Positions 1 to 53,607 of a stretch of DNA of 53,607 bases are shown here, piece by piece. Source of the stretch: Candidatus Daviesbacteria bacterium RIFCSPHIGHO2_12_FULL_37_16 (GTDB taxonomy: Bacteria > Patescibacteriota > Microgenomatia > Daviesbacterales > UBA10151); NCBI GenBank assembly GCA_001776785.1, contig MFDF01000016.1, forward strand, positions 1-53,607, written 5' to 3'. Each line of letters opens with the position of its first letter. Positions within the stretch are counted from its first letter, which is position 1. The position numbers were made by a program, and so were the translations under genes. The notes below the pieces were generated by a model, which was not told the DNA's origin, searched no databases, and saw nothing but the letters and a program-made list of their open reading frames with translations.

Positions 1-93
1 CAAACCCTTGATTACCAGACTCCACTAGAATATATTACTACCCATACCTTAGAAAAAGTGTCACCTATGTACTCATCCAGTACAACAGCTTGA
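1..93 (+). CDS. Transposase/integrase C-terminal end (partial)
   Basis: The window opens inside a reading frame whose last 30 residues include DYQTPLEYI and KVSPMYSSST before a TGA. The T-P-x-E-Y pattern is typical of the C-terminus of DDE integrases of the IS3/IS481 type (known family feature). Only the tail is visible, so the element type and whether it is intact cannot be judged. Its stop overlaps the putative -35 box of the next operon. The assignment rests on a short motif and is moderate. Confidence 0.5.
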   Translation, partial: QTLDYQTPLEYITTHTLEKVSPMYSSSTTA

Positions 94-120
94 CATTTTA
101 AAATAAAAGATTAATATTAT
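90..120 (+). promoter_or_regulatory. Putative promoter of the prkA operon
   Basis: TTGACA at 90-95 is followed, 16 nt later, by TAATAT (112-117) and overlapping TATTAT (115-120). A further TATAAT lies at 122-127. The start codon at 156 has no clear Shine-Dalgarno sequence. Confidence 0.45.
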
Positions 121-155
121 CTATAATTCAGAAGAGTTGCCCAAGCGTAACTAAT

Positions 156-2126
156 ATGGCATTAGAACAAGTTGGTCAGAACACTCCAGATACCTCAGAA
201 CTCTTATCTATTTTCGCAGCTCACAGAAATCAAGAGAAACAACTTTCATGGAGTGGTCCTTTGAGTGAATATTTAGCACTTGTTGGGGAAAATCCTAAAG
301 TAGCCAGACTGTCCCATGCCAGAGTATATGACATGATTAGTGCTAGGGGTGTGGAAGCTCAAGGTGAAGGTAAACCCCCAAGATATAAATTTTTTGAAAG
401 TGAGTTGTTTGGAGTAGATGAGCCAATATCACAGATAGTGGATTATTTTTCTGCAGCTGCCAGAGGATTAGAGGTCAGGAAGAGGATTTTACTATTGATG
501 GGTCCAGTTGGAGGAGGTAAATCTACAGTAGTGGCTATGTTGAAGAGAGGGCTTGAAGAATATACCAGAACACCTGAAGGTGGGGTTTATGCTATAAGCG
601 GATGTCCAATGTATGAAGAACCACTGCATCTTATTCCTGATGCTCTGAGGCCTGAGGTCTCCAGGGTTCTTAACGTAAAAATTGAAGGTGATTTGTGCCC
701 TCATTGCAGGATGGAACTTTCTGATAGGCATGATGGTAAATATGAAGATGTTGAGGTGGTCAGGTATGCTTTTTCTGAAAAAGAGAGAAGAGGAATTGGA
801 ACCTTTTCACCTTCTGATCCAAAGTCGCAGGATATCTCTGAGTTGACTGGTTCTATAGACCTGTCTACCGTAGGCAGATATGGGAGTGAGTCAGATCCAA
901 GAGCTTACAGGTTTGATGGTGAACTAAATATTGCCAATAGAGGAATGATGGAGTTTATAGAGATGTTAAAGTCAGATGAGAAGTTTTTGTATGGACTTTT
1001 AAGCTTATCCCAGGAGCAGTCAATTAAGACAGGCAGGTTTGCTATGATTTATGCTGATGAGGTATTGGTATCCCATACTAATGAGTCTGAATATAATGCT
1101 TTTGTAGCAAATAAAAAGGGTGAGGCCCTGCAGGACAGGATTATTCAGGTCAAGGTTCCCTACAACTTAAGGTTATCTGATGAGATGAAAATTTATGATA
1201 AGCTTTTGAGGGATACAACAGATATTGCTATTGAAAGGGCTCCTTTGGATGGTGAGGTACATATATCTCCTGGTGTTTTAAGGGCAGCGGCTATGTTTGC
1301 TGTATTGTCCAGGTTGACTCCAACTAAAAAAGAAGGGGTGAATTTAATGACAAAGCTTAAGCTTTATGATGGTCAGGATGTTGGAGATTTAAAGCAAAAA
1401 GATTTGCGAGAACTTAAGGAAGAGGCGGCTGAGACACGTGAAGGTATGGATGGTATTTCACCAAGATACATAACCAATAGGCTATCTTCTGCGCTAGTCC
1501 AGGAAGGTGCGCAGTGCCTAAATCCAATAGATGCTCTCAGGTCTTTTAGGGATGGTTTAGAGAGTGTGCCTGGTTTGACTAAAGAAAAAAAGGATGAATA
1601 TTTAAAACTTCTTGGAGAAGTGAGGGGTGAATATGATGAGAAAGCTAAAACTGATGTGCAGAGAGCATTTATTGGCTCCTTTGAAGATAACATCCAGACA
1701 ATAATGGATAACTATATGGATAATATAGAGGCTTTCTGCAACAAGAGTAAGGTTAAGGATGCTTATACTGATGAAGAGGTGGATCCTGATGAGAGGTTGA
1801 TGAGAGAGATTGAGGAACAGATTGGGGTGACTGATGGCCAGAAAGCTGGTTTCAGGCAGGAAATTGTTAATATAATGGGGTCTAAACTCAGAAAGGGCGA
1901 AAAATTTGATTCTACAAGTCATGAGAGGTTAAGAGAGGGATTGGAAAAGAAGCTGTTTGCTGATATGAAAGATATGGTTAAAGTAACCACTTCTACCAAA
2001 ACACCTGATGCAGATCAGCAGAAGAGGATTGACGATGTGCAGTCAGCATTGATTAGAGAGAGAGGTTACTGCACATGCTGTTCTTCTGAACTCTTAAAGT
2101 ATGTAGGTAGACTTCTTAACCGCTAA
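156..2126 (+). CDS. prkA: PrkA-family serine protein kinase/AAA+ protein
   Basis: 656 residues, close to the usual ~640 of PrkA (YeaG). The N-terminal part is the AAA-like PrkA domain with Walker A GPVGGGKST at 116-124. A C-terminal kinase-homology region ends in a Cys-containing tail (GYCTCCSSELLKYVG) typical of the family. PrkA acts as a cytoplasmic ATPase/kinase in stress, nutrient-limitation or sporulation signalling; its substrate here is unknown. It is the first gene of a prkA-yeaH-spoVR set, 8 nt before the second gene, so co-transcription is likely. CPR bacteria do not form spores, so a general stress role is inferred. Confidence 0.93.
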   Translation: MALEQVGQNTPDTSELLSIFAAHRNQEKQLSWSGPLSEYLALVGENPKVARLSHARVYDMISARGVEAQGEGKPPRYKFFESELFGVDEPISQIVDYFSAAARGLEVRKRILLLMGPVGGGKSTVVAMLKRGLEEYTRTPEGGVYAISGCPMYEEPLHLIPDALRPEVSRVLNVKIEGDLCPHCRMELSDRHDGKYEDVEVVRYAFSEKERRGIGTFSPSDPKSQDISELTGSIDLSTVGRYGSESDPRAYRFDGELNIANRGMMEFIEMLKSDEKFLYGLLSLSQEQSIKTGRFAMIYADEVLVSHTNESEYNAFVANKKGEALQDRIIQVKVPYNLRLSDEMKIYDKLLRDTTDIAIERAPLDGEVHISPGVLRAAAMFAVLSRLTPTKKEGVNLMTKLKLYDGQDVGDLKQKDLRELKEEAAETREGMDGISPRYITNRLSSALVQEGAQCLNPIDALRSFRDGLESVPGLTKEKKDEYLKLLGEVRGEYDEKAKTDVQRAFIGSFEDNIQTIMDNYMDNIEAFCNKSKVKDAYTDEEVDPDERLMREIEEQIGVTDGQKAGFRQEIVNIMGSKLRKGEKFDSTSHERLREGLEKKLFADMKDMVKVTTSTKTPDADQQKRIDDVQSALIRERGYCTCCSSELLKYVGRLLNR

Positions 2127-2134
2127 TTTTAAAA

Positions 2135-3316
2135 ATGGGTGTTGAACTTTTTTTGTCCAGTCATCAGGTAAGGTTTGATGGTATGGGAGATAAGGCTTCC
2201 AGGGATGTGGCGCGCCATAACGAAAAGATTAAGGATGTAATAAGGCAGCAGCTGCCTGGCATTATTGGAGAAGAATCAATTATTACTGGCAGCGATAAAG
2301 GAATTGTTAAAATTCCAATCAGGAGTCTGGAAGAGCCTTATTTTAAGCATGGGGATAACAGTGCTCAAGAAGGTTATGGACAGGGTGATGGTAATACCCA
2401 AATTGGTGATGTTATTGGCCAAGTGCCTAGTAATGAGCCTGGAAATGGTCATAAACCTGGCGAAATTCCCGGGATTGACTACTTAGAGGTTGATGTGACA
2501 ATTGACCAGTTGGCTGCCTGGATGTTTGAGGATCTGGGGCTGCCTTTTTTAGAAAACAGAGGGAAGGCTATAATACCTTCAGAGCATGTTAAATTTGATG
2601 ATATAACCAAAAAAGGGCTGATGGGAAATTTGGATAAGAGAAGGACTGCCCTAGAGAATATCAGGAGAAGGGCGCTGGGTGGGTTAGAACCGGTTTTTGA
2701 AGATGTCAATGAGGATGATTTAAGATTCAGAAACTGGGAAATCAAAAAAAGAGAGGAATCCAATGCAGTGGTTATAGCAATGAGGGATATCTCAGGGAGT
2801 ATGGGAGAGTTTGAGAAGTATATATCCAGAAGTGCATATTTTTGGATGACCAGATTTTTAAGGACTAAGTATGAGAATGTTGAGATAGTTTTTATAAACC
2901 ATCAGACTGAGGCTAAAGAGGTAAATGAGGAGGCATTTTTTTATTCAGGTGAGAGCGGAGGGACAAAAGTCTCTTCTGCTTATCAGCTGGCCTGTGATAT
3001 AACAAAACAAAGATATCCAAAAGAGGATTGGAATACATACCCATTCCATTTTTCAGATGGGGATAACTGGGGTGAGTTGGATAATATTAAATGCAAGGAT
3101 TTAATATTAAGAGGACTTGATGAGTTGGGGTGGAATGCTTTTGGATATGCTGAAATTCAGGAGGGGGGCCGGCGTTCTGCCAGCACTTTAATGACAGTAA
3201 TGGAAGAGATAGAACATGAAAGGTTAATGAAAGCTGTTATTACTAGTAAGGATGAGGTCTACGGTGCAGTTAAAACTTTTTTTGGAAAAACTGAGGCTTT
3301 AGCAGCTGCTTTATAA
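2135..3316 (+). CDS. yeaH: YeaH/YhbH family (DUF444) VWA-like protein
   Basis: 393 residues, normal for DUF444. It has a Gly-rich linker at about 75-112 and a von Willebrand A-like region with a MIDAS-type DISGSMG at 218-224. The family is almost always encoded with prkA and spoVR, as here (8 nt after prkA, 1 nt before spoVR). In E. coli it belongs to the yeaGH stress operon; it probably acts with the PrkA kinase, though the molecular role is not established. No RBS of note precedes the start. Confidence 0.92.
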   Translation: MGVELFLSSHQVRFDGMGDKASRDVARHNEKIKDVIRQQLPGIIGEESIITGSDKGIVKIPIRSLEEPYFKHGDNSAQEGYGQGDGNTQIGDVIGQVPSNEPGNGHKPGEIPGIDYLEVDVTIDQLAAWMFEDLGLPFLENRGKAIIPSEHVKFDDITKKGLMGNLDKRRTALENIRRRALGGLEPVFEDVNEDDLRFRNWEIKKREESNAVVIAMRDISGSMGEFEKYISRSAYFWMTRFLRTKYENVEIVFINHQTEAKEVNEEAFFYSGESGGTKVSSAYQLACDITKQRYPKEDWNTYPFHFSDGDNWGELDNIKCKDLILRGLDELGWNAFGYAEIQEGGRRSASTLMTVMEEIEHERLMKAVITSKDEVYGAVKTFFGKTEALAAAL

Positions 3317-3317
3317 C

Positions 3318-4853
3318 ATGGAAACTATAAGTGATGATCAAAAACCCTCTGTTCCCATTATTTTGAGAGGCGGCGGAGCTGTAGAGCTTGATTTAAAAGA
3401 CAGTGTTTCAGCCATTGCTGAGATCTCTGAGGAAGTTGGTTTGAAGCCATGTAAAACTTACTTTGATATGGTTCCAGCTGAGACTATGTATGAATATGGG
3501 GCATATGGTATTCCAGGCAGGTTTGGTCACTGGACTCATGGTAGGGATTACTACAGGATGAAGACCATGTATGACCATGGTTTTTCTAAAATTTACGAGC
3601 TGGTGATAAATGATGATCCGGCTTATGCTTATCTTCTGGAGACAAATCCTCCTATAGCTAATAAATTAGTGGTGGCTCATGTGGTGGGACATGTTGATTT
3701 TTTTCAGAAGAATATGACCTTTAGCCATACAAACAGGAGGATGGTGGAGACTGTCCAGCAAACAGCTGCTAGGTTTGCAGAATATGAAGATCTTTATGGA
3801 ATTGATGCGGTTGAGGCAGTAATTGATGCTGCAATATCACTTAGCAAAAATATTGATACCCATCCAAAAGGATTTAACCGGTTACCCAAGGATCAATATG
3901 TTGCCGAGAGTTTGAGAAGGTCGCGTGATGAGCTGAAGGGGAAGGGTATATCCACATCAGAATATGATGACATTTGGAGTTTGGGGGCCCCTAAGAAAGA
4001 AGAACCAAATGAACGGCCTAAGATAACTGTTCCTTATGAGGCAGACCCTGATTTGATGTGGGTTATTTCAGAATTTTCACCAATTTTAATGGATTGGCAG
4101 AAGGATATATTACTTAGTGTGAGGGCTGAGCAGCAGTATTTTATCCCCCAAATGTTGACTAAGATAATGAATGAAGGCTGGGCTTCACTCTGGCATACCA
4201 GGATAACCAGGGAGCTTATTGCACGGGGTTTAGTGAGTGATGACGAGGCAATGCAGTATGCTCGATTGCACAGCGGAGTTATTTCAGGAAATAGACGCAA
4301 CCTTAATCCCTATGGACTGGGGCTCAGGATTTGGGAAGATATTGATGATAAGTATCATGGAAGGGTAGATTGGGGTGAAGAAAGAGAGATTGATAGGTGG
4401 GGAGAGGTGATAGATCCAGAAAGTTATGTGGGCAGGGAAGATCATGATATTTTCAGGGTGAGGGAAACCATGGTAGACCAGGGGTTTTTGCGAAACTTTC
4501 TTTCAGGAAGAATTATCAGGGAGCTTGATCTGTATGGTTATAGAAGAGAAGGTGACAGGCTTGTGGTAGAAGAGAAAGATCCACAAAAAATCAGGGAAGG
4601 GTTGGTTGCCTCTATGGATAGATGGGGTTTACCGAGCATTGTTATTCCAAAAGGAGGAGCAAACTATACCAGCAGCAGGGAACTTTATTTAGAGCATGAG
4701 TTTGAGGGGGAAGAGCTTGATGAGAAATATGCTCAGGAGACTTTGAAGAGGGTTTTTTATCTCTGGGGAAGGCCTGTGCATTTGCAGGCTAGAATAAGAG
4801 GCAGTGAGACTACAATCCACTGCTCTGAGGGCCCTACAGTTTTAACTGTATAA
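3318..4853 (+). CDS. spoVR: SpoVR family protein
   Basis: 511 residues, matching SpoVR/YcgB. Family hallmarks are visible: PGRFGHWTHGR (66-76), YELVINDDPAYAYL, and HVVGHVDFF (121-129), where the family usually has HVxGHxDFF. The start codon follows the yeaH stop by one base, so the two are probably translationally coupled. SpoVR is needed for spore cortex formation in Bacillus, but the family is widespread in non-sporulators as a partner of PrkA and YeaH. The biochemical activity is unknown. Confidence 0.92.
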   Translation: METISDDQKPSVPIILRGGGAVELDLKDSVSAIAEISEEVGLKPCKTYFDMVPAETMYEYGAYGIPGRFGHWTHGRDYYRMKTMYDHGFSKIYELVINDDPAYAYLLETNPPIANKLVVAHVVGHVDFFQKNMTFSHTNRRMVETVQQTAARFAEYEDLYGIDAVEAVIDAAISLSKNIDTHPKGFNRLPKDQYVAESLRRSRDELKGKGISTSEYDDIWSLGAPKKEEPNERPKITVPYEADPDLMWVISEFSPILMDWQKDILLSVRAEQQYFIPQMLTKIMNEGWASLWHTRITRELIARGLVSDDEAMQYARLHSGVISGNRRNLNPYGLGLRIWEDIDDKYHGRVDWGEEREIDRWGEVIDPESYVGREDHDIFRVRETMVDQGFLRNFLSGRIIRELDLYGYRREGDRLVVEEKDPQKIREGLVASMDRWGLPSIVIPKGGANYTSSRELYLEHEFEGEELDEKYAQETLKRVFYLWGRPVHLQARIRGSETTIHCSEGPTVLTV

Positions 4854-4859
4854 AAGGTG

Positions 4860-4916
4860 TGACCCCAGCTGGATATATCACAATTTTTTAAATTGCTGAA
4901 CCAGCGACAAATTGAT
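4860..4916 (-). pseudogene. tRNA-Lys 3'-half remnant
   Basis: Read on the minus strand this matches the 3' half of the intact tRNA-Lys at 5034-5105: positions 4898-4916 match the anticodon-stem to T-stem part with one mismatch, and 4860-4873 match the T-stem/acceptor end exactly. A 24-nt segment (4874-4897) containing the palindrome CAATTT-TTT-AAATTG replaces part of the T loop. The 5' half is absent; in its place lies the hairpin element at 4917-4955. Confidence 0.7.
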
Positions 4917-4955
4917 AACACACCCAATCCGCCAGTTGGCGGATTGCAAGAGTCT
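4917..4955 (-). repeat. Hairpin repeat element, family A, copy 1
   Basis: Minus-strand pattern AGACTCTTGCAAT-[stem-loop]-ATTGGGTGTGTT. The stem AATCCGCC/GGCGGATT encloses a 4-nt loop. Copies at 4997-5032 and 18386-18417 share both flanks but have different stem sequences, so the stem varies with base pairing maintained. It abuts a tRNA 3'-half on its downstream side. Confidence 0.75.
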
Positions 4956-4960
4956 CTATG

Positions 4961-4996
4961 TGAGGGCGCAGGGATTCGAACCCTGGACCGAATGAT
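4961..4996 (-). pseudogene. Second tRNA 3'-half remnant
   Basis: On the minus strand this reads as an anticodon-stem 3' strand, variable region, complete T arm (CAGGG-TTCGAAT-CCCTG) and a 3' acceptor strand ending CGCCCTC plus A. No matching 5' acceptor or D arm is nearby. It differs from tRNA-Lys, so it comes from another tRNA whose identity cannot be read without the anticodon. It joins the element at 4997-5032 at the same anticodon-loop position as the Lys remnant. Confidence 0.65.
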
Positions 4997-5032
4997 AATA
5001 CACCCAATTTGCTACGCAAATTGCAAGAGTCT
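4997..5032 (-). repeat. Hairpin repeat element, family A, copy 2
   Basis: Same flanks as copy 1 (AGACTCTTGCAAT ... ATTGGGTGTATT on the minus strand) around the stem AATTTGC/GCAAATT with a 3-nt loop. It begins one base after the 3' end of the intact tRNA-Lys and ends at the 38/39 region of the tRNA remnant. Confidence 0.75.
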
Positions 5033-5033
5033 G

Positions 5034-5105
5034 TGACCCCAGCTGGATTCGAACCAGCGACCAATTGATTAAGAGTCAACTGCTCTACCGCTGAGCTATG
5101 GGGCC
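5034..5105 (-). tRNA. tRNA-Lys (CUU)
   Basis: Complete cloverleaf on the minus strand. The acceptor GGCCCCA pairs with TGGGGTC (one G-U), discriminator A; D arm GCTC/GAGC; anticodon stem GTTGA/TCAAT (one G-U) with loop CTCTTAA, anticodon CTT; T arm GCTGG-TTCGAAT-CCAGC. CCA is not encoded. Broken copies of its 3' half lie immediately downstream. Confidence 0.95.
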
Positions 5106-5159
5106 ATCACTGGCTAATTTTACTAAAAATTGGATATTTTTGCTATTTTTGGAGATAAA

Positions 5160-5375
5160 CTATTTTTCCCACTGGGCTTTTTCTGCTTTTTCTACTTCTC
5201 CTGCAATGTTTAATTCTGCTGGGTGTTCATCATCTGCTTTTTGGTAAAGACCCATTTCATGGGCATTTTCTAAGGTGTCATCATCTGATTCTAAATCAGG
5301 AGTATCTCCAACTAGTGAGGTTTCACCACTATCATCATTATCACCTGTTAGATTGTGTTTTTTATCATCATTCAT
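5160..5375 (-). CDS. Small acidic hypothetical protein
   Basis: 71 residues, very rich in Asp and Glu (run SDDDTLENAHEMG in the middle), with no Cys and no membrane segment. No family is recognised. It lies alone between tRNA-Lys and tRNA-Arg on the minus strand. The low-complexity acidic composition suggests a disordered protein, but nothing indicates function. It could be spurious, although its codon use looks like that of the neighbours. Confidence 0.5.
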   Translation of the reverse strand: MNDDKKHNLTGDNDDSGETSLVGDTPDLESDDDTLENAHEMGLYQKADDEHPAELNIAGEVEKAEKAQWEK

Positions 5376-5455
5376 AAAGTCATTCTATCATGAATTAAAA
5401 AAATTGCGAGTCAGAAATATGTAAGAGAAGGTGAACTTTGGTACAATACACACAA

Positions 5456-5528
5456 GCGCCTGTAGCTTAATGGATAGAGCATCTCGCTTCGGACGAGACG
5501 GTTGGGGGTTCGACTCCCTCCAGGCGCG
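5456..5528 (+). tRNA. tRNA-Arg (UCG)
   Basis: Acceptor GCGCCTG/CAGGCGC with discriminator G, D arm GCTT/GAGC (one T-G pair), anticodon stem TCTCG/CGAGA with loop CTTCGGA (anticodon TCG), T arm GGGGG-TTCGACT-CCCTC (one G-T). CCA is not encoded. TACAAT at 5442-5447, 8 nt upstream, is a plausible -10 box. Confidence 0.95.
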
Positions 5529-5580
5529 CACAATTGGTGTATTGTAATTTTGAAGCTATATAGTTATATTTACATGAATT

Positions 5581-6276
5581 ATGCCTGTAAAGAAGAAATC
5601 TACTAAAAGAGCTGCAGCTAAATCAACTAAGGTTGAAAGAGCAGAGGAATCTGTCTCTTTTTTAAATTTAGCTAATATAAGATCAAGATTTACTAAATCA
5701 GGAAGGACAAAGTGGGTAATATTAACCCTTCTTTTGGCTGCATTAATAATATTTTTGGGAAATAAATACCTTATTGCTGCCTGGGTTAACAATAGACCAG
5801 TGACAAGACTTGAGCTTAATAATGCACTGCAGAACAGATATGGAAAGGATGTTTTAGAGGAGTTAATTGTTGAGAGATTAATTGAAGAAGAAGCCAGAAA
5901 AAGAAGTTTGACCGTTTCCCAGGAGGAACTGGATAATGAAATTAAAAAAGTTGAAGAGCAGCAGGGAGGAGCAGAACAGTTAGCCCAAATCCTGACTGCA
6001 CAAAATATCTCCAGGAATGATTTTAATAAACTTGTAAGATTGCAGCTTCTAAGACAGAAGATGTTTGGAGCGGGCAAAGATGCAACAGATGAGGAAGTTG
6101 AAAAATATATTGAAGAAAATAAAGACAGCCTTGCGTTAGAACAGAGGACTGCATCTGAGGAAGCTAAGTTTAAAGAAAGTATAAAAGAACAGTTAAAAAA
6201 CCAAAAGGTAAATCAAGAGTTTAATACCTGGCTGAATGGAGCTTTATCTGGTCCTGGAGTTTCCCGCCAGATTTAG
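5581..6276 (+). CDS. Membrane-anchored SurA N-terminal-domain protein
   Basis: 231 residues: a Lys-rich cytoplasmic N-terminus, one membrane segment at about 45-62 (WVILTLLLAALIIFLGNKYL), then an extracytoplasmic SurA-N/trigger-factor-like helical region (NNRPVTRLELNNALQNRYG, ELIVERLIEEEARKR, TVSQEELDNEIKKVEEQ). No parvulin PPIase domain follows; the protein ends soon after the chaperone-like helices. A holdase role for exported proteins is inferred. Its 3' end overlaps the convergent PAP2 gene by 56 nt. Confidence 0.75.
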   Translation: MPVKKKSTKRAAAKSTKVERAEESVSFLNLANIRSRFTKSGRTKWVILTLLLAALIIFLGNKYLIAAWVNNRPVTRLELNNALQNRYGKDVLEELIVERLIEEEARKRSLTVSQEELDNEIKKVEEQQGGAEQLAQILTAQNISRNDFNKLVRLQLLRQKMFGAGKDATDEEVEKYIEENKDSLALEQRTASEEAKFKESIKEQLKNQKVNQEFNTWLNGALSGPGVSRQI

Positions 6277-6910
6277 GAGGTAAAGTTACTGCTGAGAGTA
6301 TCCCAAAAGAGGATCCCACTAAAAATCCCCCAATCACATCTGTGGTCCAGTGTTCACCTAAGTAGATTCTGGAGATAAGCATGGTTAATAAGAAACAGGA
6401 TAATAGGATGATAGAGAACAGTCCTTTTTTAAGGCTGGATTTAAGATAAATATAGGTCATTAAAAAAACTATTAAAAAAGCAGTCCTGGTAACATGGCCT
6501 GAGGGGTATGAATAGTCTGTTTGGATAAAGTGTGAGGGGAAATCAAACTTAATTACTCCCCTATACATAAAAAAGGGCGGGCCCGGGTGATATAAAAAGA
6601 CTTTGCCAAAAAGCTCCATTAAGAGGGCTAGGGGGAGCAAAAACAGGCTCAAAGCAGTTAGCCAGTACTTTTTTATGAGCAGATAGAAAAAGATGATTAA
6701 CCAAATTACCCCGGTTATTTCAAGTGAGCCTATAATTGAAAATACTGAAAAGGAATAGTCAAACCTGCGGGGGATTTTATCCTGGAACCTGACTGTAGTA
6801 TCAAAATCATGCTGGGTAAATAGTTCTTTTGAAACCAGGTAGGAATAGAAAATAAAAAAGGCAAAAAGAAGCATTGAGATTAAAAGTAAGAATTTTTTGG
6901 ATTTCAGCAT
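6221..6910 (-). CDS. PAP2-family membrane phosphatase
   Basis: About 229 residues from the chosen start (the frame opens 17 codons upstream, but a TATCAT box 8 nt before this ATG favours it). It has six hydrophobic segments. PAP2 motifs are present: KVFLYHPGPP (motif 1, with His where Arg is usual), YPSGHVTR (motif 2) and SRIYLGEHWTTDVIGG (motif 3). The family dephosphorylates lipid phosphates such as undecaprenyl pyrophosphate or phosphatidic acid at the membrane. Substrate is not determinable; recycling of a polyprenyl carrier would fit the envelope genes nearby. Confidence 0.85.
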   Translation of the reverse strand: MLKSKKFLLLISMLLFAFFIFYSYLVSKELFTQHDFDTTVRFQDKIPRRFDYSFSVFSIIGSLEITGVIWLIIFFYLLIKKYWLTALSLFLLPLALLMELFGKVFLYHPGPPFFMYRGVIKFDFPSHFIQTDYSYPSGHVTRTAFLIVFLMTYIYLKSSLKKGLFSIILLSCFLLTMLISRIYLGEHWTTDVIGGFLVGSSFGILSAVTLPPKSGGKLQDQIKLHSARY

Positions 6911-7027
6911 TAGAATAAATGATACCAGAAAAGTGTAGCGGGTGTGTCTCTTCAAAACCACACCGGGAGTTGAGGCACAAAATCCTTATTGACTAGCTCT
7001 GTATAGTAAACTAATATTATCCTATAG

Positions 7028-7501
7028 ATGATTGAAAATAGTGATAAACCATTACATCCCAAAATTTATACCCAAGAAGATACTGTAGCCAGGTTTTTTA
7101 AAAGTTTGACAGTAAATAGAGATTCTGTTGAACAAGTATTAGAGTATTTTAGGAGTGGTAGATTGCCAAAACCCATAGATACTTTTACATATAGAATTCC
7201 AGATCATGTTGAGCCAGGACTTATTGGGATAGATGGTTCAAACTATTTTGCTGCAGGTATAGTTAAAGAATCATTTCCTTTTATTAATTTTGCCAATGTT
7301 TATTTTGTTGCTGAGGAAATAGGGAGATCTTCAAATATCGAAATTCTAAAAGAATATAAAAGCTATGATGAGGTGAGACGGGCTTTAAGTATAGGTGCAA
7401 ATTGGAGATTTTCAAATTTTCTTTCTTCGGAAGAAAACCTCACTGAGTTTACAGCTGATATATTCTCTCCAAGACAAGAGCTAGAAACGGCTTTTGTCTA
7501 A
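7028..7501 (+). CDS. Hypothetical protein
   Basis: 157 residues, soluble, not recognised. It begins with an acidic and polar N-terminus, contains GLIGIDGSNYFAAGI at about 64-78, and ends without a special tail. A promoter TTGACT (6989-6994), 17-nt spacer and TAATAT (7012-7017) lies 10 nt before the ATG, suggesting a leaderless mRNA and supporting a real gene. It runs convergently into the ABC permease with a 3-nt gap. Confidence 0.65.
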   Translation: MIENSDKPLHPKIYTQEDTVARFFKSLTVNRDSVEQVLEYFRSGRLPKPIDTFTYRIPDHVEPGLIGIDGSNYFAAGIVKESFPFINFANVYFVAEEIGRSSNIEILKEYKSYDEVRRALSIGANWRFSNFLSSEENLTEFTADIFSPRQELETAFV

Positions 7502-7504
7502 GTT

Positions 7505-8284
7505 CTATCTATTCCGTTCATTCTTAACAAACAAGTAAGTTCCAACTACTAACATTATCACAAAAGCTCCAATCATAATTGCCAGGTCTACAATAGGTGG
7601 GTGTAGGACTACTTTGTCATATTCAGGGGAACCTGCATAATAAAGCCCTCTTAGGAAATCCACTGGGTAGGTCATAGGGGTGAGGGTTGAAAGGATTGCC
7701 AGGATTGGAGGAGAATCTTTGATTGGGTTAAAGACTCCTGACAGGAAAAATTGAGGGAAGATGAGGAAAGGGAAAATTTGGTTAGCAGAACGCACATTTC
7801 CTAAATTGGCCATGACTATTGTCCCAAAAGCTCCTCCAAAAAGACAGGCTATCAGGGCTGCAGGAATAAAAAGAAGCATCTGTGAAATAGAAATTGGTAC
7901 TCCAATAATGAAACCAAAGACTAAAACTCCAATAGCCTGAGTTAGAGATACCAAAGTTTCTCCCAGGATTTTTCCAAAAATTATTGAGTATCTGGAGATA
8001 GGGGAGACAAAGATTTCCTGGGAAAAATCATTTGCCCTATCTTCTATAAGTGAAATAATACCTGAGGCAGTGGACTGGAATAAGACCTGGGCTAAAACTC
8101 CTGTAAAAGTAAAGGTCAGGAAGTTAAAGCCTACCTGTTTGCCTATGTTTGCCTGCAGCCCTCCTCCCAAGGCACCAATAAAAATTAAAGGGAAGATAAA
8201 AGAGATAATTAACCTACCCCTATCCCTTAAAAGTTTAGTAAAATCCCTGGCTGCAATGGTTAAAATGGCATTTAATTCTTTCAT
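7505..8284 (-). CDS. ABC-2 type transporter permease
   Basis: About 259 residues with six hydrophobic helices and an ABC-2 membrane fold (RDFTKLLRDRGRLIISFIFPL at the N-terminus, DrrB/NodJ-like). The frame extends upstream through CHPERSEG, which is translated repeat DNA, so the ATG at 8284 (MKELNAIL) is preferred. AAGGA lies 9 nt before that ATG. It pairs with the ATPase gene just upstream to form an exporter for an unknown lipid, glycan or drug. Confidence 0.88.
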   Translation of the reverse strand: MKELNAILTIAARDFTKLLRDRGRLIISFIFPLIFIGALGGGLQANIGKQVGFNFLTFTFTGVLAQVLFQSTASGIISLIEDRANDFSQEIFVSPISRYSIIFGKILGETLVSLTQAIGVLVFGFIIGVPISISQMLLFIPAALIACLFGGAFGTIVMANLGNVRSANQIFPFLIFPQFFLSGVFNPIKDSPPILAILSTLTPMTYPVDFLRGLYYAGSPEYDKVVLHPPIVDLAIMIGAFVIMLVVGTYLFVKNERNR

Positions 8285-8292
8285 GAAATTAT

Positions 8293-8317
8293 ATCCTTCG
8301 CTACGCTCAGGATGACA
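8293..8317 (-). repeat. CHPERSEG-type interspersed repeat
   Basis: Minus-strand TGTCATCCTGAGCGTAGCG followed by AAGGAT, which encodes CHPERSEG in another frame. I recognise this motif as a short repeat seen in many unrelated bacterial assemblies; copy number in this genome is unknown. It sits exactly between the ABC ATPase and permease genes. The TGA inside it is the ATPase stop codon, and its AAGGA may serve as the permease Shine-Dalgarno. Confidence 0.7.
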
Positions 8318-9257
8318 GATTGTTCTCCCTTTCTGCAATTATTTCCAAGTAAGCCTCTTCTAAGGTTGGGGAGTGAGTTTTTAACATGCTAAGAGGAGTT
8401 TTAATGTCCTGGATTAATTTCTGCAAGTTCTTGTTTTCAATATCTATTTTGAATGGGCCGTTTCCTGTAAATTTTATCTTTTTACTCTCAAGTTCTTTGG
8501 TTAACTTATTCCTGTTGTCTGCATCGATTAAGATATATTCATCAATTAGTGTATTTTTAATCTGGGTTGGGGTACCAAGTGAGACGATCTTGCCTTTGCT
8601 GATAATGCAAACCGTATCTGCTTCTTCTGCCTCTTCTAAGTAGTGGGTTGTTAAAAATATTGTAATGTTTTGCTGCTTCCTAACAGTTTTTAAATACTCC
8701 CAGAGGTTTTTTCTGGAGAGTGGGTCCAGGCCAATTGTTGGTTCATCTAAAAACAGGACCTTAGGTTTGTGCATTAGGCTTCTGATTATCTCAAGCTTTC
8801 TTTTCATCCCGCCCGAGAAAGTTTTTATGGTGTTAAAAAGTTCATTACCTAAACCAATAACTTCTGAGAGTTCTTTAACTCTTTTTTTATAGGACTGGGG
8901 CATTAGTTCATAAGAAGGTCTAAAAGGGTAGAGTCCATATAAAATAGCATGAAACCTAATATTTTCTTCTGCAGTTAGATTTGTATCCAAACTTGGGTTT
9001 TGGAAGATAATTCCGACGTTCTGCCTGACTTTTGAGGAGTCCCTGTCTGTGTCGAAACCTGTAATTTTAACCTCTCCTGAGGTTTTGGATAGGGTAGTTG
9101 TGAGAATAGAGATGGTTGTGGTTTTACCTGCCCCATTGGGGCCCAAAAAGGTAAAAAATTCACCCTCTTCAACTTCAAAGGAGATATTATCAACTGCATT
9201 TGTTTGGGCATTTTTGTACTTTTTAACCAGGTTTTTTACTGAAATAATTGCACTCAT
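8307..9257 (-). CDS. ABC transporter ATP-binding protein (DrrA-like)
   Basis: 316 residues. Walker A GPNGAGKTT at 39-47, signature FSGGMKRKLEI, Walker B VLFLDEPTIGLDP, and H-loop TTHYLEE. The C-terminal ~80-residue extension resembles the DUF4162-type tail of DrrA exporters. It works with the ABC-2 permease downstream at the membrane. The last residues (NNLSS) and the stop are contributed by the repeat at 8293-8317, so the C-terminus has been rebuilt by a repeat insertion. Confidence 0.93.
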   Translation of the reverse strand: MSAIISVKNLVKKYKNAQTNAVDNISFEVEEGEFFTFLGPNGAGKTTTISILTTTLSKTSGEVKITGFDTDRDSSKVRQNVGIIFQNPSLDTNLTAEENIRFHAILYGLYPFRPSYELMPQSYKKRVKELSEVIGLGNELFNTIKTFSGGMKRKLEIIRSLMHKPKVLFLDEPTIGLDPLSRKNLWEYLKTVRKQQNITIFLTTHYLEEAEEADTVCIISKGKIVSLGTPTQIKNTLIDEYILIDADNRNKLTKELESKKIKFTGNGPFKIDIENKNLQKLIQDIKTPLSMLKTHSPTLEEAYLEIIAERENNLSS

Positions 9258-9294
9258 GGGATATTAATGTAGCAGAAAATTGGAAGAGTTTGTA

Positions 9295-9804
9295 CTAGGA
9301 GGTTAAAGTTTGGGGCTTTTGAAGAATCTGGGCTTTTTTGGAGTTGGTTTTTAAAATGATTTTTAAAAGAGATATAGCTTTTTCTAAAGCAGAATATACG
9401 ATTACCTCATCAGAAAATCCTATGTTTAGCTTTATATGGAATATCCCTACATTATCTGTTTGCCAGTCCCATTTGGTTTTTCCTTCAAGGATAAACTTTT
9501 CATCTGGATCTTTTTTTAGATCGGAGAGATATTCAAGCAGGATGTGTTCAAAAAGGTGGCCAATTTCTGTTTTTTTAACCTCTCTTTGAAAAGGTGCATT
9601 TAAATAGTTAAAACATTTATGTGAATAGATTTTAGGAAGGTTGTTATTTAAGACTTTGGTTGTATTTGGTAAAGTTTTAGTGTTCAGGTGGTTTGTGAGC
9701 ATAACCATTTTAATTGAGGTATCAGAATGGTTTTGTTTAATCTGTAGGGTAAAAAGCGGATTGGAAAAGATTATTGGTAAATGATCTGTAGGTTTAGCGG
9801 GCAT
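9295..9804 (-). CDS. Stand-alone cyanophycin-synthetase N-domain-like protein
   Basis: 169 residues. The central pattern (LPKIYSHKC, TEIGHLFEHILLEYL, then GKTKWDW and a late ALEKAISLLK helix) resembles the N-terminal domain of cyanophycin synthetase CphA, where a G-H-x-x-E-H-x-x-L-E motif is conserved. No ATP-grasp or Mur-ligase domain follows, so it is not a synthetase by itself. It could be a reduced homologue or a partner of a Mur-ligase-like protein elsewhere. The motif match is by eye. Confidence 0.45.
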   Translation of the reverse strand: MPAKPTDHLPIIFSNPLFTLQIKQNHSDTSIKMVMLTNHLNTKTLPNTTKVLNNNLPKIYSHKCFNYLNAPFQREVKKTEIGHLFEHILLEYLSDLKKDPDEKFILEGKTKWDWQTDNVGIFHIKLNIGFSDEVIVYSALEKAISLLKIILKTNSKKAQILQKPQTLTS

Positions 9805-9903
9805 TTGTTTACAGCTTTCTATAGATATTATTACAGAAAACTTACGTAATATATACCCTCAATTCTTTTCTGTCAAATTTCTTACCTAATTTTTGGTTTT
9901 CTC

Positions 9904-11232
9904 CTATTTTAACAGATTTAGATATTCGCTAAAAATACCTCCTGCAATTGAGAAGGCCCCATGAGGAAAGTAAATATTGAAAAGACCTGGTTTTTTATGG
10001 AGGTTAGGGATGCCTAGTTTTTCAATCTTTTTTTGGGTTGCTTCAAAAGAAAAGTTAGCTTTTCCTATCTCAAAGTTTTTTTTAACTATTCTTTCTACTT
10101 CTTCTGGACTGCTTAGAAGTTCCCTGACCCTGTTTACAGTATCTGAGGTAACTTTATTATCTACAGCCACTGTCTCAAAACCTAAGGGCTCTATATCCTT
10201 TTTGTAAACTTCGTATCTGTTAACAAAGATGGGTTTTTTAAAGTAAACAGCCTCTATAAATTGGTTGCCAAAGCCTTCAAAAGTAGAGGGGTAGGTAATA
10301 AAGTCTGCGTTGACAAAACACCCCCAAAGTGTATAGAATCGACCTGCCTCGTCTGTAACTGCACGTTCTGATTTGATCCTCGTACCGATAAATTTTGTCC
10401 GGATTCCTGCTTCTTTTACTAATCTGACTATTTTTTTTAGGTAATCACCTGATTCATCCCCATGATAACCTGCCAGGACAAAGATGATGCGCGGGTCGTT
10501 TAGTTTTTTTATAAGTTCAATTGCCAGTTCAATATTTTTTCTGGGCACAATCCTGGTTGCCTGTAAAAAAACAATATCGTCTTTGGCTATTTCAAAATCT
10601 TTTCTCCAGTTTTTAGTCCAGGCATCAAGCTGGTTTAGTTTAAGGTTAAAATCAAAGCAGTCTGAAATAACCCGGGATTTTATGCCTGACCTTTGTTTAA
10701 GCTCCTGCTGGGCTATTGAGTTTATGGTAAGGTGGGTAATTAATGGGTTGTTGGGAGGAAAAAAACGTTTAAAAAATTCAAAGCAGTGGGATTTTAAGTA
10801 CCTTTCCCGCTCCCACCAAAAGTCATGGTTTCTGGAAATTGCAGGAATTTTAAATTCAGTTATGACGCGCTCAAGGGCAACTGCTGCAGGGAAGTGAATT
10901 GGAAGGCTAAAAACATTTGAGATTATTAGTTTGTCTATATGAAGTTGCCTGAAAACTTGTCTTAACTCTCCTTCAATATCTCCTGAGAGGGCAAAAATCT
11001 CTTTTTCTGCTTTTTTATAATCAATATTCTTAGTGATTATATCCTCGTGGATTTTATAAATTTCCGGGTGGGTGAAGTGGAGTGAGTCTATTAAAACCCC
11101 GCTTTGGTCAAGTTCACCTGCGATAAAGGTGACTTTGTGGCCCATTCTTTCTAATATTATCTTCCAACGCTCAGCCTCCAGGGAAACACCATCAGTGCCT
11201 GCGATCCTGAAGGAGAGATAACCTATGTTCAC
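9904..11232 (-). CDS. GT4-type glycosyltransferase
   Basis: About 442 residues. The frame opens further upstream with TTG, but GTG at 11232 gives the usual N-terminus (NIGYLSFRIAGTDGVSLEAERW is split by the loop binding the acceptor) and has TACTAT 6 nt upstream, so it was preferred. The C-terminal Rossmann half has FLQATRIVPRKNIELAI, FVLAGYHGDESG and the donor-binding FITYPSTFEGFGNQFIEAV with the conserved E-x7-E pattern. It probably retains the donor-sugar configuration; the acceptor is unknown. Resemblance to mannosylglucosylglycerate synthases is noted but weak. Confidence 0.82.
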   Translation of the reverse strand: MNIGYLSFRIAGTDGVSLEAERWKIILERMGHKVTFIAGELDQSGVLIDSLHFTHPEIYKIHEDIITKNIDYKKAEKEIFALSGDIEGELRQVFRQLHIDKLIISNVFSLPIHFPAAVALERVITEFKIPAISRNHDFWWERERYLKSHCFEFFKRFFPPNNPLITHLTINSIAQQELKQRSGIKSRVISDCFDFNLKLNQLDAWTKNWRKDFEIAKDDIVFLQATRIVPRKNIELAIELIKKLNDPRIIFVLAGYHGDESGDYLKKIVRLVKEAGIRTKFIGTRIKSERAVTDEAGRFYTLWGCFVNADFITYPSTFEGFGNQFIEAVYFKKPIFVNRYEVYKKDIEPLGFETVAVDNKVTSDTVNRVRELLSSPEEVERIVKKNFEIGKANFSFEATQKKIEKLGIPNLHKKPGLFNIYFPHGAFSIAGGIFSEYLNLLK

Positions 11233-11286
11233 ATATCCATAGTAAGCACCTTTTGAGAATGCGGTCAAGTGTGAAAATTTTAGTGA

Positions 11287-11616
11287 TTAGGATTTTCTGT
11301 TGTGTCTGATAAAGATTTTATGTCTATCTTTGTACAGGAGTCCCTGGAGGATTCCACCCGCCAAAAAACCTTTAGTAAAGTGGGCATCCAAGATGACATT
11401 TGTCAAAGGGATTGAAACAGCCAGTATAATTGCAAAATTTACCCAGTGATGAAGCCAGAGAGTGTGGTTGCCTGTTTTAATCTTAATATTCGGGGAAAAC
11501 TCTATCTTTGAATATTTAAGTCTAGGGATCCTTTTTTTAAACTTTTTAGGGTGGGTGAGATAGTGCATTGTGGGAATAGCTGCTAAAGCACCTGGTAAGA
11601 ATGAGACAAGTTCCAT
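11287..11616 (-). CDS. Small membrane protein, hypothetical
   Basis: 109 residues with hydrophobic segments near 1-20, 58-78 and 83-95 separated by Lys-rich stretches (KKFKKRIPRLKYSKIEF), and a basic C-terminus. Conserved-looking His residues (HYLTH, LWLHHW) occur at membrane borders. No family recognised. It lies upstream of the glycosyltransferase on the same strand (54 nt) and may be co-transcribed. Confidence 0.6.
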   Translation of the reverse strand: MELVSFLPGALAAIPTMHYLTHPKKFKKRIPRLKYSKIEFSPNIKIKTGNHTLWLHHWVNFAIILAVSIPLTNVILDAHFTKGFLAGGILQGLLYKDRHKIFIRHNRKS

Positions 11617-11677
11617 AATATTTACCTATATTTAATGTAATGGGTGTGTGAAAAAAATGCAATACACCCAAAGTATA

Positions 11678-12406
11678 TTAGTCAAGCCTCCTATTTTTTA
11701 AAAGTTCACATTTTGTGCATCTTAAAGTTTCAGGAGCAAAAATCTGGGCAACTTTTTCTGAGGTTCTAATCTGAATCTCATCACTTTCTTTTAAGTTTAT
11801 AATTTTAGGGTTGTTATCAACTGCCAGAACTGCAGGTCCACGCACAATTTTAATTAAAACTTTATCTTTTAGGGAAAGCTTTATTGGTTTTAACGAAGCT
11901 GTTAAATTGTTAAAAGCCAAACCTAAACCTTTTTTAAAGGATTTTTTAACTATTGATTTAAAATAACCTGTTGAACCAAAATGGGTTGAAATAACAAGCC
12001 CATCTCCAACTAAAATATTTGGGCTAAACTCTTTTCCATTTATAAAAAGTGAAAACCTCATTGCATGAGTAGGATTTAAATTTCTGATTACAATATCATT
12101 TACACCTTTCAAAACAGAATCTCCAATTTTGGCTTCAAGCTTATTAAATTTCACCAGTTTTAATTTCTTGTTTTTGAATTGGTTTAAAATGGCTTCTGTT
12201 TGGTGGTTTGGGCATTTGTTGCAGGTTTTTGAGTCCCTGATTGGGAGTTTAGGTATCCCTGGAAATTCCCTTTCTGAAGAAAGAAGTGTGCCATCACCTC
12301 CATAGCTTATTACCAGGTCAGGATTTTTGGAAACTATAGAAAAACCAAGGCCTTTAATCAGGTCTTTAATAGTTTGGGAGTTTTTGCCGTAAAGGGCAGT
12401 TTTCAT
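11678..12406 (-). CDS. nadK: NAD kinase
   Basis: 242 residues from ATG 12406, chosen over a start 12 codons upstream because TTGATA-17-TATACT ends 7 nt before it. Family motifs: ISYGGDGTLL (GGDGT near residue 36), GVNDIVIRN, and DGLVISTHFGSTGY. It phosphorylates NAD to NADP in the cytoplasm. Unusual features are a CNKC pair after the GGDGT loop and a CTKC pair near the C-terminus, which together could bind a metal. The gene is monocistronic by position. Confidence 0.9.
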   Translation of the reverse strand: MKTALYGKNSQTIKDLIKGLGFSIVSKNPDLVISYGGDGTLLSSEREFPGIPKLPIRDSKTCNKCPNHQTEAILNQFKNKKLKLVKFNKLEAKIGDSVLKGVNDIVIRNLNPTHAMRFSLFINGKEFSPNILVGDGLVISTHFGSTGYFKSIVKKSFKKGLGLAFNNLTASLKPIKLSLKDKVLIKIVRGPAVLAVDNNPKIINLKESDEIQIRTSEKVAQIFAPETLRCTKCELLKNRRLD

Positions 12407-12413
12407 AAGATTA

Positions 12414-12442
12414 AGTATATCAGATTTAGGTTCAGATATCAA
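12414..12442 (-). promoter_or_regulatory. Promoter of nadK (leaderless)
   Basis: On the minus strand TTGATA (12437-12442), a 17-nt spacer and TATACT (12414-12419), 7 nt before the ATG. No Shine-Dalgarno can fit, so the mRNA is probably leaderless. Confidence 0.6.
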
Positions 12443-12480
12443 ACTATAGGTTGTTCAAATAGATGTGGTAAACTAAGATT

Positions 12481-13056
12481 ATGATTGGAAGAACGCATGA
12501 TTTGGCTGCTTTTACAGCACTTTCTTATGTTGCAGCAACTTCACCATTGCAGGAGGTTTCTTTAGCTACTTTGGGGGTGGCAATTGGAGCTAATTTTTTA
12601 GGGGGGCTGGCGCCTGATTTAGATCAGACTACTTCTGATTTCTGGCACCATGTTAGAGGTGGAAATGTAATAAGCAGGATTATTGCACCCCTTTTGGGAG
12701 GACATAGGTTTATATCTCATTCCATATTGGGGATTTTTTTATTTGGATTTATAGTTGATAAGATACTGGAGATGATCTCAGGAGTTTTGATTGTTAATAT
12801 GGATATTGTCTGGTGGGCTTTTATGATTGGGTTTGTGAGTCATTTAGTTATGGATACTTTCACCAAAGAAGGGGTGCCCTGGCTTTTTCCAATCCCTATC
12901 AGGTTTGGGATCCCTCCTTTTAGTTTTTTGAGGGTAAAAACAGGTGGAATGCTTGAAAAATCCTTTATATTTCCTGGGTTAATTTTGTTAAATTTCTATA
13001 TCTATTATGCAAATTATGGGAAGTTTTTAGAGTTTTTTAAACAGTATATTAAATGA
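12481..13056 (+). CDS. YdjM-type membrane-bound metal-dependent hydrolase (DUF457-like)
   Basis: 191 residues with four hydrophobic segments. The family His/Asp pattern is visible: RTHD at the start, LAPDLDQ near 40, GGHRFISHS near 79-87, and VSHLVMDTFTKEGVPWLFP. E. coli YdjM is an LexA-regulated inner-membrane protein of this family; the substrate is unknown. The MFS gene starts inside its last codons (ATGA overlap), so the two are translationally coupled. Confidence 0.85.
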   Translation: MIGRTHDLAAFTALSYVAATSPLQEVSLATLGVAIGANFLGGLAPDLDQTTSDFWHHVRGGNVISRIIAPLLGGHRFISHSILGIFLFGFIVDKILEMISGVLIVNMDIVWWAFMIGFVSHLVMDTFTKEGVPWLFPIPIRFGIPPFSFLRVKTGGMLEKSFIFPGLILLNFYIYYANYGKFLEFFKQYIK

Positions 13057-14279
13057 AGAAGAGAATTAACCCTTTTTTGGCTTTGGATTATTTTGATTTC
13101 AGGCTGTTTTTCTTTGGCAGTTTTATCTCCCAGATGGGCACACAAATGCAGGTAGTGGCAGTTTCATGGGAACTTTACCAACTGACCCATTCGGCCTCTT
13201 CTTTGGGGCTTCTGGGGCTGTCTGAGTTTATACCTGTAATACTTTTTGCACTGGTAGGCGGAATTGCTGCAGATAAATTTAACAGGAAAAAGATTTTAAT
13301 TTTTAGCCAGATTGGCTTGGCTATCATGGCAGGAGTGCTTTCTATTGCTTCAATTGAGGGAATAACCTCCCCCTTGTTAATTTATATTGTGATGGCAGTG
13401 AGCGGTGTGGGAATGGCTTTTAATATGCCTGCCAGGCAAGGTGTATTGCCTCATCTGGTTCCAAGAAAATATTTTATGAATGCAGTGTCTTTAAATACCC
13501 TTCAAAGACAAACTGCCATAATTGTTGGTCCTGCAGTTGCAGGTTTTATGATTGCACTTTATGGAGTTGAGACTATATATATTTTTAATGCCATAACTTT
13601 TTTAATTTTAATTATGACACTTCTGCCTATTAAGATACCTGCCCATGAGAAAAAAGCAGATTTTGACTGGAAGTCTGTAATGCATGGGTTAAAGTTTGTT
13701 AAAAGTAACCAGGTCCTTTATTCAACTATGATTTTAGACTTTTTAGCTACATTTTTTGGGACAGCTACAATTTTAATGCCTATCTTTGCAGCAGATATCT
13801 TCCATACAGGGGCAAAGGGGTTGGGACTTTTATATTCTGCACCCGCAGTAGGAGGAGTAATTGCAGGACTTATTATGTCATCAATTCATAGAGTAAGAAG
13901 GCAGGGTGTGATAATAATTGGATCAATTGTTTTGTATGGACTGGCTACAGTTGGATTTGGATTAACAACTTCTTTTGCTCTGGCGCTATTTTTCTTAGCC
14001 TTAACAGGGGCAGGGGATATGATAAGTACAATTTTAAGAAATACAATCAGGCAGCTGGTGACACCTGACCACTTAAGGGGGAGAATGGTCAGTATAAATA
14101 TGATTTTTGTTCAGGGAGGTCCAAAGCTTGGGGAAACTGAAGCAGGGCTTTTAGCAGCAATGGTTGGGGCTCCTGTGTCTGTGGTGATAGGGGGGGTGGG
14201 AACTGTTGCAATAGCTTTGCTTTTAGCATTAATAATGCCAAAGCTTAGAAAATTCCAGGGACATGAACTGGCTGTCTGA
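13053..14279 (+). CDS. MFS transporter (EntS-like exporter)
   Basis: 408 residues with 11-12 hydrophobic helices. The N-terminal DYFDFRLFFFGSFISQMGTQMQ region and the loop-2 motif GGIAADKFNRKK match the MFS_3/EntS branch, which exports siderophores or drugs by proton exchange. It overlaps the YdjM-like gene by 4 nt. The substrate cannot be deduced. Confidence 0.87.
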   Translation: MKKRINPFLALDYFDFRLFFFGSFISQMGTQMQVVAVSWELYQLTHSASSLGLLGLSEFIPVILFALVGGIAADKFNRKKILIFSQIGLAIMAGVLSIASIEGITSPLLIYIVMAVSGVGMAFNMPARQGVLPHLVPRKYFMNAVSLNTLQRQTAIIVGPAVAGFMIALYGVETIYIFNAITFLILIMTLLPIKIPAHEKKADFDWKSVMHGLKFVKSNQVLYSTMILDFLATFFGTATILMPIFAADIFHTGAKGLGLLYSAPAVGGVIAGLIMSSIHRVRRQGVIIIGSIVLYGLATVGFGLTTSFALALFFLALTGAGDMISTILRNTIRQLVTPDHLRGRMVSINMIFVQGGPKLGETEAGLLAAMVGAPVSVVIGGVGTVAIALLLALIMPKLRKFQGHELAV

Positions 14280-14287
14280 TTTTTTGG

Positions 14288-14293
14288 TATAAT
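14288..14293 (+). promoter_or_regulatory. -10 box of trhO (leaderless)
   Basis: TATAAT lies 7 nt before the trhO ATG, leaving no room for a Shine-Dalgarno; no good -35 is seen. It lies just after the MFS stop. Confidence 0.5.
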
Positions 14294-14300
14294 CTGTGCC

Positions 14301-15212
14301 ATGGGAAAATTTCAAATTCTGCTCTATTACAAATATATTCAAATTAATGACCCCGGGAGGTTAAAAAAAGACCAGGATGAGTTGTGCAGGGGGTTAAATC
14401 TTAAGGGGAGGATAATTGTGGCTTCTGAGGGGATTAATGGGACTTTAGAGGGGTTAACAGAAGATACTGAGAAATACATTAGATTAATGATGAATGATGA
14501 AAGATTAAAGAATGTACATTTTAAAAAGAGTGAGGGGACTGGAAGTGCTTTTCCTAAACTTTCTATAAAAGTAAGAAGTGATATTGTTAGCCAAAAACTA
14601 GAAGAGTTTAAGCTGGACCCAGCAAAAGAGACTGGAAAATATTTACATCCAGAGGAACTTCATGAGTGGATCCACAATGGAAAAGAATTTTATTTAGTGG
14701 ATATGAGAAATGATTATGAGACTGAGGTAGGGTATTTTAAGGGGTCTATCTTTGCCCCGTTTGAGAACTTTAGGGATTTGCCAAAAGTTTTGCCTATTTT
14801 GCAGGAGTTAACAGGTAAGACTATTGTGACAGTCTGTACTGGAGGTGTGAGGTGTGAGAAGGCTTCAGCATTTTTGATAAAAAATGGATTTAAGGATGTG
14901 TACCAGCTTTTTGGGGGGATAGTTACTTATATGGAGAAATACCCTAATGAGGATTTTGTGGGAAAGTTATATGTTTTTGATGGTAGGGTGACCATGGGGT
15001 TTAATACTGATAGTCCTATGCACAAAGTTGTAGGAAGGTGTACAGTCTGTTTTGAAAATGCAGACACATATTATGACTGTAAAAATTTATACTGTCAGGG
15101 TAAAAGACATTTTATAAGTTGTGAGAGATGTATTGAAAAAAGTTTTGGGTATTGTCAAAAATGCGTTTCTGGGAGGCAAAGTAGTGAAAAAGAAGTAGTT
15201 TTAGCTGCCTGA
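14301..15212 (+). CDS. trhO: tRNA uridine(34) hydroxylase TrhO
   Basis: 303 residues, usual for YceA/TrhO. It has an N-terminal acylphosphatase-like part with GRIIVASEGINGTL (37-50), then a rhodanese domain with active-site loop CTGGVRCEKA at 179-188 (catalytic Cys179). A Cys-rich C-terminus (CTVC, CKNLYC, CERC, CQKC) probably binds zinc. TrhO makes 5-hydroxyuridine at wobble position 34, using molecular oxygen in E. coli. The gene overlaps the convergent desaturase by 12 nt. Confidence 0.95.
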   Translation: MGKFQILLYYKYIQINDPGRLKKDQDELCRGLNLKGRIIVASEGINGTLEGLTEDTEKYIRLMMNDERLKNVHFKKSEGTGSAFPKLSIKVRSDIVSQKLEEFKLDPAKETGKYLHPEELHEWIHNGKEFYLVDMRNDYETEVGYFKGSIFAPFENFRDLPKVLPILQELTGKTIVTVCTGGVRCEKASAFLIKNGFKDVYQLFGGIVTYMEKYPNEDFVGKLYVFDGRVTMGFNTDSPMHKVVGRCTVCFENADTYYDCKNLYCQGKRHFISCERCIEKSFGYCQKCVSGRQSSEKEVVLAA

Positions 15213-16112
15213 AAAACTTAGTCTGCCAAAAGGATTCGTTATTTTAGATAAATCCATGCCCCACTCATCACTAAGTTTTTTTCTATAAGCTGGATGTGTA
15301 ATAAGTTTAGCAAGATGTACCTTTCCTATCAGTCTTTCTACTTTTCCTAAGGCTTGCAAAAAATCTTTTATACCTGGATTAGCAACTTTTCTAAGTGCTT
15401 CGCCCTGGACTTCATAATCTTCCATAAAAGATGGACCAGGCATCTCAAAATTTAATAATTCATCCTCTATTTCTTCAATTGCGTGGGGGTCAGTATTTTT
15501 TAATATAATTGCACCTTCAAGGCTCCAACCACTATGATGAAACTCTTGGATTTCAATGAATTTTAATAATCTTTTTAGAACTGGTTCATGAGTGTTTGCC
15601 CCAAAATTCTGGTAAAACTGACCTGTAACCTGTTCCTGCATCATAGTTCTTGTCCGTGCTCTGGGTGGAGTTAAAACTCTTTCTTTTTTACCCCACTGCC
15701 CAGCCCTTCTACTTTCCAATCTTACATCTAAGTCTTGTGGATTAACTCTTCCTGAGGCTAAGGCATACATCCGTAACCCCAAATAATGGTGGAGTTCCTG
15801 TTCACCCCAAAGTATAGTGAAAGCAGATTCTTCATGATCCTGTCGGTTCATCCACAAAAGAGTCTGAACGTAGACTGGGTTTAGAGATTCAATATCCATT
15901 GCAGCTAAAACACCATTGACATCATCATCTGTGAGCCTGGATTGATCAATTTGGTGCCAGGGGATGTCTCTAAGATCCCAGGAAGTTGCTTTATGTATAC
16001 TATAAAATTTATCAAAGCGGGGAGTTAGTACAGTACCTGGTTCACTTAGTGGAAAAACATGGGTATTGGGAGGAATATTAGGATTTAGATCTGGTGCAAT
16101 TTCGTAGGCCAT
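15201..16112 (-). CDS. Acyl-ACP desaturase (ferritin-like diiron)
   Basis: 303 residues. All six diiron ligands of soluble acyl-ACP desaturases can be placed: E75 (in DIESLNPVYVQTL, matching the plant EEALPTYQT region), E106-x-x-H109 (EQELHH), E160 (MMQEQVTGQFY) and E190-x-x-H193 (IQEFHH). The family inserts a cis double bond into acyl-ACP using O2 and ferredoxin. Most CPR genomes lack fatty-acid synthesis, so the substrate could be scavenged acyl chains; this is inference. No ferredoxin or acyl-carrier gene is adjacent. Confidence 0.82.
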   Translation of the reverse strand: MAYEIAPDLNPNIPPNTHVFPLSEPGTVLTPRFDKFYSIHKATSWDLRDIPWHQIDQSRLTDDDVNGVLAAMDIESLNPVYVQTLLWMNRQDHEESAFTILWGEQELHHYLGLRMYALASGRVNPQDLDVRLESRRAGQWGKKERVLTPPRARTRTMMQEQVTGQFYQNFGANTHEPVLKRLLKFIEIQEFHHSGWSLEGAIILKNTDPHAIEEIEDELLNFEMPGPSFMEDYEVQGEALRKVANPGIKDFLQALGKVERLIGKVHLAKLITHPAYRKKLSDEWGMDLSKITNPFGRLSFSGS

Positions 16113-16163
16113 TTTTTAGGGTGGGTTAGAAAATTGTATAGTATAATGTAAGGCTTGACAAGC

Positions 16164-16679
16164 TTAGGATAAGAGAGAACTAAAGAGGTCTTTTATTTCT
16201 GAAATTTCATTTTTAACAAATTCTATAAAATTAAATCTTAAATCCACTTCAGCAGAAGGATTAGAGGTTGGAGAGGGATTAGAAGATGGACTTGCACTAG
16301 CAGTTGGGGAGGGTGAAACGTTCACCTCAACTTTTTGACCATTAACATTGACATCTACTGAAGTGTTGACTGTTGAGCTTTTTTGTTGGACCACATTTGA
16401 ACTTGAAGTATCAGAGGAGACATCAACTTTTGAATTTCCATCAGAGGATTCAAGATGAACACTTCCTCCTTCTTCTGAGTGATATTCTTTCCTTTCCCCA
16501 TTTGTTTCTATGACAACATCTGTTTTAGATTTTGAGGTGTTAGACTGGTTTGAATTAATATTTACACTATTTTTTGATCCATCAAGGTTGTTTGAGATTT
16601 CAACTGAAATTTTTGCAGAAGCTAAAGAGGGAAAGGCTAAAAGAACTAAGCTTAAAAAAATCAGGGCAGATTTTTTCAT
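16164..16679 (-). CDS. Secreted Ser/Asn-rich protein
   Basis: 171 residues with a clear signal peptide (KKSALIFLSLVLLAFPSLASA, cut near residue 22). A Ser/Asn/Val-rich polar body and a Pro-Ser linker (SPSPTASASPSSNPSPTS) follow, and a C-terminal amphipathic segment ends the protein. Possibly surface-attached; no enzyme motif. TATAAT lies 10 nt before the ATG on the minus strand. Confidence 0.7.
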   Translation of the reverse strand: MKKSALIFLSLVLLAFPSLASAKISVEISNNLDGSKNSVNINSNQSNTSKSKTDVVIETNGERKEYHSEEGGSVHLESSDGNSKVDVSSDTSSSNVVQQKSSTVNTSVDVNVNGQKVEVNVSPSPTASASPSSNPSPTSNPSAEVDLRFNFIEFVKNEISEIKDLFSSLLS

Positions 16680-16788
16680 AGGGCTTACTATTATAACCTA
16701 TTGGTCAAGGGAAGTTAGTAGTAAAACAGTAAGAAGATTTGTCTTTAGTAGAGAAAAAAGCTCATTCTTGGTAAAATATGGGTTATAC

Positions 16789-16854
16789 GGTGGTCGTAGC
16801 CCTGCCTGCCGGCAGGTTAACCTGCTGCAAGCATGGCAGGTCAATGGCAGAGCA
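16789..16854 (+). pseudogene. Interrupted 5' fragment of tRNA-His
   Basis: Positions 16789-16800 and 16841-16854 together reproduce the first 26 nt of the intact tRNA-His at 17117 (5' acceptor strand and D arm) without mismatch. They are split by a 40-nt palindromic insert (16801-16840). Similarity ends abruptly 5 nt before the GIY-YIG start codon. Confidence 0.75.
16801..16840 (+). repeat. CCTGCC-type palindromic element, family B
   Basis: Contains CCTGCCGGCAGG and a second AACCTGCTGC...GGCAGG half, inserted within the D-stem entry of the tRNA-His fragment. Related palindromes occur at 21410-21430 and, degenerate, near 39390-39420, all intergenic. Confidence 0.65.
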
Positions 16855-16859
16855 CTCTG

Positions 16860-17105
16860 ATGTATTACGTTTATATCCTCAAGAGTCAAAAGGATAATAA
16901 TTTTTATACTGGAATTACTAATAATATTGAAATCCGCTTAAGACAACATAATATTGGGTATTCTTCCACAAGGTCAACTAAGAATAGAGGTCCATTTATA
17001 TTAGTATTTGCTCAAGAGTGTTCTGACAGAAATGAGGCACATGCTTTAGAAAAGTACCTCAAATCAGGTGAAGGTAGAGAATTAAGAGATAAACTGTTAA
17101 AATAG
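16860..17105 (+). CDS. Small GIY-YIG nuclease-domain protein
   Basis: 81 residues from ATG 16860 (the frame continues upstream through the tRNA fragment, which is not coding). It is a single GIY-YIG domain of the YhbQ/UvrC-N type: YYVYILKSQ (YVY replaces GIY), FYTGITNNIEIRLRQHN (YTG for YIG, catalytic R in IEIRLRQH), and a late ALEKYLKSGEG with the conserved Glu. Such mini-nucleases are abundant in CPR genomes with unknown targets. It is flanked by a tRNA-His 5' fragment and, 11 nt downstream, the complete tRNA-His. Confidence 0.9.
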   Translation: MYYVYILKSQKDNNFYTGITNNIEIRLRQHNIGYSSTRSTKNRGPFILVFAQECSDRNEAHALEKYLKSGEGRELRDKLLK

Positions 17106-17116
17106 GCATTGTTTAT

Positions 17117-17189
17117 GGTGGTCGTAGCTCAATGGCAGAGCATCAGATTGTGGATCTGACGGTTGCGGGTTCAACTCCCGTCGATCACC
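17117..17189 (+). tRNA. tRNA-His (GUG)
   Basis: Includes the extra G-1 typical of tRNA-His, acceptor GTGGTCG/CGATCAC with C73, D arm GCTC/GAGC, anticodon stem TCAGA/TCTGA with loop TTGTGGA (anticodon GTG), and T arm GCGGG-TTCAACT-CCCGT. CCA follows directly (17190-17192), unlike the other tRNAs here. No promoter is obvious in the 11 nt after the GIY-YIG gene, so transcription may start upstream of the 5' fragment. Confidence 0.95.
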
Positions 17190-17280
17190 CCAAGAGGTGT
17201 AAGCTATTTTCTTATAAAAGATCACCTGTGATTGTAATCTACTGTATTAATAAGTATTGTTAATTTAGTATAGATATACT

Positions 17281-18258
17281 ATGAATATTAAAGTTAGCTG
17301 TTTTTGGGGCATGCTCTTCTTCCTTATTATTTTCTTCTCTGTTCTATCATCCCCTGTATTTGCTGCTAAATCCTCCTCTAGTCTGGGGTCAACGCTTGCA
17401 CAAAAAAGGATCAAAATTGGTGCAAAACTGAGAGAATATAAACCACCAACCAAAGCTGATTGTGATATTCGGGTCCCTAAGCAATATCCCACAATCCAAG
17501 CAGGTATAGATGCTGCACTAACTGGGAATACTATATGTGTTGATAAAGGAACTTATAACGAAGACATAGTTATTAACAAATCCATTCGGCTTTCTGGAAA
17601 AGGAACTCTTAAAACCATAATTAATGGTCAAAACCCAGACGCATCTGGTACAGTGTATATTACGGCCAAAAATGTCATTGTAGAAGGGTTTTCCATCAAT
17701 GGGGTTGGAAATAACCGTGGTACTGCTGCAGTACGCCAATTTGAACAAGTTTACGACACTATAATCCGATACAACCGAATTGTGGCTGGAAACGGACAAT
17801 TGGCCTTCCTGACAGATAATGCCCAAAATAATAACCTTGTTGCAAACAACATATTAGTAGGTAATAACTCCCCAGATATAGCCAAAGTTAATGCGTTTGA
17901 TAGCAATAAACCTACAGATAAAGTTGATTTTCTAAACAATACATTTATAGGAACAGTAAGCCCGACTGATTGGCAAACCGAAGCATTCGTATTAGATGCT
18001 GGTGCTCCAAACAGCTTGATTCAACAAAATGTTTTTAATGCGACAGGTACAATGGTAGCAGTGATTGCTTCTAATAACAGCAGTAGCATCCACGAAAATA
18101 ATTTCAATGGTGGAACTACCATAAAAGTTGCTGGTGGATGGGGACCTTCTGATCTGAATGCTGAAAATAACTGGTGGGGAGATTCAGCCCCATCAGATAA
18201 TGTCCAAGGAGCTATTGATTTCACTCCATTTGCAACAAGTCCATTTACAGAAAATTAG
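17281..18258 (+). CDS. Secreted parallel beta-helix protein
   Basis: 325 residues. Signal peptide with a long hydrophobic core (FWGMLFFLIIFFSVL) cut after PVFAA near residue 29. From about 65 on it shows right-handed beta-helix rungs (YPTIQAGIDAALTGNTICV, NVIVEGFSI, NNLVANNILVGNN, SIHENNFNG) ending in ENNWWGDSAPSDN, as in pectate-lyase-like/NosD repeats. Probably surface glycan-binding or lyase-like; no catalytic residues are identified. Codon use is richer in C-ending codons than the neighbours, a possible sign of transfer. Confidence 0.82.
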   Translation: MNIKVSCFWGMLFFLIIFFSVLSSPVFAAKSSSSLGSTLAQKRIKIGAKLREYKPPTKADCDIRVPKQYPTIQAGIDAALTGNTICVDKGTYNEDIVINKSIRLSGKGTLKTIINGQNPDASGTVYITAKNVIVEGFSINGVGNNRGTAAVRQFEQVYDTIIRYNRIVAGNGQLAFLTDNAQNNNLVANNILVGNNSPDIAKVNAFDSNKPTDKVDFLNNTFIGTVSPTDWQTEAFVLDAGAPNSLIQQNVFNATGTMVAVIASNNSSSIHENNFNGGTTIKVAGGWGPSDLNAENNWWGDSAPSDNVQGAIDFTPFATSPFTEN

Positions 18259-18385
18259 TTAAGTTTTCCCCTTCCTTCAAAAAATCTATTTAACCAATAG
18301 TGTTTAATCTGTACCTTATTCATAATTTCTCTGAATAATTAGGAATTACAAATAGGGGCACAAATTCCTTCATCTGTGTACAAAC

Positions 18386-18417
18386 AACACACCCAATTCT
18401 TTCAGAATTGCAAGTCT
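18386..18417 (-). repeat. Hairpin repeat element, family A, copy 3
   Basis: Minus-strand AGACTTGCAAT...ATTGGGTGTGTT around stem AATTCT/AGAATT with a 3-nt loop. Compared with the copies near tRNA-Lys it lacks CT in the left flank. No tRNA remnant is seen beside it, so the element is not tied to tRNA genes. Confidence 0.65.
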
Positions 18418-18437
18418 GCCCACTCACCCCAAATATA

Positions 18438-18743
18438 CTAAGAGATAAATCCTGATAATATTGTCAGTAGGATGAGTAAAGTAATTCCAGCAAAAGCTAA
18501 AACTGTGTGAAGAAAAAATCTTAAGGCGTCTTTTTTCTTGCCATCTAGATAAAGCTGCAGAGGTTGTGAAAGAAAAATATAACCCATTACTGCAGCAGAA
18601 AGGGTAAAAATAGATATTACCGCAATTGGAGCTAAGACTCCTTTGGCCGGCGCTGAGCGTTCAATAATGTTAAACATTACCGAAGCAATAAAGACAATAT
18701 AGAGCCCGGCTGCTCCCGCATTTATTAATGGATTTCTACTCAT
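18438..18743 (-). CDS. Small three-helix membrane protein
   Basis: 101 residues with hydrophobic helices at about 8-26, 37-56 and 77-98, and a charged YLDGKKKDALRFF loop between the last two. The pattern recalls the pilin-like or TrbC/VirB2-type small membrane proteins common in CPR genomes, but no motif fixes this. Single gene on the minus strand, not in an operon. Confidence 0.6.
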   Translation of the reverse strand: MSRNPLINAGAAGLYIVFIASVMFNIIERSAPAKGVLAPIAVISIFTLSAAVMGYIFLSQPLQLYLDGKKKDALRFFLHTVLAFAGITLLILLTILSGFIS

Positions 18744-18790
18744 AAGAGTATTCTACCACCAAAAAGTGAAGATTTGATAAAATGAACTAT

Positions 18791-18865
18791 CCCGAAGCAG
18801 AGCTGACGGGTATCAAAACAAGTTCTTGTCATAGGAATTTGTTACCGCGCAGCAAGCTGCTCGGT
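18791..18865. repeat. Pair of imperfect hairpins
   Basis: CCCGAAGCAGAGCTGACGGG (18791-18810) and ACCGCGCAGCAAGCTGCTCGGT minus its ends (18844-18865) each fold into a hairpin. They are more GC-rich than the surroundings and lie in the 144-nt gap before the DUF1905 gene. They could be REP-type elements or part of its leader. Confidence 0.45.
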
Positions 18866-18887
18866 ATTATGTGACAATAAAGTAAAT

Positions 18888-19421
18888 ATGTCGACAATCC
18901 GTTTTCGCGCTCCCCTGTTAAAAATTGGCTCTTGGATCCTGCTTAGACTGCCTAAGAGCGAAAGCGCGAAGCTTCCATCAAAGGGCATGGTAATGGTTAA
19001 TGGAAACTTAAATAATTCCTCATTTCAAGCCCCGCTCGAACCAGATGGTAAGGGCAGCCACTGGTTAAAAGTTGATGAATCCATGCAGAAAGCTGCTAAA
19101 GCAGATGTTGGTGACACTGTTAAACTAGAAATTGAACCAACAAAGCAGTGGCCAGAACCTGTGGTGCCAAAAGATTTGAAAGAGGCTCTTGCAGCTGCCC
19201 CACAAGCACATAAACTCTGGATGGATATCACGCCAATGGCGCGCTGGGACTGGATCCGCTGGATAGGTGCAACAAAAAACCCGGAAACACGTAAGCGGCG
19301 GATCGATGTGACATTCTCAAAGTTTAAGGCCGGAAAACGGAGGCCTTGTTGTTTTAACCGTACCCAATGTACTGTACCCGATGTATCGAATAATGGGGTT
19401 CTCCTCGAGCCGAAGGTTTAG
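18888..19421 (+). CDS. DUF1905/YdeI-like protein
   Basis: 177 residues. The first ~95 match the DUF1905 beta-barrel (LPSKGMVMVNGNLNN, EPDGKGSHWLKVDESM, AKADVGDTVKLEIEPT). The rest is the YdeI/OmpD-associated helical domain (PQAHKLWMDITPMARWDWIRWIGATKNPETRKRRID) ending KRRPCCFNRTQCTVPDVSNNGVLLEP. Function unknown; YdeI homologues have been linked to peptide resistance. The gene is visibly more GC-rich than its neighbours (GCG, CGG, CCG codons), which suggests recent transfer. Confidence 0.85.
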   Translation: MSTIRFRAPLLKIGSWILLRLPKSESAKLPSKGMVMVNGNLNNSSFQAPLEPDGKGSHWLKVDESMQKAAKADVGDTVKLEIEPTKQWPEPVVPKDLKEALAAAPQAHKLWMDITPMARWDWIRWIGATKNPETRKRRIDVTFSKFKAGKRRPCCFNRTQCTVPDVSNNGVLLEPKV

Positions 19422-19429
19422 CAGAAATT

Positions 19430-19567
19430 ATGGATGAGTCTGCCTATGTTTATAAACTAGATATAAGGAATGAGTCAGAGGATCCAGTATTGGTATTCCC
19501 AAGAGAAAAATATGCGAGAGCATCTGGGTTATATTGGGTACCAAATTTGAGTGAGCTGGTTAATTAG
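19430..19567 (+). CDS. Small ORF or gene-tail remnant
   Basis: 45-codon frame starting ATG GAT GAG (MDESAYVYKLDIRNESEDPV...). It is open slightly upstream of the ATG too. The dense Tyr/Asp/Glu/Arg content looks protein-like rather than random. It overlaps the stop of the convergent glycoside hydrolase by 4 nt. It may be the C-terminal remnant of a lost gene that arrived with the DUF1905 gene; no family recognised. Confidence 0.35.
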   Translation: MDESAYVYKLDIRNESEDPVLVFPREKYARASGLYWVPNLSELVN

Positions 19568-21012
19568 GCTATGGTTTTCCAGAATTTATTTAAAAGGGTA
19601 AGGACTTTTAATAAATAATTATTTGTTTGTGCGGGAGTTTCTTTGACCTCAGTTATGAATTCAAAAGGTTCTGAATCAAACTGTTTGCCTCCAGAATAAA
19701 GATTTAAAACTGTTTTGTATGAACCTGACTGCGGCGCTTTTAGGACTATTTCAAAGGTGTAGGTTTGGCCTGGCTCAATTTTTGTGTCTGCAGGGATTTT
19801 TACAGAAAGTAAGCCTAACTCTTTTGAGCCTTCCTGGACAAATAACTGGACATTGTCATACTCATTCCAGATAGACTGGCCTGTGTTTTTAAAAGTTAAG
19901 AGGATTTGATAGGTTTCCCCTGAAACCACTGTTTTATATATCTCACCCTTATTAAGCTCTGCTTTATTTTCCTGGATGGGTCTTCCAGACTGTTTTGGGA
20001 TAGACTGCAAGGCAAAATAGTGGGGGTGGAATCCTACATCTTCCTGTGTGGTAAAAGAAAAATGGTCAAAGGGGTAGGACTGGTAGTTTAATAAAAATGG
20101 GGTGACAGTAATAATTTGAGGGGTGTTCCAGGCATCTGCAAAAGCTTCTTTATAGTATTGCCCTATTGTTTCAGGGGAGGGAAGTGAGTTATCTATCTTA
20201 TCTCCTTGTGAGTGCTTCCAGCCTGTTTCTGTAATAAAGACAGGTAAATTTTTAGTGACCCCAAGCTTTTTTAGGGTATCCAGTTCCCACTGCCAGGTTC
20301 TAACAGTACCTCTGCCTTTGTCAGCGGGCTTACCTAAGAAGCCAGGGTTAGGGTAGGAGTGGGAGACCCAGCCATCAAGTTTATCAAATATTCCAGGGAC
20401 TGATTGATTCATTTCATTTAAATAAGTTTCTTCATTATAGTAGGCTGGAGTTTTTTGGGGAGCTGAAGCATCAAGACCTGCATTTAGGACAAAAAAATCT
20501 GGATTTTTCTTTTTTAGGGCATCAATAGTTTTATCCAAAACTTTTGCATATTCCTCAGGGTCAGCAGAACCGCCCCATTCAGTAGCATGGTTGGGTTCAT
20601 TATAGATGGTGACATACCTTAATTTTGTGGGCCAATTAAGAGAATCCAGAAAATCTGCCCAGGCAGTCTCTTCACCCTCATAGGGTTTTTTCCAGGTATC
20701 CCCATCAGGTGAGGTAGCTAACCTGACTATGGGGATTAAGTGGTAGTTTCTTAATTTATCAAAGAATTTCTGCCATTTTAACTGGTCCCTGCTGTAGCTT
20801 TCTATAATGATTGTGACATAGCCCCAATCTCCACCTGAGGAGTTAACAAGCTCCTTTGCAGAATCTATCTCTTTGTCATTAGTTGTGATAATGTGGATGC
20901 CATATTTATTATTTGGAACTGAGGCAGGGTCAGTGATTGCCCAGGCAGTTGAGGGTAATGTTATAAAGAATATGAGGGTGAACCACCAAAACATCAGTAA
21001 AAACTTTAACAT
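19564..21012 (-). CDS. Secreted glycoside hydrolase (clan GH-A-like) with Ig-like tail
   Basis: 482 residues. Signal peptide at 1-25 (LIFFITLPSTAWA). A TIM-barrel-like body carries YNEPNH with E139 as likely acid/base and FITETGW with E262 as likely nucleophile, the two-Glu layout of clan GH-A. After about 350 a beta-sandwich region has LLTFKNTGQSIWNEYDNVQL, an NBR1/next-to-BRCA1-like NTG...W pattern. A C-terminal hydrophobic stretch ends the protein. It probably cleaves an extracellular glycan; the substrate is unknown. Confidence 0.85.
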   Translation of the reverse strand: MLKFLLMFWWFTLIFFITLPSTAWAITDPASVPNNKYGIHIITTNDKEIDSAKELVNSSGGDWGYVTIIIESYSRDQLKWQKFFDKLRNYHLIPIVRLATSPDGDTWKKPYEGEETAWADFLDSLNWPTKLRYVTIYNEPNHATEWGGSADPEEYAKVLDKTIDALKKKNPDFFVLNAGLDASAPQKTPAYYNEETYLNEMNQSVPGIFDKLDGWVSHSYPNPGFLGKPADKGRGTVRTWQWELDTLKKLGVTKNLPVFITETGWKHSQGDKIDNSLPSPETIGQYYKEAFADAWNTPQIITVTPFLLNYQSYPFDHFSFTTQEDVGFHPHYFALQSIPKQSGRPIQENKAELNKGEIYKTVVSGETYQILLTFKNTGQSIWNEYDNVQLFVQEGSKELGLLSVKIPADTKIEPGQTYTFEIVLKAPQSGSYKTVLNLYSGGKQFDSEPFEFITEVKETPAQTNNYLLKVLTLLNKFWKTIA

Positions 21013-21119
21013 TGGTATGGGTCGAAGTCATTTAGACTTCGAAAACATCATGGAAAATAGATTTTACCACATTATTACTTGACTTCGGGTATTGTTTGGG
21101 TTAATAATGATAGTCTGCA

Positions 21120-21365
21120 ATGTTAGAACTTTCTGAGTCAATCAATGTCTGGGCACTTTTTGAAAAAGCTTCTGTCAGGCCCTTTGTTTTTATCTGGAAT
21201 AATAGAAAGATAAAGATAGAAACTATTAACTTTGTCCACACAACCCATGAGGGAAGTGCTTTGATTTACCATTTTTCTGTTTCTGCAGGAGGTAATTTCT
21301 ATAAATTGGGGTTTGACTGCTCCAACCTAAAGTGGATTTTGGAAGCAGTAGAAGACGATAGCTGA
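21120..21365 (+). CDS. Small DUF6504-like protein upstream of dinB
   Basis: 81 residues, all-beta pattern (PFVFIWNNRKIKIETINFVH, then ALIYHFSVSAGGNFYKLGFDCSNLKWILEAV). The layout F-x-W-x(2-3)-Y/K ... Y-x-L-x-x-D ... W-x-L resembles DUF6504, a small domain often encoded beside or fused to Y-family polymerases. It lies 91 nt upstream of dinB on the same strand, consistent with that link, but a repeat-rich spacer separates them. Confidence 0.5.
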   Translation: MLELSESINVWALFEKASVRPFVFIWNNRKIKIETINFVHTTHEGSALIYHFSVSAGGNFYKLGFDCSNLKWILEAVEDDS

Positions 21366-21409
21366 CCGACTACAGACTTCCGACTATAGCAAGACAGTTT
21401 TGCGGTAGA

Positions 21410-21430
21410 CCTGCCTGTCCGGCAGGCAGG
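21410..21430. repeat. CCTGCCTG palindrome, family B
   Basis: Perfect inverted repeat CCTGCCTG/CAGGCAGG with loop TCCGG, between the DUF6504-like gene and dinB. It is embedded in further short repeats of the type CGGTAGAC / GTAGACGGTAGTC and ACCGACTAC (21365-21448), a repeat style I associate with CPR intergenic regions. Confidence 0.65.
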
Positions 21431-21456
21431 CCGTAGACGGTAGTCAGAAAGCATTT

Positions 21457-22872
21457 ATGCGCACAATTCTTCACATTGACTTTAACTCATACTTTGCCAC
21501 TGTAGAGCAGCAGGCTAACCCAAGGCTTAGGGGTAAACCTGTTGGGGTAACAGGAGGAGACAGGTTCAAGAGGACTGTTTTAGGGGCTGCTTCTGTTGAA
21601 GCAAAAAAGTTTGGGGTTAAAACCGGGATGAGGATTCCTGAGGCTTTAAAGCTTTGTCCCAGGCTTATCTTAGTTAAAGGAGACAGCTATAAATATTTAG
21701 AGTCTACAAAAAGGTTTTTAAATATTTTAAAGGACTATTCACCATATGTAGAAGTTTTTTCTATTGATGAGGTGTTTTTAGAATTAAGGAATTTTTCTTG
21801 GGGTCCTGTCAGGTCGCAGCCCCAAAAATGTCCTCGCTCATTACCATTCGCTGCGGGCAGTTTTTGGGGCGCCCCGCTTCCTGCCACCCCTGCGAAAAAC
21901 TATCCTCTGTCGCCTCTTGAAACCGCCTTAGATATTAAAAGAAGAATTAGTGAGGAGGTTGGGGAGTGGGTTAAGTGCTCTATTGGGATTTCCTATAACA
22001 GGAGGATGGCAAAATTGGCAGGCAGTTTGTACAAACCTGATGGGCTGGTGGTTATAGCAGACGAGGAAGGTGCAAGGTTTATATTAGACAGGGTTGAGCT
22101 GGATGAGATATGCGGGATTGGGTTTGCAATTAAAAAAAGGCTTAATAATATGGGGGTGTTTAGTTTTAAAGACCTAAGGAAAGTACCTCTTGAAGCCTTA
22201 CTGGCCTCTTTCAAGAGCTATGGGAAGGTTTTATTTGATTTATCCAGGGGGATTGATGAGACTTCTGTTCTGCCTTTTTATGAAAAGGAGGAGGTAAAGT
22301 CTGTTGGGCACAGATACACCATTGACCATGATACTAAAGATTTAGCAGAAATTAAGCAGGTTTTATTAAAATTAGTTGAACTTATAGCTAAAAGATTAAG
22401 AACTAAAAAGTTAGTTGGAAAAACTGTTAGTATTTGGGTAAGAAATGCATTTAAGCCCCACCTCCGAGGTGAAGTCATTGCTAAACCTGTTGCACACCTC
22501 GGAGGTGAATTTGCTCACCCCAGGGGTGAGCTTGGTGGGGGTGGATTCCAAGGGGCAGGGATGCAGGCTACTATTGCTTTTACAGACTCTGGTATGGAGA
22601 TATTTAATGGGGCCTGGAAAAGTTTTTTAAAGATTTGGGATGGGAGTGAAATCAGGATGGTGGGAGTGTCTGTTTCAAATTTAAAGCCTAAAAATCCTGA
22701 GAATCTAACATTTTTAGAGGATAAGCTAAGGATTGAAAAATTAACTAAAATTATGGATGAAGTTAATAACAGGTATGGGGATTTTACCCTTCAGAGAGGG
22801 GTACTTTTGGGATCCAGGAAAGTAAAAAGAATGCCAAACCCGTTCTTAGCAGATTACAGGTTTAAGATCTAA
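21457..22872 (+). CDS. dinB: DNA polymerase IV (Y-family) with two in-frame repeat insertions
   Basis: 471 residues, about 70-90 longer than most short DinB proteins. Catalytic sites are intact: HIDFNSYFATVEQ (first Asp, with Phe at the steric-gate region) and FSIDEVFLEL (Asp-Glu pair). Then come CSIGISYNRRMAKLAGSLYKPDGLVV and the HhH region ICGIGFAIKKRLNNMGV. Extra low-complexity segments interrupt the palm after FLELRNFS (about 38 residues) and the little-finger domain after SIWVRNA (about 33 residues). Both correspond to palindromic repeat DNA and both fall in surface loops, so the enzyme may remain active. Confidence 0.92.
   Translation: MRTILHIDFNSYFATVEQQANPRLRGKPVGVTGGDRFKRTVLGAASVEAKKFGVKTGMRIPEALKLCPRLILVKGDSYKYLESTKRFLNILKDYSPYVEVFSIDEVFLELRNFSWGPVRSQPQKCPRSLPFAAGSFWGAPLPATPAKNYPLSPLETALDIKRRISEEVGEWVKCSIGISYNRRMAKLAGSLYKPDGLVVIADEEGARFILDRVELDEICGIGFAIKKRLNNMGVFSFKDLRKVPLEALLASFKSYGKVLFDLSRGIDETSVLPFYEKEEVKSVGHRYTIDHDTKDLAEIKQVLLKLVELIAKRLRTKKLVGKTVSIWVRNAFKPHLRGEVIAKPVAHLGGEFAHPRGELGGGGFQGAGMQATIAFTDSGMEIFNGAWKSFLKIWDGSEIRMVGVSVSNLKPKNPENLTFLEDKLRIEKLTKIMDEVNNRYGDFTLQRGVLLGSRKVKRMPNPFLADYRFKI
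21805..21905 (+). repeat. Palindromic element inside dinB (palm insertion)
   Basis: Arms GCCCCAAAAA (21819-21828) and TTTTTGGGGC (21861-21870) flank a 32-nt loop; further GC-rich sequence (GGCGCCCCGCTTCCTGCC) follows. The segment is much more GC-rich than the gene and is translated as QPQKCPRSLPFAAGS-type sequence absent from DinB homologues as I know them. Boundaries are approximate. Confidence 0.65.
22459..22530 (+). repeat. Palindrome cluster inside dinB (little-finger insertion)
   Basis: Three consecutive palindromes: CACCTCCGAGGTG (22459-22471), CACCTCGGAGGTG (22495-22507) and CTCACCCC-A-GGGGTGAG (22514-22530). They keep the frame and encode a Gly/His/Pro-rich stretch (LRGEV, HLGGE, HPRGEL). 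Confidence 0.7.
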
Positions 22873-22967
22873 GGAGAGCGGCAGCTTAATTACATATTTA
22901 TTACAAAGTTGCCTATTTAATTCTTACTTTAGATACATAAGATTTTGTTAAGGAGGTGATTAAAAGA

Positions 22968-23138
22968 ATGGGAGATTTATACTGGGTCTGCCCCACATGT
23001 GGAGAAGAAGCCTCTGATGAAGCAGATAGAATTTTACATCTTAGGCAAACTTTCTATGATTTAGACCATGTCAGGGAACAGGAACTTTTATATGGAAATG
23101 ACATAGAACTTTTTGAAAACCAGAATTTGTATTCTTAA
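22968..23138 (+). CDS. Small zinc-ribbon-like protein
   Basis: 56 residues from ATG 22968, fixed by a strong Shine-Dalgarno AAGGAGGTGA ending 8 nt upstream, one of the few good ones in the window. It begins GDLYWVCPTCGEEASDEADR: one CxxC knuckle and no second pair, so any metal site would need a dimer or the later His. The remainder is acidic. Unknown function; it lies between dinB and the decarboxylase gene. Confidence 0.6.
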   Translation: MGDLYWVCPTCGEEASDEADRILHLRQTFYDLDHVREQELLYGNDIELFENQNLYS

Positions 23139-23155
23139 AAAAACTGCCATATACT
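23127..23155 (+). promoter_or_regulatory. Promoter of the UDP-glucuronate decarboxylase gene
   Basis: TTGTAT (23127-23132), a 17-nt spacer and TATACT (23150-23155), 7 nt before the ATG at 23163. This predicts a leaderless mRNA. Confidence 0.55.
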
Positions 23156-23162
23156 AGTTACA

Positions 23163-24110
23163 ATGAAGATTGTTGTAACCGGTGGAGCCGGGTTTTTAGG
23201 TTCACACCTTTGTGACAGGCTAATTAACTCGGGCCATGAAGTTGTAGCTTTAGATAACCTTTCAACTGGGTCTAAAGAAAATATTATGCACCTTTTAGAT
23301 AACCCCAACTTTGAATTCATTCAAATAGATTTATCAGAAAAACTTCCTGAAGATTTAAAGGCTGCACAAATCTATCATTTGGCTTCTCCTGCCTCACCAA
23401 ATGAAGACAGTCCAAAGTCTTACCACAAGTTAGCTTTTGAAACTATGCAGGTTAATACTTTGGGGACCTGGAATATGTGTGAGTTAGCCCAAAAATTGGG
23501 TGCTAAAATTTTATTTACTTCCACTTCTGAAATTTATGGTGAACCTTTGGAACATCCCCAAAAGGAAAGCTATAGAGGAAATGTTTCTACCACAGGACCA
23601 AGGTCTGTATATGATGAATCAAAAAGGTTTGGGGAAACTATAGTAGCTGCTTTTGAGAGATCAAAGGATGTTGATGGAAGAATTGTCAGGATTTTTAACA
23701 CTTATGGACCAAGGATGGATGAAGATGATGGCAGAGTAGTGGTTGAGTTTATTACTGCAGCTTTAAGAAATGAGCCATTTCCAGTCTTTGGGGATGGGGA
23801 GCAAACCCGCTCATTTTGTTATGTTTCTGACTTAATAGAGGGGTTAGTTTTAGCTATGAATACTGAAAATACCAGAGGAGAGGTAATAAATTTGGGAAAT
23901 CCTGATGAATATACTATAAAAGAGCTTGCCCAAAAAATTAAGGAACTAACTGAGTCTGAGTCTGAGATGGTGTTTGAAGGGGAGAGGCCTGAGGATGACC
24001 CATCACAAAGATGTCCTGATATCTCAAAAGCAAAAGAGCTACTTGGTTGGGAACCTAAGATACCTATTGATGAGGGCCTGGAAGAGACTATAAAGTATTT
24101 TAGGAATTAA
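23163..24110 (+). CDS. uxs: UDP-glucuronate decarboxylase (SDR family)
   Basis: 315 residues. Rossmann GGAGFLGSHLCDRL near 7-20; then LASPASP, TSTSEIYGEPLEHPQ, TTGPRSVYDESKR (Tyr-x3-Lys catalytic pair) and VRIFNTYGPRMDEDDGRVV, the sequence set of UXS enzymes. It converts UDP-glucuronate to UDP-xylose with bound NAD. This points to pentose-containing surface glycans. A generic NAD-dependent epimerase is the alternative. It converges on ppsA with an 11-nt overlap. Confidence 0.85.
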   Translation: MKIVVTGGAGFLGSHLCDRLINSGHEVVALDNLSTGSKENIMHLLDNPNFEFIQIDLSEKLPEDLKAAQIYHLASPASPNEDSPKSYHKLAFETMQVNTLGTWNMCELAQKLGAKILFTSTSEIYGEPLEHPQKESYRGNVSTTGPRSVYDESKRFGETIVAAFERSKDVDGRIVRIFNTYGPRMDEDDGRVVVEFITAALRNEPFPVFGDGEQTRSFCYVSDLIEGLVLAMNTENTRGEVINLGNPDEYTIKELAQKIKELTESESEMVFEGERPEDDPSQRCPDISKAKELLGWEPKIPIDEGLEETIKYFRN

Positions 24111-26535
24111 TTTTTTGTTCTGCGCTATAAATTTTAGGGATTGTTTCTAACAATGAGTCTGGGTTTAGTGAAATACTGTCAATTCCTGCTTCAACTAAAA
24201 ATTTAGAAAACTCAGGATAATCAGAGGGGGCTTGTCCGCAAATTCCAATGTATTTTTGTTTGGACTTGCAGACTTTGATGACCTCCCTTATTAAATCTTT
24301 TACTGAATCATCATTTTCGTTACTTATATTTTTAATCCTTTCATTACCATCACGGTCTATGCCTAAGGTTAGCTGAGTGAGGTCATTTGAGCCTATGCTC
24401 ATGCCATCAAAGACCTCCAGGAATTTTTCAGCCAAAATTACATTTGAAGGGATTTCACACATGACATAGACTTTAAGGGTTGGGTCTTTTTTGCGGGAAA
24501 GCCCCGAAGACTCCATAATTTCTATGACTTTTCTACCTTCCTCTACAGTCCTGCAGAAAGGGACCATAACTACAATATTTTTAAGGCCAATTTCTTCCCT
24601 TACCTTTTTTATGGCTTTTAGCTCAAGTTTGAAGGCTTCTATAAAGGCAGGGTGGTAGTAACGGGAAGCGCCTCTCCAGCCAATCATTGGGTTTTCCTCT
24701 TCAGGCTCATAATATTGCCCTCCAAGAAGGGACCTATATTCATTAGTTTTAAAGTCAGACAGCCTGACTATAACAGGGTTTGGATAAAAAGATGCTCCAA
24801 TCCTGGAGATGCCATAGGCTAAATTATCTATATAGTAGTTAAGTTTATTTTTGTAACCTTTGGTAATTTTGAAAATCTTATTTTTAAGGGCAGGTTCAAG
24901 CTGTTTAAAATTTATTAAAGCCATTGGGTGAATCCCAATTGAGGCAATTATGAACTCTTCACGGGCCAGGCCCACTCCTGAGTTGGGATAAAAGGATTTT
25001 TCAAAGGCAGTTTCAGGAGTGGCAATATTGATCATGACTCTTGTGTTAGTTTTTGGGAGTTTTCTAATATCTTTTTGGATTACTTTAAACTTGATCTCAC
25101 CTTCAAAAATTATTCCCTCTGAACCTGTGGTATCTACTGTTATTAAAGTGCCATTTTTTAATTTTTTGGTAGCATCAGAGCATCCCACTACTGCAGGAAT
25201 CCCAAGCTCCCTTGAGACAATGGCTGCATGTGAGGTCCTGCCTCCCTTATCAGTGACTATGGCTGAGGCCATTTTCATGATTGGCTCCCAGTCAGGGTCT
25301 GTAATGTCTGTTACCAGAATTTCACCCTTTTGAAAACTGCCAATGTCTTTAACATCCATGATGATCCTGACTTTGCCTGATACAATTTTTTCTCCAACTG
25401 AGGCTCCTTTGATAAGAATTTGTCCTGAACCCTGCCTTTGGTACTGCTTTACAAGGTAGAGATCCCTTTCAGAATGGATAGTCTCAGGGCGGGCCTGGAC
25501 TATGTAAAGGTCACCATCTTGTCCATCTTTTGCCCATTCTATATCCATAGGAGTCCATTTGCCTGACTTTTGGGTGTAGTGGTCTTCAATTTCAACTGCC
25601 CATTTTGAAAGTTTTAATATTTCTTCATCTGTCAGGACAAAGCTATCACGCTCAGGTTCAGAGTTTTGAATAACTTTAGTGGGATTTTGGTCTGAGTAGA
25701 CCATTTTTTCTAATTTTGCTCCTAATTTTTTGCTGATAATTGGAGAGAAGTGGGATTTTTTAAGAAGCCTTTTTAAGGGATGGGAGGTTTTTTCTTTCCC
25801 GAGTGTTTTTTTAAAGACAACAAATTCATCTGGGGTAACTGAACCCTGGACAACCATCTCACCAAGTCCATATGAACCATTTATCAAAACTATATCTTTA
25901 AAGCCTGTTTCAGTGTCCAATGTGAACATGATACCTGAGCAGGCAAGGTCTGAGCGGACCATTTTTTGGACTCCAACAGAAAGTGAGATCTTAAAGTGGT
26001 CAAAGCCTTTATCTGCCCTGTAGGAGATTGCCCTGTCATTAAAGAGTGAGGCCATGGCTTTTTTGATGGCCTCTAAAAGGTTTTGTTCTCCTTTTATATT
26101 TAGGAAAGTTTCATGCTGGCCTGCAAATGAGGCACCAGGCAGGTCTTCTGCTGTGGCTGAAGAACGTACAGCAAAAGTAGAATTAGATCCATATTCTTTT
26201 TGGATTTGTTTATAGGAATTTAAGATTTCCAGTTTTAAATCTTCAGGAAAGGTAGATTCTACTATTTTATCCCTGACTGTTTTGGCTTTTCTGGTCAGGC
26301 TTCCCAGGTCTTTTACTTTTAAATCTTTTAAAGTATCTTTAATGAAATATTTTAACCCTGTTTTATCAAGGAAGTGCTGATAGGCTGAGGCTGTGACCAC
26401 AAAGCCTCCAGGGACCTTTATATCCTTTTTGGAAAGGGCCTGGATCATTTCCCCAAGCGAGGCATTTTTCCCGCCCACTTCTGACAAGTTTGAGAGGTTT
26501 ACTTCTGAAAGTTTCTTTGTGAAGGAGTTGGGCAT
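24100..26535 (-). CDS. ppsA: Phosphoenolpyruvate synthase (pyruvate, water dikinase)
   Basis: 811 residues, near the ~790 of PpsA. The N-terminal nucleotide-binding domain has EVGGKNASLGEM and FAVRSSATAEDLPGASFAG. The central swivelling domain has GGRTSHAAIVSRELG with the phospho-accepting His near residue 433. The C-terminal PEP/pyruvate barrel has SIGSNDLTQLTLGIDRD and ICGQAPSDYPEF. It interconverts pyruvate + ATP and PEP + AMP + Pi; in CPR it is a key link in a reduced glycolysis or gluconeogenesis. Confidence 0.95.
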   Translation of the reverse strand: MPNSFTKKLSEVNLSNLSEVGGKNASLGEMIQALSKKDIKVPGGFVVTASAYQHFLDKTGLKYFIKDTLKDLKVKDLGSLTRKAKTVRDKIVESTFPEDLKLEILNSYKQIQKEYGSNSTFAVRSSATAEDLPGASFAGQHETFLNIKGEQNLLEAIKKAMASLFNDRAISYRADKGFDHFKISLSVGVQKMVRSDLACSGIMFTLDTETGFKDIVLINGSYGLGEMVVQGSVTPDEFVVFKKTLGKEKTSHPLKRLLKKSHFSPIISKKLGAKLEKMVYSDQNPTKVIQNSEPERDSFVLTDEEILKLSKWAVEIEDHYTQKSGKWTPMDIEWAKDGQDGDLYIVQARPETIHSERDLYLVKQYQRQGSGQILIKGASVGEKIVSGKVRIIMDVKDIGSFQKGEILVTDITDPDWEPIMKMASAIVTDKGGRTSHAAIVSRELGIPAVVGCSDATKKLKNGTLITVDTTGSEGIIFEGEIKFKVIQKDIRKLPKTNTRVMINIATPETAFEKSFYPNSGVGLAREEFIIASIGIHPMALINFKQLEPALKNKIFKITKGYKNKLNYYIDNLAYGISRIGASFYPNPVIVRLSDFKTNEYRSLLGGQYYEPEEENPMIGWRGASRYYHPAFIEAFKLELKAIKKVREEIGLKNIVVMVPFCRTVEEGRKVIEIMESSGLSRKKDPTLKVYVMCEIPSNVILAEKFLEVFDGMSIGSNDLTQLTLGIDRDGNERIKNISNENDDSVKDLIREVIKVCKSKQKYIGICGQAPSDYPEFSKFLVEAGIDSISLNPDSLLETIPKIYSAEQKINS

Positions 26536-26619
26536 TAAATTAATAGTAACAGAAAAGTGTTAAGTTAATCCAGAAATTATGACTTTAGCTTTAAAATTGA
26601 TATAATAGCTTGTGCATCC

Positions 26620-26693
26620 GCCCCCATAGCTCAGTGGATTAGAGCGGGACGGTTCTAACGTCAAGGTCGGGGGTTCGAATCCCTCTGGGGGTG
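26620..26693 (+). tRNA. tRNA-Arg (UCU)
   Basis: Acceptor GCCCCCA/TGGGGGT (terminal G-U), discriminator G; D arm GCTC/GAGC; anticodon stem GGACG/CGTCA with one G-A mismatch, loop GTTCTAA (anticodon TCT); T arm CGGGG-GTTCGAA-type with CCCTC. TATAAT at 26601-26606 is the likely -10 box. CCA is not encoded. Partial copies of its 3' end follow about 100 nt downstream. Confidence 0.92.
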
Positions 26694-26696
26694 CAA

Positions 26697-26730
26697 GATT
26701 TAAATTTCGGATTCATTCGGGATTTAAATC
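26697..26730. repeat. Inverted repeat downstream of tRNA-Arg
   Basis: GATTTAAAT (26697-26705) and ATTTAAATC (26722-26730) around a loop with TTCGG/ATTCGG. It could act as a weak terminator of the tRNA but lacks a run of T. Confidence 0.5.
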
Positions 26731-26796
26731 TTTCTCCTCGTTTGGAATTCTAAACTAATCTCTGATTTGGTTCGTTAATCCGAAGGATTAGGACAT

Positions 26797-26827
26797 ATCC
26801 CTCTGGGGGTGCTCACTCTGGGGGTAC
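26797..26827 (+). repeat. Two partial copies of the tRNA-Arg 3' end
   Basis: ATCCCTCTGGGGGTGC (26797-26812) repeats the T-stem 3' strand plus acceptor of tRNA-Arg(UCU) exactly. A second, degenerate copy (CTCTGGGGGTAC) follows directly. Such 3'-end duplications are typical of integration at a tRNA gene; the element itself is no longer here. Confidence 0.65.
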
Positions 26828-26868
26828 AAATTTGACAAGAGTTATATCTATTTGTTAATGTATTTTTG

Positions 26869-27510
26869 ATGCAAAAAAGTATTATTGCCCTTATTCTTTT
26901 CGCACTCTTCTTAATACCTTTGTACCCTGTATATGCTCAAAGCATTGCAACTCCGGCTGCAGGCAAACCTACTACAGCAATCCAGAGAGCACAACTTCTA
27001 AAAAATAACCTTCAGGCTAGCCCGGGCACAGTTGGGGATAAGATTGCCTCAAAGGGAGCTCAGCTTAAAGAAAAACTCCTTAGATTCAGGGACCAAAGAA
27101 AAGCCAAGCTTGCAGAAAAAATAAATGACAATTTAAATAAGATAAATGAAAGAAGAACTAACCAGATGATGGACCATGTTTCTAAGCTTTCAAATATTTT
27201 ATCAAGGCTTGATGAAAGAGTAAGCAATGCAGAAGCAAATGGTAAAGATATGAGCAGCGCAAATGCTGCAATAGCTGATGCAAATGCAAAAATTGCATCT
27301 GCTGAGGCTTCTGTAAGTGCACAAAAACTAAAGGATTATACAATAGAGGCAACATCTGAGGCTACAATAAAAGCTGATGCAGCTGCTATGAGAAATAAAC
27401 TTCACGATGATTTACAATCAGTGCATAATTTAATTGTTACTGCAAGACAGGCTGTAGCAAATGCTATTTCAACTGCAGTATCCAGTGCAAAGGGAGGAGG
27501 CACACCATAA
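26869..27510 (+). CDS. Secreted coiled-coil protein
   Basis: 213 residues from ATG 26869. Signal peptide (SIIALILFALFLIPLYPVYA, cut near residue 23). It is then almost entirely helical and Ala/Lys/Asn-rich, with heptad-like KINDNLNKINERRTNQMMDHV and an Ala-rich AAIADANAKIASAEASVSA, ending GGGTP. No enzymatic motif. It starts a three-gene run of exported proteins with 1-nt and overlapping junctions, so they are probably made together. Confidence 0.75.
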   Translation: MQKSIIALILFALFLIPLYPVYAQSIATPAAGKPTTAIQRAQLLKNNLQASPGTVGDKIASKGAQLKEKLLRFRDQRKAKLAEKINDNLNKINERRTNQMMDHVSKLSNILSRLDERVSNAEANGKDMSSANAAIADANAKIASAEASVSAQKLKDYTIEATSEATIKADAAAMRNKLHDDLQSVHNLIVTARQAVANAISTAVSSAKGGGTP

Positions 27511-27511
27511 T

Positions 27512-27880
27512 ATGGATTCTAATATAACACCACCAGCCGGAGGAGGGTTACCACCAGTGCCTCCAAATCCAATCCCATCTCAAAACACTTCTATGCCTGC
27601 ACAACCTGCTGCAGCCCCTGTTGTTGCACAAGCAGGTGGAGGCGGAGATTCTTCTTCTAAAAAATGGATATTTATAATACTGGGTGTAATTGGACTTTTA
27701 GCAGTTGTTGGAGGAGCATACTTCTTCCTGATGGGAAGCCAGACAGCTCAGCCCGCGCAGCAAAATGTACAGGTGGATACAACTGAATTTGAAAGCCTAA
27801 ATGCAGAGACATCCCAGATTAACTTAGGAGATATTCAGTCTGATTTTGTTGAAGTAGATACTGACCTGCAAAGTTTATGA
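27512..27880 (+). CDS. Pro-rich single-pass membrane protein
   Basis: 122 residues from ATG 27512; the frame is open upstream inside the previous gene. The N-terminal 45 residues are Pro/Gly/Ala-rich (PPAGGGLPPVPPNPIPS). One membrane helix (WIFIILGVIGLLAVVGGAYFF) sits at about 52-72 and an acidic extracytoplasmic tail follows. It overlaps the next gene by 4 nt (ATGA). It may anchor or organise its secreted neighbours. Confidence 0.7.
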   Translation: MDSNITPPAGGGLPPVPPNPIPSQNTSMPAQPAAAPVVAQAGGGGDSSSKKWIFIILGVIGLLAVVGGAYFFLMGSQTAQPAQQNVQVDTTEFESLNAETSQINLGDIQSDFVEVDTDLQSL

Positions 27881-28761
27881 CGCTTAAGATTTGGCTATTT
27901 GGATTTATATTTTTATTTATTCTTACTCCGGTTGTAAGTGCGGTTGATTTAACCAGACCTACACCTCCACCAAGACCTCAACCACTAACTGAAAGACCTG
28001 AAGCACCTAGAGCACCTGAGCCACCTCAAGTAAGCGGTGACTTTGAGGTCCCTGAGGTCCCAGGACTGCGTGTTAGGGTTTTTGCCCATCCTCCAAAGCC
28101 AACCCCTCCACCAAAGCCTGGTACAACCCCTAAACCCACTCCAACCCCATCACCTGTTCCAGTTGAAAACACTTCTTTGGTTTGCGGTTTATTAGACCCA
28201 GATACTCAAAATGTTGTAACTCCAGCAGGGTGGCACATAATACCTGGTTCAATAACTTACAGATTAAATGCAGCCAGCGTACCAGCAAGTGTTGGGGGGA
28301 GCAATTTGGATGCAATTGTCCAGAATGGGTTTAGCCAGTATAACCAGGCAACGGGTGGAAAAGTAAATTTTGTTAAGGGGGTAAATACAAGTGTTAACAG
28401 ATCAAGGTTTGATGGGCAAAATGTAGTAACCTGGGGAAGATTAGGAGCTGGATCTTTAGGAATCACCTATGTTTGGTATTATCCTTCTAGCGGGAATTTA
28501 GCTGAGGTTGATACTGTTATGAATACCAGGTATAAGTGGAGTTTATCAAGCCAGGATTCCTGTGCTGACAACAAAACTTATGATGCAAAAAATATTATGA
28601 CACATGAGCTGGGCCACTGGATGGGGCTTGATGATATGTATAATGCTGGAACCCATGGGGATGCAACTATGTATGGATATGGGAGTTTGGGTGAAGTTAA
28701 AAAGAATACACTCACCACTGGAGATAAGACTGGATTATCTTCGATTTATACACCTTTATAG
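27877..28761 (+). CDS. Secreted matrixin-like zinc metalloprotease
   Basis: 294 residues: signal peptide at 1-22, a long Pro/Glu/Thr linker to about 95, and a C-terminal metzincin domain. The zinc site is HELGHWMGLDD near residue 243. It fits HExxHxxGxxD, with Asp as third ligand as in snapalysins rather than the His of most matrixins. A Met-turn candidate TMYGYGSL follows. A cell-surface protease is likely. Its stop lies 2 nt from the stop of the convergent HEALH gene. Confidence 0.85.
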   Translation: MTLKIWLFGFIFLFILTPVVSAVDLTRPTPPPRPQPLTERPEAPRAPEPPQVSGDFEVPEVPGLRVRVFAHPPKPTPPPKPGTTPKPTPTPSPVPVENTSLVCGLLDPDTQNVVTPAGWHIIPGSITYRLNAASVPASVGGSNLDAIVQNGFSQYNQATGGKVNFVKGVNTSVNRSRFDGQNVVTWGRLGAGSLGITYVWYYPSSGNLAEVDTVMNTRYKWSLSSQDSCADNKTYDAKNIMTHELGHWMGLDDMYNAGTHGDATMYGYGSLGEVKKNTLTTGDKTGLSSIYTPL

Positions 28762-28763
28762 TT

Positions 28764-29792
28764 TTACAAAACTAAAGTAGGTTCCAGAGGTTGGTGAAAT
28801 TTCTTATTCCAGCTATTTTCTAAATCTGGTATAACATTTACCATAACACTCTCTCCTGTAATTTGATTAGTCCAATTTACAATGTCAGGGTTAAGTCTGT
28901 GATTTATGGGAAAACTTTTGAACCTTGATCCAATATTGCCAAAAAATCTGTCTGGGTCTGTATTTATATAATGCAACAGTTGAGATTTGTATTCCCCGTT
29001 AAAATAAGGAATTAAAATTTTGTTATTATATGCTTTAACTTGATCTGGATATGCAGGTGAATTGTAGTTAAAACCATATCCTTTCATCCACTCAGAATTA
29101 GCTTGTTCAACAACAGCTTCTTCATATTTTGCTCCAATTATTCCCATGCAGCTTGCATTTTCATCCATATATTGAGAACTAGAAAAAACTAATGTAACAC
29201 CGCTCCTCATGTGTGCCTTTACTATCTTGCCGTTTTCAATAGGAATATCTGCAGGGGGGGTAAGTTTTACTTTCTTAACTTCCTGGTGTAAGGCTTCATG
29301 CATACAGATTGCAAGTGTTAATGTGGCAACTCGGTCCTGCCAGCCACCCATTTCCCTGATGCTTGTTAAATTTATAAAAGCTTTATTGGAATTTGGTAAA
29401 ACAATGCCTTGCCCAATATTGTAATTTTTTTCAGTTCTGCAGCCATCTTCTTCATTCAAAGACCTTACAAACCTTTCCTCTTCCGATAAATACTGTCTCT
29501 GGGCTATTTTTAACCCATCTGTACCAATTTCTATGCCAACTTTTTCGCATGCAAAACCAGAAATTTCACTGGCAACCTGGTTAAGTCTATTAGGGTTTCT
29601 GGCAATTTCAGAATCTAATTTTCCGAACCTATCTACCGGGCTGCTTGATAGAGCTGGGGTTTGGAATTTGGGAGAAGATAATTTACTCTCCTGTGAGTGA
29701 ATAACTTGTGGACCAATCGCTGTAACCAGCGCAAGTTCAGCAACTGCTGCAGAGACCAGTTTTATAAAGTTTCTTCTTGGTATTTCATTCAT
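28764..29792 (-). CDS. Putative exported zincin with Tat-like signal
   Basis: 342 residues. The N-terminus PRRNFIKLVSAAVAELALVTAIG carries a twin-arginine motif (RRNFIK, 6-11) and a hydrophobic core. In the middle, TLTLAICMHEALHQEVKK has an HExxH motif (165-169) in a helix, the mark of gluzincin/zincin peptidases; the third ligand is not clear. No family is recognised beyond that. Tat systems are uncommon in CPR, so the signal may be handled by Sec. Confidence 0.55.
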   Translation of the reverse strand: MNEIPRRNFIKLVSAAVAELALVTAIGPQVIHSQESKLSSPKFQTPALSSSPVDRFGKLDSEIARNPNRLNQVASEISGFACEKVGIEIGTDGLKIAQRQYLSEEERFVRSLNEEDGCRTEKNYNIGQGIVLPNSNKAFINLTSIREMGGWQDRVATLTLAICMHEALHQEVKKVKLTPPADIPIENGKIVKAHMRSGVTLVFSSSQYMDENASCMGIIGAKYEEAVVEQANSEWMKGYGFNYNSPAYPDQVKAYNNKILIPYFNGEYKSQLLHYINTDPDRFFGNIGSRFKSFPINHRLNPDIVNWTNQITGESVMVNVIPDLENSWNKKFHQPLEPTLVL

Positions 29793-29975
29793 GAGACCAA
29801 TTATACATATATAAAAAAACCAACCACAAGGGCTGGATTTATTTTAGTGAGCGCTCAATGCACTTCTATTTGAACCGAAGGGAAAAGAGCTTTGCTCATT
29901 TGAACCACTACTTGCTCATTTTAATGATTTGATGGGTGTGTATGAAAGTTGCGTGGAATAATTTGTGTATTTTCA

Positions 29976-30003
29976 TTGAAATTCATATAATTTATCCTAT
30001 AAT
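29976..30003 (+). promoter_or_regulatory. Promoter upstream of the 30029 gene
   Basis: TTGAAA (29976-29981), 16-nt spacer, TATAAT (29998-30003). It overlaps the inverted repeat AATTTCA/TGAAATT (30001-30016), which could be an operator at the transcription start. Confidence 0.5.
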
Positions 30004-30028
30004 TTCAAGTGAAATTAAGTAATAAACC

Positions 30029-30496
30029 ATGGAAGTACCTTCTGACGGAAATCGTTTTATTGATCAGATTAATAAAAGGTCATCGATGCCTGAAGTTGAA
30101 TTGATTGTTCCATTAAGTGGTGCAGCAATTATGATGCTTCATCCGATTGGCAGAACTATCGCCGAAGAGTTAACCACTTCCAATCCTATAAGGGATTACT
30201 TGCTTTACAACACAGGAGATTTTACAGATGCATTTATAATAACTTCGTTCGCAGACATAATTCTAAGAATTGCCAAGCCTGAAATACCCGACAGAATTAG
30301 CCGATCAATTGGATTAGCATTTGGAAGCTCAGCAGTGATTTTTGCAGAAACTGTTCAAACTAACATACGACAATTGGGAACTGCGCAGATTGACGATATA
30401 CCTTTTGGATTATTGGGTTCAGTTTCAGCGGTATGTTTTAGTGCCTGGTATGAAAGAAAGTTTAGGACTCCAAAAAATTTAGAGTCCAAAGTTTGA
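30029..30496 (+). CDS. Membrane protein, hypothetical
   Basis: 155 residues with hydrophobic segments at about 24-40, 65-80 and 128-145, and a basic C-terminus (YERKFRTPKNLESK). The N-terminus is polar (MEVPSDGNRFIDQINKRSS). Not recognised. It opens the 30-37 kb accessory stretch and has its own promoter; the 74-nt gap downstream carries nothing obvious. Confidence 0.55.
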   Translation: MEVPSDGNRFIDQINKRSSMPEVELIVPLSGAAIMMLHPIGRTIAEELTTSNPIRDYLLYNTGDFTDAFIITSFADIILRIAKPEIPDRISRSIGLAFGSSAVIFAETVQTNIRQLGTAQIDDIPFGLLGSVSAVCFSAWYERKFRTPKNLESKV

Positions 30497-30570
30497 AGGA
30501 ATGGGTTTGAACCAACTTGAAGCTAAGTTAATTTAAAAACAGAGGTGGGAGACGGGACACCCTATCAAAA

Positions 30571-30747
30571 ATGAAAATTTTGAGGCTAACTTTGAACCAA
30601 AATGCATTAAGAGCGGGTAACGGGATTCGAGGCGTACTCCAAACTTTGTTTAATGATAACTCTGAACAGGCTAAATTATTGGCTTTTCAATTAGAGTTAC
30701 TCAAAAACCAGAGCCTATTCTCTAAAACTTCCTCTAGTGTGCTTTGA
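30571..30747 (+). CDS. Small ORF, hypothetical
   Basis: 58 codons beginning MKILRLTLNQNALRAG, with a helical, Leu-rich second half (EQAKLLAFQLELLKNQSL). There is no Shine-Dalgarno; TATCAA lies 3 nt before the ATG. It ends 25 nt before the TPR-like gene on the same strand. It could be a real small protein of the accessory block or chance. Confidence 0.35.
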   Translation: MKILRLTLNQNALRAGNGIRGVLQTLFNDNSEQAKLLAFQLELLKNQSLFSKTSSSVL

Positions 30748-30772
30748 CGATCGAAATTAGTAAAATCTATTT

Positions 30773-31402
30773 ATGTTTGGCATTTTTAACAAGAAAAACG
30801 AGACAAAAGGAGAAATTGGCTACTTTGGACTTCAGGACTGGTGGCTTTCAGCTTTTACCCAAGATGAACGAAATCATATTGAGGAGGTATTTCATCCAAT
30901 GGGTTCAGAACCCAGCTCAAAACCTCTAACTCAGGGCGATATTTCTTATACCTCGCAAACTGCTGCAGGACTTCTCCAAGCACTGGCTGGGTGGTTTAAT
31001 AATCCAAGAGATCGAGAAATCGCCAAAAAGATTATTCAAAAGGCTGAGGAATTAGCTCCTGTTGGCGGGAATATACTTGACCAGCACTTTACTCTTTCAG
31101 AGAAAATGGTTATTTATTATCGTGAGCGAGAGACAAGCCCCGAAGCTATGGAGACTGCAATAACGACATGTAGAGAGCAAATTGCTCTTGCTCCACAAGC
31201 AATCAAAGCTTTTCTCAAAGAATACCCTCAACAACCACTCCCTGCCCATGCAGGGTACAGACAGCTCAGGATTATCCTAGAAAAACAAGGTAAATATGAC
31301 GAGGCTATTGAACTCTGCTTGCAAGCAAAACAGCAAGGATGGACTGATGATTGGGATAAACAGCTGGAGACTCTGAACAAAAAGAAAGAAAAAGTACACT
31401 AA
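30773..31402 (+). CDS. TPR-like cytoplasmic protein
   Basis: 209 residues, no signal or membrane segment. The second half is helical-repeat-like: AMETAITTCREQIALAPQAIKAFLKEYP and LRIILEKQGKYDEAIELCLQAKQQGW, the latter a good TPR-type hairpin (GxYDEAIxLCxxA). The N-terminus GEIGYFGLQDWWLSAFTQDER is distinctive but unrecognised. It precedes rmuC by 105 nt on the same strand. A protein-protein adaptor role is inferred. Confidence 0.6.
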   Translation: MFGIFNKKNETKGEIGYFGLQDWWLSAFTQDERNHIEEVFHPMGSEPSSKPLTQGDISYTSQTAAGLLQALAGWFNNPRDREIAKKIIQKAEELAPVGGNILDQHFTLSEKMVIYYRERETSPEAMETAITTCREQIALAPQAIKAFLKEYPQQPLPAHAGYRQLRIILEKQGKYDEAIELCLQAKQQGWTDDWDKQLETLNKKKEKVH

Positions 31403-31507
31403 ATCGTACGACCTCACATTAAGACTTAGTTATCCATCTAATAAGACAAGTTTTAATACAACCAGCTCAGCTATTTGCTATAATCTAATTGCTGAATTAA
31501 GCAAAAA

Positions 31508-32695
31508 ATGGATATGTATATTTATATTGCCCTTGGGGTTGCAATAGGATTTGTAGTTGCGTTAATTGTATTTCTATTGACTAAAAAGCAGTTTTCAGGG
31601 GATTCTTCTCAGCTCGAAGCTAAACTCGCCGAAATTTTTCCTAAAGTTCTGCAGAATGCAAACGAACAATTAGTTTTGCTCGCTAATGAAAAGCTACAAG
31701 CAGAAAAACAAGATATTAAAACCGATCTTCAGAATAAAAAGACCAGTATTGAAGACTTAATAAAAAGAATCCATCAAGAATTAGAACAAAGTAACAAGAG
31801 AACAGAAAAAGCAGAATTAGAAAGAGTGGGTTCTTTTCGTGAACTTAAACAGGAGATGGAGAATAATAGACGAATTACGGAACAACTTTCAGCAACAACA
31901 GAGGGTTTAAAGAAAGTCTTATCAAATAATCAGTTAAGAGGGCAGTTCGGGGAACAAGTAGCGGAGGAATTATTAAGAATGGTTGGGTTTGTGAATGGAG
32001 TAGATTATCAGCACAATAAAATTTTAGTGGGAGCAGAAACCAGACCAGATTTTACCATTTTCTTGCCTGATGGAGTAAAGATAAATATTGATGTCAAGTT
32101 CCCTTATGCTAATTTGCAGAAGATGACTGAAACTCAAGATGAGGGAATGAAAAGAGAATATGTAAAATTATTTGAAAAAGATATTAAGGATAAGATAAAA
32201 CAGGTTACCTCTCGTGAATATATTAACCCAGAAGATAACACCGTGGATTTTGTAATAATGTTTATACCCAACGAAATGATCTTCTCTTATATATATGAAA
32301 AAATGGGAAGTGTTTGGGAAGACGGAATGAAGCAAAAAGTAATTTTTGCAGGTCCTTTTAACTTCACTGCTATCTTAAGACTCATAAGACAATCTTACAG
32401 CAATTTTAAATATCAGAATAATGTTCGGAATATTATTACCTATATAAAAATATTTGAAGAGGAGTTCAGAAAATATAATCAAGAATTTGTGAAAATCGGA
32501 GATAGATTAGAATCTCTTAATGACCAATATGCTAAGGTGGATTCTACTCGGACGAAACAGTTAATAAGATCTGTTGATAAGATAGTTTCTGAAGATAATA
32601 AAGCAGATGATGTTTCATCCGCAATTCCAGCAATGATGGACCCACTTATATCTCCTGCCGCTAATAAAATAGTAGCTGAAGAAGAAATAATATAG
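31508..32695 (+). CDS. rmuC: RmuC-family DNA recombination protein
   Basis: 395 residues: N-terminal membrane helix (IYIALGVAIGFVVALIVFLL), a long coiled coil (about 30-130), then the RmuC nuclease-like domain with LRGQFGEQVAEELLRMVGF, RPDFTIFLPDG, INIDVKFPYANL, FIPNEMIFSYIYE and GPFNFTAILRLI. RmuC limits inversions and rearrangements at short inverted repeats and may cleave structured DNA, which is notable in a palindrome-rich genome. TATAAT at 31479-31484 gives a short leader. It is tail to tail with the helicase-nuclease, 3 nt between stops. Confidence 0.92.
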   Translation: MDMYIYIALGVAIGFVVALIVFLLTKKQFSGDSSQLEAKLAEIFPKVLQNANEQLVLLANEKLQAEKQDIKTDLQNKKTSIEDLIKRIHQELEQSNKRTEKAELERVGSFRELKQEMENNRRITEQLSATTEGLKKVLSNNQLRGQFGEQVAEELLRMVGFVNGVDYQHNKILVGAETRPDFTIFLPDGVKINIDVKFPYANLQKMTETQDEGMKREYVKLFEKDIKDKIKQVTSREYINPEDNTVDFVIMFIPNEMIFSYIYEKMGSVWEDGMKQKVIFAGPFNFTAILRLIRQSYSNFKYQNNVRNIITYIKIFEEEFRKYNQEFVKIGDRLESLNDQYAKVDSTRTKQLIRSVDKIVSEDNKADDVSSAIPAMMDPLISPAANKIVAEEEII

Positions 32696-32698
32696 TTT

Positions 32699-35600
32699 CT
32701 ACTTACTAATTTTCTTTTCTAATTCACTTAAAAAACTTTTATAAATTTCTATGGGTAATCTAAAACCACGCTTAGTAAATCCTGTATAACCAGCAGATTC
32801 TACATAGTGTCTAATATCAATTACTTGATTATTTGATGGTTGGATCATTATCTTAGAACTACCCTTACCTTTCCATTGAACAAATGTGATTTGATTTTTA
32901 TCAATCGCTAAACGGGATTGGAGGATGAAATTATTTGCATCATTTGTTCCGATTCCAATACCGTTGTCAGTAAATCCAATAAAAGACCCCTCTTTAATAT
33001 ATTCTCTAATCCAGAGAGATTCTCCTTTTTCAATAAATGTAACGACTAAGTCCCTGCGGTTGTCCACAGGAAATCTCAAAACTTCTTCAAGGCTATTTTT
33101 GTCATTATTGTTGTTTTCCGTTAAAAAATCTTCTTGCTCGTCTTGATTGAGTACGGCAGAATCTAGTATTACCTTGTTTTGTAAAGAGATTTGCTTAAAC
33201 CGACCTAGAAGTTTCTGAGGCTTTTCAAAGTAATCTTTTATGTCATCAATTACCCCTGTTCGACTAGCGTCTTCATTTATCCATTCTGAGTATAATAGTC
33301 GGTAGAAAACCCATCCTGCTTTCTCAAGTATAGATTGTCTTTCGATATCACTACTTACATATATATCACTTCCCTCATCTTCAAAATGTGTAGGTCCATC
33401 ACATTCAATAGCCAAGCTTAATCCTTTACTTGGATTAGTAATTACAAAATCAAGTTTAAAACCACAACTCTCCACCTGATTTTGAATAATGTAATCTTTC
33501 CCAAGATTAGTACGAATAAAATAATAAAATTCCTCTTCAAAATATGAGTCGAAAGGTTTTATCTGCTGATCGTAGAAATTTACTTCCCCATTTTTTTCAA
33601 CATATTCAAGATACCTCTTTATCCAGATACCATCAGGCCATTCTTTAGGTGGCAAGGAAGTCACACAATGCACTTGCAGTTTTGATCTGGAGAATGCAAC
33701 ATTAATTCTTCCCTCATTCAAACCTTTATTTATTTCTCCCTGCTCTCCAGTTAAAGGAATATATCTTTTCTTACCATCAATATCTGATATAACAAAAGAG
33801 TAAATAATAATATCTCTTTCATCTCCTTGTATGCCCTCAATAGTGGATACTTTTATATTTTCGTCAGCTATTGTCTCTTCCAGTAAATAGGCTTGTTCAT
33901 TAAAAAATGTCAGGACAGCTATTGACTTATTTTTTGTTTTTTCATCTGATTGTAAATCTTTAATTAATTTTGCTATATATTTTGCTTCAGAGATATTAGT
34001 TTTTTCAGATAAATCCTCTGATCTGTCCGTTTTAATAATGTGATTGACCATTATCCTATTAGTATTTTTGTATGTCACATAATTGGAGTTAATAACCTCC
34101 ATCCCTTTTCTTTTAGGTTGATAAATATATTCATTGGAAAATCCTATAATTTCTTTTGGAGATCTATAATGATAGCGAAGTATTTTTTCCTGAAATCCTG
34201 AATTCATACCAATATCCAAAACTGATTTCACTGAATCAGACTTGCTTTTAATCTGTAGGTACTCAGGTATATTAAACTTCCGAGCTAAATCCTCCATAGA
34301 TCTATTAGTTTTAAATTTAATAGAGTCGTCTCTCATTTGCTCACTATCCCCGAAGAACAAAACATGTTTTGATCTATACATAGCTGGCATGGCATAAGCT
34401 AAGTTGCACTGAGATGCCTCATCTAAAATAATATAATCAAACATATTTTTATTTAAAGGAATAAGCCGACTTGCATCTTCTAAATCCATAATCCAAACAG
34501 GTATTATTTCTTTAAGTGTTTGGAAATTAGAAGAATCACTTTTTAAGTTATCAAATGTTCTATACGCTTTCTTACTTTTTTGTAATGCCTTAGCAATTCT
34601 AGCGAGAATGCCCCTTGTTAAAGCAGTTAAAGTTGCGTCAATAACTTGTTTTTTTACACGATTTCTTAAAAAGATTTTTACCTTATCTTTTCTATCAGTC
34701 TTTGCCTTAACAAGACTTTTATTAACAGCATTAGGATTGGTTAATTCCAGAGTTATAAATTGAGTCTCAATTTTTATTCTTGATTTAACTGCATTTGCAG
34801 AAATTTCAAAACCCTCTTTGGATATAAGTTCCTCCAGTCTTTTAAGACTGAGTTGATCAAGACCTAGTTCAAATATTTTAAGATCGAGTTCTTTTTTAAT
34901 ATCATCAATTCTTAAAATACATTCGTTATAATGAAAATAATTTCTTACAGCAGCTAGTTCTTCTTTCATTTCAATTTTAGAATGTCCTGAATTAAGAGTT
35001 TGCTCAAAAACCTCAAATATTTCTAAAGGCAATTTATCTGTAACATTTTTATGCCTTATTTTTAGTAGGGTATTATTAAAAAAGCGACCAATCTTATTTT
35101 TTCGATCATAACCATTTTTATCAATTATATTTATAAGATTTTCCATTATTTCTGAATAGTTAGTGGCTGAAGTTAGGAGTCTATTGAATTTAGCATTCAG
35201 TTTAGTTAAGCGACCATCTGTTGCGTATTCGCCACACAATGTATTTAATTTTTCAAGTTCGATTTGTAGGTCCTTTATTGTTTTGTACTCAGTTTCATTA
35301 AATCTTTCGTCAAACCTCTCAGGATCAAGCAATTTTATGTTATATTTCTCTGAACTTATTAACTCGTTATATAAATAATAAGCAGTTCTTTGCTGATCAA
35401 TAGAACTATTAAATATATTTGAAACTTCGACAATACTTTCTGTTTGTAATTCTTTTTCCAATGATCCTCTATCATGAATAAAATTTACATATTGCTGAAC
35501 TCCCGCAAGGGTATATGCTGCTCCATCTTTTTCTTCTTCCTCGTTATAAAGTGCGGAATATCTGTTAGGTATGTACCCATAGAGATACTCAACATCTAGT

Positions 35601-36670
35601 GATTTTAGTTTATCTTTTACGACTTTTAAGGCTTGTGGTTTTTGACTGAGAAAAAGAACTCTTTTGTTTTGAGCAGCTAAATGGCATAGCACATTTGCGA
35701 TAGTTTGTGACTTACCCGTACCAGGAGGACCTTGAATAATCGCTGCCTTATTATTAATAATTGATAAGACTTTTAATTGGTGTTTGTCATAATCAAAAGG
35801 GAAAAATAAATCATCACTATTCTCGCCAATTTCTTCAATTAAAGATAAGTCTTCATCAGAAATCCAACTACTTAAAGAGGTATCTAACATTTCTTCTTCG
35901 TTCATCTCAGCAAGCTTCTTAAGGTCTTGTACAAGGAAATAATTAGACTTTGAAGAGATGGAAACTACAATCTTATTAATATCAAATGAATTTTCATCAA
36001 ACTGAGCCTCGGAGAGTTTTAATCTGCCTTTAAGTTCTTCCCATATTTTATTAACTGTATCTGGTTTTAAAGGTAAGTTAAGATTGCCCTCGATCTCAAT
36101 TTGATTTACGAAGTCAGCGAAATCGTAGTAACTCTCTTCTCCTAAAACTTCTTGAAGAAAGCCTAAATTGGGAATTATATTTTGATCTAATATGTGGAGA
36201 TGATATTTATTGTTTATTAGTAGAATTTCAATAGGAACTGTAAAAAGTGGGAATTGATTTTCTTTTTGCTTTTTAGGTTGATCTTCGGCATCATCTATAT
36301 CTGTTGTTTCTGGTACTTCTACTTTAAAATATCCAAAGTTAAGAGTAATTTGTTTTGTAAATTCATCAACTTTATACTTATTCTTAATTTCCTCCAATTT
36401 AACAGCCATACTTTTCTGTTTTAAATATGTAGATTCATTTTCTTCAGTTACATCTTTTGGATTAAGTTCATAGAATTCTTTTAGATCTATCAATAAGTTT
36501 TCATCCTCCTCAGGATTGGTAATAAACATGAAGTCCAAATTGAAAATAGAAGAGTCCAGGGGATCTGTAAAAATTCTGGAGCGAGAAGAAGATGGATTAA
36601 CAAGCTTAATGTAGCCTAAACAGTATTTGAGGATATCGGTTATATTCAGGGCGTTCTTGTTAATATCCAT
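32699..36670 (-). CDS. Large SF1 helicase with C-terminal Vsr/MTES_1575-like nuclease
   Basis: 1323 residues. After a ~295-residue N-terminal region comes an Upf1/DNA2-like SF1 motor: motif I GPPGTGKSQT (314-323), a long insertion, motif II LDEASQCNLA (~750), motif III FFGDSEQM, motif V STIEGIQGDERDIII, and motif VI NVAFSRSK (~985). A PD-(D/E)xK/Vsr-type domain follows with LDFVI, IECDGPTHF (~1090) and ERQSILEKAGWVFYRL. A ~180-residue tail has DNR and RGFRLP motifs. Architecture matches defence-type helicase-nucleases (compare DUF4011-helicase-Vsr proteins). Divergent from a small HTH gene that may regulate it. Confidence 0.88.
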   Translation of the reverse strand: MDINKNALNITDILKYCLGYIKLVNPSSSRSRIFTDPLDSSIFNLDFMFITNPEEDENLLIDLKEFYELNPKDVTEENESTYLKQKSMAVKLEEIKNKYKVDEFTKQITLNFGYFKVEVPETTDIDDAEDQPKKQKENQFPLFTVPIEILLINNKYHLHILDQNIIPNLGFLQEVLGEESYYDFADFVNQIEIEGNLNLPLKPDTVNKIWEELKGRLKLSEAQFDENSFDINKIVVSISSKSNYFLVQDLKKLAEMNEEEMLDTSLSSWISDEDLSLIEEIGENSDDLFFPFDYDKHQLKVLSIINNKAAIIQGPPGTGKSQTIANVLCHLAAQNKRVLFLSQKPQALKVVKDKLKSLDVEYLYGYIPNRYSALYNEEEEKDGAAYTLAGVQQYVNFIHDRGSLEKELQTESIVEVSNIFNSSIDQQRTAYYLYNELISSEKYNIKLLDPERFDERFNETEYKTIKDLQIELEKLNTLCGEYATDGRLTKLNAKFNRLLTSATNYSEIMENLINIIDKNGYDRKNKIGRFFNNTLLKIRHKNVTDKLPLEIFEVFEQTLNSGHSKIEMKEELAAVRNYFHYNECILRIDDIKKELDLKIFELGLDQLSLKRLEELISKEGFEISANAVKSRIKIETQFITLELTNPNAVNKSLVKAKTDRKDKVKIFLRNRVKKQVIDATLTALTRGILARIAKALQKSKKAYRTFDNLKSDSSNFQTLKEIIPVWIMDLEDASRLIPLNKNMFDYIILDEASQCNLAYAMPAMYRSKHVLFFGDSEQMRDDSIKFKTNRSMEDLARKFNIPEYLQIKSKSDSVKSVLDIGMNSGFQEKILRYHYRSPKEIIGFSNEYIYQPKRKGMEVINSNYVTYKNTNRIMVNHIIKTDRSEDLSEKTNISEAKYIAKLIKDLQSDEKTKNKSIAVLTFFNEQAYLLEETIADENIKVSTIEGIQGDERDIIIYSFVISDIDGKKRYIPLTGEQGEINKGLNEGRINVAFSRSKLQVHCVTSLPPKEWPDGIWIKRYLEYVEKNGEVNFYDQQIKPFDSYFEEEFYYFIRTNLGKDYIIQNQVESCGFKLDFVITNPSKGLSLAIECDGPTHFEDEGSDIYVSSDIERQSILEKAGWVFYRLLYSEWINEDASRTGVIDDIKDYFEKPQKLLGRFKQISLQNKVILDSAVLNQDEQEDFLTENNNNDKNSLEEVLRFPVDNRRDLVVTFIEKGESLWIREYIKEGSFIGFTDNGIGIGTNDANNFILQSRLAIDKNQITFVQWKGKGSSKIMIQPSNNQVIDIRHYVESAGYTGFTKRGFRLPIEIYKSFLSELEKKISK

Positions 36671-36691
36671 CTTAAATAGTCGTCTATTAAA

Positions 36692-36697
36692 ATTATA
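36692..36697 (-). promoter_or_regulatory. -10 box of the helicase-nuclease gene
   Basis: TATAAT on the minus strand, 21 nt before... the run leading to the ATG at 36670, inside the 80-nt divergent region shared with the HTH gene. The opposite side has TATTAT at 36739-36744. Overlapping control of the two genes is possible. Confidence 0.4.
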
Positions 36698-36750
36698 ACC
36701 TAAAGAACTCTATAGTATATAACCTCTAAAAAAGGAGTATTATACAAAAT

Positions 36751-37044
36751 ATGTTTATTCGTGAGGGGTTAAAAAATAAAAAGACTAAAATAAATATTTG
36801 TAATTACCTAAGGGGCGGGTTATATAAAAAAGATGCTGCGATTATGGCTGGAATTAGCGAGAAAACATTTTATCGGTGGGTAGAAGAGGATGACAGTTTT
36901 GACAGTCAGGTGGAGGCTAGTATTTTGGAGTATAAGCACTCTTTAATTCAGACTTTAAATCTAAACGCAGAGAAAAATGGAATGTTAGCTCTACAAATTC
37001 TTAAGATCAGGTGGCCTAAGGAATGGACACAACCACAAGATTAG
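36751..37044 (+). CDS. Small HTH protein (terminase-small-subunit-like)
   Basis: 97 residues. A helix-turn-helix is evident: KINICNYLRGGLYKKDAAIMAG then ISEKTFYRWVEEDDSFDSQV, the layout of phage terminase small subunits and of transposase-type HTH_23 domains. The C-terminal half is helical and ends WPKEWTQPQD. AAAGGAG sits 13 nt before the ATG. No other phage gene is near, so a regulator of the divergent helicase-nuclease or a phage relic are both possible. Confidence 0.65.
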   Translation: MFIREGLKNKKTKINICNYLRGGLYKKDAAIMAGISEKTFYRWVEEDDSFDSQVEASILEYKHSLIQTLNLNAEKNGMLALQILKIRWPKEWTQPQD

Positions 37045-37065
37045 CCCATTATATCAAGCTATTCA

Positions 37066-37088
37066 GGACACTCACAAAGGGGGTGTCC
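37066..37088. terminator. Hairpin between HTH gene and tRNA-Gly
   Basis: GGACACTC (37066-37073) pairs with GGGTGTCC (37081-37088), one G-T wobble, 7-nt loop. No T run follows on either strand, so Rho-independent function is uncertain. Confidence 0.45.
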
Positions 37089-37095
37089 CATTGGG

Positions 37096-37167
37096 AGCGG
37101 GTGATCGGATTCGAACCGACGACGTTCACTTTGGAAAAGTGACATTCTGCCACTGAATTACACCCGC
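37096..37167 (-). tRNA. tRNA-Gly (UCC)
   Basis: Acceptor GCGGGTG/CACCCGC with discriminator T, D arm ATTC/GAAT, anticodon stem TCACT/AGTGA with loop TTTCCAA (anticodon TCC), T arm GTCGG-TTCGAAT-CCGAT. CCA is not encoded. It borders the 30-37 kb accessory block at its 3' end. Confidence 0.95.
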
Positions 37168-37215
37168 TTAAGGAATCTATTTTACCAAATTCTTTGAAAA
37201 ATCACATCTAAAGGA

Positions 37216-37617
37216 TTAAAGGTCGTTCTTAATTTTTTCCTGGGCAATTAGAAATTCTTCTTTAGAGACATTGTGCATTGAGTTTCCAAAGTTTAAGTCT
37301 TCCATTTCATCCATTGGAATAAGATGAAGATGGGCGTGGGGTACCTCTAAGCCTGCAACTATTACACCAACTTTTCCTGATTTAGGATTAAAAGCTTTTT
37401 TTATAGCATTTGCCAGCTTTTTTTGGACAGCCACCATTTCTTTTAAGGTTTCTTCAGGTAAATCAAAGTAATATTCAGTGTGTTCTTTTGGGATTATAAG
37501 TGTGTGGCCCATCCTGTGGGGACCACTTGAGAGAAAAGCCAAAAAATTACTGTCCTCATAGACCTTATAATTTGGGATTTCATCCCTGACTATTTTGCAG
37601 AAAATACAGTTATCCAT
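37216..37617 (-). CDS. HIT-family nucleotide hydrolase
   Basis: 133 residues. N-terminal CIFCKIVRDEIPNYKVYED and the histidine triad VPHAHLHLIP (H-x-H-x-H-x-x) are both present. HIT proteins hydrolyse adenosine phosphoramidate-type or dinucleoside substrates in the cytoplasm. It is the last gene of a corA-membrane protein-HIT run, sharing one base with its predecessor. Confidence 0.92.
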   Translation of the reverse strand: MDNCIFCKIVRDEIPNYKVYEDSNFLAFLSSGPHRMGHTLIIPKEHTEYYFDLPEETLKEMVAVQKKLANAIKKAFNPKSGKVGVIVAGLEVPHAHLHLIPMDEMEDLNFGNSMHNVSKEEFLIAQEKIKNDL

Positions 37618-38135
37618 TAAAAACTTTCTTTAACTTTATTAATATCACCTTTTTTTAGTGCGTCAAAGACTTTTTTTAGGGTGTCTATTATGACCGGGAC
37701 TTCACCATAATCAATTAGGATTGCAATCCAGGCAAGCCAGTGGGGCAGGATAGGAGCATTGGAAACATGGGCAAACTGTTCAATTACATATTCATCTGTA
37801 ATCCAGAAAATATGCAGAAATTGTGAGGCTAAAAGAATAATAAAGAGGACATTTTTAAATGAGTAACCTTTTTTCCTCAGTTCATTGACATAAATTAACC
37901 CTGTAGAGATTAAAGCAGGAATTTCTGTGTAATCTACAATTAAAATCAGGGTGTACCAGACTCCTGTTAAGTGAAAAAAACTTCTGCCAATAAGCTTAAA
38001 TAAAATTACATCTGTAAAGAGCCAGTATAAATGGATAAGCTGCAGGGTAAAAAGAACTGCGGCTATAGAAATATTTAAAGTGAGGTGTCTGTTATACCAG
38101 TTAAAAAATCTGTTAACTTGTGAATTTAGAGCCAT
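37617..38135 (-). CDS. Membrane protein with internal duplication
   Basis: 172 residues, four to five membrane helices. Two halves align by eye: H35-x5-T41-D42 with VDYTEIP (D68, E71), and H108-x4-T113-D114 with IDYGEVP (D142, E145). The repeated His/Asp/Glu set at helix ends suggests a pseudo-two-fold metal or ion site. The family is unnamed to me. It overlaps corA by 10 nt and the HIT gene by 1 nt, so it is tightly co-transcribed with a Mg2+ channel. Confidence 0.7.
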   Translation of the reverse strand: MALNSQVNRFFNWYNRHLTLNISIAAVLFTLQLIHLYWLFTDVILFKLIGRSFFHLTGVWYTLILIVDYTEIPALISTGLIYVNELRKKGYSFKNVLFIILLASQFLHIFWITDEYVIEQFAHVSNAPILPHWLAWIAILIDYGEVPVIIDTLKKVFDALKKGDINKVKESF

Positions 38136-39046
38136 CTTCTTTTGTAAAAGATTATCAAAAGTATAACAGAAATTATGCCCAAAAAGGCAATAATATAGCT
38201 AAAGATATGGGGTGAGTGAGCGAAAGGAAGATCTACATTCATCCCATAGATGCTGGCAATCATAGTTGGGATGGTCAGGATAACTGTCAGAGAGGTAAAA
38301 AGTTTAATAACCCTGTTTAAGTTGTTGGTCATTATGGTTGAATAAGCTTCCCTAATGTTTACAATTGTCCTAAGATTTGTTTGTGAAATTTCAATAAGCT
38401 GGTTGTTTGCAAGTAAAATATCCTCTAAAAGGTCTTTGTCTTCCTCTTTTAATTTAATAAATTTTCCAGTAAGTATATTTTTTAAAATGTTGCTGGTTGG
38501 AATAAGAGAGGATAAAAAGTCATTTAAAACAGATTCAAATGATACAAATTGAATAATATCCCTGTTTTCCAGTTTTTCAAGCTGGATTGAGATACTTCTG
38601 ATTTTTTTGCTGATGTTATTTAAGTAAAGATTATAGGTTGAGTTAACCTGAAAGAGGATTTGGAAAAGAAGGTTAGTGGTTAGGGTAGTATGGAAGTCTA
38701 GTTTTGATTCTGTAAACTTTTTTATGAAAGGTAAATCAAGGGTGGAAATAGTCATAATAAAATCATCACTTCTGACTATTAAAACCGGGCAGGTTTGAAT
38801 TTGGCCGTCCTCAATATAGGCAAAGCGGGTAAAGACATATAACTTTTCATCTTCAACTTCCATACGGGGAACCTCAAAAATGTCTATGGCATCGTGTAAT
38901 AAGTCTTCCTCAAGATCATAGTTTTGGGCAAGCATTTCAATTTCTGAGCGTGATGGGTCTTCCACATAAATCCAGGAACCTTTTTTAAACTGGTCCAGAA
39001 TTTTTAAGGATTTGCCTTTTAGGTTGTTGTAGTAAATTTTAACCAT
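38126..39046 (-). CDS. corA: CorA-family Mg2+/Co2+ transporter
   Basis: 306 residues: N-terminal cytoplasmic alpha/beta funnel, a long stalk helix, then two C-terminal membrane helices with the signature IYGMNVDLPF (GMN) between them and the basic end YKRRWL. CorA pentamers let divalent cations in. The start has a GGAGG Shine-Dalgarno 7 nt upstream, unlike many neighbours, and a promoter at 39098-39126. Confidence 0.93.
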   Translation of the reverse strand: MVKIYYNNLKGKSLKILDQFKKGSWIYVEDPSRSEIEMLAQNYDLEEDLLHDAIDIFEVPRMEVEDEKLYVFTRFAYIEDGQIQTCPVLIVRSDDFIMTISTLDLPFIKKFTESKLDFHTTLTTNLLFQILFQVNSTYNLYLNNISKKIRSISIQLEKLENRDIIQFVSFESVLNDFLSSLIPTSNILKNILTGKFIKLKEEDKDLLEDILLANNQLIEISQTNLRTIVNIREAYSTIMTNNLNRVIKLFTSLTVILTIPTMIASIYGMNVDLPFAHSPHIFSYIIAFLGIISVILLIIFYKRRWL

Positions 39047-39097
39047 GTTAAGCCTCCAATTTAATAAAAATAGGATTTAAGGTAAGGAGGTGAAAAT

Positions 39098-39126
39098 ATT
39101 ATACTCTACAAACCTATAGTTTGTAA
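39098..39126 (-). promoter_or_regulatory. corA promoter with operator-like palindrome
   Basis: Minus strand: TTACAA (39121-39126), 17-nt spacer, TATAAT (39098-39103). The palindrome ACAAAC-CTATA-GTTTGT (39108-39124) lies in the spacer, so a bound repressor would block RNA polymerase. The leader of about 45 nt is too short for a known Mg2+ riboswitch. Confidence 0.5.
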
Positions 39127-39270
39127 ATATGCATAATATATAGATAATTTTTAGTTAATTTCACCTGCTTAAGTTAATTTTGAACCTTTAAGGAAAGGAT
39201 TGCAACCCTGTAAATGAATTTTACTACTACTTACTAATTGAGCTTAAGTTTGGTAAAATATTGTGTGCTT

Positions 39271-39352
39271 GCTGGTGTGGTGGAATGGTATACACGTTGG
39301 ACTTAAAATCCAATGGTCTTAGACCTTGTGGGTTCGAGTCCCACCACCAGCA
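39271..39352 (+). tRNA. tRNA-Leu (UAA)
   Basis: Acceptor GCTGGTG/CACCAGC with discriminator A, anticodon stem TTGGA/TCCAA with loop CTTAAAA (anticodon TAA), long class-II variable arm (TGGTCTTAGACCTT), T arm GTGGG-TTCGAGT-CCCAC. CCA is not encoded. Confidence 0.95.
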
Positions 39353-39423
39353 CACAACTGTTATAATCAGTTGGCACTGGGTAGGTGTCATAACCTGCCT
39401 GCTAGTAGGTAAGTCTACCTTAA

Positions 39424-39495
39424 CGGGGTGTAGTTCATCGGCAGAACGCTTGGTTTGGGACCATGATGTAGGAGGTTCAATTCCTCTCACCCCGA
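39424..39495 (+). tRNA. tRNA-Pro (UGG)
   Basis: Acceptor CGGGGTG/CACCCCG with discriminator A, D arm GTTC/GAAC, anticodon stem CTTGG/CCATG with one T-T mismatch (28-42), loop TTTGGGA (anticodon TGG), T arm GGAGG-TTCAATT-CCTCT. A degenerate family-B palindrome (CCTGCCTGCTAGTAGG) lies just upstream at about 39391-39406. Confidence 0.93.
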
Positions 39496-39501
39496 CATAA
39501 T

Positions 39502-40608
39502 TTAGGAAGCTACTGGAAGTTCAACTATAAAAGTTGAGCCTTTGCCCTCCCTGCTTTTGAGATGGACTTTTCCATTATGGGCTTTTACTATCTGGTTTGT
39601 AATATAAAGTCCAAGTCCTGAACCCTGGAATTGAGAAGAAGTTACTGCCCTTTCAAATTTTTCAAATATCTTTTTCTGAAGCTCAGCGGGAATGCCTATG
39701 CCCTGGTCTTTGACATGAATTTTGCCAGATTTATTAAAGTTTATTACCCTTACTTCTATTGGTTTTTTATCCCCATACTTAATAGCGTTTGTTAAAAGGT
39801 TAGTTATAACCTGTTCAATCCTTAGTTTGTCCCAGTTGCCTAAAATTTCCTTATCTGCTTCTAAGCTCAAAGTATAGCCTTCTTTCTCAAGTTTCTCTAC
39901 AAACCTGTTGACAACCTCCCTGACTGTTTTTGATAAATCAAAGTTCTCTTTTTCAAGCTCTAATTTACCTGTAGTGATTAATGAGACATTTAAAAGGTCA
40001 TTAATCATTTTGGATAACCTTTCAGTTTGGGTTTCAACTGATTCAAGCATTTTTAGAAGGTTTGCTACAGAAAAATTAGCCAATGAAACATTTTTAATAT
40101 TGTGAAGAGCTGATTGGATTTGCAGGAGCATTGAGGTAAGCGGGGTTTTTAGTTCATGTGAAGCCATGGATAAAAATTCATCCCTTAGTTTAATTTCACT
40201 TTGGGCAGAAGTAAGGTCTTCTTGGATCTTTATAAGTTTTTTTGATAAATTTTCTGCTTTAGTTTTGTAGTTTTGAAGCAATTCTGAGTGGTAACCTTGT
40301 GTTATAAATACTGTTACTGCAATGCACTCAAGAATATAAAAAGTAAGATTTAAAACTTGCGGTATTTCAAGAGAGGTAAAGTTAGGCACAATAAACAAAT
40401 AGTTCATGCCTAGTGAAGTTAAAGTAGTTGCTAGAATTCCACCTTTAAGGCCTCCGAAGTAGCTGCTTACAGCCACAGAGGGTAAAAGGAGAAGATATAA
40501 ATTAAAGGGCTGGGCAAAAAGGTTTAGAGAGTAGATTAAAATTAAGGGAGATAAACTGAAAAATAATGGGAGAATATACCAATAAAAATATTTTTTATAT
40601 TTTTGCAT
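39502..40608 (-). CDS. Membrane sensor histidine kinase (orphan)
   Basis: 368 residues: three to four N-terminal helices of the KdpD-type DUF4118 kind (LLLPSVAVSSYFGGLKGGILAT), a coiled linker, HisKA with FLSMASHELKTPL (phospho-His151), and HATPase with NLLTNAIKYGDKKP, VKDQGIGIP, FEKFERA and GSGLGLYI. It autophosphorylates in response to an unknown membrane signal. No response-regulator gene is adjacent. Confidence 0.93.
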   Translation of the reverse strand: MQKYKKYFYWYILPLFFSLSPLILIYSLNLFAQPFNLYLLLLPSVAVSSYFGGLKGGILATTLTSLGMNYLFIVPNFTSLEIPQVLNLTFYILECIAVTVFITQGYHSELLQNYKTKAENLSKKLIKIQEDLTSAQSEIKLRDEFLSMASHELKTPLTSMLLQIQSALHNIKNVSLANFSVANLLKMLESVETQTERLSKMINDLLNVSLITTGKLELEKENFDLSKTVREVVNRFVEKLEKEGYTLSLEADKEILGNWDKLRIEQVITNLLTNAIKYGDKKPIEVRVINFNKSGKIHVKDQGIGIPAELQKKIFEKFERAVTSSQFQGSGLGLYITNQIVKAHNGKVHLKSREGKGSTFIVELPVAS

Positions 40609-40665
40609 ATAATTTTATTGGAGGAATTATTATACAAGATTTTATGCAAAAAGCCAAGTTTTAAA

Positions 40666-40696
40666 TCCCGGGAAGGTTTATTATAACCACCCGGGA
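40666..40696 (-). terminator. Terminator of the RRM gene
   Basis: TCCCGGG/CCCGGGA arms with an inner GGTT/AACC pairing make a long hairpin 14 nt after the RRM stop, followed on the minus strand by a weak T-rich stretch (ATTTAAAA). Confidence 0.6.
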
Positions 40697-40710
40697 TAGA
40701 AAACTTTTAA

Positions 40711-40974
40711 TTAATTCTCCCTTGGTCTAGCTTCGTTAACAACAATATTTCTACCATCCATATCTGCACCATTCATTTCCTGTATAGCTTTGTCTCCATC
40801 TGCATCATTGGCAAATTCAACAAAACCAAAACCTCTAGATCTACCTGTTTGTCTGTCTTTTAAAACTGTTGCCTGAATTATTTCTCCATATTTGGAAAAT
40901 GCTTCACGAAGTCCTGAGTCATCAACTCCCCAAGGAAGGGAACCAACAAATAATTTCTTTGAAATAGTAATCAC
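40711..40974 (-). CDS. RRM RNA-binding protein
   Basis: 87 residues, a single RNA-recognition motif: RNP2 LFVGSLPW and RNP1 RGFGFVEF, as in cyanobacterial Rbp cold-induced proteins. Starts with GTG; TAGGCG just before it may serve as a weak Shine-Dalgarno. It binds single-stranded RNA, perhaps as an RNA chaperone under cold or stress. A hairpin in the leader could adjust translation. Confidence 0.93.
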   Translation of the reverse strand: MITISKKLFVGSLPWGVDDSGLREAFSKYGEIIQATVLKDRQTGRSRGFGFVEFANDADGDKAIQEMNGADMDGRNIVVNEARPREN

Positions 40975-40979
40975 CGCCT

Positions 40980-41015
40980 ATCTAGTTGCTAGAGTAATTG
41001 GCCTAGGAACTAGAT
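40980..41015 (-). promoter_or_regulatory. Leader hairpin of the RRM gene
   Basis: ATCTAGTT (40980-40987) and AACTAGAT (41008-41015) are a perfect 8-bp inverted repeat ending 5 nt before the GTG start, with CCTAGG inside the loop. It would lie in the 5' leader beside the ribosome-binding region. Confidence 0.5.
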
Positions 41016-41097
41016 AAACTATCTAACTCTGTACAACATTACTTACTTAAACTATGTATATAGTATCTTAGTTTGAGGCTAAATGCAAGACAGGTTG

Positions 41098-41133
41098 AAA
41101 TAGCGCAGAAATCACGCAATAAATAGCGCATGA
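41098..41133 (+). repeat. GCGCA-type repeats upstream of nth
   Basis: AAATAGCGCA occurs twice here, and AAATAGCGCATGA (41121-41133) recurs exactly at 41765-41777 just after nth. An inverted relative (AATAAATCACGCAA when reversed) lies at about 42883-42900 upstream of the Fic gene. Together they bracket nth and fic. Confidence 0.5.
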
Positions 41134-41139
41134 TATAAT
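41134..41139 (+). promoter_or_regulatory. -10 box of nth (leaderless)
   Basis: TATAAT 7 nt before the ATG at 41147; no clear -35 and no Shine-Dalgarno. Confidence 0.5.
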
Positions 41140-41146
41140 TTTGCAA

Positions 41147-41770
41147 ATGACAAAAGAAGAAAAAGTTAAAGATATTCTTAAAAGGCTTAGGAAGATTTGG
41201 CCAAAGCCCAGGACTGCTTTGGAGTACAAAACCCCTTTAGAACTTTTGGTGGCAACAATTCTTTCTGCACAGGCAACTGATAAGCTTGTGAATACTTACA
41301 CCCCAGAGTTATTTAAAAAGTTTAAAACTGCGAAGGATTATGTTAATTCTGCCCCTTCAGAAATAGATAAATACATCTCTAAGATTAATTTCCATCAAAA
41401 TAAAGCCAAATCTATTCATGGTGCAGCAGTGATGATTGTTGAGAAATTTAAGGGAAAAGTCCCAGACAATATGGAGGATTTAGATAGTTTACCAGGTGTT
41501 GCCAGGAAGACTGCTAATGTGGTTTTGGGTAATGCATTCAAAATTGCTGAGGGGATTGTGGTTGATACCCATGTGATGAGGCTTTCTACAAATTTGGGAT
41601 TAACTGATAAAAAAGATCCAGAGAAAATAGAGAAGGATCTCATGGAAATAGTACCTAAAGAGGATTGGATAGACTTTTCCCATTTATTAATTAATGTAGG
41701 AAGAGAATACTATCCTGCGAGGATTAAAGATTTAAACACAGGACCTTTGCAAGGACTATTCATTAAATAG
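41147..41770 (+). CDS. nth: Endonuclease III, without the Fe-S cluster
   Basis: 207 residues from ATG 41147. Helix-hairpin-helix LDSLPGVARKTANVVLGNAF with the catalytic Lys, and VVDTHVMRLS with the catalytic Asp. It removes oxidised pyrimidines and nicks the AP site. The four Cys of the C-terminal 4Fe-4S loop are missing: the protein ends YYPARIKDLNTGPLQGLFIK with no Cys. Cluster-free homologues exist, so it is probably functional. Confidence 0.93.
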   Translation: MTKEEKVKDILKRLRKIWPKPRTALEYKTPLELLVATILSAQATDKLVNTYTPELFKKFKTAKDYVNSAPSEIDKYISKINFHQNKAKSIHGAAVMIVEKFKGKVPDNMEDLDSLPGVARKTANVVLGNAFKIAEGIVVDTHVMRLSTNLGLTDKKDPEKIEKDLMEIVPKEDWIDFSHLLINVGREYYPARIKDLNTGPLQGLFIK

Positions 41771-41801
41771 CGCATGAAGCGCGCAAAGGATTGCGCAACA
41801 A

Positions 41802-42860
41802 TCACTCTTTTACCACATAGTATGTGCTTGGGCCACGGCCTTTGGGCTCAATCAGGTCTTTATCAACTAAATTTTTGAGCTTTAGCTGGGCAGTTCTTTT
41901 GGCTACTTTTATGGTGTCTACTACCTCATCAGAAGTTATTTTAAATTTGCCTGAGAGCATATCCAGGATTTTTATTTCATCAGTATCTAAATAAGTCTGC
42001 TCTTTTGGACTGTCTTTTAAATTAAACCCCAGGGAATTTATGACATCCCTGGCTTTCCTGGCTTCAACCAGGAATCCTGCAATAAAGTATTCAAGCCAAT
42101 CTGTAAAATCTGCACCCGGGGCATATTGAGTTTCCCAGTTATAAGCTAGCGCATTATAATAATCCTGCCTGTTTTTATTGTAAAACTCTTCTAAAACTAT
42201 GACTTTCCTAAAGTCCCAATCATCTGAATATAAAAGATAAGTGGTTAGAAGCCTTGTAACCCTACCATTTCCATCAGAGAAAGGATGGATATGGACAAAC
42301 TGGGAATGGAAAAGGCCAGCTTTTAAAACAGGGTGAAGATTATCTTTTTCTGCATGTTTTAACCATTCTAAAAGCTCTTTTATTAGTTTTGGGACATCTT
42401 TAGCATCAGGCCCTTTGAATCTCAATTTTTCTTTGCCTCCGCCCATTTCATCAATAATGTAGATATCAGCAGGTCTGAAACCACCTGTTTTTTCTTTTTC
42501 TAAAAGCCCTTTCATGGTTATTGCATGAATTTTTAGAATTAAATCTAAAGTTAATTTTTCTTTTCTTTCTGCCAATTTTTCTACCTCTTTTACAGCTTCC
42601 TGATAATTTTTGACCTCCATTATAGATTTGTCATCAGCTGCTACTGACATGCCAGATAAAACCCTGTCTACCTGGTATTCTGCAAGTTTATTTCCTTCAA
42701 TAGATGTTGAAGTATGCACCATTCTTATTAAGGCCTGGCGTTTTAAGTGGAGTTCATTTAGGGGTAAGACTCTTGATCGTTCAACTATAACTTTAGTTTC
42801 TGTAATCTCAGAAATTGCTGAGAGTACATCAGGGGATATAGTAAAACTTGGTTTGAACAT
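41802..42860 (-). CDS. Fic-family AMP-transferase-like protein with HTH
   Basis: 352 residues. Fic core HPFSDGNGRVTR (192-203). The N-terminal inhibitory helix motif STSIEGN (51-57) fits (S/T)xxxE(G/N), placing it among class II self-inhibited Fic proteins. The C-terminal winged-helix region (ITSDEVVDTIKVAKRTAQLKLKNL) suggests DNA binding. Such proteins AMPylate target proteins; no antitoxin gene is nearby and none is needed with internal inhibition. Confidence 0.92.
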   Translation of the reverse strand: MFKPSFTISPDVLSAISEITETKVIVERSRVLPLNELHLKRQALIRMVHTSTSIEGNKLAEYQVDRVLSGMSVAADDKSIMEVKNYQEAVKEVEKLAERKEKLTLDLILKIHAITMKGLLEKEKTGGFRPADIYIIDEMGGGKEKLRFKGPDAKDVPKLIKELLEWLKHAEKDNLHPVLKAGLFHSQFVHIHPFSDGNGRVTRLLTTYLLYSDDWDFRKVIVLEEFYNKNRQDYYNALAYNWETQYAPGADFTDWLEYFIAGFLVEARKARDVINSLGFNLKDSPKEQTYLDTDEIKILDMLSGKFKITSDEVVDTIKVAKRTAQLKLKNLVDKDLIEPKGRGPSTYYVVKE

Positions 42861-42957
42861 AGGTTAATTATAACACAATTTGCGTGATTTATTGCGCGAT
42901 TTTTACGCTTTTTATCTATTGCTTTTTACTGGTCTTATTTAATATATTAGAGATCTT

Positions 42958-43422
42958 ATGGCTGATCAAGATCTGGTAATTGAAGGTGAGACAGTAGAAG
43001 AGTCTCCTGGAACTGACAACTCATCATCCCAAATCCTTCTTAATATGGAGGGTTTGATAAAAAACCATATTACAACTATTGATAAACTGTCCGAGGAATT
43101 AAAAAAGCACAAAGAGATGCTTGATGATATCTTTTCAAATGATAAAACTTACCAGGAGCATTTAGAAAAAGCTAAAGAGGCAAGCAAGATTAAACAGGTA
43201 ACCAGGCAACAAATTCTAAGGCAGCCCCAGGCAGGAGAATTGGATAAAAAAGTAAAAGAGATGAAAGCCCAAATTAAGGAAAACCAACAGTCTCTCTCAG
43301 ATTATTTACAGGAGTATGCCAGAATGTCAGGTGTTTCTGAAATTGAAGGGGACGATGGGGAGGTCAGGGAAATTGTTTATAGTGCAAAGCTTAGAAAAAA
43401 ATCCTCCATTTTTGCGCGCTGA
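42958..43422 (+). CDS. Coiled-coil protein, hypothetical
   Basis: 154 residues, soluble, helical throughout (DKLSEELKKHKEMLDDIF, KKVKEMKAQIKENQQSLSDYLQEY), with an acidic disordered N-terminus. No family recognised. It begins the run of same-strand genes to 48.5 kb; TATATT sits 9 nt before the ATG. Confidence 0.6.
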   Translation: MADQDLVIEGETVEESPGTDNSSSQILLNMEGLIKNHITTIDKLSEELKKHKEMLDDIFSNDKTYQEHLEKAKEASKIKQVTRQQILRQPQAGELDKKVKEMKAQIKENQQSLSDYLQEYARMSGVSEIEGDDGEVREIVYSAKLRKKSSIFAR

Positions 43423-43467
43423 TTGACACAAATATTAAAATCTGCCACCATAAAGCTATAGTCTGCC

Positions 43468-44118
43468 ATGGATACTGATAAGGATAGTCCTCTAAACCAC
43501 AGCCTGCCTACCTCTGAGAGAAGAAGACAGTTTTTTAAATCTTTTGAGGCAAAATCTTTAAGATCCCGATCACTTTTAACCCAAATTGCTGATGATTTAA
43601 CAGAAATCTGCGGTTCAACAGCTTTTTTAGTTTTCCATGTAATCTTTTTTACAGCCTGGATTTTAGTTAATACTGATGTAATAGCGGGGACTATTGCATT
43701 TGACCCTTTTCCATTTGGCCTTTTGACCATGGTTGTTTCGCTTGAGGCTATATTTTTAGCCATTTTTATTTTGGTTTCCCAAAACAGGTCAGCTTTAGTG
43801 AACACTTTAAGGGAAGAGGTGCATTTAAGAGTGAACTTAATAGCTGAAGAAGAGATTACAAAAATATTGGATGTGCTGGCTGAGATGAGAAAGGAGATGG
43901 GGATTAAGACAAAAGATAAGGAATTAGAAGAAATGCTTAACAGGATTGATACAAATTATATAGAAAGGTCAATACTTGAACAGATAGACAGGGCCAGACC
44001 ATCATTGGCAAAGAAACTTAAAGAGGAATTTCCATATTTAATAAGTTACCCTATTAGGAAGCCTATTGAGGTATTTACCAGTGCTGTGTCTACTGAAGCT
44101 GCGCCTGCAAAAAAGTAA
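43468..44118 (+). CDS. DUF1003 family membrane protein
   Basis: 216 residues with two membrane helices at about 50-68 and 83-104 joined by FDPFPFGLLTM, then SQNRSALV, which are the DUF1003 signatures. A helical cytoplasmic tail of about 100 residues ends in Ala/Lys. Function of the family is unknown. TATAGT (43457-43462) is 5 nt before the ATG. Confidence 0.87.
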   Translation: MDTDKDSPLNHSLPTSERRRQFFKSFEAKSLRSRSLLTQIADDLTEICGSTAFLVFHVIFFTAWILVNTDVIAGTIAFDPFPFGLLTMVVSLEAIFLAIFILVSQNRSALVNTLREEVHLRVNLIAEEEITKILDVLAEMRKEMGIKTKDKELEEMLNRIDTNYIERSILEQIDRARPSLAKKLKEEFPYLISYPIRKPIEVFTSAVSTEAAPAKK

Positions 44119-44127
44119 GATTAGTCA

Positions 44128-44133
44128 TATAAT
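44128..44133 (+). promoter_or_regulatory. -10 box of the PCD gene (leaderless)
   Basis: TATAAT lies 6 nt before the ATG at 44140, just after the DUF1003 gene stop; no -35 is obvious. Confidence 0.5.
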
Positions 44134-44139
44134 ACCCAG

Positions 44140-44460
44140 ATGGAAGATTTAACTAAGAAAAAATGTGTGCCCTGTGATACAGGGGAAGGCAAGCTGGAAC
44201 AGAACAAAGTTAAAGAGTATTTAAAGGCTGTACATGAATGGTTTTTAATTGGGGATACTATTGTAAGGGAATATAAATTTAAGGATTTTAAGGAAGCCAT
44301 GAGTTTTATAAATAGAGTTGCAGATTTAGCAGAAGAGGAAGGGCATCACCCTGATATTTTTGTTTCTTACAACAAAGTTAAACTAACGCTGATGACCCAT
44401 GCAGCTGGAGGACTGACTGAAAATGATTTCATCATGGCTGCTAAAATAAACAACTTCTAA
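44140..44460 (+). CDS. phhB: Pterin-4a-carbinolamine dehydratase
   Basis: 106 residues. The family signature EEEGHHPDIFVSYNKVKLTL and THAAGGLTENDF is complete, including the paired His. The enzyme dehydrates 4a-hydroxy-tetrahydropterin; many bacterial members lack a hydroxylase partner, and none is visible here. The Obg gene follows after 15 nt. Confidence 0.92.
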   Translation: MEDLTKKKCVPCDTGEGKLEQNKVKEYLKAVHEWFLIGDTIVREYKFKDFKEAMSFINRVADLAEEEGHHPDIFVSYNKVKLTLMTHAAGGLTENDFIMAAKINNF

Positions 44461-44475
44461 ATATTGTATCCAATT

Positions 44476-45423
44476 ATGCTGATAGATGAAGTAAATATTA
44501 TTTTAAAAGGAGGGCATGGAGGAGCTGGTAAGGTTTCATTTTATCCAGGGGAAAAATCAGGGCCAAGCGGAGGAAATGGAGGCAAAGGAGGGGACTTATA
44601 TATTGAAGCCACAACAGATTTAACAGTCCTAAATCAATTTAGCAGAAAGAGATTAGTATCTGCGGAGAATGGAATGCCAGGGGGTTTAAGCAGAAAAATA
44701 GGGAAGGATGGCAGAGATATTGTAGTTTTTATGCCTGTTGGGACTGTTCTGATTGAAAAAAATACTGGTGAGGTTATAACAATTGATAAAGGCGGGCAAA
44801 AAATATTGGTTTGTAAGGGAGGGCTTGGTGGTTGGGGAAATTATGAATTTAAATCCTCCAGAAATACTACCCCTGAGTATGCCCAAAGTGGGCTTGATGG
44901 TGAAGAAAAACATTTTCAGGCTTCATTAAAGTTGCTGGCTGACTTTGGGTTAATAGGCCTTCCAAATGCAGGCAAAAGCAGTTTATTAAATGAACTCACC
45001 TCAACTTCTGTAAAGACTGCTGATTATCCTTTTACTACATTGGAGCCAAATCTGGGGGTATTAAATAGAAAAATAATTGCTGATATTCCAGGACTGATTG
45101 AAGGTGCCTCAGATGGCAGGGGATTGGGGGTTAAATTTTTAAAGCATATTGAAAAGACTTCTGTGCTTCTTCACTGTATAGCTGCAGATTCACCGAATTT
45201 AGAAGAAGATTATAAAGTTGTAGTAAATGAACTTGAATCTTTTAGTAACGAACTTATTAAGAAACCTCAAATTATTCTTTTAACTAAATCAGATTTAGTA
45301 GACAAAAAACAATTAAATGAAAGGATTAAAAGGTTAAAAAAGTTTAAACATAAAATTTATCCTGTTTCTATCCACGACTGGGACAGTTTAGAAGAATTAA
45401 AAAAGGCTTTAACAACTTCTTAA
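44476..45423 (+). CDS. obg: Obg/CgtA ribosome-associated GTPase
   Basis: 315 residues from ATG 44476 (a TTG four codons earlier is less likely). Gly-rich Obg fold at 1-155 (GGHGGAGKVSFYPG, GPSGGNGGKGGDLY). G domain with GLPNAGKSSL (G1), DIPGLIEGASDGRGLG (G3), LTKSD (G4). It lacks the C-terminal OCT domain. It acts in late large-subunit assembly and stress control. Confidence 0.95.
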   Translation: MLIDEVNIILKGGHGGAGKVSFYPGEKSGPSGGNGGKGGDLYIEATTDLTVLNQFSRKRLVSAENGMPGGLSRKIGKDGRDIVVFMPVGTVLIEKNTGEVITIDKGGQKILVCKGGLGGWGNYEFKSSRNTTPEYAQSGLDGEEKHFQASLKLLADFGLIGLPNAGKSSLLNELTSTSVKTADYPFTTLEPNLGVLNRKIIADIPGLIEGASDGRGLGVKFLKHIEKTSVLLHCIAADSPNLEEDYKVVVNELESFSNELIKKPQIILLTKSDLVDKKQLNERIKRLKKFKHKIYPVSIHDWDSLEELKKALTTS

Positions 45424-45429
45424 TCACTG

Positions 45430-45435
45430 TATAAT
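45430..45435 (+). promoter_or_regulatory. -10 box of the SGNH gene (leaderless)
   Basis: TATAAT 8 nt before the GTG start at 45444, with a weak TTAACA (45409-45414) 15 nt further upstream. Confidence 0.45.
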
Positions 45436-45443
45436 TAGTTTAA

Positions 45444-46181
45444 GTGAAAAAATTTCTGCCTGTTGCTATCCTGGTTCTTATTATACTTTCTGCAGTTTAT
45501 TTAAACAGGTCTTATGCATATTTTTTTGACTATATTGGAAGTCATTTTGTGGGAAATCAAAATTATATAAGGAAAAGTGAGGTTGGAAAAGGAGCTCATG
45601 AAATTAAACTTATAACTTTGGGGGACAGTTTGCTGGCAGGGACATGTACTTCAGATTCTTCTAGTGTACTGGCACATCTTATTGCTCAAAGCTTTGTAGG
45701 GGGTGATAAAAAAGTCAGTCTTCTAAATTTGGCAGTTCCAGGAGCAGGAGTTAAGGATGTTTTAGAAGAACAGGTACCTGAGACATTAGAGCAAAATCCA
45801 GATTTTATAGTTTTAATGATTGGGGTAAATGATGTCCATGATTTAAAAATGGCAAGCTATTTTAGGGAATATTATGCCCAAATTTTAAAACAGCTCAGTC
45901 AGACTAAAGCGCAGGTGACCTTAATAAATATTCCATATTTAGGGTCAGATTTGGTATTATTCCCTCCCTGGGATATAAATATTGAGGCTAATACAGATAA
46001 TTTTAATCATATAATTGATTCGCTGGCTAAGGAAAAAAATCTTAAGGTTGTAAATTTACATGACAAATTTAAAAATGAGTTTAAAAAGAAATCAAGTCTT
46101 TATTGTTCTGACCAGTTTCACCCATCAGATAAGGGCTATAAAGCCTGGGCAGATTATATAAATGCAAATATCACCAGATAA
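45444..46181 (+). CDS. SGNH/GDSL hydrolase, membrane-anchored
   Basis: 245 residues, GTG start. N-terminal hydrophobic anchor (FLPVAILVLIILSAVYL). SGNH blocks: I TLGDSLLAG (Ser), III IGVNDVHD (Asn), V DQFHPSDKGY (Asp-His). Probably an extracytoplasmic esterase or acetyl-transfer enzyme. The acyltransferase gene starts inside its last 20 nt, so the pair likely modifies surface glycans with acyl groups. Confidence 0.9.
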   Translation: MKKFLPVAILVLIILSAVYLNRSYAYFFDYIGSHFVGNQNYIRKSEVGKGAHEIKLITLGDSLLAGTCTSDSSSVLAHLIAQSFVGGDKKVSLLNLAVPGAGVKDVLEEQVPETLEQNPDFIVLMIGVNDVHDLKMASYFREYYAQILKQLSQTKAQVTLINIPYLGSDLVLFPPWDINIEANTDNFNHIIDSLAKEKNLKVVNLHDKFKNEFKKKSSLYCSDQFHPSDKGYKAWADYINANITR

Positions 46182-47247
46182 TCCACAATTTCAGACCATA
46201 ATTTTTGGAATAATTTTTTGCACAGCATTGTTTTTTTCTATAAGGAAAGCAGAGCGGGAGAGGTTTTTTTCTGTTTCCAGGACAGAAGAGCTTAAAGGTT
46301 TTGCAATTTTAGCTATAATACTGTCCCATATTGGTTATTTTTTAAGCTCTGACCAAAGATTTTTATGGCCTTTTTCCATTTTAGCAGGAGTTGGTGTAAA
46401 CCTATTTTTGTTTTTATCAGGTTTTGGCTTAACTTTATCTTCTTTAAAAAAACCTTTAAACATTTTTAAGTTTTATTTAAAAAGGTTAAGAAAGTTATTT
46501 GTGCCCTTTTGGATTGTGATATCAGCCTTTTTTATGGCTGATTATTTTATTTTAAACAGAAGTTATTCATTAGAAATTATTATCCAAAGTTTCCTGGGTT
46601 TTTTCCCTGTTGCTGATCTATTTTTGAGCCTGGATTCACCCCTTTGGTATTTTTCAATGATACTTTTCTACTATCTGCTGTTTCCTTTGCTTTTCTGGAA
46701 GAGGTTTCCATATCTTTGTCCGCTCCTTTTGGTCATTGTCAGCAATTATTTTTTGAAAAATCCACCTCTTGAGATAAATAATGATGTTTTAAATTTATAT
46801 AAACTGCACTATTTATCGTTTCCCTTAGGTGTATTTTTTGCGCTTTTAATTTCTGAGGGTAGCTTAGAAGCCTTTAAGATTGGGTTTAAAAAGGTGTTTT
46901 TTGAAAGGAATTTAAAGGATCTTTTAATTTTACTTTTTATAATTTTATTTGCTTATACATCAATAAATTCAGGGGTGGGATTATCTAAAGATATTGAACA
47001 AACAAGAAGCTTAATAACAATGTTTTCTATAATTTTTATATTTATTGCAAAATCATTTGAGTTTAAGCTTTTTAATATATTTGGGCTTTTGTCCTATGAA
47101 ATTTACCTGATCCATTGGCCAATCCTTGCAAGATATGACTTATTTTATAAATATTTCCCAGCTTCAGTTGCAACTATTTTATATTTAGGGATGTTTTTAG
47201 CCTTGGGAATGCTTTTCAACAAGTTAACTGCGAAATTAAAAGTTTAA
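46162..47247 (+). CDS. Acyltransferase-3 family membrane protein (OafA-like)
   Basis: 361 residues, about ten membrane helices. The N-terminal ELKGFAILAIILSHIGYFL has the conserved motif with His. VNLFLFLSGFGLTLS and a late SYEIYLIHWPIL are typical. It transfers acetyl or other acyl groups to sugars at the membrane. It overlaps the SGNH gene by 20 nt, echoing fused OafA/SGNH proteins in other bacteria. Confidence 0.9.
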   Translation: MQISPDNPQFQTIIFGIIFCTALFFSIRKAERERFFSVSRTEELKGFAILAIILSHIGYFLSSDQRFLWPFSILAGVGVNLFLFLSGFGLTLSSLKKPLNIFKFYLKRLRKLFVPFWIVISAFFMADYFILNRSYSLEIIIQSFLGFFPVADLFLSLDSPLWYFSMILFYYLLFPLLFWKRFPYLCPLLLVIVSNYFLKNPPLEINNDVLNLYKLHYLSFPLGVFFALLISEGSLEAFKIGFKKVFFERNLKDLLILLFIILFAYTSINSGVGLSKDIEQTRSLITMFSIIFIFIAKSFEFKLFNIFGLLSYEIYLIHWPILARYDLFYKYFPASVATILYLGMFLALGMLFNKLTAKLKV

Positions 47248-47317
47248 TCAACAGTTTGTGGTGAATAAGCTCTATTGTATTTAAAATTAGATATTTCTGC
47301 TAAAATGCTTAAACTTT

Positions 47318-48478
47318 ATGATCAAATCAGTTTTACTTGTTCTAAAACCATTTAATTTAGCGGGCTCAGAGAGAAGTGCCATGAATTTGGTAAAACCTCT
47401 TTCAGAAATGGGAATACATGTTTACTTAGTAGCAGAGCGTGGTTCTTTTGCACCCTTTATTCCCAAGAATATAAAGGCTTTCTTAGTTCCTGTAGAAAAA
47501 AATAAAAGCAATAATGTTTTGTTTGAAAAAAAAGTTTTGGAGGTGGTAGAAAAATACAACCCTGATTTAATCCATGCACATGGAAGGAATGCCCTTTCCT
47601 GTTGTCAGCTCGCCAGAGACAAAACAGGTATTCCTGTAATCAGCCATGAGCATATGGGATATAAAAAAGAAGAGTATGACTTTGTTGCTTTACAACTTGG
47701 AAATTATGCAGACAGGACTATTACTGTGGGACCCAAATCTACCAGGAAATTAATTGAGCACGGTTTAGGTATAAACAAAGTCATTTCAATTCTAAATGCG
47801 GTTGATGTTAAAGATTTTCCAATAGTTAAAAAGAGTGACAGGAATTATTCCAGAAAATTTTTGAAACTTAAAAGATCACATAAAGTTATTTTATGTTTAT
47901 CAAGAATTGTTGAAGGAAAACATATAGATAAACTTATAAAAGCTTTTAAACTTGTGTTAGCTGAAGTTGATGATGCAAGGTTAGTTATTGCAGGAGATGA
48001 TGATTGGGATAATACTAAGCCTAAAATTGAGGAGATGCTAAAACAGGAGGGACTTTGTGAAAAAGTACTTCTGTTTCCTGCCCAGTATGATATTTATAAA
48101 TTTCATTGCGCAGCTGATGTTTTTTGTTATCCTCCCATAAGTAAAGGTATGTCTGTTATGGAGGCTATGGCTTCCGGGATACCGGTTGTAGCTACAGAAT
48201 CTAAAGTAAAACCATTTTTAGTGGAGCATAATATCAGCGGATTGCTTGTTTCAAGCCCTGATCCTTTTAAATTAGCTGAAAATTTAATCTTTTTATTAAA
48301 TAATCAGGAAATTGCCAGGAAAATGGGTCTTGCAGCAAGAGAAAAAATTCACAAGCAATTTAATATTGATAGAAGAATTCCTAAACTTTTAGAAGTTTAT
48401 GAACAAGTTACAGCAGATAAACAATCAAAATATTCTAAAATTATTCCATATTTAGCTGCTAGTAACCTTCCTGTATAA
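47318..48478 (+). CDS. GT4-type glycosyltransferase
   Basis: 386 residues. N-terminal LVLKPFNLAGSERSAMNLVKPL (acceptor half), then ILCLSRIVEGKHIDKLIKAF, VIAGDDDW and the donor-site AADVFCYPPISKGMSVMEAMASGIPVVA with the E-x7-like pattern. It probably adds a hexose to a surface polysaccharide or glycolipid. It is the last gene of the envelope run, followed by a hairpin. Confidence 0.9.
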   Translation: MIKSVLLVLKPFNLAGSERSAMNLVKPLSEMGIHVYLVAERGSFAPFIPKNIKAFLVPVEKNKSNNVLFEKKVLEVVEKYNPDLIHAHGRNALSCCQLARDKTGIPVISHEHMGYKKEEYDFVALQLGNYADRTITVGPKSTRKLIEHGLGINKVISILNAVDVKDFPIVKKSDRNYSRKFLKLKRSHKVILCLSRIVEGKHIDKLIKAFKLVLAEVDDARLVIAGDDDWDNTKPKIEEMLKQEGLCEKVLLFPAQYDIYKFHCAADVFCYPPISKGMSVMEAMASGIPVVATESKVKPFLVEHNISGLLVSSPDPFKLAENLIFLLNNQEIARKMGLAAREKIHKQFNIDRRIPKLLEVYEQVTADKQSKYSKIIPYLAASNLPV

Positions 48479-48514
48479 CTTAGTTTCTTTTAATTACTAT
48501 TAATTCAACATCGG

Positions 48515-48535
48515 AGGTTGAATAAGTTTCAACCT
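48515..48535 (+). terminator. Hairpin after the GT4 gene
   Basis: AGGTTGAA (48515-48522) and TTCAACCT (48528-48535) with a 5-nt loop, 37 nt after the stop. No T run follows on the plus strand. It is also just 3' of the RAYT gene, so it could be a REP-type target. Confidence 0.5.
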
Positions 48536-48550
48536 AAGGATTTTAGGTAT

Positions 48551-49222
48551 TTATTCTAATACCAAGTGTTTCAGCCTGGATAATTCCTTTTGATAATCAG
48601 CCTGGTTAAAAACAAACTCTTTATATTTATCCTTGTTTTTAAAAAACCCCATTACAATCTCTGTATGTGTAAAGTGCGCGGAGTTGTCAGACAGGTAATC
48701 TTTAAAGGATGACCAAGGATATTTTTCCAAGTTTTCTATTTTAACTAAAAAACTAGTTGATGGATTTAGGTGAATATACCTTGAGAGGTGGACTAATTGC
48801 TCATCAGACTCTACCCTGACTGATTTAAACATTGATTGGAATAAGGGACCTACTCTGTCCTCTTTTAGGTTAAAGTATTTTACATATCCATTTTGTAAAT
48901 TCCTCATGAAAGTTGTGATTCCAAATTCACTAACCTGTTTTAGTATAAAATGAAAATGGTTAGGCATTAGGCAAAAAGCTAAAATTTTAACATGCAACTT
49001 TTTTTCTTTTTGCATGGAAGCCATAATCTCTTCTTTCATTTCTTCTGGGAGTTTGTTAAAGTGCGAGTAGCTGGTAGGAGTTTCCTCAAATCTGTAATAA
49101 TCAACTAAACTTAGGAATCTTTGATAATCTTTTGTTCGGGAGAAGATAGGTAATCTGGCTACTCCCCTGTTAAAAATGTGGTATATTTCATCAGGAGCTA
49201 GGACAAGATTTCTTGATGGCAT
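48551..49222 (-). CDS. REP-associated tyrosine transposase (RAYT, Y1 HUH)
   Basis: 223 residues. EIYHIFNRGVARLPIFS at the N-terminus, HUH motif CLMPNHFHFIL and catalytic-Tyr helix region FMRNLQNGYVKYFN, plus GPLFQSMFKSVRVESDEQLVHLSRYIHLNP, all typical of TnpA-REP. RAYTs cut single-stranded DNA at hairpins and are thought to spread REP palindromes while remaining single-copy themselves. No terminal repeats seen, so not an IS. A plausible source of the palindromic elements in this window. Confidence 0.92.
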   Translation of the reverse strand: MPSRNLVLAPDEIYHIFNRGVARLPIFSRTKDYQRFLSLVDYYRFEETPTSYSHFNKLPEEMKEEIMASMQKEKKLHVKILAFCLMPNHFHFILKQVSEFGITTFMRNLQNGYVKYFNLKEDRVGPLFQSMFKSVRVESDEQLVHLSRYIHLNPSTSFLVKIENLEKYPWSSFKDYLSDNSAHFTHTEIVMGFFKNKDKYKEFVFNQADYQKELSRLKHLVLE

Positions 49223-49308
49223 TATTCTTAGTATACTACAGTATATTCCTTATGTTTGAAGCAATTTAACACCTGGTGTTGATTTATAGAGGACGGATTT
49301 TCGCTGAG

Positions 49309-49379
49309 CTGCGGGACTAGGGCTCGAACCTAGATAAACAGATCCAAAGTCTGTTGTCCTACCATTAGACGATCCCGCA
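49309..49379 (-). tRNA. tRNA-Gln (UUG)
   Basis: Acceptor TGCGGGA/TCCCGCA with discriminator G, anticodon stem ACAGA/TCTGT with loop CTTTGGA (anticodon TTG), T arm CTAGG-TTCGAGC-CCTAG. CCA is not encoded. It lies between the RAYT gene and the HAD gene. Confidence 0.95.
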
Positions 49380-49450
49380 AAGTTGATAAATTTTAACAAA
49401 CTTAGGCTTAAATTGAAAGCATAACCTATAGAAATATTTAAATTTCTGTG

Positions 49451-49456
49451 TATAAT
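49451..49456 (+). promoter_or_regulatory. -10 box of the HAD gene (leaderless)
   Basis: TATAAT 7 nt before the ATG at 49464; no convincing -35 at 16-18 nt. Confidence 0.5.
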
Positions 49457-49463
49457 ACGCACT

Positions 49464-50090
49464 ATGGCAAATGAAGTAGAGGGCGCATATGTTTTTGATT
49501 TTGATGATACCCTAATCAAAAGACAAAAACTTGCGAGATTTTTTGGACTTTTAGGCGGTATCAAAAGAAGAACTCAGATTATCCAAGGACTTACTCTTGA
49601 AGAAGTTGCTCAGCTTAATATAAGCCATGTAAGAGTAAATGAACATATAAATGGGTTACTAGAAGAAACAAATTTTGAATTTCATGCTAGAAGAAGTGTT
49701 TTCCCTTGGGTTAAAAATTATCTGGAGAAATTAGCAGAATCTGGAGTTCATATTTATGGTGCGACTGGAAGATCAAATAAAGCTGAATGGGTTGATATGA
49801 CTGAAAAGACTTTAGAAGTAGGCGAGGTGCAACACCTTTTTATGGATATCTTTTATACTCCACATGGTGAAAGTACTTCGACATCAAAAATTCATGTACT
49901 TAGAGAATTAGGAACTAAATATAAGAAAGTTAAGTTTTTTGATGATGATCCAAGAACAGTTTTACGTGTTGCTAAAAGCCTTTCAGGAGTTGAGGTTGAA
50001 TATATGTTTCACACACTTACTTCACTTTTGGTGCCTGCGGAATCACTGGCTAATCAGCCAAATGTAAAATACTTTAATTCTGGTAGATAA
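49464..50090 (+). CDS. HAD-superfamily phosphatase-like protein
   Basis: 208 residues. Motif I FDFDDTL (nucleophile D12, general acid D14), motif II IYGATGRSN, a Lys region, and motif IV VKFFDDDPRTVL. Sequence resembles Swiss Army Knife or 5'/3'-nucleotidase-like HADs rather than a named enzyme. It is followed after 5 nt by a 2H-phosphoesterase gene, so a shared role on nucleotide or RNA ends is inferred. Confidence 0.82.
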   Translation: MANEVEGAYVFDFDDTLIKRQKLARFFGLLGGIKRRTQIIQGLTLEEVAQLNISHVRVNEHINGLLEETNFEFHARRSVFPWVKNYLEKLAESGVHIYGATGRSNKAEWVDMTEKTLEVGEVQHLFMDIFYTPHGESTSTSKIHVLRELGTKYKKVKFFDDDPRTVLRVAKSLSGVEVEYMFHTLTSLLVPAESLANQPNVKYFNSGR

Positions 50091-50095
50091 AATTT

Positions 50096-50665
50096 ATGAT
50101 TGAAAATCCACAGTATACAGGAGTTTTTGTAGGAATACCTTTACCTGATGTATTTATTGGGGATCTTGTTTGTGTACAAGATCAAATTGTACATGTGATA
50201 CCTGGACTTCGGATTGTAAAACCTAAATATGCTCATCTTACTGTATTTAGAATTGGATCATTAAGTAATAGTGAGCTAATAGCGCTTGAAGATTCTTTGA
50301 GGGCTTTTCTCACAAAGAATAGCTTTCCAGATATTACAGTTAAGGGTCTTAAGGGATCAAATCAAAGTAGATTTCTATCTTTAGAGGCTTTTCCTGATGA
50401 CTTTTTAAGAGGTCTTAGGCTGAAAATTGTTGAAGATTATTCAGGGAAAAAAGTATCTTTTCCAAAGAAAAGTTATCCTCATTTAACGCTTAGTACCTGG
50501 ATAAGAAAAGATACATTCAACCTGATTTTAGATAAATTTGAAATAATTGAAGATATTACAAGCTCAGTTGATTGGACTTTTCCAATTCAGGAGATGGCTA
50601 TTTATGGTAAACCATTAGCTAACCCAAGAGTAACTACTATAATTGCCAGAGTTTCAGCTCCATAA
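50096..50665 (+). CDS. 2H phosphoesterase (LigT/CPDase-like)
   Basis: 189 residues with the two H-x-T/S-x motifs of the 2H fold: AHLTVFRIG (H47, T49) and PHLTLSTW (H129, T131), about 80 residues apart as expected. Members hydrolyse 2',3'-cyclic phosphates or ligate 2'-5' RNA ends. Five nt separate it from the HAD gene. The target RNA or nucleotide is unknown. Confidence 0.8.
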   Translation: MIENPQYTGVFVGIPLPDVFIGDLVCVQDQIVHVIPGLRIVKPKYAHLTVFRIGSLSNSELIALEDSLRAFLTKNSFPDITVKGLKGSNQSRFLSLEAFPDDFLRGLRLKIVEDYSGKKVSFPKKSYPHLTLSTWIRKDTFNLILDKFEIIEDITSSVDWTFPIQEMAIYGKPLANPRVTTIIARVSAP

Positions 50666-50793
50666 ATTCTATTTAGCTTCACAAACACTTAAGTTCTAAA
50701 AACTTTTGAAATAGCCTATAATATTTGACTATTGTTGACAAAAGTATTAGAATATACATAAATCTTACAAAACTCTAACAAAGTTTTTACAAA

Positions 50794-51378
50794 ATGATAG
50801 AAGCAGGTAGAGAGATCCTAGAACCCTTAATCAGAGAATTTGATAAACCCCTATTGTTTGTGGATATCCCTTCGTATTTGATACCGGCAAGAAAGCCCAA
50901 TGAAGCAATTCACTCCTACATTTGGAATTTTGATAATGCAGTTGAGTTCCTTAGAGACGAAGTTGAAAAGAACGATAAGATACTGGCCAGCGCTTTTGAC
51001 TTTCAACTTAATAGATTCCAGCGTAGAGATTATGTAATTGGAAGTAATTATCTTTTTCGAGGCAAAGTAAGGAGGAGTAATCCATCAGAAATTTCCAACC
51101 CAAGATATCAACACAGTACTTTAGCTGATACTTTAACAAATTTAGCCAGATTTGGAACTGATAAAACTCCTGATAGACCAAATTGGTACGCAATAGACCC
51201 AAGGGTGGCTCTTGTGTATGCTTTGCCAATAATGGAGGAACAAGTTGGAGTTTTTATGATTTCTAGGGGTGAAATGGAGTGTCCTACAGATGCTTTTGAA
51301 AACGATGGTTTGCTCCCTAAGGCCGGGAGAAGCTATAAAGAACTTCATCTTGGAACTATCTTAATTGATTTAGTGTAA
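50794..51378 (+). CDS. Hypothetical protein after the 2H gene
   Basis: 194 residues, soluble, not recognised. Visible stretches: EILEPLIREFDKPLLFVDIPSYL, AFDFQLNRFQRRDYVIGSNYLFRG, WYAIDPRVALVYALPIM and a late YKELHLGTILIDL. The mixed alpha/beta pattern looks enzyme-like. It lies 128 nt after the 2H gene, possibly with its own promoter; functional link to HAD-2H is only by position. Confidence 0.6.
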   Translation: MIEAGREILEPLIREFDKPLLFVDIPSYLIPARKPNEAIHSYIWNFDNAVEFLRDEVEKNDKILASAFDFQLNRFQRRDYVIGSNYLFRGKVRRSNPSEISNPRYQHSTLADTLTNLARFGTDKTPDRPNWYAIDPRVALVYALPIMEEQVGVFMISRGEMECPTDAFENDGLLPKAGRSYKELHLGTILIDLV

Positions 51379-51479
51379 ATTCCCCAAAACTCATTTTACT
51401 TTGCATTTAAACCTATAGTGTAGTATAATATTAATCATATTTAGGCTTAGAGATTTATTCTCTAGGTTATAAATAAAGT

Positions 51480-52124
51480 ATGTTTGCAAGCGTTCTTTCT
51501 TCAGTACTAATTTTCTCACTTATTTCCCTAAACACCATAGGGGTACCAGTTTCTGAACCTAAAACTGTACTTTCTTCCAGGTCTATCTCTTTAGAGCAAA
51601 GACAGCCAGACAGGTATATTAATTCTGTATTTAAAGATAATATTTTACTTAACATGGCTTATTTGAGGGGAAGTGTGACTTCAAAAGAAAACCTTAGTTG
51701 GGATGAAGTCAGAAAACCTTTTGAGTATGAATTTGTTTTAGAGCCAGGCCAAACTTTTGCTTACCATGATGATGTATTAGGCAGTTACCAGGGAAGCTTG
51801 GTTAAAACAACCAGAGCCCATTTTAATGGTTCAGAAGGATTTAAGTCTGATGGATATTTAATGGGTGATGGTGTCTGCCATTTAGCCTCAGTTATTAATT
51901 ATGCAGCCAAAGATGCGGGTTTGGATTCATATGCCCCTTCTAACCATAATTTTGCAGCTATAAATGAGGTCCCTAAAGAATATGGAGTTGCAATTTATAA
52001 TATGCCTGGAAACAGGGCAGTTGGAGAAAGACAAAACCTTTATATAACTAATAATTTTGATTCAAAAGTTACATTCAGGTTTGATTTTGATGGAGATAAC
52101 TTAAAAGTTGAGGTTTACAGGTAA
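51480..52124 (+). CDS. VanW-like exported protein
   Basis: 214 residues. N-terminal hydrophobic segment (SVLSSVLIFSLISL). The VanW pattern is present: FVLEPGQTFAYHDD, GYLMGDGVCHLASVINYAAKDAGLDSYAPSNHNFA (GVC-x-L/V-A/S with downstream H). VanW proteins occur with peptidoglycan or glycopeptide-resistance genes; function is unproven. TATAAA (51468-51473) lies 6 nt before the ATG. It is followed by the nucleotidyltransferase and murA. Confidence 0.82.
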   Translation: MFASVLSSVLIFSLISLNTIGVPVSEPKTVLSSRSISLEQRQPDRYINSVFKDNILLNMAYLRGSVTSKENLSWDEVRKPFEYEFVLEPGQTFAYHDDVLGSYQGSLVKTTRAHFNGSEGFKSDGYLMGDGVCHLASVINYAAKDAGLDSYAPSNHNFAAINEVPKEYGVAIYNMPGNRAVGERQNLYITNNFDSKVTFRFDFDGDNLKVEVYR

Positions 52125-52152
52125 AGGTAATATACTCGAGGAGAAATAGCGG

Positions 52153-53397
52153 ATGAATAAACAAAGTGTTGAAAAGGTAATTGTGTTGGCAGCTGGAGAA
52201 AGTTCCAGATTCTGGCCCCTGGCTACAAAGGTGCATAAATCTTTTTATAAAATGGGTTTGGGAGCAAGTCTTATTGAGGTGACAATCTTTAACCTTTTAA
52301 AAAATATCAAACAAATTAAAGAGATCTACATTGTGGTTTCTCCAAAGGATAAGGATAGGGCGGTTTCATTATTTTTAGGGAATCCGAAAATAAAAATAGT
52401 TACCCAAAACCTGCCTAAAGGACAGGGTGACGCCATACTTTCTGCAAAAGAGTTTATATCTAAAGATGAAAAAGTCTTTATAACCTCTGCTGACAAGATT
52501 AACGCTTATAAGTTATTTCAGTCTCTACAAACCAGGGAAAATGAGTCTATAGCTGTCAGAACATCAGACTCTGCAAATTTATATGGAATGGTCAGGCTTA
52601 ATATAAACAGAAGGGTTGTGGATGTATCTGAGAAACCTTCTAAAAAAGGTGAGTACAAATTAAGGATTACCAGCGGGTATATTTTAGACTCAAGATTTTT
52701 TAATTATTTAGATAAGGTTAAAAAGGAGCATTACAGTTTAGAGATAGCCCTTAAAAAGTATATTAAAGATGTTGATGTCGCAGGGGTTTTGGTTGATGAT
52801 ATAGAAGAAGTAACTTTAAAATTTGCCTGGCATTTATTAAATATAAATGCACTTTTGTTATCTGAGCTTAAAGGTACCCACATAGCTCCAAGCGCAAGCA
52901 TTTCCCCCACAGCTAAAATTGAAGGTCCAGTAGTTATTGGGGCAGAGGCTAAGGTTTTAGATTTTGCCAAAATTTCAGGTCCTGTTTATATAGGTAAAAA
53001 TGCTGTGGTGGGAGATTATAGTTCTATCAGAGAAAATAGCTTCATTGATGATGAAGTTTTGGTGGGGAGCCACTCTGAGATTAAAAATTCAATTATTTAT
53101 AAAGGTGGACACCTTCATAGAAATTATGTTGGAGATTCCATCATTGATGAGGGTACAAGAATTGGAGCTGGGACTGTATTTGCTAACAGAAGAATTGACA
53201 GGGGAGAAATCCAGAGCAAGATTAAAAAAATTAAGATTTCTACCGGGCTTACCTCATTTGGGGCAATATTAGGAAGAGATGTAAAGCTTGGGGTAAACTG
53301 CAGCTTAATGCCCGGGGTAAAAATTGGTGAGGGGTCTATGGTTTTACCTCAAACTTGTGTTTTTGATGATATTGAAGATAAAGGAGCGACAAAGTAA
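52153..53397 (+). CDS. GlmU-like sugar-phosphate nucleotidyltransferase
   Basis: 414 residues. N-terminal nucleotidyltransferase domain with IVLAAGESSRFWPLATKVHKSF (L-x2-G-x-G-T-R-like loop altered to GESSRF) and EKPSKKGEYK. C-terminal left-handed beta-helix hexapeptides (ISPTAKIEGPVVIGAEAKV, IGKNAVVGDYSSIRENSF). It likely activates a sugar-1-phosphate and may be bifunctional. SD GAGGAG precedes the ATG. It overlaps murA by one base, tying it to cell-wall precursor synthesis. Confidence 0.85.
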   Translation: MNKQSVEKVIVLAAGESSRFWPLATKVHKSFYKMGLGASLIEVTIFNLLKNIKQIKEIYIVVSPKDKDRAVSLFLGNPKIKIVTQNLPKGQGDAILSAKEFISKDEKVFITSADKINAYKLFQSLQTRENESIAVRTSDSANLYGMVRLNINRRVVDVSEKPSKKGEYKLRITSGYILDSRFFNYLDKVKKEHYSLEIALKKYIKDVDVAGVLVDDIEEVTLKFAWHLLNINALLLSELKGTHIAPSASISPTAKIEGPVVIGAEAKVLDFAKISGPVYIGKNAVVGDYSSIRENSFIDDEVLVGSHSEIKNSIIYKGGHLHRNYVGDSIIDEGTRIGAGTVFANRRIDRGEIQSKIKKIKISTGLTSFGAILGRDVKLGVNCSLMPGVKIGEGSMVLPQTCVFDDIEDKGATK

Positions 53398-53607
53398 TGG
53401 CTAAATATATTATTGAGGGTGGAAAAAAGTTAAAAGGAACAATAAAAATTGGAGGGAATAAAAATTCTGTTTTTCCTGCTTTTGCAGCCTGTTTACTGAC
53501 TGAAGATGAAGTAGTTTTAAGAAATATTCCTGAAATTGAGGATGTTAGGGTCAGTATTGGGATTTTAAAAAAATTAGGTGTTAAAGTCCAAAGATCTGAT
53601 GATATTG
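53397..53607 (+). CDS. murA: UDP-GlcNAc 1-carboxyvinyltransferase, N-terminal part
   Basis: The first 70 codons are inside the window: MAKYIIEGGKKLKGTIKI, then GGNKNSVFPAFAACLLTEDEV with the Lys-Asn of the UDP-GlcNAc site, LRNIPEIEDV and LKKLGVKV, which are the MurA/EPSP-synthase-fold start. It commits UDP-GlcNAc to peptidoglycan. Start overlaps the previous stop (TAATG). The rest, including the catalytic Cys loop, is outside the window. Confidence 0.92.
   Translation, partial: MAKYIIEGGKKLKGTIKIGGNKNSVFPAFAACLLTEDEVVLRNIPEIEDVRVSIGILKKLGVKVQRSDDI

What the first reader, a model, noticed from the sequence alone, without database searches (positions are those of the whole stretch)
16789..17192. 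GIY-YIG mini-nuclease wedged between a broken and a whole tRNA-His
The first 26 nt of tRNA-His are repeated exactly 5 nt before a GIY-YIG gene, and the complete tRNA-His starts 11 nt after it. The upstream copy is itself split by a 40-nt palindrome. This is the footprint expected if a small nuclease gene entered a tRNA gene and the tRNA was restored downstream. It suggests these stand-alone CPR GIY-YIG proteins can behave as tRNA-targeting mobile genes.
Basis: partly seen in the sequence, partly recalled or inferred. Interest (0 to 1): 0.7.

Follow-up and report, generated by a model that had tools for sequence, protein, structure and literature searches.

The report
tRNA-invading mini-nuclease genes with hairpin scars
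A tiny DNA-cutting-enzyme gene sits between a hairpin-scarred partial copy and the intact copy of a bacterial histidine tRNA gene; most of the 189 relatives sampled lie in a similar way beside almost every kind of tRNA gene, so this looks like a widespread, apparently undescribed kind of mobile gene that invades tRNA genes without destroying them.

Summary
It is not local chance. Among 109 relatives from 380 phylum genomes, chosen on protein similarity alone, 63 lie within 150 nt of a same-strand tRNA or tmRNA, none beside an antisense one (control ORFs 12/230). About 20 isotypes are hit. With the tRNA downstream, 36/75 loci carry a >=11-nt copy of its 5' end upstream (mispaired null 0/750), many with a clean GC-rich hairpin inserted, often the same 20-mer CCTGCCTGCCGGCAGGCAGG. 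Three filled/empty congeneric pairs (tRNA-Ala, -Lys, -Asp) show the tRNA without gene or remnant. Copies often include native leader, so they are local target duplications. Best reading: a mobile GIY-YIG gene inserting into tRNA genes with target duplication, leaving a hairpin-tagged remnant. That the nuclease drives the move, and the hairpin's role, are inferred. Nearest precedent: phage SegB. Caveat: two other tRNAs in the window carry partial copies without any nuclease gene.

The parts
16789..16800 (+). tRNA-His 5' copy, first block (nt 1-12 counting G-1)
   Evidence: identical to 17117-17128
16801..16840 (+). 40-nt palindromic insert in the tRNA copy; core CCTGCCTGCCGGCAGG of a dispersed family
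   Evidence: clean insertion without duplicated bases; dispersed copies in the genome
16841..16854 (+). tRNA-His 5' copy, second block (nt 13-26)
   Evidence: identical to 17129-17142
16860..17105 (+). GIY-YIG mini-nuclease gene, 81 aa
   Evidence: PF01541 E 5.8e-18; catalytic residues Y5, Y16, G18, R26, E64 kept in relatives; AlphaFold2 pLDDT 91, nearest solved folds UPF0213, SLX1, I-TevI
17117..17192 (+). complete tRNA-His (GTG)
   Evidence: ARAGORN 17118-17192, Rfam RF00005
16772..16777 (+). approximate place of TAAAAT, probable -10 element of the original tRNA-His promoter, upstream of the remnant
   Evidence: relatives without the nuclease have a similar TAAAAT a few nt before tRNA-His; inference. 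A second TTAAAAT overlaps the 3' end of the nuclease gene (17098-17104).

Best explanation
This is one copy of a mobile GIY-YIG gene family that inserts into tRNA genes. An insertion duplicates the local target (often some leader plus the first ~12-58 nt of the tRNA, or a tRNA 3' part or whole tRNA in the mirror form) on both sides of the ~240-bp nuclease gene, so one complete tRNA is kept, and the other, usually partial copy carries a GC-rich palindrome inserted in, or replacing, its D or anticodon arm. Proposed working: the single-domain nuclease, with the fold of SLX1 and I-TevI, cuts or nicks the tRNA gene in the region that forms the D/anticodon arms; repair that copies the nuclease gene in leaves the target duplicated; the hairpin marks the spent copy, perhaps destroying the cut site or stabilising the 5' end of the mRNA. 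Shown: the architecture, its recurrence, target duplication, empty sites, and spread over isotypes. Inferred: that the nuclease does the cutting, the order of events, and the role of the hairpin.
For: Same-strand tRNA/tmRNA within 150 nt in 63/109 (0 antisense) phylum-wide relatives and 47/80 genome contigs relatives versus 12/230 control ORFs (p ~1e-26). 36/75 downstream-tRNA loci carry a >=11-nt 5' copy, null 0/750. Clean hairpin insertions (20, 30, 40 nt and others) in copies of His, Leu, Lys, Met, Ser, Cys, Gln, Tyr tRNAs; upstream hairpins z>2 in 64% versus 19% of control ORFs. Empty sites: G102 versus G144 at tRNA-Ala and tRNA-Lys, G219 versus G197 at tRNA-Asp. Copies include native leader (L222, L227, L228, L108), so the duplication is local. 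Closely related nucleases sit at different isotypes (e.g. the 99%-supported clade L185 His, L206 Lys, L244 Asn, L173 Met, L208 Pro, L186 Thr), and hairpins of similar nucleases at different isotypes are more alike than permuted (0.40 vs 0.31, 3/5000). L056 shares only nuclease plus tRNA-His with the window, no flanking synteny. 20/75 ORFs end inside the tRNA, 10 of them on its U8-A9-G10.
Against: No transposition or cleavage was observed. Partial tRNA copies occur without a nuclease gene (window tRNA-Lys, hairpin-tagged, and tRNA-Arg; 2/36 distant tRNAs have >=14-nt 5' copies versus 28/119 adjacent), so the duplications could be made by something else and the nuclease ride along. About 40% of relatives are not beside a tRNA. 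The promoter signal upstream of remnants is only weakly stronger than upstream of the complete tRNA (p 0.05). No empty site was available for the window itself: its genus holds one genome. Protein trees from 85 columns are poorly resolved.
Confidence: 0.8

Rival explanations
1. Palindrome-driven duplication with the nuclease as a passenger: dispersed GC-rich palindromes insert into and duplicate tRNA genes, for example by template switching at hairpins, and small genes are trapped between the copies.
For: Partial tRNA copies without a nuclease gene in the window; the 20-mer occurs in 85 of 380 genomes, 14 of them without a detected relative of the nuclease.
Against: GIY-YIG relatives lie beside tRNAs in 110 of 189 sampled loci, all but one in sense; palindrome-positive genomes carry a relative far more often (71/85 vs 115/295, though not corrected for phylogeny). 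Whether other genes are also caught between tagged tRNA copies was not surveyed.
Confidence: 0.12
2. A resident, non-mobile nuclease co-transcribed with tRNAs; the partial tRNA and hairpin form an mRNA leader (tRNA-like regulator or stabiliser).
For: Nearly always sense to the tRNA, close spacing, ORFs ending on tRNA bases.
Against: Three empty sites in congeners, many isotypes for closely related proteins, no flanking synteny with L056.
Confidence: 0.05
3. Site-specific integration like a tRNA-targeting integrase island, now decayed to one gene.
For: Partial tRNA direct repeat at one end and an intact tRNA at the other.
Against: The ~330-bp insert has no integrase; copies include local leader sequence and hairpins, and 5' as well as 3' sides are used.
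Confidence: 0.02

Closest known systems
SegB of T-even phages and its homologues (free-standing GIY-YIG homing endonucleases beside tRNA genes; PMC13096335, which cites Brok-Volchanskaya 2008)
   Same: Free-standing, GIY-YIG, beside tRNA genes of many isotypes; SegB cuts inside tRNA genes and drives inheritance and amplification of tRNA regions.
   Different: Surveyed in phage and archaeal-virus genomes; no hairpin-tagged partial tRNA copy is described in the passages read. Here: ~80-aa single-domain genes in bacterial chromosomes, inserted in tRNA units with target duplication and hairpin.
GIY-YIG ORFs in rRNA insertion sequences of CPR bacteria (PMC11270868)
   Same: Same host group, intron-free insertions in RNA genes; [quoted passage not shown]
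   Different: The paper does not mention tRNA (0 occurrences). One relative here (L124) does lie inside a 16S rRNA gene.
UPF0213 / SLX1 / I-TevI catalytic domain
   Same: Fold and catalytic residues.
   Different: UPF0213: structures only, function not established; SLX1 works with SLX4 on branched DNA; I-TevI has a separate DNA-binding domain and an intron (general knowledge).
Dispersed palindromes: REP (PMC3733652) and Rickettsia palindromic elements (from memory)
   Same: Short palindromes scattered in genomes, also inside genes.
   Different: Here they recur inside partial tRNA copies next to GIY-YIG genes.

Membership tests
GIY-YIG nuclease superfamily | Domain match above curated cut-off | tested here: met
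   PF01541 65.4 bits vs 22.6
GIY-YIG nuclease superfamily | Catalytic Tyr, Tyr-x-Gly, Arg, Glu kept | tested here: met
   Y5, Y16, E64 invariant, G18 and R26 >=90% in 40 sequences
GIY-YIG nuclease superfamily | Nuclease activity | not testable with these tools
   needs purified protein
Free-standing homing endonuclease (SegB-like) | Encoded outside introns and inteins | tested here: met
   no intron family hit at the locus; tRNA complete
Free-standing homing endonuclease (SegB-like) | Present/absent at the same site in relatives | tested here: met
   for relatives at tRNA-Ala, -Lys, -Asp; not possible for the window's own site
Free-standing homing endonuclease (SegB-like) | Cuts alleles lacking the gene | not testable with these tools
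   biochemistry needed
Free-standing homing endonuclease (SegB-like) | Sequence kinship with SegB | not tested
   SegB itself was not compared; a phage search found only distant GIY-YIG proteins in 13 records
Group I intron with homing endonuclease | Intron fold around the ORF | tested here: not met
   only tRNA found in 16600-17300 at E<=1
Integrase-type tRNA island | Integrase gene between the repeats | tested here: not met
   the only gene between the repeats is the GIY-YIG ORF

The most novel reading that the evidence does not exclude
A new class of minimal mobile element: a single ~80-aa structure-selective nuclease gene plus a clade-specific palindrome that together invade structured RNA genes (tRNAs of nearly all isotypes, tmRNA, RNase P RNA, rRNA), duplicate the target so a working RNA gene survives, and tag the spent copy with the palindrome; the same palindromes scattered through these genomes would be its non-autonomous offshoots.
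Probability: 0.4. Interest if true: 0.92.

Novelty: new variant of a known kind. Interest (0 to 1): 0.8.

Why it matters
It would give stand-alone GIY-YIG genes, common in Patescibacteria and usually annotated only by domain, a concrete role as tRNA-invading mobile genes; explain broken tRNA copies and GC-rich palindromes in these genomes; and offer a very small natural system, with ready empty/filled pairs, for studying how a nuclease gene moves without killing an essential target.

Tried and rejected
Genus-level comparison for the window itself: the genus holds one genome. Global correlation of hairpin and protein similarity was weak (r 0.05); only the restricted test on similar proteins, both strands, was clear, so the statement that the hairpin follows the nuclease clade is moderate. 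The promoter comparison was inconclusive. Rfam on 20 loci without a nearby same-strand tRNA found no common RNA target; many such loci have inverted repeats CCCGTTAGAGA...TCTCTAACGGG around the gene. Considered and rejected: group I intron, phage cargo (only 13 distant phage hits), integrase island. Papers found by full-text search describe SegB in phages and GIY-YIG in rRNA insertions, none this arrangement; the library lacks most subscription papers and preprints, so absence there is not proof of novelty.

Full report
Observation. Every element of the finding is in the sequence. The first 26 nt of tRNA-His are repeated upstream as 16789-16800 and 16841-16854, separated by a 40-nt palindrome (16801-16840); the GIY-YIG ORF starts at 16860 and stops at 17105; the complete tRNA-His follows after 11 nt. 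The ORF matches PF01541 at E 5.8e-18. A 26-nt two-block match does not arise by chance: the best of 2000 shuffles was 11 nt. No intron or other RNA family is present, only the tRNA.

The palindrome. Its core CCTGCCTGCCGGCAGG occurs at roughly nine places in the same genome, several inside apparent genes such as uvrC. In 380 genomes drawn from the phylum the perfect 20-mer CCTGCCTGCCGGCAGGCAGG is present in 85, never in the reversed control. Genomes with the 20-mer more often carry a relative of the nuclease (71/85 versus 115/295, odds ratio 7.9); this is not corrected for phylogeny.

Relatives. A protein-only search of 380 phylum genomes gave loci of which 109, other than the window, were read. 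63 have a same-strand tRNA or tmRNA within 150 nt (45 downstream, 24 upstream, some both), none an antisense one; of 80 relatives in genome contigs 47 do, one antisense. A few loci may occur in both sets (identical rows). About 20 isotypes occur. Control ORFs of 100 aa or more in the same loci: 12 of 230 (p ~1e-26). The genome contigs relatives include MAG contigs named Bacteroidetes, Planctomycetota, Omnitrophota, Alphaproteobacteria and others; binning errors cannot be excluded.

Architecture. In 75 loci with the tRNA downstream, 36 have an upstream copy of 11 nt or more of that tRNA's own 5' end; 0 of 750 mispaired comparisons do. With insertions allowed, 39 of 75 exceed the 99% null. Many copies are interrupted by GC-rich hairpins, cleanly and without target bases duplicated: exactly 20 nt (L056 His, L131 Ser, L228 Met, L237 Leu, L249 Cys, L251 Lys, L258 Leu), 30 nt (L093 Cys, L095 Ser), 40 nt (window). 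In others the hairpin replaces the anticodon arm (L057, L068, L072, L129). Hairpins upstream of the gene exceed shuffles by z>2 in 64% versus 19% for control ORFs. In the mirror form the complete tRNA is upstream and a hairpin-tagged copy downstream (L061, L065; L058 is cut by the contig end). 20 of 75 ORFs end inside the tRNA, ten on U8-A9-G10.

Target duplication. In several loci the copy extends into the leader before nt 1 (about 13 nt in L222, 10 in L228, 9 in L227, 19 in L108); identity at -1 to -5 is 50-77%. Leaders are local, so the copy was made from the local target and not brought in by the element.

Empty sites. G144 tRNA-Ala (gene and 25-nt remnant with hairpin) versus congener G102: same left gene, tRNA-Ala, same right gene, no nuclease, no remnant. 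The filled site also holds what looks like an older remnant with a palindrome, so it was probably hit twice. G144 tRNA-Lys is flanked by two nuclease genes and three hairpin-tagged copies; G102 has one tRNA-Lys with the same downstream flank and none of these. G197 tRNA-Asp versus G219: conserved flanks, no nuclease, no remnant. In the window's own family, 11 tRNA-His genes without the nuclease have no 5' copy longer than 5 nt.

Movement between tRNAs. On the protein tree closely related nucleases sit at different isotypes: one 99%-supported clade has His, Lys, Asn, Met, Pro, Thr. Different-isotype pairs with similar proteins have more similar hairpins than permuted (0.40 vs 0.31; 3 of 5000); the unrestricted test was weak. 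The closest relative of the window gene, L056, is also beside tRNA-His with the palindrome at the same place but shares nothing else of its surroundings.

Protein. Catalytic residues are conserved; AlphaFold2 gives pLDDT 91; nearest solved folds are UPF0213 BH0048, SLX1 and the I-TevI catalytic domain. SLX1 cuts branched DNA, so a structure-selective activity on tRNA-gene or palindrome cruciforms is plausible; this is inference.

Limits. The duplications are not strictly tied to a nuclease gene in cis: tRNA-Lys (5033-5105) in the same window has an ORF-less hairpin-tagged 3' copy and tRNA-Arg (26620-26694) has partial 3' copies, and 2 of 36 distant tRNAs have 14-nt 5' copies against 28 of 119 adjacent ones. 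Either non-autonomous forms are moved in trans, or the duplication process is independent and the nuclease exploits it. No experiment shows cutting. About 40% of relatives are not beside a tRNA; some lie in 16S rRNA (L124) or beside RNase P RNA (L101, L172), others between inverted repeats.

Known relatives. Phage SegB is the nearest precedent: a free-standing GIY-YIG homing endonuclease beside tRNA genes of many isotypes that cuts within them (PMC13096335). GIY-YIG ORFs in CPR rRNA insertions are described without an intron and outside homing (PMC11270868). I found no description of chromosomal tRNA-inserted GIY-YIG mini-genes with hairpin-tagged target duplications. I file it as a new variant of the free-standing GIY-YIG homing-type gene, with a substantial chance that it is a class of its own.

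Noticed in passing
window 4855-5032 (minus strand, downstream of tRNA-Lys): Two tandem ORF-less units AGACTCTTGCAAT-hairpin-ATTGGGTGTRTTATCA, a foreign tRNA T-arm piece, and a copy of the tRNA-Lys 3' half with a hairpin in its T-loop.
   Followed up: partly
window 26797-26828: Two partial copies of the 3' end of tRNA-Arg(TCT) about 100 nt downstream of it.
   Followed up: no
L008/L003 (G000:C2:104082), L005, L007, L013, L014, L016: The CCTGCCTGCCGGCAGG palindrome sits inside apparent coding sequence, e.g. uvrC, reminiscent of Rickettsia palindromic elements.
   Followed up: partly
L161, L164, L181, L188, L242 and others: A second group of mini GIY-YIG genes lies between inverted repeats CCCGTTAGAGA / TCTCTAACGGG; the 3' repeat ends at an ATG that may start the next gene.
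   Followed up: no
L124, L101, L172: Relatives inside a 16S rRNA gene and at the 5' side of RNase P RNA genes.
   Followed up: partly
L063, L074-L076, L086, L088, L099, L106, L116: Group just 3' of tRNA or tmRNA with long palindromes of the type CACTTCTTCGCT... and GCGAAGAAGTG, the nuclease gene after them.
   Followed up: no
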